Assembly: GCA_001460835.1 (NCBI GenBank)
Contig: CYKH01001877.1
Location: 1 to 56,920, forward strand
DNA: 56,920 bases
Origin: Bodo saltans
Taxonomy: Eukaryota; Euglenozoa; Kinetoplastea; Eubodonida; Bodonidae
Direction: 5' to 3'
The position numbers were made by a program, and so were the translations under genes. This document shows, piece after piece, positions 1-56,920 of the stretch. Under the pieces are notes generated by a model. The model was not told the origin of the DNA. It did no database searches and worked only from the letters and a program-made list of their open reading frames with translations. Numbering within the stretch: the stretch's first letter is position 1; each line of letters starts with the position of its first letter.

Positions 1-1181
1 TTTCTGTACTTTATTGGTCACCGCATCGTCAAAGAAGAAGGCATAGTGGCTACCCACGTGTACTCACATCATCAGAAGCACATTACAATCCTTGACGGCA
101 ACAACCTGACTGCTTACTGTGGTGGGTGTGACATTGCCGTTGGCCGGTTCGATGATGCAACAAAGCCTGTCTTTTACAACGATGAGCTGGAGGGCCGCTA
201 CGATACAAGCCTCTGTTGCGGTGGCACGAAGAATGACGGCAAGGCATTCACACTCCAAGAATTTTCAAGCGGGGAGCCTCGTTTGCCGTGGCAAGACATC
301 CAAGTTCGGATTGACAGGCAGGCAGCGCTAGAAATTGTAGTCACATTTGAGCACTTTTTTCGAATTGCGGTATCTGAGCAATTCCCAAACAATGATCTTC
401 GAACGCTCCCTGCGCTGAGATACGCTCCTGTTGGTTCTCCGGAAACGAACGCAGTTGTTCAAATCGTGCACACCAGGGACCGATGGTACGGCTTTGAGGA
501 GTTCGTGGTGCAACTCATCGGCAAGGCCACTGAGTCTATCTACATCGAGCAGCAGTATTTCCAAGGGTATGTTTCCGACTTAACAATCAACAATCTGCAA
601 AACCGGGTGCCATTCGCGATTGTTGAGAAAATCAAGGAACGAGATGACCCTGCATTCTATGTTCATGTTGTTCTTCCGTTGATCCCGGACTGCTTTCTCA
701 AGCTCGACAACGCAGTGACGAAGCACATTTTACTGAGATTCCCCCACATCTGCAGCAGTGCCTCAAGTTTTACTGTTTATCGAGCACCACTCAAGACGAA
801 AATGGAAACACTATCAACTATCCGTTCTTCGTGCACAGCAAAGCCATGATCGTGGACAAGGCAGTGTGCGTCATTGGCAGTGCCAATATCAACGACAGAT
901 CTTTGTTGTCATATCGTGACACAGAGATGGCAGCCGTCATCCATTCTCCTGAGGTTTCAGGCAAACTCGAGGAAGATCTGCGCAAACAACACGCGGCGTT
1001 CTTGAAGGCTGGACAACATAACCTTGAGCTAGACGCGACCATGAAAAACTCCTTGCCGATTGAGTTTCACGACTTGCCTAGGAAGCCCATCTTTCATATC
1101 ACTATGCGCAGTTCCCTGGCGCATAACCTTCGGGGCAATCAGTACCTCGGCACACAGTGCCTCTCGGCATTGATCCTTTAG
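1..1181 (+). pseudogene. Plant-type phospholipase D, 5'-truncated by the window and frameshifted
   Basis: The reading frame is open from base 1, so the gene starts outside the window. Both PLD catalytic HKD motifs are visible: HQKHITILD at about 67-96 and HSKAMIVD at 834-857, the latter followed by IGSANINDRSLL. Between them lie the GG.D...GR.D block, a PW.DI.. block and IYIEQQYF, all typical of eukaryotic phosphatidylcholine-hydrolysing PLDs. The first HKD is in frame 1 and the second in frame 3. Similarity to the family moves from frame 1 to frame 3 near 735-745, at or just before a C5 run, so one indel separates the halves. The enzyme would hydrolyse phospholipids to phosphatidic acid at membranes. 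The frameshift may be a real mutation or a sequencing error, since nothing else in the domain looks decayed. A related copy of its C-terminal end lies at 6452-6540. Confidence 0.8.
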
Positions 1182-1400
1182 GCGTGAAACTGCAAGTCCC
1201 AGTATGCGAAGAAGTGGGGCCGTCTTGCCACATCATCATCAGACTCTGGAAGATCGCGTCGGCCACCGAGCACAACGTCGTGGAGGTTGCAGCTGGCGCT
1301 ATTCGTGCAGGCTACGAAGGTTATGAAAAGATGATTTGTAGAACGAAGTGAAAACCATGCAACCTGGATCTGTAAGTGTCTCTCAGATACCTCAATCAAA

Positions 1401-1600
1401 TCACTTGCTACATGTCAGTGATGATGCTGGGTCCTGGGGCAACAAGAGATGGTTCGTTGTCGAACCATTGATGTAGGGAGCCTTCCAGGGTTCCGATGTT
1501 CCTACTGAAACCACCAGCCAAGGTGCCCGCCTTGGTGTTCAGGCATTTGGAGACACTCGAGTGAAAGGTGCTCGCCTTGGCTAGTGGTTTCGTAGGAACT
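1401..1600. repeat. Dispersed repeat, copy 1
   Basis: The segment from TCACTTGCTACATGTCAGTG onward recurs at 2854-3030. Shared blocks include ATGATGCTGGGTCCTGG, CAACAAGAGA, CCATTGATGTAGGG and TACTGAAACCACCAG. The two copies differ by small indels and flank the zinc-finger gene at 1745-2500 as imperfect direct repeats. I recognise no coding content. It may be the end of a mobile or recombining unit, which is inference. Confidence 0.7.
1498..1599. repeat. Fold-back (inverted repeat) inside repeat copy 1
   Basis: The left arm at 1498-1523 (GTTCCTACTGAAACCACC and onward) is nearly the reverse complement of the right arm at 1575-1599, with a loop of about 50 bp. In the other repeat copy (2999-3026) the part matching the loop is present in the opposite orientation. 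The loop or arm therefore appears to have flipped between copies. Confidence 0.65.
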
Positions 1601-1744
1601 TCGTCGGGATCTGAACCAATCCCCTTTTTTCAGCTCAGCCAGTTCGCTCGAAGCAATCATACTTTGTTCCAAATTTAAAACTGCAAGAATTACGTTGTGT
1701 TCACATTCTGTAAATTCTCTTCGTGACTGTCTCATGTTGTCCTA

Positions 1745-2500
1745 ATGCAGCGAAGATCATTCAAAGACCAGCACACAGCCATGAATTACTGCAACGTTTG
1801 TAACTGCAACGTTTCCAGAAGCAATTGCCAAGAACACATCGACGGCAAGCGCCACCTGGAAAACAGTGAAGTTCTCTCAGATGACGACTACCAGGACGAC
1901 ATCGAGTACTGCGACGATTGTGATTGCGTCGTTCCCGCAAACAACTGGCAAGCGCACATCAGAGGTAGAAGTCACATTGTAAACAGAAGCTATCTGTTCC
2001 GTAACTACGACTCTGATGGCAACGATAAAATCTCTGATGACGATGACCTTTACAGTGACGACTCTGGCGACGCATATCTCAGCGACGACGAAAACAGCGA
2101 CGATGACCTTGTCAGTGACGACTTCGGTGAAGACGAGCATGAAACCTACAAAGTCGTTTCTCTAAAATGTATTTCTTACACTCAGAACTCAATCAGGCAC
2201 GCATTTAAAGACGAAACTGCTTTGGGGCAGGGCATTAGAAATTTGCAAAAAGAGATTCCAAGAAACTATCGCACAAACCGTATTTGGGACGCCAAGTTTG
2301 TCCCTCAGCACATGGTCAGAGTGTTTTACATGGGAGGAGGCCATTACGCTGTCCACAACAATCGTACCCTTTACTGCTACCAGCAAGCAGGGTTTCTCTG
2401 GATCCCAGTGAACGTTATCTCCCCTAGCTATGAGTATCGTTGCTTCGAGACGCCTCCCATTGTTCGTCGTAAAGCGTCTTTCTACCGGCGAACCGCATAA
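1745..2500 (+). CDS. Double U1/matrin-type C2H2 zinc-finger protein
   Basis: This 251-residue protein has two zinc fingers with identical spacing, C-x2-C-x11-H-x5-H, at C16/C19/H31/H37 and C56/C59/H71/H77. That long-linker spacing is typical of U1- or matrin-type fingers that bind double-stranded RNA or occur in spliceosomal proteins. A very acidic Asp/Ser stretch follows (about residues 95-130). A C-terminal globular part of about 100 residues contains VFYMGGGHYAVHNNRTLY and ends WIPVNVI. That part resembles protist proteins with a G-x-Y-x-[VL]-[DN]-N-R core thought to be ParB/sulfiredoxin-like, a weak call. A second in-frame ATG at 1781 lies just before the first finger and could be the real start. 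The gene is intact and lies between two copies of a dispersed repeat. Its nucleic-acid role is inferred from the fingers only. Confidence 0.6.
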   Translation: MQRRSFKDQHTAMNYCNVCNCNVSRSNCQEHIDGKRHLENSEVLSDDDYQDDIEYCDDCDCVVPANNWQAHIRGRSHIVNRSYLFRNYDSDGNDKISDDDDLYSDDSGDAYLSDDENSDDDLVSDDFGEDEHETYKVVSLKCISYTQNSIRHAFKDETALGQGIRNLQKEIPRNYRTNRIWDAKFVPQHMVRVFYMGGGHYAVHNNRTLYCYQQAGFLWIPVNVISPSYEYRCFETPPIVRRKASFYRRTA

Positions 2501-2853
2501 ATCTACCCCGCTCTCACCTGGGATTTGAATGAATTCACCGCTCAATTCGACAACGCCAGTGTTACGTGTTTTTTTTTTTTTTTCTCCTTCTTCTTCCTTC
2601 CTCTACCATCTTTTGATCTGTAGTGGTGATCTCTAGTCGCCTCCTCTTTTATATTTTGCCCCGTGCGTTCGTCCTGCCGCGTCGAAAGCGCAGTTTGCAT
2701 TCATCTGGAAGCACCCAATCCGTTACAAATGCGACAATTCTTGCCGCTGAAGAACTTACAAATTGATTTTAGTTGTCTTTTCGTTTGTTTTTTTTTCCAG
2801 GAAGCATCACAATTCAGCATGAATGTTGGCAAAAACTAGAAGAAAAACAGAAA
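2501..2853. other. Gene-free spacer with long poly-T tract
   Basis: I see no plausible gene here. The stretch contains an uninterrupted T run of about 15 bases near 2568-2583 followed by a C/T-rich tract, and a second T run near 2789. These could serve as trans-splicing or polyadenylation signals. Confidence 0.4.
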
Positions 2854-3030
2854 TCACTGCTACATGTCAGTGATGATGCTGGGTCCTGGCAACAAGAGAG
2901 TCGCTGTCATGATCGAAGACACTTCGTTGTGGACCATTGATGTAGGGGCCTCCGACGACGTTTCTACTGAAACCACCAGCTAAGGCGGCGGACACCTTTT
3001 CATTCGAGTGTCTCCAAAAGCCTGAACATA
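2854..3030. repeat. Dispersed repeat, copy 2
   Basis: This is the second copy of the element at 1401-1600, starting TCACTGCTACATGTCAGTGA. Its last third (about 2999-3026, ending in CTCCAAAAGCCTGAAC) is the reverse complement of 1537-1563 in copy 1, so the two copies differ by inversion of the fold-back portion. Confidence 0.65.
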
Positions 3031-3531
3031 TGCACACCTCTTTTGTGTCCCCTTCTCGTTCGGCATTGTGCCCTCTCTCGCCAGCACTGTCGTACGATTC
3101 AAGGGGGAGGGCATCTTCTTAATGCAAACATATTCCTGCAAACATGTTTCCCTGCCACAAATTTTCACAAAGAATAGTAGTAACAACACACCGATTATGC
3201 AACGTCCATACGCTTGTACCGCGGCATGTGGCCCGGTTCACTCCTTGGCAACAACACCCTGCCCCAACAACCCCCTCGTGGTAGAGCTACTCAGCGACCG
3301 ACGATGAGCCCGGCGCTCATGCGAGGAATGAGAAGCAGTACACAACCGGAGTGGTGGTGCTTGGAACACTGCAGCACGCAAATCCTCCCTCAGTCACCCC
3401 ATTATTGCGGGCATGGCGTGTCGTTGATGAACAGTTGCAACCAAGCGTTGGGTTGGTGTCGCGTAGCCTCAGTCACATCGCCACCCGCGCTCAGTCTGCG
3501 CAAGGACACATCGCCGCCCGCGCTCCCCGAT

Positions 3532-3897
3532 ATGACTTCTGGAGAAAGGGCCGTGGTGGATCAGATTAAACAATGTGCGATTATGGATGACTTAGTAAAA
3601 GTATCAATAAATTTACCTCGTGCGCAAACAGAAGCATTGGGGAAAGACATCAAAACATTTATGAGACGAATTGCCGAAAACGGAACGCCGAAACGTCTGA
3701 CAACCGTCGAACTGGGAAGTTCGTTGTCCATCGGTGAATATCGCGTTGCTTTTTGCAGCGTTGCTGATGGTAACCTTATCATTGGAGTCGCCACATTAGG
3801 CGTAGATCCCACCCCTCCAACTGGGACCAAGAAGGTTGACACGGTTAAGATTAAGATAGATGATGAATCCTCAGTACCACATTTACTCCGTCGCTGA
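3532..3897 (+). pseudogene. N-terminal piece of a decayed RHS/Crinkler-like gene
   Basis: An open frame from ATG 3532 gives 121 residues beginning MTSGERAVVDQIKQ, with no domain I can name. The stretch LGSSLSIGEYRVAFCSVADG suggests a small beta-rich region. The frame stops at 3897. The next plausible sequence is in frame 2, running from about 3863 to a TGA at about 4000, and then in frame 3 with a Walker A motif. I interpret this as the first surviving piece of one gene broken by several indels. The frame is open further upstream to 3214 but has no ATG supporting a longer real start there. Calling it part of the same gene as the NTPase rests on position only. Confidence 0.35.
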
Positions 3898-3898
3898 C

Positions 3899-5037
3899 GG
3901 GCGAGATACGATAGCGAAGCAGCTGAGCGGCGGGGAGCTCTCAACGGACCACCGCTACAACGAGTTGGTGCAGTTTGTCACAGACATGCTTAAGCACTGA
4001 TTGGTGGTGGTCTGGGTCTGGAAAGACGTGGCATATGATGGCAAACCTCTCAGACCTTTCGCACCTCGTTGTATACCTCAATTTCAGCACGGACATCGTG
4101 AAGGAGAATGTGGACTTAAGGTCCAGGATAAAATTCTCCACCCCAATACAGATCAGAGTCCATATTGAGGTTCTGGCCCATGCCGCCACCTTCAGTGGAC
4201 TGCCGCACCATCGAACCATTGTCCTGGTTGCTGGTATCGGAGAGATGGTTGTTGTCATCGGTAGGTTCGTGAGACATTCAGAGAGGGCAGATCGTGTGGG
4301 ATGAGCCAAAGCGTTTCTCCCGTCGGCGCTCACGAAACTCATCAAAGTCAAAGTGGAAGACGCCATCAAGGAATCGTGTCCGAAGCTACTGGACATGCTA
4401 CGCAGCAAAAAAAGACGCGGACAGAGAGGAGTTCGAGGTGCGTCTCTGCTTGGATGAACTGGGAGGTAGCCCTGAGCTGATTCGCGCGTGCTGTGCAGTG
4501 GGAAACGACGCCCTGCGAGGTGAGAAGGGGCTGAATTGGCATCCGCGTGTACAAATTCGATTGTTTGCTACTGGAACCGGCATTGGGACGGTGCAGAATC
4601 CTGTCGGCTCGGAATACAAATTCTACAAGCTCGTGACACTCGCGACGCAGCACGAAGACAACTCTGCGAAATTGTACTGGAAGCTCCGAGATACTTATTT
4701 TGCCAGTAAAGATGAGGACAAGGTTCCTGACCTTCAAAATCTTGTCAAACGGCTAGGGACGGTTTGGGACGACCCAGTTGCCGGGCCCAGCCAGTTGCGC
4801 CAACGCGATGAATACCTGACAAAACACAAGCACAAGGTTTTTGGCAACTTGGTTTGGGTTCGGGAAGCACTATTCTCTGCAGTTGATGCCGACGCGATGT
4901 GCCGCTGTGTCCTGACGAACGCAAAGCTCGCAACGCTCGTGTTTGCTCGCTGTCATGACCTGGCAAAGGACATTGCTGCGAACAGCCTATGTCGATATCC
5001 CACGGTCGATGTCCGTGCCCGTTTTAGGCAGTGCTGA
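3899..5037 (+). pseudogene. P-loop NTPase portion of an RHS/Crinkler-like gene, multiply frameshifted
   Basis: Frame 3 carries SGSGKTWHMMANLSDL at 4011-4058, a Walker A motif, followed by HLVVYLNFST, a typical strand after the P-loop in this class. Frame 1 from about 4411 carries FEVRLCLDELGGSPELIRAC and later RLFATGTGIGTVQNP, which resembles the sensor-like ATGTG region of RHS (retrotransposon hot spot) and Crinkler NTPases. The natural frame appears to run frame 2 to 3 to 2 to 1, with one shift at the A7 run near 4409-4415. At least four frame changes make this a pseudogene unless the assembly is poor here. Such proteins are multicopy, nuclear and associated with transposon-rich regions in trypanosomes. 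The family call is inference from motifs. Confidence 0.45.
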
Positions 5038-5780
5038 GACGTCTGAGTCTGAGATACGTTTCACGGCGTGCTATCGGACGGACCTCGGGCGGTATAGCAT
5101 CTCGGGGGCCATGGTGGTGGTACTGCTCACGTGCGTTTGAAGATACCTTTGCGAATATCGGTGACGTGTTTGAGCACGCTGTGGCGAGGTTTGTTTTCAT
5201 CGCAGTGCAGGTATTCCGTGGCCGCCCCATCTCTCATCTCGTCAACTTTATTGTTGGCCACTCCGTCGGGAGTAACGCTCAAAGGATTTTGCATGCAAAT
5301 AACACAGAGCCTGAACCCGACTTTCAAGCACCTGAAATTGAACGGAAGTACTTCGCCGAACGCGTTGAAAACTGGCGCACAGACTTGAAGAAAGCTGAAG
5401 AACAACTTGAAAAGCACTGGCAGACAAGCACGAAGGATGCATGGATCGAGGTAAGCCCTGCGAACCTGCCCTCCGCAGATGTTGTGCTGCACATTCCTGG
5501 CGTCTTGACGCTGCCAATCCAATGTAAGGACAGAATTGACACCTTCGGCGACGACGACATCAGGCGGGCGCTGCGCTCAATGGTAGGGAAGATTTTTGCG
5601 ATGCCCGAAAGTGATCTAACCGCGGCTGAGATGCTAGGAAAGAAGCTGATTACCCTTGGTGCGCCCGTTATCCCACTTCTGTACGTTTCGCACGCGTCGA
5701 CATTGACAAATTTCCAGTATCCACATGACACGACATTTGTCAAATTTTCGGCATTGCATCATGGCCGAGGGCGTTGGTGA
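5031..5780 (+). pseudogene. PD-(D/E)XK nuclease-like portion of the same broken gene
   Basis: Frame 3 from about 5131 to 5780 encodes AFEDTFANIGDVFEHAVARF, then VFRGRPISHLV, an acidic-basic helical stretch, and SADVVLHIPGVLTLPIQCKD. The Asp at 5478 and the Q-x-K at 5520-5528, separated by a hydrophobic strand, fit the D...(E/Q)xK signature of restriction-endonuclease-fold nucleases. Linkage of such a fold to an upstream P-loop NTPase is the known architecture of RHS and Crinkler proteins. The frame enters from frame 1 via frame 2, so the gene is broken at about 5030 and again at about 5130. Without an alignment the nuclease call rests on this motif and on the neighbouring NTPase. Confidence 0.45.
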
Positions 5781-6036
5781 GAAAGATGCAAAGCGGCTTG
5801 AACATTTCGCCAGTGATCAGCGGCGCCATGCGGCTCGCTTGCACAACATTCGACGAAGCATCGTGTTATTTGATGTCAAGCCGCGGGAGCCAGGTGACGT
5901 TGTCGTTGTCGCAACCGCTGCCGAGGCCAGTGAGCCGAAGTCGCTGGTGACCGGCGATTACAACCCAGGCCCCTGCAACGCTTTCACGCCACTCGTGAGT
6001 AGCAGGTCGCCCAATAACTCTTTGTGCGAAACATGA
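5761..6036 (+). pseudogene. C-terminal tail of the broken gene, running into the repeat
   Basis: An open frame from ATG 5761 encodes 91 residues, beginning MAEGVGEKDAKRLEHFASDQ. The first part is helical and charged. The last 45 residues are translated from the first copy of the direct repeat (5888-6020), so they are probably not conserved protein. It overlaps the nuclease piece by about 20 bases in another frame and may be its continuation after an indel or an unrelated small ORF. Confidence 0.3.
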
Positions 6037-6207
6037 GTTGGCGAAATTTGTGAGTTACAAATTTCGCCTAGCCAGGTGACGTTGTCGTTGTCGCAACCGC
6101 TGCCGAGGCGCCCGCCAGTGAGCCGAAGTCGCTGGTGACCGGCGATTACAACCTTTGCCCCTGCAACGCTTTCACGCCACTCGTGAGTAGCAGTCGCCCA
6201 ATAACTC
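5888..6207. repeat. Two tandem direct copies of a ~130-bp unit
   Basis: The unit starting AGCCAGGTGACGTTGTCGTT at 5888-6020 recurs at 6070-6207 with few substitutions and small indels, such as a 5-6-base addition near 6109. The copies are separated by about 50 bp belonging to the inverted repeat described at 6020-6239. Confidence 0.8.
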
Positions 6208-6239
6208 ACAAACTTCGCCAACTCATGTTTCGCACAAAG
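6020..6239. repeat. 38-bp inverted repeat interleaved with the direct repeat
   Basis: The arm 6020-6057 (starting CTTTGTGCGAAACATGAG) is the reverse complement of 6202-6239, with one mismatch in 38 positions. The arms bracket the second direct-repeat copy, giving the layout direct copy, arm, direct copy, inverted arm. This could be a small MITE-like or recombination structure. Confidence 0.8.
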
Positions 6240-6451
6240 CAAAACCTGAAACGGAAATTGAAAGCTCTTCGAGCTACTCCATAAAAACAAAACGTTGGTC
6301 TCTTTGCATGATAATTGCATCGCACATTCTTTAAGGTGAATTTTGTCCAGGATAATTTGGTTTACATGTCAGCGCCACTGGTGATCTAGTTCGCATTATT
6401 TTCCCTCTTGCTGGATACCATAAACTTAGTTTGAAAATTCACACATAAACC

Positions 6452-6540
6452 ATATGCACGACACCCTGCCAGTTGTGTTTCACGACTTGCCTGGGAAGCC
6501 CATTATTCACATCACTAAGCACAGCTCCCTGGCGTCGCGA
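6452..6540 (+). repeat. Second copy of the phospholipase D C-terminal coding segment
   Basis: Translation gives LPVVFHDLPGKPIIHITKHS and onward, matching LPIEFHDLPRKPIFHITMRS at about 1054-1120 near the end of the phospholipase D remnant. The nucleotides also match, for example TTTCACGACTTGCCT and AAGCCCAT. The copy provides the first 30 or so codons of the ORF at 6454-8478. Confidence 0.75.
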
Positions 6541-8478
6541 GAGACACCAATAATTCTTCGGAGCGATCAGTACCTCCCCCGCACGACCTCACCAACACGC
6601 CAACCCGGATACAATGCGTTGACGTCGTCCTCTTCGCTTGCTGGGCCTCGTGACGCCGTGTGGGTCCCACCGTACTCTGTTGGCAGATTGAAGACGGAAT
6701 TGGTTGCCGCAGCCGTTGCACATCAACAACAGTACTGCAATCACGCTCGCAATGACAGCGACAACAATTCAGAACTGTCGTCCTACACACGAAGTCACTA
6801 TTATTTCCCGAGCCTCGGGGAACGCTTTCTTATCTTGCACATCAACCATAGAGTTCCAGGGGACTCAGAAGCCGTCTCCACTGCGGCAAGACACGTGCAA
6901 TGCCTTATTCCTGGTGCGCCACTCTCACTGCGTGTGTACTCGGTGGAAACCGACATCACAATCCGGTGCTTATGGCTTGGGAGTCATGACGGTGCTGCCG
7001 CTGCACATGTCACTTCTAGCTCTGCAACACTCATCGAAGGTATTTCTGGAACCCTCTCACTAAGTGGTGTGCGGATGTTGTTGATGGAAACATTGACCAG
7101 AAACAACTTTCGGCGCCCATTAGAGGAATCAGGATGGAGCTTGGTAATGGCTGTCCCTGGGATAGCTCGGAACAGCGGCATGATCGAGTCGTTTGTGATC
7201 ACTGACGAACTTGAGCGGTTGTGGGATGTGAACGCGCTAAGAGGTGCAATGCCCCTATGCGAGCAATCAGTGCCGCCTGCTGCTGAGCAACACTCCTCCC
7301 CCAACCTAATAACGACAAGTCCTCATCACACAAGAAGTTGCGCAAGTCCAAAAGTGGTGGTCACCATTTACCTTCAGGTGTACTCACAGCATGGAGTTGT
7401 GGTGACCCATTCCAGTGCTCCTACACGCCTTCCGGTCGGTGTTTCTACAACAGCAGCCAGGGCCAAGTCTCTTTCCACACGAAATGAAACGGCGTCTTCA
7501 AGGGACGACAAGCAGCAATCTGTTGTTGTGGGACGCACAAAGAAGGTTCAGATTCACTCAAGTTGTGTTCCCTTGGATCCAACACCACATCTCGTAGGTT
7601 GTGTGTCAGTGCACGAGGATGTACCCGGAGGAGGAGCAGGTGATTCACAGGCCGATGATCCTCCATCGTTAATGGAACACGGCTCTCCTCGGATCACTTC
7701 ACAACGACATCACAACGATGGGCACCATGGGGATGATGATGCCGTACCAACATTTCTATTCGGTACCATTGCACCTGAAGCCACCACACCAGTACTACCT
7801 TCTCAAACATCTGCGGAGAATCTGCAACCCCCAGAAGTCCCCTCGTTGCTTTCCGAACGCCGCGCTCCATCCATCGCGACTTCACCAGTCGGTGGTACTT
7901 ATGACACGACGAAGCGCCGTACCACTCTGCCCGTGAGACGATCTGTCTACCTTGTAAGTGATGACGACGAAGAGGATTCACATGCCAGTGTGCGCAAGTC
8001 TTCTTCTCAGCCGCTACGTCATCACCATCATGATGATTATGCAACGAAGATTCGACAGCAGACTCCATCATCCGTTGTCGTGGGATCGCCCCATCGTGCT
8101 GCTGCTGCGTCGTCGTCACACACGCCTACGCTGGATGCTCTTCGCACCTCAATAACGTCGATGGAAGCACGCGCATTGCGGAGCCCTTCGATGACAACTG
8201 CAGCAACCACCGGTGCAAGCAGCAATGCGGCTGTCACGAATCACACACCAGCGATCGTCAGGCACCCTACTTCCTCAACGAGCACACCTCCTCACACCTC
8301 GCCACCTTCCAGTTCTGGTGGGTTCTCGGCAGCAGTTGGTAGTGTGCATGGGTTCGTCTTGTCCTCTCCGATGCCCGTTGATCCGAATATGGAGCGCCAA
8401 CGCCGCCGCCACGCCACATTATCGCGATCGCCTTCAGCATCATATGTTGTCGGAAGTAAACAACGTGCGTCCCAATAG
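6454..8478 (+). CDS. Low-complexity hypothetical protein with a phospholipase-D-tail N-terminus
   Basis: This is an intact 674-residue frame from ATG 6454 to TAG. Residues 1-30 are a duplicated phospholipase D tail. Residues 100-270 look like an ordered region (for example SLSGVRMLLMETLTRNN) that I do not recognise. The rest is rich in Ser, Thr, Pro and His, with short runs such as RHHHHDDY, and is probably disordered. No signal peptide or membrane segment is visible. The real translation start could lie further down, for instance at the ATG at 7076, if the PLD-like start is only a hitch-hiking segment. Function is unknown. Confidence 0.55.
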   Translation: MHDTLPVVFHDLPGKPIIHITKHSSLASRETPIILRSDQYLPRTTSPTRQPGYNALTSSSSLAGPRDAVWVPPYSVGRLKTELVAAAVAHQQQYCNHARNDSDNNSELSSYTRSHYYFPSLGERFLILHINHRVPGDSEAVSTAARHVQCLIPGAPLSLRVYSVETDITIRCLWLGSHDGAAAAHVTSSSATLIEGISGTLSLSGVRMLLMETLTRNNFRRPLEESGWSLVMAVPGIARNSGMIESFVITDELERLWDVNALRGAMPLCEQSVPPAAEQHSSPNLITTSPHHTRSCASPKVVVTIYLQVYSQHGVVVTHSSAPTRLPVGVSTTAARAKSLSTRNETASSRDDKQQSVVVGRTKKVQIHSSCVPLDPTPHLVGCVSVHEDVPGGGAGDSQADDPPSLMEHGSPRITSQRHHNDGHHGDDDAVPTFLFGTIAPEATTPVLPSQTSAENLQPPEVPSLLSERRAPSIATSPVGGTYDTTKRRTTLPVRRSVYLVSDDDEEDSHASVRKSSSQPLRHHHHDDYATKIRQQTPSSVVVGSPHRAAAASSSHTPTLDALRTSITSMEARALRSPSMTTAATTGASSNAAVTNHTPAIVRHPTSSTSTPPHTSPPSSSGGFSAAVGSVHGFVLSSPMPVDPNMERQRRRHATLSRSPSASYVVGSKQRASQ

Positions 8479-8837
8479 TTGCTTGGAGTTACTTACTAGG
8501 ACTATGCAATGGACATCTAGCGGGTAGGCGAGGACCTAGACTCATGTAGGAGTGCCTTTTGAATGTGCACTATTATCGCTTTAACGTTTTTCTTTGTATG
8601 GAGTGTCGCTCCGGTCGAAACCATACGCAGATCTCTTGACAGACATTCACAACCTTTTGTCATTTCATTCACTTGTTTTTCTGTCGCTATGTCGCGCGAA
8701 ATGAACGAGGGCAGTCACGAGAACCTCCAATTCAATGTCTTCAATTCAAACTTCATGTGATGTTCCTCACATCTCTTTTCTTTTTAAAAAAAAAGCTTTG
8801 AAGAGATCACAGGAAAGCAGTTTACTCAACAGATTCG
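8479..8837. other. Intergenic spacer
   Basis: I see no convincing gene. A small open frame of 65 codons at 8563-8760 has no recognisable feature. A pyrimidine tract at about 8768-8786 followed by A-rich sequence and AG near 8802 could be the acceptor site for the gene starting at 8838. Confidence 0.4.
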
Positions 8838-10040
8838 ATGCAGTCTGGTGCTCGCCCGCAAACCGCTGGGCCGAGGATTGGCAGCGGACGACGTGACAGT
8901 GCTCTCGAACTAGCAAGATACGCTCGGCAAGCATGGCAACAAGGTAAAGAAGTTGCAGCGAGAGCTTCATTTGAAACCACTGGGGACTACTGCCGCAGTG
9001 AAAAGTTTTTCGACGCTTCGCAACGAATTGCTTCGCATTCTCGATTTATGGGTCATCACCGTCGGCATGAAACCGACGATGACGATACTGCAGCAACTCT
9101 GCAACTTGCGAGTACGAAAAGACCAACGTCAGCCGCTGCTCACAAACGGACCTCGTATGACGAAGAAAGGGGTGCCATTATCGACGCATCGATTCTTAGC
9201 AGCGTCCCACTTCCGCGATCTGGAGCTTCCTCATTTTTCTCCTCCTCACATTTGGACAGTGGCCACAGCACGCTACGTGCTCACCACCATGATGATTCAC
9301 CCTCGGTCCCATCGTTAGCTGCCACCTCACCACCCCAGCCTCAGATACACAATGATGACCTCCTTGTCGTGTCACCCATCAGCTCAGCGGACGCATTGCG
9401 CCGCGCAGAGCTGGAGCACACAGCACGATCCAATATTTTAGAAACCCTTACCATGGCAGATAGCAGTGGGCCACCACTAAAGCAAACAATAGGGCTGAGT
9501 AGTTTCGCCCAACTGTTGCGAGACCACCACCATCAAACGCGTGCGTTGGACAACCCAGCCGTAGATCACAAGGCTGCGGAGGAGCAACCACTGCAACAAC
9601 AACAACAACCTGGTAGAATGTTTCATCAACGTCCATCCACCGCACAGCCAAGGCCGACAAAAGCATCGCCTCCTCCGCTCAACTGCTTCCGCCCTTGGTC
9701 CTCGATGCCTCTTCGTCCATATCAAGATCCTCTTCAACTGTTAAAGTCCTCAGCGCAAGTGCAGCATGGCAGCAGCAACACGGCGGCAACGCGTCAGACA
9801 TCTCTTGGGTATGGTAGCGCAGTATCATCGTCTAGCAAGGTCACAGGATCCACACTGTCGCGCGCCACGCAATCCAAGAGCAAAGACCCACTGAGCATCC
9901 TCCTGCAACAGCAGGCGGCAGACGTCACCAAACGTGCGGACCTTCGAGTGTCGTATCAGGCTAACATGGATGCGCTGCGTTTGAGGCAAGAAAATCTGGA
10001 AAACGTTTTGTGCCGCATCGCAGACGCGCGTCGTTTGTAA
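8838..10040 (+). CDS. Hypothetical protein, disordered with a C-terminal helix
   Basis: This 400-residue frame from ATG 8838 has no family I recognise. The first 60 residues (including ELARYARQAWQQGKEVAARA) look helical. The middle is Ser/His/Gln-rich with a polyglutamine patch near residue 253. The last 50 residues, ending in ALRLRQENLENVLCRIADAR, form a likely amphipathic or coiled-coil helix. There is no signal peptide or membrane segment. The helix-disorder-helix layout would suit a cytoskeletal adaptor, but nothing in the sequence fixes a role. Confidence 0.6.
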   Translation: MQSGARPQTAGPRIGSGRRDSALELARYARQAWQQGKEVAARASFETTGDYCRSEKFFDASQRIASHSRFMGHHRRHETDDDDTAATLQLASTKRPTSAAAHKRTSYDEERGAIIDASILSSVPLPRSGASSFFSSSHLDSGHSTLRAHHHDDSPSVPSLAATSPPQPQIHNDDLLVVSPISSADALRRAELEHTARSNILETLTMADSSGPPLKQTIGLSSFAQLLRDHHHQTRALDNPAVDHKAAEEQPLQQQQQPGRMFHQRPSTAQPRPTKASPPPLNCFRPWSSMPLRPYQDPLQLLKSSAQVQHGSSNTAATRQTSLGYGSAVSSSSKVTGSTLSRATQSKSKDPLSILLQQQAADVTKRADLRVSYQANMDALRLRQENLENVLCRIADARRL

Positions 10041-10259
10041 CCATCTGTGCATTTCTTCCTTCTTTGTATTTTCCCCAAGTTCGTTGTTCTTCCCGTCATT
10101 TCTGTACACTGTACTTCCTCCTCAACAATCGAAGTCTTCCCGGCGACGGTATGCTATTTTCATAAAGTCCAAAGTGAACATTTTGATGTTGTTTTTTTTG
10201 ACTCACATTCAAGAAACTTACTCCAACGCTTTTAGCTATTATCGTAACATTCGTTCAGC

Positions 10260-10550
10260 ATGGGCAACTGCACTGGCAAGACGAAGCAAGCGAAGGACAA
10301 CCAACCTCACCCCCAACAGCGACCCCACAGTGGCGGCACTGGGCACTACTCTGAGGAGCATCCACAAAAATCCTGGTCAGAGCTCCATAAGGCCGAGCTG
10401 AGGGCACGTCGGGAAGAAGAAACCAAGGAAGGAGTACATCATCACCAGCACCACCAAGAAGAAGAGGATGGCACATTCAACAATAACACCTTAGCGGAGC
10501 ACCGTCCTCCTCCAATCAACAATCCCCAGACCTACAGTGGCGTACGGTAA
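10260..10550 (+). CDS. Small predicted dual-acylated protein (MGNC start)
   Basis: This 96-residue hydrophilic protein begins MGNCTGKTKQ. Gly2 in MGxxx followed by Cys4 is the classic substrate context for N-myristoylation plus palmitoylation, which targets proteins to the plasma or flagellar membrane. The remainder is charged and His/Glu-rich with a His cluster (HHHQHHQEEED), and no enzymatic domain is visible. It is the first of three proteins with this type of N-terminus in the same gene array (also at 18056 and 21065). Membrane targeting is inferred from the motif only. Confidence 0.6.
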   Translation: MGNCTGKTKQAKDNQPHPQQRPHSGGTGHYSEEHPQKSWSELHKAELRARREEETKEGVHHHQHHQEEEDGTFNNNTLAEHRPPPINNPQTYSGVR

Positions 10551-11158
10551 AAATGAAAACCGCAGGCTTACGTGGAGATGGTGGCAGAGAAGCGCAATGG
10601 AGAGCATGTAACCCTGAGCCTGCGAACTATTTTGCTTAAGCGAGGGGATAACTCGCAACTGCGAATCCGATTTCTCCTCCCCCTGTGCTGAATGCGTTGT
10701 ATTTGTTTCCGCTGTAAAGACGACGCGTTTTTTATTCCACACACTTTGTTGTTGTTTTATCTAAAACGAAAAGTAGGACGTGCGCCACCGGCTGTGTTGA
10801 ATCACGACGAAAGCAAACAAACGAGAATATTGAAACGAAATGCAGTGAGGACAAGGAAATGACGGTGCAAATGGAAGGGCAAATGCGCAACAAAAGGTTA
10901 ATTTCTATTTTTACTTTCTTTTCTATTTCTCAAGAGAGATGAGCAAAAAAAAAAAGCAATGAAGCGATTATCACGAATTTGAACTTTGTTAAAGCTGTTT
11001 GACCGGCTTTTGTTCACTTTTCGTTTCACGCGTCAAAAAGAAAAGTAGCAGTGGTCGTGTTTGGATGCTGCTCTTGTCGCTAACATGCTTTACACTTTTA
11101 TGGCATCTCTTGCTGTTGTCATTTTGATTTCAGAAACACAACATTTCAATAGAGTGAG
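10551..11158. other. Intergenic spacer of about 600 bp
   Basis: I see no plausible gene. The stretch contains a T-rich tract at 10903-10933 and a second tract ending in CAG at 11133, both candidate processing signals between the small acylated protein and the mannosidase. Confidence 0.4.
11107..11133 (+). promoter_or_regulatory. Putative trans-splice acceptor of the GH47 gene
   Basis: A T-rich tract (TGCTGTTGTCATTTTGATTT) ends in CAG at 11131-11133, 25 bases before the ATG at 11159. This matches the usual kinetoplastid acceptor layout. Use of the site is inference. Confidence 0.4.
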
Positions 11159-12418
11159 ATGAGATTCCAAAATCGAAGCAGAGTCACCCTCACGCAAAAA
11201 CGTCGTCGCCAGCTCATTATCCTCATCACTGTGTTTGCCGTGTTCGCTGTTCCTTCTCTCCTTACGCATCACCAGCCACCGAATCCGCTCGCCGTACTAC
11301 ACACGGCGGATGGTGGTGCCACCGTTGACTTACGGAAATCCCCGTTTAGACAGCCAGTGCAAACACAAGCAGTTCAGACACCACAGCCAGTACCTCCTCA
11401 CGTCGTCGTCAACTCTGAGCTGCCACCTGTAGTGGCGGAGACGAAGAAGAAGGTTGCGACACCTCCAACTGACTCATACACGCCCCAGTACCACCCGAAC
11501 TTCCCTCGTGGTGCCCCTGTGCCTCGGCCATACCGACTTGACACGACAAAATTCTCAGACAAGCAGCGTCGAGTGGTGGAGGGCATCCGCCATGCCTACG
11601 TGAATTACAAAAAGTACGCGTGGGGCCACGACGAGCTTGCCCCCCTGCGTAAAACGTACACGGACTGGTCTCAAGGCCACAACAGCGGTATTGGGTTGAC
11701 TGCTATCGAGTCTCTCGATACCATGTGGCTTGCCGGCCTCTACGACGAATTTCATGAAGTCATTGAGTACCTCAAATCCCCCATGCACACCTTCTCACGA
11801 CACATCGAGGTAGGCATTTTCGAAACCACTATTAGAGTGCTCGGAGGTTTGCTGTCTGCGTACGAGCTCAGCGGAGAGCTGATTCTTCTTGACAAAGCCT
11901 TTGACATTGGAAGCCGCCTGTTTCACTGCATCGAAGGCCGCACCATTCCCCACGCATCTGTGTATCTTGACAGCGGTGAGACCTCGAACCCCGGCTGGCT
12001 CGGAGGCTCCCAAAGTCTTGCTGAGGTCACCACCATTCAGCTCGAGTTTAAGAAGCTCTCCGTGTACACAGGCGACATGAAATACGACAAGGCCACGATG
12101 GAGATTATGCACCGTGTGCTGGAGCACATTCCCTCCACCGGTTTGTACTCCATTTACATCTCCATGAGCAACGGCTCCCCTGCCTCTGGTCAAGTGACAC
12201 TCGGAGCACGTGGAGACAGCTTCTATGAGTATCTCGCCAAGCAATGGGCGCTGACGAACTACACCGAGAGATGGCTCGAGGACGCGTACCGTAAAGTTGC
12301 AAACGGAGTGGTCGACCACCTGAAGGTGCAAATGGACGACACGCACGCGTTTGTGGTTTTTTTTTTATTAGAGTGCTCGGAGGTTTGCTGTCTGCGTACG
12401 AGCTCAGCGGAGAGCTGA
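11159..12418 (+). CDS. GH47 alpha-1,2-mannosidase, 3' end missing at an assembly gap
   Basis: The protein has a basic N-terminus, one membrane anchor (residues about 19-37), a Pro-rich stem, and from about residue 135 a GH47 catalytic domain. This is the layout of ER/Golgi class I mannosidases that trim Man9 N-glycans. The proposed catalytic acids Glu222 (in IFETTIRVLGGLL) and Asp353 (in RGDSFYEYL) are present. The third acid and the calcium-binding Thr of the C-terminal half are missing. Authentic sequence ends near 12355. After a T run the DNA repeats 11831-12093, and the frame then reads out-of-frame residues to a false stop at 12418. I take the gene to be complete in the organism but truncated in this assembly. 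EDEM-like membership is less likely because the domain is close to the hydrolytic enzymes. Confidence 0.85.
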   Translation: MRFQNRSRVTLTQKRRRQLIILITVFAVFAVPSLLTHHQPPNPLAVLHTADGGATVDLRKSPFRQPVQTQAVQTPQPVPPHVVVNSELPPVVAETKKKVATPPTDSYTPQYHPNFPRGAPVPRPYRLDTTKFSDKQRRVVEGIRHAYVNYKKYAWGHDELAPLRKTYTDWSQGHNSGIGLTAIESLDTMWLAGLYDEFHEVIEYLKSPMHTFSRHIEVGIFETTIRVLGGLLSAYELSGELILLDKAFDIGSRLFHCIEGRTIPHASVYLDSGETSNPGWLGGSQSLAEVTTIQLEFKKLSVYTGDMKYDKATMEIMHRVLEHIPSTGLYSIYISMSNGSPASGQVTLGARGDSFYEYLAKQWALTNYTERWLEDAYRKVANGVVDHLKVQMDDTHAFVVFFLLECSEVCCLRTSSAES

Positions 12419-12629
12419 TTCTTCTTGACAAAGCCTTTGACATTGGAAGCCGCCTGTTTCACTGCATCGAAGGCCGCACCATTCCCCACGCATCTGTGTA
12501 TCTTGACAGCGGTGAGACCTCGAACCCCGGCTGGCTCGGAGGCTCCCAAAGTCTTGCTGAGGTCACCACCATTCAGCTCGAGTTTAAGAAGCTCTCCGTG
12601 TACACAGGCGACATGAAATACGACAAGGC
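12367..12629. repeat. Duplicate of 11831-12093 next to the assembly gap
   Basis: These 263 bp look identical to 11831-12093 inside the GH47 gene (offset 536). The duplicate starts after a T run and ends exactly where the N run begins. This is the usual signature of a mis-joined contig end rather than a biological duplication. Confidence 0.85.
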
Positions 12630-12929
12630 NNNNNNNNNNNNNNNNNNNNNNNNNNNNNNNNNNNNNNNNNNNNNNNNNNNNNNNNNNNNNNNNNNNNNNN
12701 NNNNNNNNNNNNNNNNNNNNNNNNNNNNNNNNNNNNNNNNNNNNNNNNNNNNNNNNNNNNNNNNNNNNNNNNNNNNNNNNNNNNNNNNNNNNNNNNNNNN
12801 NNNNNNNNNNNNNNNNNNNNNNNNNNNNNNNNNNNNNNNNNNNNNNNNNNNNNNNNNNNNNNNNNNNNNNNNNNNNNNNNNNNNNNNNNNNNNNNNNNNN
12901 NNNNNNNNNNNNNNNNNNNNNNNNNNNNN
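12630..12929. other. Assembly gap of 300 N
   Basis: Exactly 300 undetermined bases. The missing part of the mannosidase, an intergenic spacer and the first half of the kinesin motor would need well over 300 bp. The N number is therefore probably a placeholder or a poor estimate. Confidence 0.95.
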
Positions 12930-15229
12930 CAGCAACAGGTGTGTTTGTCGAGGGGTTGACTGGCGTGGAGGTGGACTCGTGGTCCAAAATGGCAGAACTC
13001 ATCGAAATGGGAAATTTGGCGCGCTCAGTAGCGTCTACGAAAATGAACGAAAGATCCAGTCGAAGCCACACCATCTTCAAGGTGACTCTGTCTCAAGTGA
13101 CGACATCAATTCCCCGAAAGCAATTTGAGAAACCGACACAACATCTTAGGTCCGCCCAAATCAACCTTGTTGATCTTGCCGGCTCTGAGCGCAACAAGAA
13201 GACTGGTGCCACGGGAGATAGACTCAAAGAAGCAGCCTCCATCAATCGATCCCTGATGTGCCTCAAGCAGGTCATCGATGCGCTTGTGGATAACTCACAA
13301 ATTGTCAAGGCAGCCAACAAGAAACGCGTCCCGTACCGAGATTCGCATCTCACCTCAGTCCTTCAAGATTCCCTCGGAGGTAACGCGAAAACGTGGATGC
13401 TCGTGTGCGTCAGCCCACACTCAGACAACCTGGAGGAGTCCCAGAACACACTCCGATATGGATCCCGAGCGCGTAAGATTTTGAATCAAGTACATGTCAA
13501 CGAAAACGCATCAGCACGGCTGATGTTAGATTTAGAAGACGAGCTTGACCGACTCAAGGCCGAGCTTGCCTCGTCCGCGGAGGCGACCACCCCAGGTGCT
13601 GTCGATTCGCTCAAGGCGCAAATTGAAGCGCATGAGAGCGCCATTAACTCGCTGGAAGGCGAAGTGGAAGCGCAAAAACAAAAGATTGAGCGACTTCAAG
13701 TCGAGCGCGACAAGGGAACCAAGGAACGCGAAGCAAGTGCCATGAAGCATCTTACAACAGTCATGCAGGCACGCCTCCAACGCGACAGTGTCGAGCAAAC
13801 TCTACAAGCTCGCACGGATGAGATTGTCGCTCTTCGAGAGCACTTGATCAAACTTCAAACGGAGAGGCATACCTCCGTCACGGAAACAGAGAAAAGCGAC
13901 AGTGAGGCAAAGAAATTGCGCGCTGCGGCGTTGCAACTCGATCAAACCATCGATGAGATGAAGCGAAAGATCGGAAAATTGGAATCTCAAAGGAGATCGC
14001 TGCAAGTCTCTTGCGACGAAGGGGAACAATTTGTCAAGTCGCTCGCACAAGATAAAGTGGCGACCATCTTACGAGCGCGTCTGCAAGTTGCCCGAATTCG
14101 CATTGACCACCGACGGAAGCTGGAGGAATTGAAACTTCAAAGCAGCAAGAAGCATCACGACCTCAAGGAGCTCTCGCATCGTCAAGAACGTGTCGACGAC
14201 GACCACGTTCACGCTGAGCTCAGCACGCTGCACCAGACCATCAATTCCCTTCGCCATCAATTAGCGTCTACTCGCAGCGAGGAGGAAAAGGTCCACACGG
14301 AGAAGACAAATCAAATCGCAACGCTTCAACAGGAACTCGGGCATCTTCAACAGGAAGTCCGCAGGAAGCGGGAGTCCCATCAAGCGAAGCTTACTGTCAT
14401 CACCAACGACTGGGACAAGAGGATGCAAACATTATCACAAGAGACCGAAAAGCAGCTGCAAGCCCACCACGAGGAGTGGGAAACAAGACGGCGAGAGCTG
14501 GAGGACCTTCGGGATCAACAGAAAAGCGATATCATTGCAGACTACGAGCGGCGGACCGCCCAGGTGCAAGAGCGAAGTGACGAAAGACTACGCGACGTCG
14601 CAGAACGAGGAGAAGCGGAAATTATCAACATGCAAGGAGAGTGGCAGCACGCACTTGCCGATAAGCGGCGAGACAACGACTCATTGAGAGAATCCCTTCG
14701 ACAACTTTCGCAAGACAATCAAAAGTATTGTGCGTTGCAGTACCGCATCAGCACAGCAATGGAACTGTTGCAGAAGGCGAAATTTAGCCGCAAACTATCT
14801 GCTGAAGCAAAAGAAATGATCACGTTGGCATTGGAGTTCCATGCCTTGTTCGAGGAATACCACCCGGAGAAAACAAAACTGGATCACCTCATCAAAGCGA
14901 ACCTCACCCTTCAGCGGTGCTCCGTGATGCCTATTTTAGGTGAGGGCATTGAGGGGATGATGACGAGGGCTAAATCACCTGCAGCGCGATCGCAGAGCCC
15001 TGTTGTGGGTGCTGGAAGGAGCGGTGTAGCAGGGCGATCCGCGTCTCGAGCGAATTCACCTTCGCTAGGAAGGAGAACGAACAGTACTGCGGGTGGTGGA
15101 TTGGGCATTGAAGACTCGCCACATTCTGCGTCACACGCACCGCCACCGCGAGTCGGCAGTTTGAGAAGTGTGTCCCCTCGAGCTGGCAGTGTTGGCTCAT
15201 CTGCGTCACCAACAACCCGACGGCTGTAA
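12930..15229 (+). CDS. Kinesin, N-terminus lost in the gap
   Basis: The frame is open from the gap edge. It starts within the motor domain at GVFVEGLT, followed by switch I (MNERSSRSH), switch II (LVDLAGSER), KTGATGDRLKEAASINRSL, VPYRDSHLTSVLQDSLGGN and the end of the motor at TLRYGSRARKI. The P-loop and the first 150 or so motor residues are missing. A long coiled coil follows (about 500 residues, rich in Glu, Lys, Arg and Gln), then a Ser/Pro-rich basic tail (AKSPAARSQSPVV). It is an ATP-driven microtubule motor that probably dimerises. The motor at the N-terminus implies plus-end movement. I cannot assign a subfamily, as no FHA domain is seen after the neck. The GTG at 12941 is not a start. 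Confidence 0.9.
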
Positions 15230-15505
15230 CCATTTCTACAACGAAACGCATGAAAATCTGAGCACACAACACGAATTTTATTGCCCCATTTTTATCGAAT
15301 GTGAACTAAAGCAACGAATTGTGAACGTGCCACTACCAGAATGATGATACCTTCAATCAGGCGAGAAGAATGCATTCATCTGTTCCCATCGATTCTCTCT
15401 CGCTCAAAAAAGTGTGAATAAAAAAAGAACTCATATAGCATAGTAGCAATAATAAAGCCGCCCACCGGGTGATCCAAGTCGCAACACAAAATCAAAAAAG
15501 GTAAA

Positions 15506-16930
15506 ATGGCATGGTCAAGAAAGCGCCTGGTGTTTTCGATGATTGCTTTGATGGCCTTCATCACTCTTTTTGGCATGTTTCGGCTTGGGACTGCCGTTGA
15601 GAAGCAGCAAACCCAGCAGGTTTCTGGACAGAAGTCGTCTCGCCCAGCTGCAACTCAACAACTAGGTAACATCGATTCGAGACAAGCATTCGAGGATGTG
15701 GTCCCTCGAGTCAAAGCCACCACCATCGCACGACCATCGTCCCCAACAGCGAAACCGTCGACTCAACCGAAGCGTAAAGGAGGACGAGATGGAGTGGACC
15801 ATTCACACATTGGATTAGCGCCAGACCCTTTAGACGGAATGCTGCACGCTTGGCCTGTAGGATCCCCGCATGCTTGTCATGGTGCGTCGCCAAGCGACAG
15901 TTGCATTGACCACGATGCGGTGGAGTGGTTTCGCGACAACGTCCTCCTCGCCATCGTGACTGGATCAGAGGGTGCCTTTCGAGTAGAAGTGTCACAGTGC
16001 TCGTGGCTTTCCCACTTTCCTGTGGAAAATGTGTTTGTGTTTAGCGACAAAGTTCCACTTGCAGGACACAATCGCACGCCGCACGAGTGGGTGGCTGGCG
16101 TGCTCCCAAAGACCGTCTTTGAGGCCCACGGCGACATCTTTTCTCCCCACGTGAAGGAGGGGTACGTCAAGGTGGTGCGGAAGCGTGGGCAAGGGTACAG
16201 CGCCTCGTGGATCGTGGCACAATTTCGCTTCTCTCAAGCGGTAGAGCACCTGCACACCGTCGCCGCTCAGCGTAAAGCGAAGGAAGGGAAGGCGTACAAG
16301 TGGTTCATGATTGGCGACGACGACACCATCATCCAACTGTCGAACTTAGTAAAGCGCATTCGTGCCGACCTCACCACAAAGCCGTACTACTTCTCCCGAA
16401 AAGGCTGGGGAGGTGCTGGGCACATTTACACTCGGGCAGCCTTGGACAAGCTTATCGATGTCATGCCGCAGTGTGTGGATAAATATTTCATTCGATCCTT
16501 CAGAGCTAGCGACGACATGCTGCTCAAGTGTGCCGGCATGGCAAAGCTACACAACCAAATGGAGAGCACCATGAGCCACTGCCCTGCGTCCCACCTCGGA
16601 GCTGACGCGCTGCTGTCTCCGCACCAAGCCACCTTCCACGGCAAGAAAGACTTCTACCCGCCCATTCTGCTGACCACGTGGAGAGTGAGCTTGTACTACT
16701 ACGCATCGTATTGCAAGAGTAGAAAGGCGGCAGAGCTTGCTACGTATTACAGTGCGTGCGCATTCGGGTCCTGTAAGCATCACGGGTGCTCCAAGGAGAA
16801 GAATATTCAGATGCTGGCGAAATGGCACACGTTGTCGAAGAATAATTCTCTTGTTGAACTTCCTTTTGCTGCGGAGGGAGTTGTCGCATCGTTGATAGAG
16901 TCCAGCGCCGGTGGTGGTGGTGGTGCATGA
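15506..16930 (+). CDS. Fringe/C1GALT-like (GT31-type) glycosyltransferase
   Basis: This is a 474-residue type II membrane protein with a short basic N-terminus and an anchor at about residues 8-28. A Ser/Thr/Pro-rich stem runs to about 140 and is followed by a luminal catalytic domain. That domain shows KWFMIGDDDTII with the metal-binding Asp triad at residues 271-273, YYFSRKGWGGAGHIYTRAAL, the usual GGAG block of Fringe-like enzymes, and a downstream SDDMLLKCAG acidic block. Many Cys residues in the last third suggest disulfides. The likely role is transfer of a sugar (GlcNAc or Gal) from a UDP donor to glycoproteins in the Golgi. Donor and acceptor cannot be told. Start ATG 15506 immediately precedes the anchor. 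It ends in a Gly-rich tail. Confidence 0.75.
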   Translation: MAWSRKRLVFSMIALMAFITLFGMFRLGTAVEKQQTQQVSGQKSSRPAATQQLGNIDSRQAFEDVVPRVKATTIARPSSPTAKPSTQPKRKGGRDGVDHSHIGLAPDPLDGMLHAWPVGSPHACHGASPSDSCIDHDAVEWFRDNVLLAIVTGSEGAFRVEVSQCSWLSHFPVENVFVFSDKVPLAGHNRTPHEWVAGVLPKTVFEAHGDIFSPHVKEGYVKVVRKRGQGYSASWIVAQFRFSQAVEHLHTVAAQRKAKEGKAYKWFMIGDDDTIIQLSNLVKRIRADLTTKPYYFSRKGWGGAGHIYTRAALDKLIDVMPQCVDKYFIRSFRASDDMLLKCAGMAKLHNQMESTMSHCPASHLGADALLSPHQATFHGKKDFYPPILLTTWRVSLYYYASYCKSRKAAELATYYSACAFGSCKHHGCSKEKNIQMLAKWHTLSKNNSLVELPFAAEGVVASLIESSAGGGGGA

Positions 16931-17096
16931 GAGAGGTCTGTGGTAGTTTTGGGGGTTTTTTTGTAGTTGAGTTGCTCCACCAGAAAAAATCTTGGGAAAA
17001 GGGTTGAACTTACCCAACCATGAAGCGAGGACAGTTTCTAACTCGTCTCTTCCGTTTAAAACAAAGGCGGAACAAAACTCTGTAGGAACGAAAATA

Positions 17097-17846
17097 ATGT
17101 TAGGAGCTGCAAGTCCCAATGCCACAGGAGCGCAACAACCAAATGTCATCGAAGCGGACCTCCTCTCTTTCATTGAGTGGGACCCTGAACGTTTCGGCAT
17201 CGGTGTCAAGTCCATCGATGAGCAGCACAAGATTCTGATCACACTCACCAATGGGCTTACAAAAGTTTACATCGCTGCCGCATACCCGAAATTAAGTGTG
17301 TCAATGGACACGTTAGGGGTGGCATCGCCCATGAATACTTCCAACGTAAATGCTGCGTCGTTGATCTCGAATACAAATCGAGCTCCATCATCACGAGGCG
17401 TGATGAAGTCTGCCGTGATCCAAGCAAAAGCACTGGCGGCGATTCGCGAGGCGGATGCTGAAACGTCTTTGTTGCTCGATCCTGTGCTTGGCCATAAAGA
17501 ATTCCCTGTGGTGGGGTTTCGACAATTTGATCCACTGCTTCAAGCTGCGAGTAACGTCGAGCTCAACAAGGTAGTGGAAGACCTCGTGACATACACGTGC
17601 AAGTTTCTACTCGCTGAAGATCACATGTTGGAAACGTATGCATATCCTGATCGCGCCCTTCAGCAGCAGGATCATGAGCTGTTTGTCAACGAAGTCTCGT
17701 TTCTGTTCAAACTTGTGGAAGAGAACAATGCGCAGCTTTCAGATATTCGACGCATGCTAGTATTTTTGCGTTTGTGGCTTTCTGGACACATTCCACGAGA
17801 CCGAAAATACGCCCCGATGCTCATCGAAAAAGGCGTGGGTTCGTAG
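17097..17846 (+). CDS. Hemerythrin-like protein with missing iron ligands
   Basis: The 249-residue frame from ATG 17097 (upstream sequence has only non-ATG starts) follows the bacteriohemerythrin four-helix pattern: FGIGVKSIDEQHK, then YTCKFLLAEDHMLETYAYP, DHELF and WLSGHIPRDRKYAPML. By position the diiron ligands His44, Glu174, His193, His231 and Asp235 are kept. The two other histidines are replaced by Phe170 and Gln189, and the spacing between the last His and Asp is one residue short. An insertion of about 90 residues, poor in order, separates helices 1 and 2. Canonical proteins bind O2 reversibly. This one may bind a single metal or none and act as a sensor or scaffold, which is inference. 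There is no signal peptide or membrane segment. Confidence 0.75.
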   Translation: MLGAASPNATGAQQPNVIEADLLSFIEWDPERFGIGVKSIDEQHKILITLTNGLTKVYIAAAYPKLSVSMDTLGVASPMNTSNVNAASLISNTNRAPSSRGVMKSAVIQAKALAAIREADAETSLLLDPVLGHKEFPVVGFRQFDPLLQAASNVELNKVVEDLVTYTCKFLLAEDHMLETYAYPDRALQQQDHELFVNEVSFLFKLVEENNAQLSDIRRMLVFLRLWLSGHIPRDRKYAPMLIEKGVGS

Positions 17847-18055
17847 AAGAAAGAGCCTGATGGCGGAGCTTTGGTCGTTGATTGTACACTTGCATTTATT
17901 GGGTTACGCTCTTCTTTCCTGGAAAACGATCAAAGGTGGCCATACTGCATTGCACAGTTCTCTTGTTTGCTTACATGCGAATCACGCAACAAAGAGATCA
18001 TCGCCACATTTTATTGCACGTAGGAGGAGCACCAGAGATAAGCGAGAAGTAGTGG

Positions 18056-18892
18056 ATGGGGTCTGCGTGCAGTTGCGCGACGCAACAAGATCCTCTTGGG
18101 CGCTCTTCACGTGGTGCTGCAAAAGCATCTGCGAGGAGGAAAAGCACCACAGCACATCTTAATCAGAGCAGCACATTATTTAGCGCCAAACGCCGATCGA
18201 CCGGTGGTGGTGGTGGTGGTGCACCAACACTGCAAGCAGCTCCCTCTTCATCTTCCCGCAACCCGTTGCAATCTACAATGCTGTCGTTATGTCATCACCC
18301 CAAACGCCCCTCCACTGCGCGCCAAATGGGAGGAGCTAGCAGCACTCGCAGTCATAGTGGTGGTGCATCTGCACCAACCACAACAGGAACACAACAACCG
18401 CACACAGCAGCAGCAGGAGGAGGCATCGCAAACCTGTTGTCACTCACTGCGTTGGGCGGTGGATCAAATAGCTCTGCTGCTCCGGGTGGTGCGAAGACAC
18501 ATGGCAATGATTTCGTAGACAGAATTCTAGATGAAGATGAATTTACAAACGAGGACAGTGGTAAGTATCAGCCACTGGGCTCCTCTCTCTTTGAGCCCTC
18601 AACTCTGGAACCCCCTCCCCTACATCATCATCCCTCAACTTCCGTTGACGACGGTGGGTTTCTTTTACAGCAGGTAGTTCCGGCTGCTGATACAATCACT
18701 ACCACCAGCATCACCACCGCTACAACCGTCACGGCGGCTGAGCGCCATTTGCCTATTCCCGTCGCTGAAGTGCCTTTCACGGTTGCTGGTCCTACTGGGG
18801 AGATACATGAACGAGACGGAAAGCCGTTGTCGTTAACAAGTGGCGAAGATGATGATGCAAGGCGTCGAAAAAGTGAATTGGACCCTTGGTGA
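18056..18892 (+). CDS. Predicted dual-acylated disordered protein (MGSACSC start)
   Basis: This 278-residue protein starts MGSACSCATQQD. Gly2 with Cys5 and Cys7 is a strong context for N-myristoylation plus palmitoylation. The remainder is Ser/Thr/Gly-rich with a poly-Gly patch (TGGGGGGAP) and His-Pro-rich segments, without recognisable folded domains. It sits between the hemerythrin-like gene and L-threonine aldolase. It is probably attached to the inner face of a membrane, and the function is unknown. Confidence 0.55.
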   Translation: MGSACSCATQQDPLGRSSRGAAKASARRKSTTAHLNQSSTLFSAKRRSTGGGGGGAPTLQAAPSSSSRNPLQSTMLSLCHHPKRPSTARQMGGASSTRSHSGGASAPTTTGTQQPHTAAAGGGIANLLSLTALGGGSNSSAAPGGAKTHGNDFVDRILDEDEFTNEDSGKYQPLGSSLFEPSTLEPPPLHHHPSTSVDDGGFLLQQVVPAADTITTTSITTATTVTAAERHLPIPVAEVPFTVAGPTGEIHERDGKPLSLTSGEDDDARRRKSELDPW

Positions 18893-19689
18893 AAAAAGCA
18901 CTTTACACATCATGTCATGGATGCAAAACTGTAGCAAGGGGCTTTATGTTTCGCCTTCCTCTACTTTTCGCTTCATTCACTTATGCACTTGTTTGCGCTC
19001 TTCCCTCCCCCCTCTCTTCACTTCTACATCAACCTACACATTCCCTTCAACATCAATCCAAATGCACCTGCCCAATAATATTACGCCCAACCAACATCAG
19101 AATCAAACACACGTTGTGTTTGTGTTTTTTGTGTTGTTTGTTTTTTTTGATTTTCTGTCGCTCTTCCCCACTATCTCGCTGATTTTGAATCGGTCGCCAT
19201 CGGAGACCCTTTACGCTGTGGATCGCAAGTGCGATCAGTCCATCAAAAAAAAAAAGATGTGAGCGATCACCAGCACGACGAAGACACCATAGAGAACTAA
19301 TGTCAGTTGACAGCTCGGAGAGCAACCCTCCCTTTCCCAACTCTCTCCTAATGAGGTTGGTTGTTTCGTTTGATTATGGTATCCCCCCTTCCTTTCAAGA
19401 AGGTTCCTATTTAGGCGGCGACAAAGACAGCGCAACCTTTCCTCCATTGAGTGCGCATTTTTCCTGGTGGTCTATTTACGTGCCACATACTCTTCCGCTC
19501 TCTCTCTCTTTCTCTCACTTACGTCTCACATTGAAACTCTTTTTATTCGAATTTCATGTTTCATGAGCAACGCGATGACCAGTGTGAACTCCCAAAGTTC
19601 AGCTTTTATCGCGCACTTTTTTTCATTCCCCTCGAAAGCACACATTACCTTTCACCCAGATTAAACATTACTCAACTCAAAAAGATTGT
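18893..19689. other. Intergenic spacer of about 800 bp, pyrimidine-rich
   Basis: I see no gene. The stretch is rich in C/T on the + strand, with a T run near 19141-19150, a short A run near 19246 and a TCTCTC tract near 19500-19515. These would suit poly(A) and trans-splice signals between the acylated protein and threonine aldolase. Open frames here are low-complexity translations of the pyrimidine tracts. Confidence 0.45.
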
Positions 19690-20772
19690 ATGCAGCGTCT
19701 TATCGATCTGCGGTCTGACACCGTCACGCAACCAACAGAGGAAATGCGAGACTTTATGCGCTCTGCTATTGTTGGCGATGATGTCTACGAAGAAGACCCC
19801 ACCGTGCGAGAGCTTGAAATGACAGTGGCGACACTGCTTGGCAAGGAGTCGGGCGTCTTTGTTCCGTCCGGCACGATGGGTAACCTTATCGCTGCAATGA
19901 TTCACGGACGCGATAAGCGCAGCGAGATTATTTGTGGATCCGACTCTCACGTGGCACGCGATGAGGTCGGTGGGATGAGCGCGGTTGCAGGTGTTCACAC
20001 ATTCCAAGTGCCAAACCTTGAGGAAGGCCGTCTGGACATTGACAAAGTCCGCGAGGCAGTGTTAGCTGACGCCGATATCCACTACTCTGTCCCACGCGCT
20101 GTGTTTGTGGAGACGTCACACGGCAACCGAGGTGGTCGAGTACCTCCACTTGCGCACTTTGAAGAAATCGCAGCCATTTGTAGGCAGCGCATCTCGAATC
20201 ATGTTGCCCTGCATTGCGACGGAGCTCGGATTTGGAATGCCGCGGCTGCCCTTAAACTGTCGCCTGCCGATGTCGCGCGCCCATTTGACACTGTGACGTG
20301 CTGCATGAGCAAAGGCCTTGGGTGCCCCATGGGGTCCGTATTGTGCGGTCCTCTGTCGTTTGTGACGGAGGCGCGGTGGGCTCGAAAAATGTTAGGCGGA
20401 GGCATGCGCCAAGTCGGTTTTATGGCCGCTGCGGGTCTCTACGCATTAAAGCACAACCTACCTCGAATCCCCGACGATCACCGCAGGCTGTCCTCGATGC
20501 ACACCACTCTCACTGCTGCAACTGCTGCGAAGGAGGGCATGAACGGCGCTGTCACCCTCAGCCCCGTGGAGACGAATATCATGTTTGTTCACACGAACAA
20601 CGCAGCGAACCGTGACTCTGTTGTGACGCACTGCGCAAAGAATGGGGTTCTGGTTGGATCGTGGCCAGGAAATGCAATTCGAGTCGTTATGAACTGCAAT
20701 GTGGATGAGGAGGCGGCTAAGCGGTCAACTGACGTACTTACTGAGGGGCTTTTGAAATACTTTTCTTCTTGA
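19690..20772 (+). CDS. L-threonine aldolase (low-specificity type)
   Basis: This 360-residue PLP enzyme of the beta-eliminating-lyase family starts MQRLIDLRSDTVTQPTEEM, the hallmark N-terminus of threonine aldolases. It continues with GDDVYEEDPTVRELE, FVPSGTMGN, CDGARIWNA and the Schiff-base lysine, Lys208, in CMSKGLGCPMGS. It cleaves L-threonine and L-allo-threonine to glycine and acetaldehyde in the cytosol. The length is normal and no organelle signal is seen. It appears intact, and the conserved blocks leave little doubt about the family. The substrate preference (L-allo versus L) cannot be read from the sequence. Confidence 0.93.
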   Translation: MQRLIDLRSDTVTQPTEEMRDFMRSAIVGDDVYEEDPTVRELEMTVATLLGKESGVFVPSGTMGNLIAAMIHGRDKRSEIICGSDSHVARDEVGGMSAVAGVHTFQVPNLEEGRLDIDKVREAVLADADIHYSVPRAVFVETSHGNRGGRVPPLAHFEEIAAICRQRISNHVALHCDGARIWNAAAALKLSPADVARPFDTVTCCMSKGLGCPMGSVLCGPLSFVTEARWARKMLGGGMRQVGFMAAAGLYALKHNLPRIPDDHRRLSSMHTTLTAATAAKEGMNGAVTLSPVETNIMFVHTNNAANRDSVVTHCAKNGVLVGSWPGNAIRVVMNCNVDEEAAKRSTDVLTEGLLKYFSS

Positions 20773-21064
20773 AATACAGACGAAGAAAGTGAAAGAGCAG
20801 GCCGCGCTGTTATCGATTATGTGAACATACTCATGCAATCTGTTCGTTTTACTTTTATCTCAGCATCCAATAACAGGTTACACACAAGGAAAAACAATAC
20901 CGTTCGTCCACGTGAGAGTGTTTTCACTGATCTACGATATTCAGTTTTTCACATCTCGCCAGTACCGACGCAAACCCAAACCCGCTTCAACCAACACAAC
21001 AATTGCCCCCTTAGTGGTAATCAAACATTTCACGCAAACACAAACACAAAAATAATCTGAAAGA

Positions 21065-22651
21065 ATGGGGAACGCTTGCTGCAGTCAGCCTATGGCCCCC
21101 GCCGTGCGAAATCGCCGTCATTCTGGCGTTGCCATCGTTGACGCACGAATGTCTGCATGGCGCCACCGCAATCATCAGCAGCATCAATCAGAAAGCACAA
21201 GCCGTTTCTCTGCGGGTGCAGCATCGAGCACTTTTCACTCGACCTCGTCTCCCATCCGTCGATCATCAGATGACCCTGCCCCGCTATCTCCGCCCATGTC
21301 CGTGTCGGGTGGCATCCGATCTCCGAACCCACTCGACCGCACTGCAGCCGTTGCTAGCAGCCCTTCCGGTCCCGCGTCTCCTTTATTGCGGGCCGAACGA
21401 ACCCTCTCCAGCCCAGCCCGTCCAGTTGGAGTGATTCCACTTGTGCAGAGGCCCTCTCAGCCTGTTGCTTTGTCCCCTGCATCACTTCCGCACCCCATGA
21501 TCCCCACCACTACAACGCTCGACGCTGCCTCGACCCACCTGCCGCTCCCACCACCACTTGCACGTCACTCCTCTGACATTCCCTTGTGGAGGTTGGGGAT
21601 AGAGGGAGGCAGTGGGTACTCGAGTGATGCAGGGACGGATAGCGGCAATCATCAAGCATTCCAACCTCTAGGTGGGGCAATGATGGATGACTGGTGGGAG
21701 AGACAGAAACAAACAATCACCACATCGAGCCCAAGCCCGAAACCAGTTTTTGCAGACAACGAGGGACTCCCAACCCACAATCCTCCTGCCGCAACAACGA
21801 CGTCGTCTCCACCACCACCCTCAAATCACCTGCAACTTGCAACATCGATCCCGACTCCTGCAGTGTCGCCAGCCCCCGCAGCCCCGAGTGCCATTCGTGT
21901 CGACTTCCTCCCCGCAGCTGTTGTGCCGTCCTTCTCTAGTCCACTCTCAACCTTCTTGCCTGCACCGCTGGATGACGATCAGCAGAGCCACAACGCCCAG
22001 CAGTTCCTATCCCAACAGCAACACCACATCGAGTTCCCCTACATACGTGCACCTGGAGATGAGTATACCGTGAGCAGCGTCGATGGAACGATGGACCACC
22101 ACCAAGACCAGCACGACGACGCTGTTGGGTACGCGACGTTCGAAGAACGAAGCAGCCAAGTCGGTGCCTTGAACCATTACATTCCTGCCAATGAACGCAG
22201 TATCGCATCCGATCTCATGGTCCCCGGGGATGACGACCATTTCTCTACCGCCTCGTCACGACATCGCCGTAGCAATGTGGTGGGAGGTGGTGTCGCAATG
22301 CTTGCTGCCTCTACTGTGCACTCCTCCGCAGTCACGACGACGACAACAACATCGTCCTCGAACGGAGGAAAACACGCGCACCCCTCATCCCGCCAAATGT
22401 GTGCGTCCAGCCATTCTGCCCCGTCGTTCGACATGGAATCGATTGGCCGCTTTCCAGTTGACAGTGGAAACTCCGCATCATTCCGCGGTGGTGGAGGTGC
22501 AGCAGTCGGGGATGGTGATTCACCTCGTCGGGGGTCTTCACCGCGTCGCGGCTCGATGCAGCATCGAGGATCTTCGTCAAACTGCGTGGCTTCATCAGCC
22601 TCAACAACCCACAGCCAAATCACAGCAGCTCGACAAACTCCCATCTTATAA
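21065..22651 (+). CDS. Predicted dual-acylated disordered protein (MGNACC start)
   Basis: This 528-residue protein begins MGNACCSQPM. Gly2 plus Cys5 and Cys6 strongly suggests myristoylation and palmitoylation. The rest is disordered, rich in Ser, Pro, Thr, His and Asp, with SP-rich blocks such as SPRRGSSPRRGS near the C-terminus that look like phosphorylation sites. No domain is recognised. It is the third and largest of the MG..C proteins within 12 kb. It may be a membrane-tethered scaffold, a role that cannot be shown from sequence. Confidence 0.6.
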   Translation: MGNACCSQPMAPAVRNRRHSGVAIVDARMSAWRHRNHQQHQSESTSRFSAGAASSTFHSTSSPIRRSSDDPAPLSPPMSVSGGIRSPNPLDRTAAVASSPSGPASPLLRAERTLSSPARPVGVIPLVQRPSQPVALSPASLPHPMIPTTTTLDAASTHLPLPPPLARHSSDIPLWRLGIEGGSGYSSDAGTDSGNHQAFQPLGGAMMDDWWERQKQTITTSSPSPKPVFADNEGLPTHNPPAATTTSSPPPPSNHLQLATSIPTPAVSPAPAAPSAIRVDFLPAAVVPSFSSPLSTFLPAPLDDDQQSHNAQQFLSQQQHHIEFPYIRAPGDEYTVSSVDGTMDHHQDQHDDAVGYATFEERSSQVGALNHYIPANERSIASDLMVPGDDDHFSTASSRHRRSNVVGGGVAMLAASTVHSSAVTTTTTTSSSNGGKHAHPSSRQMCASSHSAPSFDMESIGRFPVDSGNSASFRGGGGAAVGDGDSPRRGSSPRRGSMQHRGSSSNCVASSASTTHSQITAARQTPIL

Positions 22652-24415
22652 CAACACAGAACACACTAAAGACGAGAATAAGAAAAGTCCGAGAAGCAAC
22701 CTCTTTCCTTTTTGCTTTGTTATGAGATCTTGTTTTTTTTCGCGTGTTTTTTTTCGTCCTTGCTCTGTGGTGACGAAAAAGCACGCAGCGCAACAAACGG
22801 AAACAAACCACATTTTTTTCGCTTCAAACACCCACCACCATCACCACACCTTTTTTTCCCCGCCCTGCGCGTAACAAATCATTTTTACTGTGACGCTACA
22901 AAAAATCTGAGTTTTTTGTTTTTTTTTTTTGCTTTCGCTCCCCATCCACACATCCCACATTCACCCACACCCCCCTCAGTTATTACCTCATCCTTCCGTA
23001 CGAATCTCAAGTTGACTTTTCAGTTTCGTTGTTTCATTAGGTTGTGTGCAGTTTATTCTTTCTTTTTTTTTCAACGTCCTAAAACACTACTTCCTGATTG
23101 CTTTCGTAGGTTGTGCTTGAGACATTTTTCTTTTTCTAGATTACAGTGGCTTGGACTCATCCCATTTTTTTTCTTTTATTTATTCTCCTTGATACCACCC
23201 TTGTCACTCAGCAGCACTTCGTTAACGCAGTATGGTTTCCCTCCCCCGGTCAAGCTCAGATTTTTTCCTCTGAGTCAACTCGTTGCTGCGTGTGTCTTGA
23301 GTTTCTTGTGAAACTATCCCAGAACACACTTTACCACATAACGGCGATTCGTAACGAGTGCAATTTACTTTGCTCCCATCAAAAATAGGCACACATTTTC
23401 TTTAGAAAAGGCCTCTTAAAGCTATCGTGAAGGACATCTCGCAATTTATTCCAGTGCACTCGTGTTGGCTATTTTCTTTCCTCACCTTTTACTACCTCAC
23501 TGTTTTTGCTTTGGTTTCTTGCTGTTGTTTTTTTTTTTCCCCTCCACAAACACGCTTTTGAAAGGCTTGAGCGTTTTATTGGAGCTGAAGGAATCTGTTG
23601 ATGTTGTTGTTGTTTCGCGCCGCGCAGTTTCGCACAGAAAAAAAAAAGGAGTGGAGTGCATTTCATTGCTATTCAAACACCCTTTGTTTTTTGACATTAC
23701 TTCCTGTTTGTTCCAAAAGTAAATCTCCCCACACTCGCAGGTGGGTCGTGCACTATCAACAGGGATAATCGCAGTACGCCTTTGTTTTTTTTGTTTTTTG
23801 TTTGTTGTTCGTTTCCTTTCAAAACTATCTTCCTCCTGAAATCGGGGGCTCCAGTCACATGAAAGGCAGCCAATCCTCTTCAATGTGATCAGAGAATGTT
23901 TGCTTGTTTATTTTCGTTTTCAGTGCCTGCGTGTCTTTTTGTTTAACAACAAGCTTTTCCCCTTCGAACCCGTAACTACCCCCAACAACAAAATGGAAGA
24001 TGCTACGAGTGCAGTTTGATCAAGGATGTGTCTTGCTCCACTGCTGTGCAAACTTTACATTTTGTTTCTTTTTTCCCTCTTTTTTTTCGCGTTCCACTCG
24101 TTTGAATTACTTTTCCTCTTGAGTGCGCTTTGTTTTCGAAACGATGCTTTTTTTTCGGCTTTTTTCCAGTGTACGCCAGACATCAGAAAGAATCTTTTCT
24201 TTATGTTTCCGCTTCCTCCTTGCACTCAGTTTCTATTTGCTGGTTTGTGTCGATGCATTACTGCTGGGTTCATTTTTCATTATGATTTGCTATGTCTTGA
24301 TTCTGCCCACTCAGCTTTTCCTTTTTTTTTCTCGCTTTATGTTGCCGTTTTCCCAAAATTTATGGTGTCAGTATTCGTTGAGTGTGAATCATCCGCTGAT
24401 CCCATTTTTATTCCC

Positions 24416-24457
<42 letters not shown>

Positions 24458-24855
24458 CCTCTCGGTTCATGTGCACCACTGCGACAATAAGGAATTGCGC
24501 AGCGCATAAAAAAAAAACGCTCGTGATATCACGACGTCCCATTCCTGCTCAAATAGTCACGGCAGAAAAACGACATCAAAAAAAGAGGACTGAACCAGAT
24601 TAATTGAGAGAGAGGTATTTTTAAGAACACAAAGCCCTCGGTAAGCACTAACAATTGTTTGTTGCATTCGTTTCACTTGACATAATGAAAGGAGAGATCG
24701 AACCCTTGATTTTCGGAAAACTCTGAATTGACTCCGTTAACCCGTTGTTGTGTCGTTAACGATGCTCTTGTTGTTGTTGTTGTTGTCATAACACATTGTG
24801 TCACTCGAAAACAGGTCATCACAACCAGCGCACCTCCCCCAAAAAAAAAGGTGAA
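22652..24855. other. 2.2-kb gene-free, pyrimidine-rich interval
   Basis: No gene is supported on either strand. The + strand is markedly T- and C-rich with many runs of 7-10 T. Open frames up to 199 codons (22712-23311) and 154 codons (24026-24490) translate to Phe/Leu/Ser-rich low-complexity sequence and are artefacts of base composition. It also holds a (CT)18 tract at 24419-24454 and a TTG/GTT repeat at about 24769-24785. It separates two co-directional genes, so it is not a strand switch. A long 3' UTR of the 21065 gene, a replication or transcription start region, or several unprocessed acceptor tracts are possible. Confidence 0.55.
24419..24454. repeat. (CT)18 microsatellite
   Basis: Eighteen uninterrupted CT dinucleotides lie inside the gene-free interval. 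Such a tract could act as a strong pyrimidine tract for trans-splicing, but it lies about 400 bp from the next ATG. Confidence 0.95.
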
Positions 24856-25527
24856 ATGCCCAAGTCCAAGCGCGCTAAGATTGTCCCCCTCACGAAGACC
24901 AAGGCGAAGACCCGTGGCGACAAAGATGACCTGATTGAAAAGATTCAATCGTCCCTTGAGGAATACGGTGAGATTTATACCTTCAGTATCTTCAACACCC
25001 GCACGAACATCCTGCAAGATATCCGCGAAGAGCGAAGGGAAGACAGCCGACTTTTCCTGGGCAATAACAAACTTATGATGATTGCCCTTGGCCGCGACGA
25101 AGCCTCAACGTTCAAGCCTAACCTCCACAAGCTGTCCAAGTACCTGAACGGTCACTGCGGCCTGCTGTGCACCAATCTCCCAAAGAAGGAGGTGAAGGAA
25201 TACTTTAGCGGCGTCGGCGCCCAAGTGTACGCTCGCACTGGCCAAACTGCTGCTGAGACACTCACCCTCACCGCAGGTCCTCTCCCCCAATTCCCTCATT
25301 CCATGTTCGAGCACCTCTCGAAGCTTGGACTTCCCATCAAGCTCGATAAGGGCGTTGTCGTTCTGCTGCAGGACACCACTGTGTGCGCAGAGGGCGACAC
25401 CCTTAGCGCTGAGGCCGCGCAGCTACTGAAGCTCTTTGGAATGCAAACGGCTGAATTCCGAATTGAGCTCACTGCTCACTGGGCAAACGGCGTTGCAAAG
25501 AAAATTGGTGGCAAAGCAGACGAGTAA
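24856..25527 (+). CDS. MRT4: Mrt4/MRTO4, P0-like ribosome assembly factor
   Basis: This 223-residue protein starts MPKSKRAKIVPLTKTKAK, the usual Mrt4 N-terminus, which decides the start at 24856. It has the L10/P0-like fold with IFNTRTNILQDIREE, FLGNNKLMMIALGRD and LCTNLPKKEVKEYF. It ends without the P1/P2-binding and acidic tail of P0. Mrt4 occupies the P0 site on pre-60S particles in the nucleolus until exchanged for P0. The gene is intact and typical in length. It begins the housekeeping stretch after the 2.2-kb gap. Confidence 0.93.
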   Translation: MPKSKRAKIVPLTKTKAKTRGDKDDLIEKIQSSLEEYGEIYTFSIFNTRTNILQDIREERREDSRLFLGNNKLMMIALGRDEASTFKPNLHKLSKYLNGHCGLLCTNLPKKEVKEYFSGVGAQVYARTGQTAAETLTLTAGPLPQFPHSMFEHLSKLGLPIKLDKGVVVLLQDTTVCAEGDTLSAEAAQLLKLFGMQTAEFRIELTAHWANGVAKKIGGKADE

Positions 25528-25757
25528 AGAAGAATGAGAAAGAAAATGCTGAAGAACTGAGGCGGATAATAGCCGAGTGGACAGGCGAAACAAACACAAA
25601 GAACTGTTGTTGATTTCTCGAGTAACACCTAATCCAAGAAACATCAGACAAGTTCCCTTCGTTACTAGATATTTTTCTCTGCGAACGTTTCTCTCATCGT
25701 TTGTCGCCCCTCTTCATCACACTGTCAAGAAGGAAAGGAAATCCTTTTTGGTGAGAA

Positions 25758-28115
25758 ATGCATAGTCATCAAACGCACAACGACAAAATTAGCGCCGAAG
25801 AAGAGCGTCATAGCAACCCACTACTCCAGGCCTTGAAGCATGGAGGAGCACTGCATAAAATTGTGGCCAGCGCTGGCTCGTTCGACGCTGTACTCTGTCC
25901 CACAACGGCCGTTTTGCGTGCTGCTGGTCTGGATGCCGCGCTTCATTTTCACCACTCGGTCGCCCCTACCCATCTATCGTCATCCGTCTCACTTAACTCG
26001 CTCGATGCCTCAACCACATCAAGCAGCATCGCTCCAACAGCGCCGTCATCGTCGCTGCAACAACACGCTTCCTCGTCAGCAACTGTGCAACAGCATCCTG
26101 CAACTTGGTTTATCCTCGCTCATTTGATTCGTTTTGACAATCGTGGCATGAGCGTAGACTTCTCCACACTTTCTGGACATCGTGGTGCTTTTAGCGATGC
26201 GCTTGACTCTGTCTTCTGCGCTGGTGTCCCTGGAAGAAGCCGTGTGATTCGACACTTGGATCCACTGCCTGCACAGTCGCAAGAAGCGCACAGAAGATTC
26301 GACCCTGCAACGTTGAATATTTTTCTGATTGATGGGATTGTTGTCGACGAAGAGGTTGTGAAACGTTGCAAGCAACAAATGCTCGCTCAGCAACATCATC
26401 GGCAGCTGCAGCCTGTAAAAGGAAGCACCGCCAGCACTCTCACTTCCCCAGCACCTGGCTCTCAGCCTTCGCATCGCATTGCAGCCCCTGCGGCTTCTTC
26501 CAGCGTTCCAGTCGCCCACGTTGCATCACATGCCGACCCTGCATCAGGAGGCCACAACGCGCAGTCGCCAGCGTCAACATTCTCAAGATTGTTTGGCTCA
26601 GTTGCTGGCTCGTGGCTCGGTGGACCAACGGCCCCACCAACCGAAGCAAGCTCAGTTGCAGCTAAGGACTCCTCTTCTACATCATCTGCAGGGAAGAGCT
26701 CTACCGCCACTCGCAAAGTCACCACCGCACAAGAATTGGCGATTCAGTACCCTGAATTTCAACGATTGATCTCCGTCCCCGCGTCAGCGCAAGTGTCGAA
26801 AGCACTTCGCGCTTTCGTCGATCGGATTATTATTCAAGAAATGCCGTCCACAACAACAACATCGTCGAGTCTCACCACAAGTAGCAGCAGTGGTCCATCG
26901 CAGGTAGATGAGCTTGCAAAGGAAATCAACGGCTTCACCAAGCAGCTCGTTAATCAAGTACGCAAGATTGCCCACTGGAAAGGTTACGAATCGGTGGCGC
27001 GGGAGGGCATCGAGAAATACATCACCAGTAAGTTGTACGCAAAGTTGTTCTCTGCCACATGGGCTGAGAAACAAATCGACGCAACGCTGAAGCGTAAGAT
27101 TGGACTGTTGTCACCTGTCGTGGACATCAAGAGAAACCTTGATGGCCCGGAAGGTGTCGATCAAGCAGCGGATTGGGCCTCTGCCGTTGCTGCCGCAAAG
27201 GAAATGAACGAATTTCGCTCTCCAAGAGATAAGATGGAGTGCCTTATGAACATGTGCGACTTGGTGCAACGGTGCGTCGTAGAAGCCACCACCCTTAAGA
27301 AACAGAATCACCCGCAACAGCAGGCTGCAGGTTCCGATGAGCACAACAGCGGCACCTCGTCACCGTCCAGTGGCGTCGCGGCATTTGGGGCCGACGATAT
27401 TCTGCCGGCCCTGATGTTCTGTGTTCTCACTGCCAATCCTGAGAACTTCCACTCTAACCTAGTCTTTATTGATCGGTTCCGCGATAAGGAGCTCATGGAA
27501 CCACATGGAGAGTACAATTTGACCTGCATGCAGTCATGTGCACAATTTTGGTTGACGTGTCAAGCGCATCACTTGCACCTGACAGAAGAAGCTTTCGATA
27601 CCGCTCTTGGCAATGTGTACGCGAAACCACAACAGTCTAAGAATAACCGACGAGGGTCACAGACCGACTCACCGCCGCCACCTCCACCGCCTGCGGATCA
27701 TTGCAAGACTACTGGTGAACTTACTGTTGACGCTCTGTTCGATAACACTCAATCGCACCAAGCAGTTGCTGCTGTCTCAGCGGTGTTGAGGGCGCCGTCG
27801 AGGTCAGTGGATGTCCAGACGGACCTTAGTGGCCCATCGTCGTTTGATCTGACTCCTTTGATGGAGCGCAACGCCTCGAATGAATCAACGACGCTGCCAT
27901 CAACATCATCATCTGATACTGCACATGTCGTCAAAGTGCAAGACGTTTTGCGGTGTGTTGTTGCGGCCGATGCTGTGTCGCCTCTGACTACAAGTGTGGC
28001 TGAGGAGTTTGAGGCACTCACCATCAGCGACCTGCGCGATGCGTGGGCCGAGCTGAAGCAACTGCGAATGATGCAGAAGAGTATTTTGGAATTGTGTCAT
28101 GAAAGCTCTCACTGA
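25758..28115 (+). CDS. VPS9-domain Rab5 guanine-nucleotide exchange factor
   Basis: This is a 785-residue protein. A VPS9 domain at about residues 460-620 is recognised from ADDILPALMFCVLTANPENF followed by NLVFIDRFRDKELMEPHGEY and LTCMQSCAQFW, preceded by a helical bundle (KIAHWKGYESVAREGIEKYI). Rabex-5/Vps9-type proteins activate Rab5-family GTPases on early endosomes. The Asp-Asp after the AAFG block and the Tyr-x-x-Thr motif are present. The N-terminal third is partly ordered (LAHLIRFDNRGMSVDFSTL) and otherwise Ser/Ala/Gln-rich. The C-terminus after 640 is disordered with a PPPPPPP stretch and a final helix. No ubiquitin-binding or RUN domain is seen. Confidence 0.85.
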   Translation: MHSHQTHNDKISAEEERHSNPLLQALKHGGALHKIVASAGSFDAVLCPTTAVLRAAGLDAALHFHHSVAPTHLSSSVSLNSLDASTTSSSIAPTAPSSSLQQHASSSATVQQHPATWFILAHLIRFDNRGMSVDFSTLSGHRGAFSDALDSVFCAGVPGRSRVIRHLDPLPAQSQEAHRRFDPATLNIFLIDGIVVDEEVVKRCKQQMLAQQHHRQLQPVKGSTASTLTSPAPGSQPSHRIAAPAASSSVPVAHVASHADPASGGHNAQSPASTFSRLFGSVAGSWLGGPTAPPTEASSVAAKDSSSTSSAGKSSTATRKVTTAQELAIQYPEFQRLISVPASAQVSKALRAFVDRIIIQEMPSTTTTSSSLTTSSSSGPSQVDELAKEINGFTKQLVNQVRKIAHWKGYESVAREGIEKYITSKLYAKLFSATWAEKQIDATLKRKIGLLSPVVDIKRNLDGPEGVDQAADWASAVAAAKEMNEFRSPRDKMECLMNMCDLVQRCVVEATTLKKQNHPQQQAAGSDEHNSGTSSPSSGVAAFGADDILPALMFCVLTANPENFHSNLVFIDRFRDKELMEPHGEYNLTCMQSCAQFWLTCQAHHLHLTEEAFDTALGNVYAKPQQSKNNRRGSQTDSPPPPPPPADHCKTTGELTVDALFDNTQSHQAVAAVSAVLRAPSRSVDVQTDLSGPSSFDLTPLMERNASNESTTLPSTSSSDTAHVVKVQDVLRCVVAADAVSPLTTSVAEEFEALTISDLRDAWAELKQLRMMQKSILELCHESSH

Positions 28116-28294
28116 CGTATGTTGCGTCGCGATCTTTATCTTCTTCGTGAACTATCTGTCTCTTGTCCTCAACAACAATAGAAATCCAACTTTCTTTTTT
28201 TTTTTCCTGATTTTGCAAAACGCTTGAATTATCACACGAAATCAAACGCAAAGAAACAACGTTCCGCCTTTCGCGTTATTTCCATTGTCATATT

Positions 28295-28588
28295 ATGTCT
28301 GTCGAAGCTTCCGTCGCAGCACTGGAGATCCGTGCCACCACGGCAGAAGCTCAGTTGAAGGAACTACAATCTAAAGCAACGTCCTCTGATGCTGCCGTGG
28401 CACTTCGTCTGAAGGAACTCCTCGAGTTGATGCAAGAGGACCGAAAAGAGGCCGAGGAAATCCGTGCCACCCGTGATGAGCTCAAGGAGGAGAACGGCAA
28501 GCTGCGCGCTCAGGTTGGCAAGCTCGAGTACCGTGTGCTGCATCTCCTTCGCACAATTAACGATATTGAGGCCGCAGGCAAGAAGTAG
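28295..28588 (+). CDS. Small coiled-coil protein
   Basis: This 97-residue all-helical protein has heptad-like Leu/Ala patterning throughout (LRLKELLELMQEDRKEAEEI and LRAQVGKLEYRVLHLLRTIN). There is no signal peptide, membrane segment or metal motif. It is intact, with a pyrimidine tract and a typical spacer before its ATG. It resembles short coiled-coil proteins of cytoskeletal or ribonucleoprotein complexes, but I cannot name a family. Confidence 0.65.
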   Translation: MSVEASVAALEIRATTAEAQLKELQSKATSSDAAVALRLKELLELMQEDRKEAEEIRATRDELKEENGKLRAQVGKLEYRVLHLLRTINDIEAAGKK

Positions 28589-28788
28589 GCACCACCTCCT
28601 CTGGTGAGTTGTTTTGTGTGTGGAGCTTGTGATGAACGTAAAAGCTGTCAAAGTGTTGATGAATTCTTTGCACAAAAAAAAATTCACGATGAGCACCTTA
28701 GCTTGTTTCTACCTGTACGATTGAAAGAGTTTGTAGCACCCCTTTTTGGAGTCGTAACCAACCTCAGAAAACACACAAAGACTTATCA

Positions 28789-29046
28789 ATGACCGCCGCC
28801 GAGCTCCCATTCTACACTGCTGAGGAGGTCGCAAAGCACAACTCCGAGAGCGATTGCTGGGTCATTTATCGAGGTGGTGTGTACGCATTTCCAGAAGAGT
28901 TTATCATGTCGTCACATCCCGGTGGCCCAGTGCTGCTCGATGCTGCTGGTAAGGATGGGACAATCCTTTTCGACGACGGGCCGCATGGGGACAGTGCACG
29001 TGAAGTACTCTTGCACTTCAGAATTGGCACACTCAAGAAGGACTGA
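28789..29046 (+). CDS. Cytochrome b5-like heme protein
   Basis: This 85-residue protein is just a cytochrome b5 domain. It reads FYTAEEVAKHNSESDCWVIY, then the heme-ligand motif HPGG (His43) and the second axial ligand His66 in GPHGDSAREVLLHFRIG. There is no C-terminal membrane anchor, so it is predicted soluble. Such proteins pass electrons to desaturases, sulfite oxidase or other oxygen-linked enzymes. The partner is not evident here, although a flavodoxin-rich reductase is encoded 13 kb downstream. Confidence in the fold is high, in the partner none. Confidence 0.92.
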   Translation: MTAAELPFYTAEEVAKHNSESDCWVIYRGGVYAFPEEFIMSSHPGGPVLLDAAGKDGTILFDDGPHGDSAREVLLHFRIGTLKKD

Positions 29047-29479
29047 CAACATCGCGTGAGCTTGTTTTCCGTCGTCTTGATTTTTTCTTCTCTTTTTTTT
29101 TGCGGGTTTTTAAACCACTTCGCACCGGCTGTTGTGACTTTTTTTTGATTCTGTGACATGTACCAGCAACGCTTTGAGTTCTACGACGTGTTCTTTTGTC
29201 TTCTGTTTGTTGTCACAAACAAAAAAGGAATTGAGAGTAGCAAGAAGAAGATCTCTCTCATTTCACTTTTTATTTCACCCTTCAAAAAAATTCTTAAGAG
29301 AAAAGCAAACGCATTCGAACTTCTTGTTCGCACATCGCTTCGCGCTTAGCAACGTTTCCTGTGGCTAAGCATCAAACCTATTTCTAAAAATCAAAAAAAT
29401 ATCCGGGAAAGCGAACAGAGACCTGATACACACAAACACTTAAACGCTGACGAACAAGTATTTTTGCACAACTTCATCC
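29047..29479. other. Intergenic spacer
   Basis: No plausible gene is seen. The T-rich tract at 29080-29100 and further pyrimidine stretches around 29180-29290 are likely processing signals. Confidence 0.4.
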
Positions 29480-32400
29480 ATGCCAGCACAAGTATCTAGC
29501 GGTGCAGCAAAGAAGCGCCGTGCAGGAGAAACGGAATCAGCAGCTCAACAGCAACAACAGCAGTCGCAAACACAACCACAACTACAGCAACCCATTAGTG
29601 GGGGCGCAGCAGCGAGAGCAAAGACATCGTCGTCGATTGCACTCGCGTCGCTGCGACTATTTGCCCTGTCCTTCATGTGCCTCGTGTTCGCCGTCGTTCG
29701 CAAGCAGTTCCATCTGCCGTTCGTCGCGCTGGAAGGAATGATTCCTCTCGTCCTATTTGTCGTAGCAGACCGTGATGCTTCTTCACAAAAGTATCGCTCT
29801 CCCTCAGCGCTCCGTGCTCAAGGCGTTGCTGCATTCGATGTTCATCATCAGGCTCAGCAACAGTTGCAGTTCAGCAAACAACAGCAACTTCAACAGCACC
29901 TTCGACGACAAGCACAGTGGGTAGAGCTTGTCATAGTTACCGGAGGCGTGTACCTTTTTCTCGACAATTACGCGTTGGAGCAGGCAGTAGCGATTGTGTT
30001 AGCCATCAACGCTGTCCATTGGGCTCTACGCTCGTTGATTCCTAGCGTTCTTTCTGTCAGCTTCACTTGGATGTGTTACCAATTTGTAGATGACACGTCT
30101 TTTGCTGCACCCTCCTCGGAATCTCATTCGGCTTCTTCTTCGACGTCTTCTGGGCTTCCCAGCGGACTCATCGATCGACTTGTGACGATGTCCATGGCCT
30201 CGTTGCAGCAGCACAGCAGTGGCATCGCAACTGCAGCTACCACCGTGTTGCAAAGCGGAAACATTGCTCCAAGCGCCCAGCAGCACTTGCGTTCGCTTGG
30301 GATTGCGTACGAGCCGCCGCGTTGGGTCACAGCTGTCTGCCTAGCGCTCAGCATTCAGCTTTTGTTCAATACCGGTCACATTCTGGCACAGTATCGATCA
30401 AGCTTATTATTAGGCCTCGCTGAGTATCTGGAGGAATTCAGCGCATACGTCTCTCATCGATTGACTGTCTGGACCACGCCTACCAGCAAGAAGATTCACG
30501 TTGCAGCCGGTCACAACAACAAACAGAAACAACAAGTGGCAACAGAAACAGATCCACAATCGACGACATCATCGTCCTCCTCGCTGACAACATCCATTCT
30601 CGCCGCTGTCAGTGACTTCTTGGATAGTACCACCTATTTTGTCTCCCCCACATCGTTGCTAGGGTTTGTGCTGTGGTATGCACTCATGGCGGTGGACTGG
30701 TACGCCCAGTTCTCGCTGGGTGGCGCACTCCTCGCCGCGTTTACCGTCTTGGCCATCCCTCAACACGCAGCAGGTCAGAGTGGTGGTCGACGAGGCAGCA
30801 GTAGTGGTGTTGGATCGCCAACAACGAGCACCGCCGCTGGTGCCTCCTCCACCACCAAATCCTCCACTCCAGTGATGGGCTTTCTCACCGTGGTGGTAGC
30901 CTTGGATTGCGTTATCTACCTCATTGTCTCTCCACGAGCTGTGTGCATGGTGGCCAATGCAGTCCTCTCAGCATTTGCCATTCTCTACTTTTGGAATCAT
31001 TCTCGAGTGTCGTCATTTTCCTCCTCAGCCACTATCACGACGCAACGGCATGCGTTCCCGCTTGCAGTCGTCTGGATTGGTATGGTAGGTTCGGATCTTT
31101 GGGTGCAGCTAGACAACACATTTCACGTCCTCCTTCGCACCTCTACGAGCACTACGGATGCGATTAGTTACCCGTATCTTGGTGCCGCAGGGATTAGTGG
31201 GGGAGACGTCCCAGGAGGTATTGCAGGCGTAACCGTTGCAATTCTGGCCGCCCTTGTCGCCGAGGCCGAGACCCCGAGCCCATTCCGGCACCTGGTCGCA
31301 GTTCACACGATCGGATTTGGGATGTACTTGCTTTACTCTGCTTTTGTAGAGACGAGCAGGGCGACGATGTTAGCCGAGCAGGAGCTCAAGATACTCACGT
31401 TTCTTGCACAGCCACCACAGCCCGCATCACAGCAAGCAATATCATCGTCGTCGCTTGACCCCCAAGGACAACACGACGACCACCACTTCAATCAAGAAGC
31501 AGCAACGAATCATCATGAGGTTCCAGCTCTCGCTCAACAACAGAGTCGCGGTCGTCAAAGCACGGCGACGACAGGTAGTCACCACTCTAGTCGCGGCGTT
31601 TCGCCTCTGATTCCTGTCGTTGTTGAGAACGAAAGCCACATCAGTGCAACGGAGTCAGAGGCCTCTTTAGCGTCTAGCAGCAACGCTGCTCAACACGGTG
31701 GCATGGCAACTGAAAAGCAACAGAAAAAGAAAGGCTCAGCGTCTCGTACGGCTGCCAACCAACTCGCCGTTGATAGTAGCATTTCCGCAGCAAACCCGCT
31801 AACCGCAGGCATGCGAAACGACGACGACGTCAATGCTTCAGCAACCTCAGCAGCAGTAGCAACGAAGGAGAACGAACTTCAGAGTTCCCCTGGCGCAAGT
31901 TCCGCCAACGGGGATGCGGTGATTATTTCATCGTCGTCCACCCAGCCCTCCACGCAGCCCTCGCGTGATGTCACCCCTCTGGATGAAATGCATCTTGTTG
32001 TGACGACTGGCAAGGCAAGCAATCCCGCATCCCAGACCACCACGTCTAAGAAGGCCACCAAGAAGAAAGAAATGCCTCCACAATCCGTCGACGCGGTGGA
32101 GCCAACCAGTCCCGTGGATGACGCATCTGTCAGATCTGATCCGTCTCCAGACATAAAAATCTCTACAGGAAAAACGCCAAACACATCGAACAAAGTTGAA
32201 TCTAAGGCTACTCGTTCGTTAGCTCTGGAAGCCCCAGTTGCAAGGCACAACACTCACTCGGAAGACAAACCAGCGGCCACCCTCCGCCGCGTCGTTGCCC
32301 CGCCCCAAGCCATAGCGCATGAACATCTCGACGAAGGAGTCACGTTGGAAGCATCAGCAATCCCCTCAGCACCATCAACCACGAAGACATCCGCACCAAA

Positions 32401-34360
32401 CAGTAAGCAAAGCACCGCTGTCCACACTAAGAGTGGGGCAACCAACAAACCTGCAGCGACTCCGGTTGCTGTGAATGCGTCAAAACATCAAGCTACCTCA
32501 TCAGCAGCCACACCAGCTCCTTCAAGCGCCGCAGTGAACATCAACACCACAAAACTATCATTTGGAGATGTTGTTCGTGGAGCGAAGGCTATTCCACCCG
32601 CTGCTGCTGCCGCATCGCCTTCATCATCGCAAAATGCTCAAGGCCCACTCTCCGTAGATGGGCCAGAGATGCAGGCCTCCTCGTCGTCGGCTGTTGTCAC
32701 TGGCGCCAAGGGGAAACAGGCCGTAGCCGATTCCAAATCAGCAGCAGCGGTAGGAGGTGTACGGTACAGCATGTCCATCGGTTCCATTGATGGCCCAGAG
32801 GGCGACGAATCGCTCGGTACACAACCTTCATCATCGCAACGTCGTATTGCCGACAGGCTCCACCAAGATGGGTTCTCGCAGCGAGGCGACACCCCGCTTG
32901 GTCAACTCACGTCGCCAACGACCCTTACAAAGGCGTCAAAGACTATAAAATCGATCGACGACGACGATGCTGACGACGATGACGACGGTAATGTTGGCCC
33001 CCAGAGTTTAGGAAGTGCGTCCAACCCGATAGTTCCACCCTCGCCGCTCTCTGAGAAACCAACGCCCACGTCGCTACCCCCGCCCATCAGCCCTCAACGG
33101 AGCAGTAAAGACAGTCAAAGCAACAAGAATGAGAAGAACCGGAAGGAGATCCAACCTATTGCACTCAGCGCGCCACTTTCGCCCGGCGGTCGCCGCGGAG
33201 GAGGTGACGACAGCAACAGTGCAGCTATTCCAGCAACGAGTGGGTTTGATCACTTTGGCGGCATGCGCTTGGGAACATCGCCGCTGATCCGTGAGCGAGG
33301 CCCGATGCCTACCGTCACTGGATCCTACGATATGACGAGTGCCCTCATGTCTGAGCTCACAGGAGGAGCCCCACCACCACCACCACTACCGACGTCGGCG
33401 GCTACTGATAATTCCGCGTTGGACTTAGCGATGTTTCACTTTGCCTTGACGGGTGGCTCCATCGACGAAGGAGCAGCATCGGTTCAGCCCTTCTCCACCC
33501 CTGCTGTTACCAACAACAGCAACAACAACCCCTTTCACCCCGCATCTGACGTGGGAGGAGGCGCATTTCCTGACGATGACGTGACTGGAGCGGACTCGAG
33601 CAGCACGGTGTACAACATTGACTCCATGATTTCACAACTGGCATCTGCAGGAAATTCTCCTCTTCCGAGCGACGCGCCTGCGTTTCCGACCAGTCAAGCG
33701 CGACAAACGACAACTGGCTCTATTCCTCACCGCCCTTCCACACAGTTTTTGACCCTAGAGGAGCTCACAAAGGCTGTCCACGCCACGACGACGCCACCAA
33801 CTCTTTCTGATCCCTCTTCGCAACAACCCTTCCATCCTAGCGGCAACGGTGATGATGGTGCGGCATCCACTGCTTCTGGAGCAAGCAGCACTGCATGGGG
33901 CGTGCCAACATCTGCGGCCCCGCAGCAACACACCGCCGCCTCCGATGCGCAATACGAAGCGCTGAGTCAAGGATTCCTATTGAATCTCCTTGATGATGAC
34001 CAGCCAACTGCGCAGCAACACCATATGAACACCAACATCCAGCAGAATTCGTACACAAACATGGGAGGATTGCATGGCGGCGGTGGATTTTCCGTGGTGG
34101 GGAGCAACGGCGTGCCAATGGCACCCCCAAGCGCACCTTCGTACGGAGCAACAATGATGATGCAACAGCCCCAGCCTCAAATTTATCAAGTCGGGCCCAA
34201 CGGTGGTGTTGTCCCAGTGCCAGGCTCCGGTCCCAGTGGCAGCGCCGTGTCACAAGTCGTTATGACAACGCAAGGTCCTTACGCAGTGGTGACGTTGTCC
34301 AACGGGCAGCAAATTATGTGCCCGGTGGTGTACCAGCAGAACCCCGCACCTGTTATGTAG
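29480..34360 (+). CDS. Large multi-pass membrane protein with disordered tail
   Basis: This 1626-residue protein is in one frame. A polyglutamine-containing N-terminus is followed by about ten to twelve hydrophobic segments between residues 50 and 640, for example LRLFALSFMCLVFAVV, FVALEGMIPLVLFVV, WVTAVCLALSIQLLF, LLGFVLWYALMAVDWY and GFLTVVVALDCVIYLIV. The last 980 residues are Ser/Ala/Thr/Pro-rich and disordered, with an acidic patch (DDDDADDDDDGN near residue 1156), a PPPPPLP stretch and a Gly/Asn/Gln-rich C-terminus (YAVVTLSNGQQIMCPVVYQQ). I recognise no family for the membrane part. It is probably an integral membrane protein with a long cytoplasmic scaffold, as inferred from hydropathy. 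Confidence 0.7.
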   Translation: MPAQVSSGAAKKRRAGETESAAQQQQQQSQTQPQLQQPISGGAAARAKTSSSIALASLRLFALSFMCLVFAVVRKQFHLPFVALEGMIPLVLFVVADRDASSQKYRSPSALRAQGVAAFDVHHQAQQQLQFSKQQQLQQHLRRQAQWVELVIVTGGVYLFLDNYALEQAVAIVLAINAVHWALRSLIPSVLSVSFTWMCYQFVDDTSFAAPSSESHSASSSTSSGLPSGLIDRLVTMSMASLQQHSSGIATAATTVLQSGNIAPSAQQHLRSLGIAYEPPRWVTAVCLALSIQLLFNTGHILAQYRSSLLLGLAEYLEEFSAYVSHRLTVWTTPTSKKIHVAAGHNNKQKQQVATETDPQSTTSSSSSLTTSILAAVSDFLDSTTYFVSPTSLLGFVLWYALMAVDWYAQFSLGGALLAAFTVLAIPQHAAGQSGGRRGSSSGVGSPTTSTAAGASSTTKSSTPVMGFLTVVVALDCVIYLIVSPRAVCMVANAVLSAFAILYFWNHSRVSSFSSSATITTQRHAFPLAVVWIGMVGSDLWVQLDNTFHVLLRTSTSTTDAISYPYLGAAGISGGDVPGGIAGVTVAILAALVAEAETPSPFRHLVAVHTIGFGMYLLYSAFVETSRATMLAEQELKILTFLAQPPQPASQQAISSSSLDPQGQHDDHHFNQEAATNHHEVPALAQQQSRGRQSTATTGSHHSSRGVSPLIPVVVENESHISATESEASLASSSNAAQHGGMATEKQQKKKGSASRTAANQLAVDSSISAANPLTAGMRNDDDVNASATSAAVATKENELQSSPGASSANGDAVIISSSSTQPSTQPSRDVTPLDEMHLVVTTGKASNPASQTTTSKKATKKKEMPPQSVDAVEPTSPVDDASVRSDPSPDIKISTGKTPNTSNKVESKATRSLALEAPVARHNTHSEDKPAATLRRVVAPPQAIAHEHLDEGVTLEASAIPSAPSTTKTSAPNSKQSTAVHTKSGATNKPAATPVAVNASKHQATSSAATPAPSSAAVNINTTKLSFGDVVRGAKAIPPAAAAASPSSSQNAQGPLSVDGPEMQASSSSAVVTGAKGKQAVADSKSAAAVGGVRYSMSIGSIDGPEGDESLGTQPSSSQRRIADRLHQDGFSQRGDTPLGQLTSPTTLTKASKTIKSIDDDDADDDDDGNVGPQSLGSASNPIVPPSPLSEKPTPTSLPPPISPQRSSKDSQSNKNEKNRKEIQPIALSAPLSPGGRRGGGDDSNSAAIPATSGFDHFGGMRLGTSPLIRERGPMPTVTGSYDMTSALMSELTGGAPPPPPLPTSAATDNSALDLAMFHFALTGGSIDEGAASVQPFSTPAVTNNSNNNPFHPASDVGGGAFPDDDVTGADSSSTVYNIDSMISQLASAGNSPLPSDAPAFPTSQARQTTTGSIPHRPSTQFLTLEELTKAVHATTTPPTLSDPSSQQPFHPSGNGDDGAASTASGASSTAWGVPTSAAPQQHTAASDAQYEALSQGFLLNLLDDDQPTAQQHHMNTNIQQNSYTNMGGLHGGGGFSVVGSNGVPMAPPSAPSYGATMMMQQPQPQIYQVGPNGGVVPVPGSGPSGSAVSQVVMTTQGPYAVVTLSNGQQIMCPVVYQQNPAPVM

Positions 34361-35742
34361 CGGCCTCTGGAACGAATGTCGCGCTGGAAGAAAAAAAAGT
34401 GTAGCCGATGTTAACGTAAGAACAAGAGTGTCCACCAATTGAAACGAAAAAAATGAGAGAAGCAAGCCATTGAAAGATATGAAAAACGTAGGGAGAGAAT
34501 GTGTACTCTGTAAACATTTTCCAACAGTAACCAACGGAAGGGATGAGGTAATGTTTTCAAGCGCAGAGTGGTGTTCTGTAGTGGGGTGGAGGCAGTCAAC
34601 AAAAAAACGAGAGAGTGAGAACCATGATGTGCCACTAGCTATATCTTCACGAGAGGTTTCCGAATTAGTGACGAAAACATGTTGACCTACTCTCCATGGC
34701 ACCAAATGAAGTCCGCGCTCCCAACAAAATAAAAACATTAGTCGTTTTTTTTTAGGGGGAGGATGGAGGCTTTGGCGCCAGCGCTAAGGTGAATAGGTCT
34801 AACTGCGCGTCATTTGGTAGGTGGAAAAAGAGCACGTTAGAAATGAAAGGGATAGAGATGACTGTTTTAGGGGGACGGAGATTTGTAGGACTTGCTGCGG
34901 AAAATACCCGCCAAAGAAAACAAAACTCGCCGCTGACAAATATTATTAGTTGTAGCAAGAAAAGATGAATGAAACGTGGCGAGCCCCCTTCACATATTGC
35001 GAGGGGGTCCAGGCTGCAGCTTTAGTGCAGCCACAAACAAAACAACATCAAACAATTCCAAGAAAACAAAACTCCACACACAAAAAAAAAAACACGAATT
35101 CGCACAGAAACACCATGTGGAAACGAGAAAAAAAGAGATGTGCAGGCCGTTGCAAATTCAAACCCTTTTGCCGCTTTTTGTTATATTTGCGCGTGTGACA
35201 TGACTTTCGTACTTTAGGTCTTTTGAACCGAATTCTCCCTCACCATCTTCATTTATCCATCTCCCCTTCCATTTTTTTGCTGCACACGCCACTCCAGCAC
35301 TAGCTCGTTCCTATCCGTTGCTTAAAGGCGCTTGCGCAAGCACGCTTGGAACAACGGGACGGATGTACAAGTTGCCTCGTAGGACGTGTCATCAATCGAG
35401 GCCGCGAACGGACACAACCTTTTTTGGGTGCCCATCGAAATGTCTTTAGGAGACATGGCGTTCCTCAAAAGTCCTTCGCGCGTGCTTCATGTTTCTTGAC
35501 ATTTTCTTTTTTCGTTCGTTGGCATGTGCCGGAAACATGCGCGTCGACGTGTTCATTGGGCATCGGTTGATATTGAACTTTCAGAACTGGAAACACAAAC
35601 AAAACACTTCAATTTTCGTTTACTATTTTGATTTGTCAAGATAACCATTGATTTTGGTTTTGACTCCTCCGTGCAATATATATCGATCGAAGAAGTATTC
35701 ACAAAAAAACGTAACAAACAGACAACGTGCACAAGTCAAAAT
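34361..35742. other. 1.4-kb gene-free spacer
   Basis: I see no gene on either strand. The first half is A-rich with short poly-A runs (34389 and 34448). Later parts have A runs (35081-35091) and T-rich stretches. It may contain a long 3' UTR and the leader of the hydrolase gene. Confidence 0.45.
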
Positions 35743-36795
35743 ATGGACATCACGTGGTACTCTGAGAAAAACGTTGAAGCTCAAACAGTGATTCTCATTT
35801 GTGGCTGGCCTGATACATCGGACATCTTCTGCGAAAACATTATTCCGCTACTTATCCGCGGCACCAACAACAACAATCATCGCGATTCGCCTTCCCTTCA
35901 TGCCCTTTCGCTCTCCATAGATGAAGCATCGGGCCCGTATCGCGTGGTTGGGCTCACATTGCCGTCGTATTCTCAGAACAGTGCAAGGAAGGCCTTCGGT
36001 TGGTCACTTTCTGCGCTGGTTGATCTTTTTGATGAAGCAATTCAGCGAATCATGGACACGTACCCGGCGACGTCGCGGTTTCGTCACTTGGCCCCAATCC
36101 TAATCTGCCACGACTGGGGATGCACCATAGCACTGGAATGCTTAACGAAACGTCCGTTTCTGTTCGAACGGATCGTCTGCCTTGACGTTTCCGGACACCC
36201 CGCAGGCGATTGCAAACACGCTCAAAGCTGGACTAACGTCTCTTCGTGGCTGCTAGGAGCATCAAGTGCTGTCAGCTTCAAAGCGATGGTTCACATTTTA
36301 TGGTATCAATCTTGGATTATGATGTGCTATCTGCTCCATTTCGTGATCCCGTTCTTGGCGGACTGGTTGATTGTGCTTCTCTGTCGACTCGCCGGGCGCC
36401 CAGAGTATCGACGCTTCGTCGGTGGCGACACACCTATCCTTGGTGGTCGTAGTCACAACAATGCTGCCGTCGTTGTCAAAGCTCGGGGCGACATGGGGTG
36501 GCCCTATTTCTCCTTGTGGTGGGGCTTGCTCATCCGCCTTCCCCTCACGACGCATCGCTACTTTGTACCAGTGCACGTGCCGATTTTGTACCTGTACGGA
36601 GAGCGCAAGCCGTTTCAGTTCCACACCGATCAGTGGATCCACCATATCGACGAGAAGCGCGTCCGTGATGGTATGTCCCTTGCGTTAGGCATTCGTGGAG
36701 GAGGTCACTGGTTCTACGCTGCAGGCGGGTTGCCGCAAAAGCTTGCGCTAGGACAAATTGAACAATTCCTCGCGACCCAGCGCAAGGTGATTTAA
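35743..36795 (+). CDS. Alpha/beta-hydrolase with Asp in the nucleophile elbow
   Basis: This is a 350-residue protein from ATG 35743. The frame is open to 35671 but only via GTG, so the ATG is preferred. It has VILICGWPDTSDIF, the HGxP-like oxyanion strand after the first beta strand. LICHDWGCTIALE forms the nucleophile elbow with Asp124 where serine hydrolases have Ser, as in epoxide hydrolases and haloalkane dehalogenases. The catalytic His is probably His322 in GGGHWFYAAGG, and VPILYLYGERKPF carries the third-strand acid region. A hydrophobic stretch of about 40 residues (residues 185-225, SWIMMCYLLHFVIPFLADWL) lies in the cap and suggests membrane association. The reaction cannot be told. 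The last 83 codons are duplicated just downstream. Confidence 0.8.
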   Translation: MDITWYSEKNVEAQTVILICGWPDTSDIFCENIIPLLIRGTNNNNHRDSPSLHALSLSIDEASGPYRVVGLTLPSYSQNSARKAFGWSLSALVDLFDEAIQRIMDTYPATSRFRHLAPILICHDWGCTIALECLTKRPFLFERIVCLDVSGHPAGDCKHAQSWTNVSSWLLGASSAVSFKAMVHILWYQSWIMMCYLLHFVIPFLADWLIVLLCRLAGRPEYRRFVGGDTPILGGRSHNNAAVVVKARGDMGWPYFSLWWGLLIRLPLTTHRYFVPVHVPILYLYGERKPFQFHTDQWIHHIDEKRVRDGMSLALGIRGGGHWFYAAGGLPQKLALGQIEQFLATQRKVI

Positions 36796-36983
36796 TTGTG
36801 TAGGGAAGACAAAAAAACATAGATCTGATTGACTGTGAACACACATACACAAACAAACTCGTTGCCGAGCATTATCCTCCTTCGCATCATTATCATTATG
36901 CACCAATTTTGATTTCTCGTCACCCTCCTCCATTTTTTTCACACAGGTTCGTTCAATTTACTTCCCCCAATTTCACTTGAGTC

Positions 36984-37253
36984 ATGTTTTCGAGCGTCCC
37001 GCTAACGACGCATCGCTACTTTGTACCAGTGCACGTGCCGATTTTGTACTTGTACGGAGAGCGCAAGCCGTTTCAGTTCCACACCGATCAGTGGATCCAC
37101 CATATCGACGAGAAGCGCGTCCGTGATGGTATGTCCCTTGCGTTAGGCATTCGTGGAGGAGGTCACTGGTTCTACGCTGCAGGCGGGTTGCCGCAAAAGC
37201 TTGCGCTAGGACAAATTGAACAATTCCTCGCGACCCAGCGCAAGGTGATTTAA
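36984..37253 (+). pseudogene. Partial copy of the hydrolase C-terminus
   Basis: The second copy of the tandem duplication is open from ATG 36984 for 89 codons. The first six residues (MFSSVP) come from intergenic DNA, and the rest repeat residues 269-350 of the hydrolase, including the catalytic His region, without the nucleophile. A pyrimidine tract and ACAG at 36923-36946 sit just upstream, so a short transcript could in principle be made. It cannot be a hydrolase on its own. Confidence 0.5.
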
Positions 37254-37380
37254 TTGTGTAAGGAAGAGAAAAAAACATAGATCTGATTGACTGTGAACAC
37301 ACATACACAAACAAACTCGTTGCCGAGCATTATCCTCCTTCGCATCATTATCATTATGCACCAATTTTGATTTCTCGTCA

Positions 37381-37404
37381 CCCTCCTCCATTTTTTTCAC
37401 ACAG
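37381..37404 (+). promoter_or_regulatory. Putative trans-splice acceptor (also present at 36923-36946)
   Basis: A C/T tract (CCCTCCTCCATTTTTTTCAC) is followed by ACAG. Because it lies in the 458-bp duplication it occurs twice, the second time as the acceptor-like tract before the NAP gene at 37638. Confidence 0.35.
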
Positions 37405-37637
37405 GTTCGTTCAATTTACTTCCCCCAATTTCACTTGAGTCATGTTTTCGAGCGTCCCGCTATTTTTTTTGGTCGTGAAGAGTCTCTTGTTTTAGATGTC
37501 GCACACCAAATTATAAGCATCCTGCGCTGTGTTGTTGTTGATCCTTTGGAACACTAAAATTAACTTTGATTGGAAGCCAAACACTTCTTTATCTTTCGTT
37601 GGTAGAATACTAATTAATCGACAAAGAAAGGCTAGAG

Positions 37638-38750
37638 ATGGAAAACATTGCCTCAAAACTCGCGGTGGTGCTCGACGCCAATCCCAACAATGCAGAACTT
37701 AACAAAATTCTCCGCGCCATTGCTGACGTCGACCGTAAAGTTGAGGCAGCCACCAAGGCCAGCCTTGCCGCTACTTGGAAGGAGTTGAACGCTGGTGTTG
37801 TGCCAAGTGCTGATGCAGTGAAGAAAACGCTCGCCGCGCATCCATCGCCACTGACGCAAATCTTCCTCGAGGCAGAAATGCCCACGGAAGCTGAAGTTTT
37901 GGAGGCTGTTGCGTCTGGTTCTGCGAAGTCGGAGTCGGCTCATTCCGTGGTGAAGTTTTTCCTTCAAGCGCTCATAGGTCAACCTCTCGGTCCTGTCGAT
38001 GAGAAAATTATGAATCATCTGGAGTCTATTGAGAGCACCACTCTTGAGGAACCCGAGTACGGCTTCAAGCTGTCCTTCAAGTTCCACGCCGAGGCAAAGA
38101 AATTCTTCTCTAACGACGTGTTGACGGTGACAGTAAAGTCGGAGGGAGCGGAGAGCGGATCATGCAAATTTGCCGAGAGTGCTATCACTGGCGTATTCGG
38201 CACAAAGATCCAATGGAACCCACCGGAGGCCAACCCCACCATCCAGCGCATCCCTGTCCCCCCAACTGCCGAAGCATTCGGCGCTAAGAAGAACCGCGAT
38301 GGAAAGCCGAAGAAGGAAGAGCGCAAGTTTGTGGAAGTGAAGCAAGACTCCATCTTTAGAATCTTTGAGGACATTGATTTCTCAAAGCAACTCCCTTCCG
38401 GCAGGAACCCCGACGAGGAGATGGAGCTGAACATGGAGCTTGAGCGTCGCGGTAAGTTGGCGAGCGGCCTCATCTTGTTTCATCAAGTGAGCGCTGGTCT
38501 GCCTATTCTTAGCCTCAAGCGCCTGACGCCAGACGACGAAGATGATATGGGTGGTGATGACGATGAGGGTCAGATGTATGGCAGCGAGGACGAAATGGAA
38601 GACGGGGAATTTGATGATGATGAAGACGATGAGGAGGAGGAGGATGTTGCTCCGCCTCCGAAGAAAGGCTCGAGGAAGGACAGCGGCTCAGCTCCTGCGC
38701 CTTCTGCGAGCAAGGGCGTCAAGCCTCAACCAGATTGCAAGCAGCAATAA
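37638..38750 (+). CDS. NAP-family nucleosome assembly protein
   Basis: This 370-residue protein has the NAP/SET histone-chaperone fold. It has an N-terminal helix for dimerisation and VKFFLQALIGQPLGPVDEKI. GFKLSFKFHAEAKKFFSNDV is the equivalent of the conserved FxI.FhF..NpYF..~L block, and IQWNPPEANP is also present. It also has SIFRIFEDIDF and a C-terminal acidic tail (about residues 303-337, DEDDMGGDDDEGQMYGSEDE and onward) typical of the family. NAP proteins shuttle H2A-H2B between cytoplasm and nucleus. The basic segment KKNRDGKPKKEERK could act in nuclear import. It lies directly after the hydrolase duplication and appears intact. Confidence 0.9.
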   Translation: MENIASKLAVVLDANPNNAELNKILRAIADVDRKVEAATKASLAATWKELNAGVVPSADAVKKTLAAHPSPLTQIFLEAEMPTEAEVLEAVASGSAKSESAHSVVKFFLQALIGQPLGPVDEKIMNHLESIESTTLEEPEYGFKLSFKFHAEAKKFFSNDVLTVTVKSEGAESGSCKFAESAITGVFGTKIQWNPPEANPTIQRIPVPPTAEAFGAKKNRDGKPKKEERKFVEVKQDSIFRIFEDIDFSKQLPSGRNPDEEMELNMELERRGKLASGLILFHQVSAGLPILSLKRLTPDDEDDMGGDDDEGQMYGSEDEMEDGEFDDDEDDEEEEDVAPPPKKGSRKDSGSAPAPSASKGVKPQPDCKQQ

Positions 38751-39031
38751 CGCAAGCATCATGGAATGTTCTCGACGGAGGACGGAAGTTCAACAACACA
38801 CACATGGCTGCGTGTAAAAAACTATCTGCAATCGCGTGTTCCAAAAAAACGAGTACGGTTAACCTTCAATGACAGGGATGTTTGTTTTCGCTCGCTAACA
38901 ACACAACAACAACAATCAACGGAAATTCTCATTTTATCCATCCATTGAAGGCTTTCTCTCTGATGACACATTTACCGCGTTTTTTCCTCGATAATTAATT
39001 ACAAGGCCTGTGGTCCAAAACAAAAACAAAG

Positions 39032-40396
39032 ATGGACATCGGAAACATTGATAGTGCTGCCGACTTACTCTTCGGAGATGGTGCTGAAGACACCGTACCG
39101 CAGGATATCACGTGCCAGGACGACGTCTTTGACATCGCCTTTCACCCGTCTGCGCCCTTTCTCGCTATCGGCATGATCTCTGGCACAGTCGATATTCACG
39201 AGTATAAAGGCCCTAACTCCAAGTACATTCTGCAAGTCCCCAACATTCACACGGCTGGCATCACCGGTATGGAGTTCACTGAGACGGGCTCACATTTGGT
39301 GACGGTCAGCAGCGACAAGTCTATCAACGTACTTGACTGCTCCACGCAGCAAAGCGTCATTAAAGTGAAGGCAGGGAAGTCCAACCCCCACAAGCATGGC
39401 GTCAGCTCTGTCAACATCTGCAGTGAAGTCCTTGTGGCGACAGGTGATGACGACGGTCTTATCGCCTTATGGGATATGCGAGAGCAGAAGCCGGTTGGAA
39501 AATATCACGAGCATGGCGACACTGTTTTCCAAATGTTGTTCTTCTCGGAGGTCAACCAAATTGTGAGCTGCAGCGGTGATACTTGCCTTGGTGTGTATGA
39601 CTTGCGTATGCGCAAAATTGTGGATTACAGCGTCAAGCGAAACGATGAGCTCACCTGCATTGCGTTCATTCCGGAGACCGATGGCATCATTTGCGGCACG
39701 CCTAATGGGTCTCTTCCGATGTGGAAATACGGCTCATGGACTCGTCCATTTGACGTGTTTGATAACCATCCTAAGGAGTGCGACACGATCATGACGTACA
39801 ACGATAACATTGTCATGACCGGCGCGTGCGATGGTGTGGTCCGAGTGATTCAAGTGTTCCCTGTGAAGAGAAATCTGTGCCATTTAGGAGGCAATACTCG
39901 GCGACAAGGCATCAGCAAAATTCGTTGCAGCCACGACCGTAACATGATTGCTGTCAGCGGCACAGATAAGGTCGTGCAGTTCATCGACATTTCATTCTTA
40001 GCCGATGACCAGCAGCTGGACAAACTTCGTTCTAAAGCGGAACAGCGCCATCTTGCAACCCTGCGCGAGGCAACTGATGAAGCGGAGGAGATCGCCCTTC
40101 GCGAGAAGATGGCGGAGGCGGAAGAGGACAGCGACTGGTCTGACGCAGACTCTGAAATGGACAGCAGCGAAGATGAGGATGACAGCGACAAGGAGGAAGG
40201 CGAAGAGGGCGAGGACAACGATAACGAAGAAGAAGCCGCCCCTCAAAAAACCGCTCGCCAAGTCAAACGCGAGCGTGTGGCAGCGGCAAAGTGGCTAAAG
40301 GACGAGAAGAGAAAGACGGTCAATTTCCAATACGAACGTAAGAGGAGGCGTGTGCAAGGATTCTGGGGAGACCTTAATTCTCATGAAGATTACTGA
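39032..40396 (+). CDS. WDR55/Jip5 WD-repeat protein
   Basis: This 454-residue protein is a single WD40 propeller of about seven repeats over residues 27-330, for example FDIAFHPSAPFLAIGMISGT, LVTVSSDKSINVLD, VATGDDDGLIALWDMR and VSCSGDTCLGVYDLR. A strongly acidic tail (residues 365-405) and a basic C-terminus (KRKRRRVQGFWGDL) follow. The order and wording of the repeats match WDR55/Jip5, a nucleolar factor needed for rRNA processing. The gene sits downstream of NAP in the same orientation. The alternative would be another nucleolar WD protein, but the SGDTCLGVYD repeat supports WDR55. Confidence 0.85.
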   Translation: MDIGNIDSAADLLFGDGAEDTVPQDITCQDDVFDIAFHPSAPFLAIGMISGTVDIHEYKGPNSKYILQVPNIHTAGITGMEFTETGSHLVTVSSDKSINVLDCSTQQSVIKVKAGKSNPHKHGVSSVNICSEVLVATGDDDGLIALWDMREQKPVGKYHEHGDTVFQMLFFSEVNQIVSCSGDTCLGVYDLRMRKIVDYSVKRNDELTCIAFIPETDGIICGTPNGSLPMWKYGSWTRPFDVFDNHPKECDTIMTYNDNIVMTGACDGVVRVIQVFPVKRNLCHLGGNTRRQGISKIRCSHDRNMIAVSGTDKVVQFIDISFLADDQQLDKLRSKAEQRHLATLREATDEAEEIALREKMAEAEEDSDWSDADSEMDSSEDEDDSDKEEGEEGEDNDNEEEAAPQKTARQVKRERVAAAKWLKDEKRKTVNFQYERKRRRVQGFWGDLNSHEDY

Positions 40397-40550
40397 GTAA
40401 CGAAAGACAGAATGTGAAAGATGACGATTAAAACCCAATTCGCTTAATACTGCAAGGTGTGTAGTGTGTTTGCTCCGTTTCGCCACCAAAATAATATCAA
40501 CAACAAAAATTTCAAAATTTCTGGCAGATTTGCTTGTTTTAGCCTCAAGA

Positions 40551-40575
40551 TTGTTCTTTTTTTTTCTCATTGAAG
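40551..40575 (+). promoter_or_regulatory. Putative trans-splice acceptor of the Cys-rich gene
   Basis: TTGTTCTTTTTTTTTCTCAT is followed by TGAAG, with AG at 40574-40575, 24 bases before the ATG at 40599. An alternative AG lies at 40591-40592. Confidence 0.45.
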
Positions 40576-40598
40576 TATTTTTCGTGAATTAGGAACCC

Positions 40599-41003
40599 AT
40601 GCCCCCAAAGAAGGACGAAGCACCAAAGCCAAAAAAGAAGGCCGAGCTTCCCAAGGATATGTGTGGTTGCGGTGTGAACACCTACATTCCCCCACCCAAG
40701 GGAAAGAAGAAGAAGGTGGTTCTCATTGAACATCGCCCAGACTGCACGTTCCAGCGAGCCACCTGCAATCGTTACCCACACCTTCCCAAATGTAGTGTCT
40801 GTGAAGACCTCTGTGAATATTGTAGTGGCATTAACTACTGGTGCCCTCATTGCATGGAGAACCGATGCTTGTTCCGCAACAAGCGAGACGTCCTAGGCTG
40901 GGGGCCGAAAAAGGACGATGCTGCAGGAAGACCCAGCACGACGGCTGATATGAACATGACCATGTCCGCACCGCCTTCCGCCGTAGGTGGACCAAAGAAG
41001 TAG
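40599..41003 (+). CDS. Small Cys-rich, probably zinc-binding protein
   Basis: This 134-residue protein starts with a Lys/Pro-rich basic stretch. It has eleven Cys in pairs: MCGCG, CTF...CNRY, CSVCEDLCEYCSG, YWCPHC and NRCLF. The CxxC pairs (CSVC, CEYC, CPHC) suggest one or two zinc sites. I do not recognise the family. It looks intact, with a good pyrimidine tract before it. A nucleic-acid or protein-binding role would be inference. Confidence 0.6.
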   Translation: MPPKKDEAPKPKKKAELPKDMCGCGVNTYIPPPKGKKKKVVLIEHRPDCTFQRATCNRYPHLPKCSVCEDLCEYCSGINYWCPHCMENRCLFRNKRDVLGWGPKKDDAAGRPSTTADMNMTMSAPPSAVGGPKK

Positions 41004-41754
41004 AGAGACGCGCGTCACTCACACGTCCTCTCGTTTTATTTTGATTTTCTTCGCACACACACACACACACACCCACAACACAGCACCAAGTGAAGTGCAA
41101 GCGCACTTTGCTTGCGACCGTTTAGATGTAAACAAAAAGAGAGAAGTATGAGGAGGGGGCAATCGTTTTCTTTGTGGACACACCCCGCACCTGTCAAAGC
41201 ACACATTGCGCCGCTAAAGCATCGATGTGCGTCTTTGATTTCTATTTCTTTGTATTGTCAATTATTGAGCAAAAAATTGCACGATGTATTTCGTTGTGGC
41301 TGTCACACTTCTCGAATTTTGTTTGCTCGTTTGCTATTTTCTTTCTTTCGCCCTCACAAGTAAATCGAATTTTCGAGAAGGTAGATAACAAACACAATTT
41401 AGAGTGGTGGCTGTAACGCGACAAAAATCATCAAAATATTCTTTTGGATTGTGATTGTAATTTTCACGTCCCGTGCTCTTCGTTGTCTGTTCAAACACGC
41501 AACACACACCACAAAAAAACACAGAGGAGAGTCAAAAAGAAAGTCTTGCACTTCCTCACACAAAAAAGTTCCATTCTCCACACAAAAAAGGCAAAAGGGA
41601 GTGAATCGGACGACTACTGAGTCACCACATCAACAAATTATCAAAGCCAGTGAGGTACTCTCTTTCAGTACCACACAAAGCACAAAGAAAAGGAATTTTT
41701 TAAAAGAATCTCTCAACAGTAATAGTGTAATATTGCTATCAACCAACGTGTCTT
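41004..41754. other. Intergenic spacer of 750 bp
   Basis: I see no gene. It contains a (CA)n tract at about 41053-41072. Small open frames here lack any motif. The last 300 bases are A-rich and precede the flavodoxin-module gene. Confidence 0.45.
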
Positions 41755-43662
41755 ATGAAAGGACCCCTGTACATCCTTTACGCATCCCAAAGCGGAAATG
41801 CTGAAACGATTGCATAGCAACTGCATTGTGACGCTGAGGCCAACGGTGTCGTCATTTCTGCCGATAGCTGCATCGTTATGACCCTCGATGCTTTCGAAAA
41901 GAAAGGCATCCTCTCAAAGCACGCAGCAGACGGCTCAACGTCGATGCTGACGCTGGTGATCGTCTGCAGCACAACAGGCGACGGCGAGGTGCCCGACAAC
42001 GGAGCCAAGTTCAAGCGCTACCTCCGCAACACCACCGACAAGTTTGTGAATGTACGGTTCACAATGCTTGCCCTTGGGGACACGAACTACAACAGCTTCT
42101 GCCTTGGTGGCAAGTACATTGACCAGAAGCTGGAGGCCCAGGGTGCCACCCGATTCTACCCGCGTGGTGAGGCGGACGATGCGATGGGGCTGGACACCGT
42201 CGTGGACCCCTGGATTGCTGGGCTTTGGGGAGCGCTCAAGATCGTCGATAGTGCTCCCCTCGCAGTCCCTGCACCTGTTGCTCCAAGCATCGTGCTAAGA
42301 GCTACTCCGGATAAAGGACCACTGTATTTTCTGTACGCCTCCCAAACTGGCAACTCCGAAACCATTTCAAAGCAACTCCACTGTGATGCAGAAGCAAAGG
42401 GGGCGTGGCGAGGTAACCAGGCCGAAAACTCTTCACCCTTCGTCGCTGTCATGACGATTGATGCTTTCGAAAAGAAAGGCATCCTCTCAAAGCACGCAGC
42501 AGACGGCTCGACGTCGATGCTGACGCTGGTGATCGTCTGCAGCACAACAGGCGACGGCGAGGTGCCCGACAACGGAGCCAAGTTCAAGCGCTACCTCCGC
42601 AACACCACTGACAAGTTTGTGAATGTACGGTTCACAATGCTTGCCCTCGGGGACACGAACTACAACAGCTTCTGTCTTGGCGGCAAATACATTGACCAGA
42701 AGCTGGAGGCCCAGGGCGCCACCCGATTCTACCCGCGCGGTGAGGCGGACGATGCGATGGGGCTGGACACCGTCGTGGACCCCTGGATTGCTGGGCTTTG
42801 GGGAGCATTGGAGAACTTAGAGGCAACAGCGCCAATTGAAACATTTCAGCAATCGGAAGAGCCGCACTTGCCGATGGACACGCCTCTCAAGACAGTCATC
42901 CTTTACGACCCAGACACGCCAGGCCTGCAGCACCTCGCTGCCTTTCTGTTCGAGCAAATTCTGGACTTAGGAGGCGTCGCCGCAATCTGCCCCATGAGCC
43001 ACGCCTCAGAAGCAGCGCTCAACTCATTGAGCCCTCAAGCGTTGTTGTTCCTGTGGGGCACCGGGAAGAAGACCTCTACGCTGTGCAACATTTGTCAAGC
43101 GCACCATCGAAAGCGTGTCGAGGCGGCAGCAACATCGTCCCTCCTTGGGTTCGCTATCAACACTCCCAACCTTCAATCGCCCAAGGACATTAACACCGCG
43201 TCCTTCGCCTCGTGGCTGAGCACCTCCACATCCGTGTTGTGCTACGCATCTCTTGGCGTGGTTGTATCACCGGAATCCCAACCGCAACTAAGTTTGGTCG
43301 ACACTGCGGTCACTGCTGTGCTTCAGAACTCCAGCTCCCGTAGGCTTGTGGATCTTGGCAGTAAATTTTTGAGACAGAATGGCACAATCACAACGACGAG
43401 TAACACCACGACCCCTGGGCACTCCTTTCAGTTCGCGTTCCATCGGCAAGATGTCTTCACGTGGTGCCAGCTCCTGCTGGATTATCTCCCAGGCATCGTG
43501 GCCGATATCAAAGCCATCACCACCTCGTTGGAGGCCGCTACGTTCCCATCCCTTTTTTGTGATGGAACTTCGTCGTCGTCGTCGCCAAACACCCAAAAGG
43601 TGGACGGGTCGTCACCCGTCGGCACGCCCATCATCGCAAACATCCCGGCCCAAGGACATTAA
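41755..43662 (+). CDS. Multi-flavodoxin diflavin reductase, 5' part with an in-frame TAG
   Basis: The frame starts at ATG 41755 (MKGPLYILYASQSGNAET), hits TAG at 41815-41817, and is otherwise open to 43662. After the TAG the first possible ATG is 41878. Module 1 (to about 42240) and module 2 (about 42322-42825) are flavodoxin domains with all FMN loops: ASQ[ST]GN[AS]E, STTGDGEVPDNGAKF and LGDTNYNSFC. Module 3 (from about 42889) keeps the fold length but has lost the loops (LYDPDTPGLQ). The TAG replaces the codon that is Lys (AAG) in module 2 (ETISKQLHCDAE), so a single A-to-T change explains it. The 3' part continues at 43649 after a frame-shifting duplication. Together the two parts look like one gene of nearly 2000 codons. 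Confidence 0.75.
41878..42811 (+). repeat. Tandem duplication of a flavodoxin module
   Basis: The 361-bp block 41878-42238 is repeated at 42451-42811 (573-bp period, 191 codons, in frame) with very few substitutions. The sequence upstream of the blocks is more diverged. This points to recent duplication or gene conversion within the gene. Confidence 0.85.
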
Positions 43663-44152
43663 CACCGCGTCCTTTGCCTCGTGGCTAAGCACCGCCACAT
43701 CCGTGTTGTGCTACGCATCTCTTGGCGTAGTCGTATCACCGGAATCCCAACCGCAACTAAGTTTGGTCGACACTGCGGTCACTGCTGTGCTTCAGAACTG
43801 CGGCTCCCGTCGGCTTGTGGATCTTGGCAGCAAAGTGTTGAGACAGGCGGCAGCCACCACGCCAAACCTCATCAGCAGCAATAATGGCACAATCTCAACG
43901 ACGAGTAACACCACAGCCCCTGGGCACTCCTTTCAGTTCGCGTTCCATCGGCAAGATGTCTTCACGTGGTGCCAGCTCCTGCTGGATTATCTCCCAGGCA
44001 TCGTGGCCGATATCAAAGCCATCACCACCTCGTTGGAGGCCGCTACGTTCCCATCCCTTTTTTGTGATGGCACTTCGTCGTCGTCGTCGCCAAACACCCA
44101 AAAGGTGGACGGGTCGTCACCCGTCGGCACGCCCATCATCGCAAACATCCCG
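43180..44152 (+). repeat. Imperfect tandem duplication (469/504 bp) breaking the reductase frame
   Basis: 43180-43648 is repeated at 43649-44152, with scattered substitutions and a 36-base insertion of 12 codons in copy 2. The join at 43648/43649 moves the reading frame from 1 to 2. If one copy is removed the gene is open from 41878 to 48109. This pattern fits two haplotypes joined end to end or a true unequal crossover. Confidence 0.85.
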
Positions 44153-47100
44153 CTGTTGCCAAAACAAACAACGTCTCACCACAGTGCCGTCACCAAAGGA
44201 GGCAATGCAGCCTCATCGTCGTCCTCCAAGCAGCCAGCCACCCGGCCAGATCATCTTGTCCACTCGGTCCTGTCACGGAACGTGTTTCTGTACACTGGCA
44301 ACGCTAGTCACTTTGTCGTCACTGTCGCGCACGACCTGCATAGTCAAGGGCAGCGCAGGGGATATGACGGCGTGATTACCGAGCTTGAAAACTTCAAGAA
44401 AGTTGGTTTCCCGAGAAGTGCCAGTTTTGTGTTTGTTGTGGGTCCAGACTTTGCAGGTCTGCCAAAATCGGTCGCGAAGTTTTTCAAAGCAATGAAGAAG
44501 TTCCAAGCCGAAACGACCAACAACAAGCCTGTGATGGACTCAGTGAAGTTCGCTATACTTGGTATCGATGATCGCCGCACCACGACGAACTTTAATTTCA
44601 CTGCTCTGGAGTTAGAGTGCACCCTCCTCGGCCTTGGTGCTCGAAAGATTCACGCCACCGCACTGGTGGATGTTGGAGGCAATGAGGAATCCATGCAGCA
44701 AATTGTGACGACGTGGTCCGAAGGATTGTGGTACAGCCTCGCTAGCCCAATGTCCAGCGTTGCGTACATTGACGCCCCATCCACGCAGTACACCCCTGTC
44801 GCAAGCAGCAGCGCTGATGGGACTACTGCAACACCGACGGAACCACAGCATGCGTCATCATCGTTCTTCCCATGGGAGCCAGTGCAGCTCCGCACAGAAG
44901 CGGTCGCAGATATGAATGTACTGTTGTTGTACTCCTCAGCAGGTATCGCCAAGACGATTGCACTGCAGGCTCGTGCAGAGGCCGACCAAATGGGAGTTCG
45001 CACGGAGTTGCTTTCCTTCTCCAAGGCTGCTCGGCGCGGCACAGAGTTGCTGCTCAAGCACAGCTGCATTGTATCCTTCGTGGAGTGCGCTCCTGGTAGC
45101 GGCGAGTCGCTCGCAGGAGGCCGCAGTTGGAGGCGGTATCTGATGAGTATGATTCACGCTCCCGACCTGATGTCCCACATTCACTTTGCCGTCCTCGCTG
45201 TTGGTAGCTGTGGTGAAGGCGACGACAACAACAACAGTTCCCCCTCGGACAAGCCCCATCGCGCGGCAATCTCCATCTCTGACCGGATGAGCGAGCTGCA
45301 AGGGAACCGGGTGTTTCCTGTCACGCCATTGGCGCATTTGTCGCAACTGTACTCTATCGGTATGCCTTGGTTCCGTGGTGTGTTGTCTGCGTTCTCCAAT
45401 TTGGTCGTGCAAGGCGGCAAGCTGGTGTCTCCTGCACTTTCGCCGCAAATGCATCCTGGTGGGGGAGTAGGCGACAATGACGATCTCCCACTTGTGCGGT
45501 TGCCTCCGTCTGCTCGCCCCTCATCGGCTGCGTCGTCAGCCGTGTCGATCTTATTTTTGTATGGCTCCGTGACTGGAAATGCAGAAGCTATCGCGCGTGA
45601 TTTGCATGGTGAAGCCCTTCAAGTCGCCGGTGTCCATTCGCGTGTGGCCTCGCTGAATCAATTCGAAAAAATGAAGTTTCTCTCCACAACATACGTGGTC
45701 GTTGTCTGCTCAACCACCTGCACCCTGGAGGGAGTCGGTGGAGCATTTCCAAACAACGCCCTTCGGTTTGTGAAGTATCTCGACACCAATGCTAAAACAA
45801 CAACGGAATTGCTGTCCAACGTTCAGTTTGCCGTACTTGCTTTAGGTAGCCGGAAGTACCCGTCAACTTTCTGTGCGGCTGGCATTGCCATCGATGATCG
45901 TCTGCATTCCCTTGGTGGGCAACGGCTGATTGAAGTAGGTTGTGCTGATGAAGTGGAAGGGCTTGACATCACTGTGGAAGCATGGCGCAAGAAGCTATTC
46001 GATGCTGTCTTGTGGATGTCCAAAGATTCTGTCTCGGTATCGCCCGCACCACTGTCGGCGATGCCCACGCCGAATCTGAAGCCGAGTGTTCCACCATTCG
46101 GCACGATCACTGGAAGTTCTCCATTGCACGACGGGAGTAGCGCTGTGGATGACGGCACTCTTGTCATTCCTGCCCTTCTGGACATGCCAGGTGCGCTCAA
46201 CACCACAGTCTTAGCCTCCACAACAGCAACGATGACAATTACCAAGCTTCCTCGTGTTCTTATTCTGTTTGGATCTCAGAAGGGGAACGCGGAGGCCATC
46301 GCTGGGCACATGCACCAACAATTCCAAGATCACTCCGAATTGTACGACACGCTGGAAATTGGACCGCTCAATGACTTTGAATCACTTCATTGGCGCAGGT
46401 ACCAAGTGCTGCTGATAGTATGCTCCACAACAGGAGAGGGGGAATTCCCAGACAACTCCTACCTGTTCTACAAATTCCTCCGAAAGCCCCACCCTGAAGA
46501 TCTTTTAAATGGAATGAAGTATGCGGTACTTGGATTGGGAGATACAAACTACTCTCGTTTCTGCCAAGCTGCCAAGACACTGGACAGAAGGCTGGAGGAG
46601 GTGGGCGCATCCCGCTTTTATGCTCGTGGTGAAGCGGACGATGCGTTCAGCCTGGAGGCAGTGGTGGAACCTTGGATCGAAAACTTGTGGCCTGCGCTGA
46701 AACGAGCAACGACGCAGCAGCAACCTCTCAACAGAACGGTCAGCAGCGCGCTAAAAGAGAGCACTTCCCTTGTCGCTGGAGAAAGCGGCGCACTGTCTCC
46801 CAGTCTCAGTGCAGGGCGTAGCGGTCGTGTTGTTCAAGCTCCAAGGTCTGACACGTCCACTAGCACGACAGCAACGGAAAGGATGCTGACCAAAACGCTT
46901 GGCAATACAAAGACCGTCACGGCGCGTATTCGAGGTTGGCGGAAGTTGACCGGTGACGCATCTCAGCACACCGTCATCCATCTGGACATGGAAGTACCTC
47001 CCGCCACCAAGTGGTCCCCTGGCGACACGGTGTCGATCCTTCCGTGCAATGAAACTGGAGAAGTGGAAGCAATCTTGCAACGGTTGAAGACAGACGGAGA

Positions 47101-48109
47101 TGAACCGTTCCTCCCACCCAATGCACTTGGCGTGTCAAGCTTGTTCCCAGGATCCCCACTGTACTCGCGGATTTCGTATCCCATCACGAATCGAGACGTT
47201 CTGTCGCAAGTGGTGTCTCTTCGCATTCAACGCACAAGTCTCAAGTCCATTTTATCCGTGTTGATGGGCGGAACAGACGATCCCACGGAGAAGACCCTCT
47301 TAGCATCATGGAGCCCTGCTATCACCGACCGTGTCACTCTCCTCACATTGCTACGGAAGTTTAATCACACGCAACCGTTGTTCCGTCACGTGGTGGAGCA
47401 CTTGATGGTGTTACAGCCTCGGTCCTACTCCATCTGCTCATCTCAGCTCGTTGATCCCACGTGCCTCTCCATTTGTTTTAAGGTCGAACCCTTCGGCCTC
47501 TGTACCAATTGGATGTACAAACTATGCAAGTTTACGTCGTCATCCCCCGCTGGTGTTGCCGCGGAGATTCCTTTAGCATTCCGAGAGACGGCGGAGTTTA
47601 GGGTGCCGACAGATGTGCATATCCCCCTTATTCTCATTGGGCCTGGTACTGGTGTTGCGCCATTTATTTCCTTTTTGCAGCATCGCAGGTGCATGATGCG
47701 GCAGCTCGGCATCGCATCTCCTGGAGAAGCGCACTTGTTTTTTGGATGTCAAACCGCTGCTGATTATCTCTACCACGCTGAACTTGACAATTTCCTTACA
47801 GACTCTACCCTCAAGCAGCTTCATGTTGCCTTCTCGCAGCTGCTATTAGGACCCAAGACCATGCCTCCGGTCTACGTTCAAGACAAGTTGCAAGAAATTG
47901 GGCAGCACTTGTGTGACTTGATGATGCACCACAATGCACATATTTTTGTATGCGGCGATGCAGAGCCTTACGCGCGTGATGTGCATCGAGTGTTGATTGA
48001 CATGCTGGAGCTGCACCTTCGGTGGAGCACAAGTCGTGCGACGCAATACATTGAGGCGATGGCCGAGGATGGGCGTTATCAGCGTGATATTTGGACCTCG
48101 TCGTGGTGA
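43379..48109 (+). CDS. Multi-flavodoxin diflavin reductase, main part (modules 3-7 plus FAD/NADPH domain)
   Basis: Only the sequence from 43649 onward is in the natural frame; 43379 is an out-of-frame ATG in the first duplicate. Modules 4 (about 44268-44740) and 5 (about 44905-45420) are flavodoxin-like without FMN loops. Module 6 (45538-46020) keeps GSVTGNAE. Module 7 (46249-46700) keeps GSQKGNAE, STTGEGEFPDN and LGDTNYSRFC. The reductase part then follows, with FAD motif QPRSYSICSS, LILIGPGTGVAPFISFLQHR, LFFGCQTAADYLYHAEL and FVCGDAEPYARDV. The end GRYQRDIWTSSW carries the aromatic C-terminus. This is a cytochrome P450 reductase / methionine synthase reductase type enzyme, which normally has one flavodoxin domain. 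In the NADPH site AFSR is replaced by AFSQ, and the Lys of the phosphate site is not seen. Electron flow from nicotinamide to FAD to FMN is known of the family. The use of extra modules is unknown. Confidence 0.85.
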   Translation: MAQSQRRVTPRPLGTPFSSRSIGKMSSRGASSCWIISQASWPISKPSPPRWRPLRSHPFFVMELRRRRRQTPKRWTGRHPSARPSSQTSRPKDINTASFASWLSTATSVLCYASLGVVVSPESQPQLSLVDTAVTAVLQNCGSRRLVDLGSKVLRQAAATTPNLISSNNGTISTTSNTTAPGHSFQFAFHRQDVFTWCQLLLDYLPGIVADIKAITTSLEAATFPSLFCDGTSSSSSPNTQKVDGSSPVGTPIIANIPLLPKQTTSHHSAVTKGGNAASSSSSKQPATRPDHLVHSVLSRNVFLYTGNASHFVVTVAHDLHSQGQRRGYDGVITELENFKKVGFPRSASFVFVVGPDFAGLPKSVAKFFKAMKKFQAETTNNKPVMDSVKFAILGIDDRRTTTNFNFTALELECTLLGLGARKIHATALVDVGGNEESMQQIVTTWSEGLWYSLASPMSSVAYIDAPSTQYTPVASSSADGTTATPTEPQHASSSFFPWEPVQLRTEAVADMNVLLLYSSAGIAKTIALQARAEADQMGVRTELLSFSKAARRGTELLLKHSCIVSFVECAPGSGESLAGGRSWRRYLMSMIHAPDLMSHIHFAVLAVGSCGEGDDNNNSSPSDKPHRAAISISDRMSELQGNRVFPVTPLAHLSQLYSIGMPWFRGVLSAFSNLVVQGGKLVSPALSPQMHPGGGVGDNDDLPLVRLPPSARPSSAASSAVSILFLYGSVTGNAEAIARDLHGEALQVAGVHSRVASLNQFEKMKFLSTTYVVVVCSTTCTLEGVGGAFPNNALRFVKYLDTNAKTTTELLSNVQFAVLALGSRKYPSTFCAAGIAIDDRLHSLGGQRLIEVGCADEVEGLDITVEAWRKKLFDAVLWMSKDSVSVSPAPLSAMPTPNLKPSVPPFGTITGSSPLHDGSSAVDDGTLVIPALLDMPGALNTTVLASTTATMTITKLPRVLILFGSQKGNAEAIAGHMHQQFQDHSELYDTLEIGPLNDFESLHWRRYQVLLIVCSTTGEGEFPDNSYLFYKFLRKPHPEDLLNGMKYAVLGLGDTNYSRFCQAAKTLDRRLEEVGASRFYARGEADDAFSLEAVVEPWIENLWPALKRATTQQQPLNRTVSSALKESTSLVAGESGALSPSLSAGRSGRVVQAPRSDTSTSTTATERMLTKTLGNTKTVTARIRGWRKLTGDASQHTVIHLDMEVPPATKWSPGDTVSILPCNETGEVEAILQRLKTDGDEPFLPPNALGVSSLFPGSPLYSRISYPITNRDVLSQVVSLRIQRTSLKSILSVLMGGTDDPTEKTLLASWSPAITDRVTLLTLLRKFNHTQPLFRHVVEHLMVLQPRSYSICSSQLVDPTCLSICFKVEPFGLCTNWMYKLCKFTSSSPAGVAAEIPLAFRETAEFRVPTDVHIPLILIGPGTGVAPFISFLQHRRCMMRQLGIASPGEAHLFFGCQTAADYLYHAELDNFLTDSTLKQLHVAFSQLLLGPKTMPPVYVQDKLQEIGQHLCDLMMHHNAHIFVCGDAEPYARDVHRVLIDMLELHLRWSTSRATQYIEAMAEDGRYQRDIWTSSW

Positions 48110-48387
48110 TGATGAGGTGGCACACAACGCACATTCGTCGCTTGCATCTCTTACAAGGTTGCGCACACGCTCACATATTCCAATTTTCGTGTATCCACCC
48201 TTGAAATATGCTCGACGTCCTTGCTTGGGAATTCTAATTTCGAGGATAGAAAACGTAAATCACCATTGACCGCTTGCAACATAAAAGTATTACGATGTAG
48301 TTTATCGATGCGAGTCAATTTTTTTTTCCGTTGCTTTCTTCAAAAAATCCAATCGGCGAAAACTTCAGGAACATAAAGGCTTACAAT

Positions 48388-51300
48388 ATGGCAACTCTCA
48401 AGCTGACCGCGGGGTCCCTCTCAGGGACTCTGTGGGCCTCCAATCGAGAACCCCCGCACCCTAAGAGCAACGGTCAATTTCTACACATCGGGATGGATAG
48501 CATTCACACAACTTGCGTTGCGTCCGATGTTGCGGATGTCATGCGCCACGGCATTGGCGCCTCTGACGGCTCGTTGTTTTTGCTGCACTGGAAGCGGAAT
48601 CGTGTGGCAATGATCGCCAAACTGCCTCAAGCTGTGACTTCCATTGCGTTTGCAACGCATCGACGTGATCACATCTTTTGTGCTTCGATGCAAAATATGT
48701 TTCTCGTGAATGTTGAGACGTGCCGAATAGAGAAAAAAACGCGTGCGCCACATTTGAATCAAATCATTCGAGCCTTGACACATGAGGCCCTTCCTACCAC
48801 CGTTGTGTCTGTGAGCTCCGACACGATCGCGCTGTGGGACGCGAATCAGCTGACATGCCGTCACAACACTCGTGAAAGCCTGAAGGCAAAGTCTACGCCA
48901 GCAAAGTTCATTGACGCCGTGTTGACAGAGCATGCGGTGTTTGCTGCGCAGTCGCTTCCCTCACCCATATGTCCTGCTGCCACAATCGGTGCAATAGTGA
49001 AGCTCTCCTCTGGAACGCTTGAGGTCATGAAACGGGTTGTGCTGGGGGAGGATCGAGTCCTTGGATGCGTCTCCAACGTGAGCCCAAACTGCATCGTTGC
49101 TGGTAACGCCAATGCCCCGGAGCTGCTTGTGTTTGACAATGAACTTAACAGCGTGTGTGCAGTGATGCTACCTGGATCGGCGTCCGTGAAGAAAATCACA
49201 GTCGTCGATGTTGACCTGATTGCCGCGCAAACCGCTGACGGACGAGTGTGGTTTGTTGTGGTCAGTCAGTACAGCGTGAGTTTTTCACTTGCACTACCTT
49301 TCTCGAACCCTGTCATCGGCATCGCTGCGTCACACGCGACGTACCTTACCATAGCTACTGCTGCTGAAGTGTATGTCTATCACTTGCCCTCTGTGAAACG
49401 ATTCTGTGATCGTACCACGGGTCAACTACAGCACAACGCTGCGTCTGGTGGTGGCACCGGCAGCTCCACCACCACAGTACTCCCGTTTGTCAGAACTGTG
49501 TCAGACACCACGCCGGACGTTGCCGCCGATGTTAGTGAATCCTACGAAGCCGCACTTCCTCGTCAGCCAATGCAAGCCGATGAAACGATTGTGACAACAG
49601 AATGGGTGAAGGCAAACCTTGTCTCGCATCACGATGCCACATCCGGTGCGCCACGAACTCTCCTTCTCCACGATGCTGTCAAGGCCTTGCACAATGAATC
49701 GATTCACAAGACTGGGGCTGCGGCGTCTTCGGCGCAACATAAAACTGCGGCTGCTCCGAAAGAAGCAACAGGCCATTCTCTCAATCGGGCAGCAGCGAGT
49801 TCGGGGAAGTCCGACAAGGCAGCGTCAAAGAAAGCAGCGACGTCTTCCTCTTCTGCCCCCTCCACCGCCCTCCCACGCCAAGCCAACATCACCGTCCGCA
49901 GCTTTCTTGATCACGAATCCCGCGCAGTCAACATGGATAAGCTGCGTGTGATGTTGATGCGTTACGGAATGTACCCGGAAAAATATCGCACGCTTATTTG
50001 GCGATTCCTCCTTCAGCTCCCAGAGAAGCGGTTCTTAGCACCGCAGTACCAAGCTCTGACAGAGAAGGGAGCTCATCCTGGCATTGAGACTCTGATGGAG
50101 CCGTTTCCCCTTCCACACAACAAGCAGCGCGCAACCTTCGAGGCGGCACTGTCTGCTCTTGCTTGGAACAGTCCAGTGTTATCTGTGGTGCACTTTGTGC
50201 CCAACCTCGTCTACCCGTTTGTTCAGTTGTACGGCAGCGACACGCAATCTGCCATTGAGGTATTCATGGCGGTGTTAACCAACTGGGGAAAAGAGTTCTT
50301 TTCGTACTACCCCCATCACCCCGTTGCCATTCTCAGCTTCCTCAATCACACTCTCAAATCTGAAGACCTAGAGCTGCATCAGCACCTGGAGGAGTGTGGT
50401 GTATCGGTAGAAAATTGGGGCTGGGAAGTCCTTCGATCGCTGTACACGGAGGTGCTCACGAGGAATGAGTGGCTGCAGGTCATGGACCACGCGTTCTCCA
50501 ACGAGCCCATTTGGCTGTTTCTGTTCCATGTGCGCTGGATCATCCAGCTCCGTGAAGTTCTTCTTCAGCTGCACGACTACGGTCAACTTGTGGCGATGTT
50601 CCGCAAGACAACGCCAACCAATCTGAACACGATGATTCACCAAGCCTATCAACTGCGTCAGAGGTGCCCTCTGGGAACGATTGTGGAACCGTATCTCACT
50701 TTCCGCACGTTCCGTGAGTATGCCTATCCTGTTGTGTTGGAGTGTGACGAGGCAGTGATCACCACGAAGCTACGAGAGTTGGAACGCATTGCTGGCCAAC
50801 AAGAGGAAGCGAAGACATCACAGAAACTGGTGATTGATATCAAAGGCCGAATTGCGCAAGCAGCAATGCTCGAAGATGCGTTTGTGGGGAAGCAGCGTGC
50901 CATGGTTGCAGCGAAGATGGAGGCGGCGAACGAAAGCTGGGTGCAACAAGTTCAGCTTGAGAAGGAACGTCAAAGCTGGGTGCAACAAGTTCAGCTTGAG
51001 AAGGAACGTCAACGTCTTCGAGACATCGAACACGAGACGAGGCTCATGGCCATGCAGGAGCAGCTACGCAGTGCCCAGCGGCTGGAAGGGCTTCAGCACG
51101 AAGTCAATGCGGCCTCACAATCCGCTCGTGATGCCGATGTAGACAGGAGGCGCGAGGTGACAAAATGGGATTTCTCTGACCGCATGTCGACGCAAGAGAT
51201 GACTCGCCTTGAGGCCGGTGCTCGTCTGAAACTTCAAACCATGTTGAAAACGACAGCGGTGCTTGCAGATGGAAGCAGTGCTGACGTTGTGCAACTTGCA

Positions 51301-52197
51301 GTTGATGAAGATGCTGTTCCACAAGTCCTCCCAGACTCTCTTATCGAGGAGCATTTGGCCGCAGAGCAGCTTCGCAAGCAGCAGTGGACTGCACCACCGC
51401 CACTTCCAGTGGTTCAATCTGTCCGTGCAACGAACTACCGGCACGATCGCGAGGCATCTTCGCCACCGCACCGCGACATTCAAACAATGACTGAGCTGCC
51501 CCCGTTACCACCAGCATCGTCATCTTCGTCGTGCAGTGCGAAGCCAGCGAGTCATGCCGCACCACAACCCCACGTGCATCATCACGTAGCTGTGGAGTAC
51601 AAAGGCGGCTCTGAAGATTCAGAAGCCCCACCACAGCCTCCTGAGAGCGGCTCTACCTCAACGTGTGCCTCGGATCCCCTTCACTACTATCAACAACTTC
51701 AACGCACCATTCAGCAAGGTGTCGCTCGTGCTCAGCGTGAGCAGAAGCAGCGCCTTGAAGCGTTAGAGTCCCGCTTCGCTCGTCACTTAGGCTCTGAGGG
51801 TGAAGAAGAATCAGGAGGCTCGTCGGAACTCACAGAAGTCGCCGTGGCGGACACGACATCCACCGCTGAGACCTCGTCTGGAGGCGGCTCTCGTGAACGA
51901 GCAGCTCACAGGACAACGACCACCACCACCACTACAATTCGACGCTCGCAGCAGCAGCAGCAACAGCATTACGATCTGCATGATGACATGGCTGATGATG
52001 ATGTTCATGTAGCGCGCAGCAATGTAGTCGTCGGACAGCAGCACCATCGCTTGCGGCACTCAGAAGAGCAAAGTCATCACATGCAGCACGCAACTGATGA
52101 ATCGTGCTCCCTCCTCGCCAGCTCAGGGGCCTCAACATCCATGACGAAAGCGTTGCTGAGGCCTCAAAATCCCGACTTTTTCAACTTCAAGAAGTAG
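48388..52197 (+). CDS. TBC1D31: TBC1D31 (WDR67)-like WD40-TBC-coiled-coil protein
   Basis: The protein is 1269 residues from ATG 48388; the frame is open further 5' only with non-ATG codons. It has an N-terminal WD40-type beta-propeller (about residues 25-340), a low-complexity Ala/Ser/Lys linker, and a TBC domain at about 525-750. The TBC domain shows LMRYGMYPEKYRTLIWRFLL and FVPNLVYPFVQLYGSDTQSA. A coiled coil follows (about 790-920, including a 13-residue tandem repeat), then a disordered, His/Gln-rich tail. This domain order is that of TBC1D31, a centriolar-satellite/basal-body protein implicated in ciliogenesis. The TBC Arg finger for GTPase activation is not evident, as in the family, so a scaffold role is likely. 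It is next to CAMSAP. Confidence 0.88.
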   Translation: MATLKLTAGSLSGTLWASNREPPHPKSNGQFLHIGMDSIHTTCVASDVADVMRHGIGASDGSLFLLHWKRNRVAMIAKLPQAVTSIAFATHRRDHIFCASMQNMFLVNVETCRIEKKTRAPHLNQIIRALTHEALPTTVVSVSSDTIALWDANQLTCRHNTRESLKAKSTPAKFIDAVLTEHAVFAAQSLPSPICPAATIGAIVKLSSGTLEVMKRVVLGEDRVLGCVSNVSPNCIVAGNANAPELLVFDNELNSVCAVMLPGSASVKKITVVDVDLIAAQTADGRVWFVVVSQYSVSFSLALPFSNPVIGIAASHATYLTIATAAEVYVYHLPSVKRFCDRTTGQLQHNAASGGGTGSSTTTVLPFVRTVSDTTPDVAADVSESYEAALPRQPMQADETIVTTEWVKANLVSHHDATSGAPRTLLLHDAVKALHNESIHKTGAAASSAQHKTAAAPKEATGHSLNRAAASSGKSDKAASKKAATSSSSAPSTALPRQANITVRSFLDHESRAVNMDKLRVMLMRYGMYPEKYRTLIWRFLLQLPEKRFLAPQYQALTEKGAHPGIETLMEPFPLPHNKQRATFEAALSALAWNSPVLSVVHFVPNLVYPFVQLYGSDTQSAIEVFMAVLTNWGKEFFSYYPHHPVAILSFLNHTLKSEDLELHQHLEECGVSVENWGWEVLRSLYTEVLTRNEWLQVMDHAFSNEPIWLFLFHVRWIIQLREVLLQLHDYGQLVAMFRKTTPTNLNTMIHQAYQLRQRCPLGTIVEPYLTFRTFREYAYPVVLECDEAVITTKLRELERIAGQQEEAKTSQKLVIDIKGRIAQAAMLEDAFVGKQRAMVAAKMEAANESWVQQVQLEKERQSWVQQVQLEKERQRLRDIEHETRLMAMQEQLRSAQRLEGLQHEVNAASQSARDADVDRRREVTKWDFSDRMSTQEMTRLEAGARLKLQTMLKTTAVLADGSSADVVQLAVDEDAVPQVLPDSLIEEHLAAEQLRKQQWTAPPPLPVVQSVRATNYRHDREASSPPHRDIQTMTELPPLPPASSSSSCSAKPASHAAPQPHVHHHVAVEYKGGSEDSEAPPQPPESGSTSTCASDPLHYYQQLQRTIQQGVARAQREQKQRLEALESRFARHLGSEGEEESGGSSELTEVAVADTTSTAETSSGGGSRERAAHRTTTTTTTTIRRSQQQQQQHYDLHDDMADDDVHVARSNVVVGQQHHRLRHSEEQSHHMQHATDESCSLLASSGASTSMTKALLRPQNPDFFNFKK
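50935..51012 (+). repeat. 39-bp exact tandem repeat in the coiled coil
   Basis: Two identical 39-bp units at 50935-50973 and 50974-51012 encode SWVQQVQLEKERQ twice in frame. Thirteen residues is not a multiple of seven, so the heptad phase of the coiled coil shifts by one between the units. Confidence 0.95.
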
Positions 52198-52525
52198 AAG
52201 TTGAGGCGGCGAACCATTGAATGCATAGAGAGATGATTGTGTATTCTCGTCAACTTTTGATTTGAATGAGAGAGAAACTTGTTTGGTTTATTGATAGAGT
52301 GCAACTCATCCCTTTTGGAATAGAACGAGACATGCCTGCCTGCGATGCGCGTGGCAATTGTCTGTTTAGAAAATGAACCAATTTCGGTTACATACAGCAC
52401 CAGCAATGAAATTAGTTTGAGGCTCTCGCGCAACCGACTCATCAACTGTTTCATTCAAGTGTCTCTTTCCTCTTCATTTTGTTCAGAGAAAAACGCAAAA
52501 CTCCTTTCACGGTCACAAAGCACCG
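52198..52525. other. Intergenic spacer with candidate acceptor
   Basis: I see no gene. The tract before the CAMSAP gene is described separately at 52461-52486. Confidence 0.4.
52461..52486 (+). promoter_or_regulatory. Putative trans-splice acceptor of the CAMSAP gene
   Basis: GTCTCTTTCCTCTTCATTTT is followed by GTTCAG, with AG at 52485-52486, 39 bases before the ATG at 52526. Confidence 0.45.
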
Positions 52526-55500
52526 ATGAGCATCGAAAGCTACCTCATGGAGCTGGTGTGCAGCACTCGTTGGATCTGCAATCATCTCTTAGCCACTGGT
52601 AACAGCACGGGAGAGCCCAGCTGGGTACAGAGGTACCCTGGCGATGCGGAGACGGCAAAGCAGGCGTTGTTTATGCTGTCCAAGACGCATAGTCACGTAG
52701 AGGATATGGAAGAGATACCCGAAGCCATTGTTGCCACCCTTTGTGAAGGTGCCTTGTACCTGTTGGCGTCGGAAGTGATATTAGGGCACTGCCCGCCCAC
52801 AATGCATCAGTTTCTGCAGCAGACGACCCTGCAGCGTCAACAAAGCGCTGCACAAGCTCAATTATTATTGTTGCGTTGGCTTTTGACCGCAGAGATTTTG
52901 CAGATCGATAATGTGATGGGCACTATCTTCGAAGATGCTGTGACGCTGGAAGATTACGCCACGGATTATGATGCGCACCTCGCCATCGCTCGCTACTTTG
53001 CACAAAGCGAACCCTTCTACCTTGGTGCCCATGTCATGATCCTCCGTGGCCTCATGTTACACTTCATCAACGACTCGCTTCAAGGAGAGGACGTTATGAA
53101 CCACTTGCAGCTTATTGCCCCCGATATTGTGGCTGGAGGTGGGGCTTCATCTGCCCTCATGATCGAAGACGCACTATTGCTGTGGATTCGAGGTGTGCTT
53201 GGCTTGTTTACCGCCGAGCTCAACTCCGCAGCGGCAAAACGCATTGTACAAGAAATTTGTCATGTCGACGACCTCTATCTGCACACGAACGACGGACGTG
53301 TGCTTGCTCTCGTGATCCATCATTATCAGCCGGCATTGGTCGATCTTAACTCCGTTCACTTCGCCACGCCGCTGAGTATGTGGCAACGGCAAGATAATTG
53401 GGCCCACATCATCCGCGCTGCGGAGGCGTTAGGGGTGTGGGTGGGCGTATTTGCCGATGAGATGGTCGCCCACGGCTTCGTTACGTTGCAGCAGCATCTC
53501 CTTCGCATCGTGCAAGATTTATTTCTCGTCTTGGCGTGCGATGCCGAGGACCAATACGAGACCCTCCGCAAGACTATCGAAGAGCGGGGAGGGAATCATC
53601 ACCATAACACTTCTGCTGTCGGAAGCGATAACGTGTCGTCGCTTGAGCTAGAAGGGCACACGACGTTCGTGGACAAGAACGTGATGCACAGCATGATGAT
53701 CACTTCGTCAACACCGCCTCCTCTTCTGAAATCTGGTGCGTCCTCCGTGTCGAAGGGCCGCCCTCCCACCAGTGCTGCGTATGAAACAGTGCGGGACACG
53801 GGAGATCATCCCTTCGACGGGCAGCAGCACCGTGAAACCATTCACTCACGGGAAACCATCGAGACGAACTCCTCCTCACCTCCGTTCCCAATCTCGCGTG
53901 ATGGAGGCGACGACCATCAGAGAGGAGGCGGTGCTGCTCACCACGATGATGATGGTGATGATGATGATGAGCCAGTCGATGTCGGGAACCAACACGGAGA
54001 CTTCAACTTTGTGATGACGGGTTTGTTTCTTCAAGGTGTCTCCATTCCCATTCAGCGGCAGAAGCAGTCGGTCGAGGAAGAAGCTCAGGTGCTCCAACCA
54101 ACCAGTGCAGCGACAACTCAAGCTGCTCTCCTCCCCAAGTCTGTCGAGATCCTTGCACCACCCCCCTCTACATCAGTGCTCGCAGCAAGCTCAACTTCTG
54201 TCACAGCGCTCCCTGCGCCATCTGATGAACCGCATAGGTCCGATTCCCCTGTACTTGTCGGTCGGAGCGCAGAGTTCCGGCGACTTAAGGTGCGTGAAGA
54301 CAACGCCGTCGCATCCAGTGTGGCCCATTTCAAGGATCTTCGAGGCCCTCAGCGAGCAGCCACCACAGCAGGTGGTCCACAACACCAACAGCCGATGCGT
54401 AAGTCCATGGTGCAGGGCTCTGTCGATGTGGAGGGGATCGAGAGTCTTCTTCAGGAGCTTGCCGCCATCACGAACGATTCATCTGTGGGGAAAGCACGGC
54501 CGATAGGGGGAGGTGAGCTGTCCGACCCTCTCGCTGAGGCAAGAGAGCAGAATCACGTCCTTCGCTGGGCACTTGAAGAACAGAAGCGCAAGGTTGCAGC
54601 GATGGTCGAGAAGCTTAGGCTGGGCATTCGAAAGCAGGAGTTCTCCGCGATCGTGAAGCACCTTAAGGGGCAAAAAGCAAGCGGTGCGCAGTCCCACGCT
54701 GCTCGCCTCGCGCCGTCAGTGCTGCGCAAGATGTCGCTAACCGGTGGAGTTGCGGCCACGGATGTATCGTTTGCTCAACACGATGATGGTCCAGAAGATG
54801 CTCAACGAATTGCCAGGCGAGAAGACAAATTCCGCCAATCGATGGAACACGTGAGAAGCTCTCAGCAGCGTTCGAACATCGCCGAGCGCATTGTGGTGTC
54901 CTCATCAACGACAACTGCTGCGACCACAACAACAGGGAAACAACAAAACCAAGCAGAACAACATCAAGTCGCTCCTATCCTGCCACAGTTGCCAGCTTCT
55001 ATGATCGCCAAGAATGCACGAGGGGGCTTGGCACTCAACTTTAGTACTGGCGGATTGGCGAAAAATATTGCAAGAGCTGCACTGGACTCCCCGTCAGAGC
55101 AGCACCGAGACGAGAAAAGCAACGACGATGCGTCGGATGGAATTGCACCTGTCAAGCTAGTGCCGCTAGAAAGTGTTCGGAATGCCCGAAAATTGTCAAC
55201 CGCGAATACTGTAGCACAGCAAAGGAAGCGGAGCAATTCTTCCGCTGAACCGTTAGCAGATGGTCAAGGAGGTGCAGAGGACGCACTTGGCTCTACTAAC
55301 GGGACAGCAAGCACAACAACGGCAGCCGCGCCAGTTGTCGTTAAGATCAAGAACAATAAATCAGTGATGGTTCTTGCGTTTAAGCATGTCTTGCTCACTG
55401 GCCAGCTGAACAAGGCCCCACTGGAGAAGGTGCTAAAGTTGGTGAGTGACCTCACCGAGGACGGTGGCCACCAATTCATTGTGCTGTTTAAAGACGAGTT

Positions 55501-55783
55501 TACACAACAATTCAAAGGGCTGTACACAGTGCGCCCGGATGCTGTGTTGGTGCGCATCTATGGATCAGGACCGTACATGGCGTATGTTGGTCCTCAACCA
55601 AACAATGAAAATGAGACAACTCTGTGGACGCAAGGTCTTCCTTACTTGTTTCCCAAGTTTTTCAAATTTGACTCTGGGAGCAAAACATTCCAGCAATTCT
55701 CGGCGAAGTGGGTGAATCAAGCCGCAGACGGTGTCGCATTTGCTGCTGCCAAGCCAAAGATGATTGATAGAGAGCGGTTCTGA
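52526..55783 (+). CDS. CAMSAP/Patronin microtubule minus-end binding protein
   Basis: This is a 1085-residue protein. The N-terminal region holds a CAMSAP-type calponin-homology domain (about residues 210-310, ALLLWIRGVLGLFTAEL and LHTNDGRVLALVIHHYQPAL). A long Ser/His/Gln-rich disordered middle contains one coiled-coil segment around residues 670-715 (LRWALEEQKRKVAAMVEKLR). The C-terminus is a CKK domain (about 940-1070): KSVMVLAFKHVLLTGQLNKA, HQFIVLFKDEFTQQFKGLYT and LFPKFFKFDSGSKTFQQFSA. CKK binds growing microtubule minus ends, and the CH domain and coiled coil link partners. The complete CAMSAP architecture is preserved. The gene follows TBC1D31, which also acts near basal bodies, so a shared cilium role is possible but inferred. 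Confidence 0.92.
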   Translation: MSIESYLMELVCSTRWICNHLLATGNSTGEPSWVQRYPGDAETAKQALFMLSKTHSHVEDMEEIPEAIVATLCEGALYLLASEVILGHCPPTMHQFLQQTTLQRQQSAAQAQLLLLRWLLTAEILQIDNVMGTIFEDAVTLEDYATDYDAHLAIARYFAQSEPFYLGAHVMILRGLMLHFINDSLQGEDVMNHLQLIAPDIVAGGGASSALMIEDALLLWIRGVLGLFTAELNSAAAKRIVQEICHVDDLYLHTNDGRVLALVIHHYQPALVDLNSVHFATPLSMWQRQDNWAHIIRAAEALGVWVGVFADEMVAHGFVTLQQHLLRIVQDLFLVLACDAEDQYETLRKTIEERGGNHHHNTSAVGSDNVSSLELEGHTTFVDKNVMHSMMITSSTPPPLLKSGASSVSKGRPPTSAAYETVRDTGDHPFDGQQHRETIHSRETIETNSSSPPFPISRDGGDDHQRGGGAAHHDDDGDDDDEPVDVGNQHGDFNFVMTGLFLQGVSIPIQRQKQSVEEEAQVLQPTSAATTQAALLPKSVEILAPPPSTSVLAASSTSVTALPAPSDEPHRSDSPVLVGRSAEFRRLKVREDNAVASSVAHFKDLRGPQRAATTAGGPQHQQPMRKSMVQGSVDVEGIESLLQELAAITNDSSVGKARPIGGGELSDPLAEAREQNHVLRWALEEQKRKVAAMVEKLRLGIRKQEFSAIVKHLKGQKASGAQSHAARLAPSVLRKMSLTGGVAATDVSFAQHDDGPEDAQRIARREDKFRQSMEHVRSSQQRSNIAERIVVSSSTTTAATTTTGKQQNQAEQHQVAPILPQLPASMIAKNARGGLALNFSTGGLAKNIARAALDSPSEQHRDEKSNDDASDGIAPVKLVPLESVRNARKLSTANTVAQQRKRSNSSAEPLADGQGGAEDALGSTNGTASTTTAAAPVVVKIKNNKSVMVLAFKHVLLTGQLNKAPLEKVLKLVSDLTEDGGHQFIVLFKDEFTQQFKGLYTVRPDAVLVRIYGSGPYMAYVGPQPNNENETTLWTQGLPYLFPKFFKFDSGSKTFQQFSAKWVNQAADGVAFAAAKPKMIDRERF

Positions 55784-56095
55784 TATTTCTTGTTTCAACT
55801 TTGATGCTTTTTTTCTAAGTTGCGTCGATGTTGGCGCAACTTTCTTATTTTAGACGCACACAGTTAGTGTGCAAAGAACACAACAACGACAAGATAGAGT
55901 TGCTGCGACTACTTTTTTCTCCCAAAGTCGCTCTCGTTGTGTTGCAGTTTGTTTCCTACGCTCCAGCAGATACTTTCCATTTGTTTGAACAAAGGAAAAT
56001 AAACAGAAAAGTAAGCAGTGAAAACAATTGGTCGTACCACAAACCAAAAATAGAAACGAAGTAAAGACCCGCACAACCGTTGAAGACTTACTAAA
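55784..56095. other. Intergenic spacer
   Basis: I see no gene. A T-rich tract lies at 55806-55815, and the last 60 bases before the PIG-P gene are A-rich. Confidence 0.4.
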
Positions 56096-56521
56096 ATGCT
56101 TGACGCGCCACCAAAACCTGTTGCCGTCAAGGAACACCAAACTGCGATCAATGGCTTCATCTTTTGGGTCCTGACGTGGTTCGGACTTGGCATGTTTATC
56201 CTGTGGTCGACCTTCGATGAGCAAACATTGCACTACTGGCAATTCACATACTACCCCGATAAATATTGGGCCTTGGCGTGCCCAGCGATCTTCTGTATGT
56301 TGTTCTACTATGGGATGACAACGTACTACTTGTCGCACCTTCAGAACACAAAGCCTTTGACGGACGCGTTGTGCATTACCGATGGAGATGCACGCATCAA
56401 CGCCAAAACAGGACTTGGAGCGCTGACAGAAGGGTCAAAATCAACGTCCAGCAGCGTTCCTGCGATTAGCGACATTCCCGTAGGGGTAACGAGCCGAGTG
56501 CTGTTCCAACCGTGGAAGTGA
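56096..56521 (+). CDS. PIGP: PIG-P, GPI N-acetylglucosaminyltransferase subunit
   Basis: This 141-residue protein has two membrane segments (about 19-38, FIFWVLTWFGLGMFILWSTF; and about 60-80, ALACPAIFCMLFYYGMTTYY). They are separated by a short loop with YYPDKYWALACP, the signature YxP.kYWA.a.P of PIG-P. PIG-P is part of the complex that makes GlcNAc-phosphatidylinositol, the first step of GPI synthesis at the ER membrane. GPI anchoring is prominent in kinetoplastids. The C-terminal 60 residues are soluble and Ser/Thr-rich. It appears intact, with normal length. Confidence 0.88.
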   Translation: MLDAPPKPVAVKEHQTAINGFIFWVLTWFGLGMFILWSTFDEQTLHYWQFTYYPDKYWALACPAIFCMLFYYGMTTYYLSHLQNTKPLTDALCITDGDARINAKTGLGALTEGSKSTSSSVPAISDIPVGVTSRVLFQPWK

Positions 56522-56631
56522 GAGGAGGGTTCGAGAGACAAGCGAACATCCTCATTGTTTTGTCGTTGCTTTGGGTCCTTGTGATTCTTTTTTGCACAAT
56601 GGGTTTCTTTTTTAAGCTAAAGGGGGGGTAG

Positions 56632-56731
56632 GAATAAAGTACCCCCAGGAATAGGATACGGGTAGTATTAAGATATTATTGGACCACTTTTTTTCACTTT
56701 TTATTCGCCAGAAATAAAGTACCCCCCCAGT
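56632..56731. repeat. Two short direct repeats in the spacer
   Basis: AATAAAGTACCCCC occurs at about 56633-56646 and again at about 56713-56728. After each, related AGTATTA..TATTA sequence follows at different distances. Confidence 0.6.
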
Positions 56732-56746
56732 ATTAGGGTATTACTG

Positions 56747-56784
56747 AAAAAAATTTCCAGGCCCCGCAGGGGAAATTTTTTTTT
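56747..56784. repeat. Hairpin 5' of the last gene
   Basis: AAAAAAATTTCC at 56747-56758 pairs with GGAAATTTTTTT at 56771-56782, and an inner CCCC/GGGG (56762-56765 and 56769-56772) offers an alternative stem. It lies within about 45 bases of the ATG at 56790, so it would be in the 5' leader or just upstream. Confidence 0.6.
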
Positions 56785-56789
56785 GAAAC

Positions 56790-56920
56790 ATGTCTACAAG
56801 CGAAGAATCTGGTGATGAAGTCGACCTTTTTGTAAGCGATGATGATGACGACGCGTACCAAATCAATGGTGACTACGAAGACTTCGTCGTTACACCTGCA
56901 AAGGAGCCCTTGCAGTTAGT
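56790..56920 (+). CDS. Start of an acidic protein, cut by the window end
   Basis: ATG 56790 opens a frame that runs to the window edge (43 complete codons). It begins MSTSEESGDEVDLFVSDDDD and continues acidic (DYEDFVVTP). Tracts with T runs and CAG (56689-56711) lie upstream. The N-terminus resembles acidic starts of several nuclear or ubiquitin-ligase proteins, but 43 residues are too few for a call. Confidence 0.5.
   Translation, partial: MSTSEESGDEVDLFVSDDDDDAYQINGDYEDFVVTPAKEPLQL

Follow-up and report, generated by a model that had tools for sequence, protein, structure and literature searches.

A single gene in a 56,920-nt stretch of the Bodo saltans contig CYKH01001877.1 (hereafter the window) encodes a row of flavodoxin-like units in front of one FAD/NADPH reductase module, and this row is real. 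The array gene occupies positions 41755..48109 of the forward strand, from an ATG at 41755 to a TGA at 48107-48109, the same ends as in the original prediction. In the two-flavin design of diflavin reductases, a single mobile FMN domain shuttles between the FAD and the acceptor, and members of the P450 reductase (CPR)/methionine synthase reductase (MSR) class have one FMN-binding flavodoxin domain before the FAD/NADPH domain. Instead of the single FMN domain of an ordinary diflavin reductase or MSR, six flavodoxin-like units precede or adjoin the module here, and we did not file the protein as an ordinary MSR because it has more than one FMN-domain-like unit. Judged from sequence comparison, the gene probably encodes a soluble MSR-type diflavin reductase whose FMN domain was multiplied through internal duplication. 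This reading was preferred because the reductase module is nearest to MSR, the paralogues are not, and the genome contains a methionine synthase with an activation domain. The Pfam domain order and the six units that score beyond shuffled sequences bear out the earlier proposal that the FMN domain of a diflavin reductase was multiplied here, and the class of the enzyme, first given as P450 reductase/methionine synthase reductase, can be narrowed to one whose reductase module appears nearest to MSR.

The gene lies in two open frames in this assembly, 41818-43662 (frame 1) and 43373-48109 (frame 2, 1578 codons), and its flanks are AT-richer: the lowest 300-nt GC within the gene was 0.477, compared to 0.408 upstream (41005-41754) and 0.435 downstream (48110-48300). 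The Pfam order in the 1578-codon frame, Flavodoxin_1, FAD_binding_1 and NAD_binding_1, is the layout of a diflavin reductase. At a threshold of E 10, the first frame held two stretches of Flavodoxin_1 (PF00258) and the second held four. With one copy of a duplicated stretch counted, the joined chain comes by arithmetic to roughly 1,960 residues. It opens straight into unit 1, one codon past the ATG, and no N-terminal membrane anchor like that of CPR was seen when the protein was read by eye.

Six units, all on the forward strand, were recognisable relatives of flavodoxins: unit 1 (41758..42237), unit 2 (42313..42810), unit 4 (44270..44746), unit 5 (44909..45397), unit 6 (45542..46015) and unit 7 (46247..46699), the last being the FMN domain that adjoins the reductase module. 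They were assigned from profiles and an alignment of the units, with Pfam in addition for units 4, 5 and 7 and hhalign for units 4 and 5. For each of the six and each of four profiles, 0 of 2000 shuffles matched the real score, one of the four profiles in the test of unit 7 including unit 7 itself. Searched singly, units 4 and 5 gave E values of 2.6e-4 and 0.063, and neither reached the Pfam curated cut-off. When the FMN loops were judged by eye in the alignment, three units kept them, namely 1, 2 and 7, as had been claimed, and unit 6 kept the first loop, also as claimed, together with the tyrosine of the third; its second loop has a five-residue insertion. At one phosphate-loop position unit 7 has a lysine where units 1, 2 and 6 have serine or threonine. 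Seven flavodoxin-like units had been proposed, with units 3-5 keeping the fold and losing the loops. This stood for units 4 and 5, which match the profiles and have largely lost the loops, and the profiles also match unit 6, but unit 3 passed no test made, so that six of the seven remain.

Unit 3 (42886..43515, forward strand) was compared by profiles, hhalign, AlphaFold and Foldseek, and may be an alpha/beta domain in a flavodoxin position. In these comparisons its similarity to flavodoxins did not rise above that of shuffles: with the four flavodoxin profiles 41 to 110 of 2000 shuffles equalled the real score, the hhalign probability was 1.5-2% when shuffles (n = 100) reached 2.1%, and Pfam gave no match. 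A search of solved-structure sequences returned two spindle-pole-body-type chains at E 0.019, and within the genome unit 3 matched itself and its duplicated copy only (E up to 1). AlphaFold gave low-confidence alpha/beta models both from the sequence alone (mean pLDDT 43) and with an alignment of six other flavodoxin domains (pLDDT 51), and in Foldseek searches with these models 0 of 1208 and 0 of 1191 matches, respectively, reached E<=0.001. Flavodoxins made up many of the top Foldseek rows for the second model, which the alignment had biased.

Pairwise scores among units 1, 2, 6 and 7 were 65-118 bits, and 315 bits for the near-copies 1 and 2, compared to 9-53 bits between these units and three paralogues, which are other flavoproteins of the genome. 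Since the units resemble one another more than they resemble these three, the scores suggest that the FMN domain was multiplied through internal duplication. Only pairwise scores were used for the kinship of the units because a tree of them was weak (9 rows, unit 3 omitted, 0 of 6 inner branches starred). Units 1 and 2 share 359 nt at 96.7% identity, and over their last 117 codons there were 11 synonymous and no amino-acid changes, which speaks against a passive leader; by this comparison, both units are judged to be maintained as protein under purifying selection. They are not alleles, because their front parts are too divergent (75% identical over 28 alignable codons and lower beyond). Unit 2 matched 51 solved chains at E<=1e-5 with no MSR among them, and scored about equally against NDOR1 (55.7 bits) and CPR (54.1 bits). 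The motifs of the FMN domain may resemble those of human MSR. The FMN domain of NDOR1/Tah18 (4h2d) was the best single-domain match of both unit 2 and unit 7, but a separate NDOR1-like gene, C778, which carries a single FMN domain, is also present in the genome.

In an MSR-type enzyme of this layout, NADPH would reduce the FAD, and the FAD would in turn reduce the FMN of unit 7 across a linker of 69 residues (46700..46906, forward strand; boundaries as set here), whose CPR counterpart was about 20 residues shorter by eye in the alignment. Unit 7, as the working carrier, would then hand single electrons to the cob(II)alamin of methionine synthase and so reactivate it. Units 1 and 2, which probably bind FMN as well, could serve as extra tethered carriers or as heads on which methionine synthase docks; units 3-5 would be degenerate spacers or binding surfaces, and unit 6 would be intermediate. 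It is tentatively conceivable that a single FAD/NADPH module feeds electrons to several FMN units, first unit 7, then units 1 and 2 and perhaps unit 6, so that more than one electron is stored and delivered or several methionine synthases are served at once, with the degenerate units as spacers. Another possible but doubtful arrangement is that unit 7 alone is catalytic and the front units serve as a scaffold, or as a platform to which methionine synthase or B12-trafficking proteins bind. Such a platform would suit units 4 and 5, largely without FMN loops, and the unrecognisable unit 3, and passages of PMC13376404 report that human MSR contacts methionine synthase through parts other than its FMN domain, a title in its reference list adding a chaperone role for human MSR. 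However, units 1 and 2 keep their FMN loops under apparent purifying selection, a constraint for which a passive scaffold gives no reason.

The genome encodes a B12-dependent methionine synthase (MetH) with homocysteine, folate, B12 and activation domains. Searches for the MMACHC and MMADHC families returned 0 matches in the genome and none in the control genomes, and absences from the genome searched, 29.3 Mb in 934 contigs, are weak. A spliced-leader pattern of the trypanosomatid kind gave 0 matches. The published Bodo saltans assembly is given in the relevant part of PMC4728078 as 39.9 Mb in 2,402 scaffolds, built with Velvet, SSPACE, GapFiller and IMAGE. Among relatives, passages of PMC6794121 and PMC4784933 list genes annotated as MSR in Leishmania, and a passage of PMC8004069 reports both MSR and methionine synthase as absent from Endotrypanum and Porcisia. 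LinJ.36.4950 is one trypanosomatid gene annotated as MSR.

The reductase module (46907..48106, forward strand; FAD_binding_1 and NAD_binding_1) was delimited by Pfam and comparison with solved structures and has no visible defect. Taken alone, it scored 173.1 bits against MSR (2qtl), 151.4 against the best CPR, 142.5 against P450-BM3, 108.6 against sulfite reductase and 103.4 against NOS; among solved structures, and for the FAD/NADPH module only, it is thus nearest to MSR by sequence. None of three other reductases from the genome preferred MSR: C778 scored 135.3 bits against the reductase-only CPR chain 3qfs versus 92.8 against MSR, a fragment on C715 scored 78.7 versus 69.7, and C111 scored 103.6 against P450-BM3, 92.6 against the best CPR, 84.7 against 3qfs and 56.2 against MSR. 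The array has the FMN domain, linker, FAD and NADPH domains in the same order as MSR (MTRR), but adds five flavodoxin-like units and unit 3 before the FMN domain, of which MSR carries one. CPR, with its single FMN domain and, in most cases, a membrane anchor, shares the domain order and the folds, but the array module is less similar to it than to MSR. C188 (FAD_binding_1, 575 codons) was rejected as an ordinary MSR since it had no Flavodoxin_1 match.

It is also unlikely, although worth weighing, that the acceptor is a P450, another haem protein or several partners, with the MSR likeness confined to the reductase module. When unit 7 and the reductase module were searched together the best matches were CPR chains, the solved MSR chain giving no match over the FMN domain, and P450 matches were found on five contigs of the genome. 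Against this stands the module's preference for MSR by 22 bits when all three other reductases tested prefer CPR or P450-BM3. In addition, C715 and C589 carry CPR-like genes of their own whose N-terminus is hydrophobic (by eye), whereas the array begins directly with unit 1.

The frame of the array gene is broken twice in this assembly, by one TAG in unit 1 and by a tandem duplication. The TAG (41815..41817, forward strand), which the original prediction did not mention, sits directly after the phosphate loop of unit 1, at a place where unit 2 has a sense codon, and the next in-frame ATG is at 41878. A reassigned TAG is unlikely because 4 of 20 long open frames examined terminate in TAG, which is hence used as a stop. 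The duplication, on the forward strand, shifts the frame and consists of copy A (43179..43647, 469 nt), which lies within unit 3 and the linker after it, and copy B (43648..44152, 505 nt). Sequence comparison showed that the copies abut exactly and differ by a 36-nt in-frame indel and 15 bases; 7 of the 15 differences alter residues, and both copies are open in the same frame. The duplication, already seen in the original prediction and treated there as foreign to the gene, is confirmed at 43179-44152. Because abutting duplications recur in the assembly, where they break MetH and a P450 gene, it is very likely an assembly artefact, and an error of assembly is the most likely source of the frame shift at 43648.

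This recurrence was surveyed in the window and 20 loci, in total 216,708 bases other than N, with duplications counted as abutting when the gap between copies was -8 to 0 and the length at least 118 nt. Eight were found: two in the window, at 36540-37462 and at 43179-44152 (two pieces joined), and the others at 6 of the 20 loci (L018 3257-3596, L019 1608-2229, L021 584-819, L034 695-1910, L035 6927-7241 and L036 4517-5313). Two of the surveyed duplications lie inside MetH and a P450 gene, and the differences between their copies are synonymous in 8 of 8 and 2 of 2 cases. The count leaves out repeats in which the gap was 2 to 10 (L030 4997, L036 6170 and L018 722-1167, the last in MetH), a short-period repeat with overlapping copies (L021 175) and distant repeats. 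Loci L018 to L022 were picked for their genes, two of them because family matches looked split; among the 15 contigs picked by number only (L023-L037), one of them all N, an abutting duplication was found in 3. False tandem duplications have to be reckoned with when genes are modelled on this assembly.

There is a small chance that the gene is decaying and its array drifting, with both the TAG and the duplication as genuine lesions, as the in-frame stop, the frame shift and the degenerate units 3-5 might indicate. A frame of 1578 codons is nevertheless open, 0 of the 11 changes between units 1 and 2 (117 codons) alter the protein, the duplicated copies are both open in one frame with an in-frame indel, although 7 of their 15 differences change residues, and a like duplication breaks MetH with only synonymous differences. 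An assembler-made chimera or a collapse of separate neighbouring genes is highly improbable: false-looking joins do occur in the assembly, one of them inside the array gene, but no internal stretch of 41755-48109 is as GC-poor as the flanks (300-nt GC), although low-GC boundaries delimit genes in Bodo according to a passage of PMC2621209, units 4-7 and the reductase module share a single frame, and the front parts of units 1 and 2 are too different for alleles.

No tandem flavodoxin units and no protein of the same layout were found in the literature searched, with queries that demanded several terms at once. A naturally occurring enzyme in which several FMN domains stand ahead of a single FAD module would let the effect of extra carriers on electron delivery be tested, and the array could also show how the reactivation of methionine synthase can be reorganised.

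The array gene runs on the plus strand from the ATG at 41755 to the TGA at 48107-48109 and encodes a row of at least six flavodoxin-like units upstream of a FAD/NADPH reductase module (46907-48106). In a Pfam scan of the array frames at a threshold of E 10, the first frame contained two Flavodoxin_1 stretches and the second frame four, followed by FAD_binding_1 and NAD_binding_1. Seven units were then cut out and scored with four profiles per unit (for unit 7, one of the four contained unit 7 itself) and 2000 shuffles, and the real scores of units 1, 2, 4, 5, 6 and 7 lay above all 2000. With a profile made only from paralogues (n = 3), these units scored 71.4, 66.3, 13.2, 9.1, 66.4 and 78.3 bits, respectively, and the best shuffles 5.2-10.0 bits. 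Scanned singly, units 4 and 5 matched Flavodoxin_1 at E 2.6e-4 and 0.063, neither reaching Pfam's curated cut-off; hhalign gave them 96.5% and 96.6% (best of 100 shuffles, 3.1% each). Unit 3 had no Pfam match when scanned singly, its hhalign value of 1.5% was not above shuffles (up to 2.1%), and its profile score was matched by 41 to 110 of 2000 shuffles. Helices and strands alternate in two AlphaFold models of this unit, with mean pLDDT of 43 and 51. The original prediction counted seven such units and proposed a profile search of every one; six passed, and unit 3 was left out of the count.

The gene is split over two open frames, 41818-43662 (counted from a stop at 41815) and 43373-48109 (1578 codons). 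No intergenic stretch was seen between the units, since GC within the gene (minimum 0.477 in 300-nt windows) never falls to the values of the flanks, 0.408 upstream (41005-41754) and 0.435 downstream (48110-48300). Further along, an open frame at 52421-55780 carries CAMSAP CH and CKK domains, as in microtubule minus-end type proteins. A tandem duplication in unit 3 and the linker consists of copy A (43179-43647, plus strand, 469 nt) and copy B (43648-44152, plus strand, 505 nt), which abut exactly. Both copies read open in one and the same frame with respect to the adjoining sequence; as each length leaves a remainder of 1 when divided by 3, the frame is shifted by the duplication itself. Between the copies there are 15 base differences, of which 8 are synonymous and 7 are not, as well as an in-frame indel of 36 nt.

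We surveyed 21 stretches (216,708 known bases) for abutting duplications at least 118 nt long and found eight, two of them in the window (the second at 36540-37462). The others were at L018 3257-3596, L019 1608-2229, L021 584-819, L034 695-1910, L035 6927-7241 and L036 4517-5313, where L numbers are loci cut from the genome. Among 15 contigs picked by number (one all N), three had an abutting duplication, and identity within such duplications was 95-100%. The L018 case, a 169-nt repeat, breaks the frame of the B12-dependent methionine synthase gene MetH (L018 115-4042), with 8/8 differences synonymous; the L019 case breaks a P450 gene, with 2/2 synonymous. These recurrent duplications are probably unmerged contig or allele ends, whose joining could plausibly arise from short-read assembly and gap filling; the published Bodo saltans assembly is described as short reads with gap filling (PMC4728078). 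Because abutting duplications recur and break these two genes with only synonymous differences, the array frame shift is very likely an assembly artefact. MetH also holds an in-frame 228-nt repeat (L018 722-1167), and the window a non-abutting 264-nt repeat (11830-12093 and 12366-12629; the copies are 100% identical and their starts lie 536 nt apart) near the junction of open frames 11153-12418 and 12617-15229.

The units themselves appear to be related by internal duplication. Mutual scores of units 1, 2, 6 and 7 were 65-118 bits (units 1 and 2, as near-copies, reached 315). Against the FMN domains of the paralogues on contigs C778, C111 and C715 they were lower, 9-53 bits, which fits such an origin. 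The best partners of units 4 and 5 were units 6, 7 or 1. The tree of units was too weak to establish a single origin, with 0/6 inner branches starred. Over their last 117 codons, units 1 and 2 differ at 11 bases, 11/11 synonymous; with roughly 83 synonymous sites out of 351, the probability of this by chance is near 1e-7. In the first 28 codons there are 13 synonymous differences, and a further 8 bases differ in residue-changing codons, among them an in-frame TAG at 41815-41817 in unit 1. This step in identity suggests gene conversion in an old pair. Units 1 and 2 form a direct repeat of a different class from the abutting duplications, because its copies are 214 nt apart and their fronts strongly diverged.

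Diflavin reductases are known to bind FMN through loops of the kinds seen here. On visual inspection of the alignment, units 1, 2 and 7 have, as predicted, a phosphate loop, a second loop reading STTG-x-GE-x-PDN and a third reading LGDTNY-xx-FC, although the phosphate loop of unit 7 carries a lysine where units 1, 2 and 6 carry serine or threonine. Unit 6 keeps the phosphate loop, also as predicted, together with the third-loop tyrosine, and its second loop has five extra residues. Units 3-5 had been read as the fold without the loops; this is supported for units 4 and 5 by their profile scores and largely lost loops, and for unit 3 the profile tests gave no support for a flavodoxin fold. FMN binding by array units would follow from these motifs.

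Compared alone with solved structures, the reductase module matched methionine synthase reductase (MSR) best (2qtl, 173.1 bits), ahead of NADPH-cytochrome P450 reductase (CPR; best 151.4), P450-BM3 (142.5), sulfite reductase (108.6) and nitric oxide synthase (103.4). Leaving aside the CPR-like gene on C589, the three paralogue controls, C778 (CPR reductase-only chain 3qfs 135.3, MSR 92.8), a 238-residue piece of C715 (CPR 78.7, MSR 69.7) and C111 (P450-BM3 103.6, best CPR 92.6, 3qfs 84.7, MSR 56.2), each scored higher with CPR or P450-BM3 than with MSR. Given this scope and a possibly incomplete assembly, the genome may encode a further MSR. The FMN domain of C778 was nearest to NADPH-dependent diflavin oxidoreductase 1. 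FAD_binding_1 had six matches on five contigs of the genome: C732 (the array), C778, C111, C715 and C188. The N-terminus of the C188 frame (L042 1030-2757, 575 codons) is rich in cysteine, and the frame gave no match to flavodoxin. In C111 (L003 1129-3423, 1287-codon frame), Flavodoxin_1 and FAD_binding_1 run in-frame into the start of a Prismane/hybrid-cluster domain, apparently a fusion of a diflavin-type reductase with a hybrid cluster protein. MetH with its activation domain is encoded on C115. Leishmania has a gene annotated as MSR, LinJ.36.4950 (PMC6794121, PMC4784933), and both MSR and methionine synthase are reported missing from Endotrypanum and Porcisia (PMC8004069).

According to a review, a diflavin reductase has a single FMN domain and a single FAD domain (PMC3509625). 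Because the array protein departs from the single FMN domain of MSR, we do not class it as an ordinary MSR. Literature searches of openly accessible papers, each demanding at least two terms in combination, turned up no account of several flavodoxin units arrayed ahead of a diflavin module; among those papers, the only one that mentions both Bodo saltans and flavodoxin deals with haem synthesis. Human MSR transfers electrons from NADPH through FAD and FMN to cobalamin, and its FMN domain, on an unusually long hinge, contacts the activation domain of methionine synthase (PMC13376404). By analogy, unit 7, adjoining the reductase module, would be the working FMN carrier. With moderate confidence, we infer that units 1 and 2 bind FMN and serve as additional carriers or docking heads, because both have kept their FMN loops and been maintained by selection; units 3-5 would probably be spacers or surfaces. 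That the front units form a scaffold with a single catalytic unit is a real alternative to additional carriers. The TAG in unit 1 may reflect an error in sequencing or a single faulty allele; alternatively, it may be a genuine stop, with translation beginning at the later ATG 41878. In that last case, unit 1 would lose its phosphate loop, and the remainder would stay intact.
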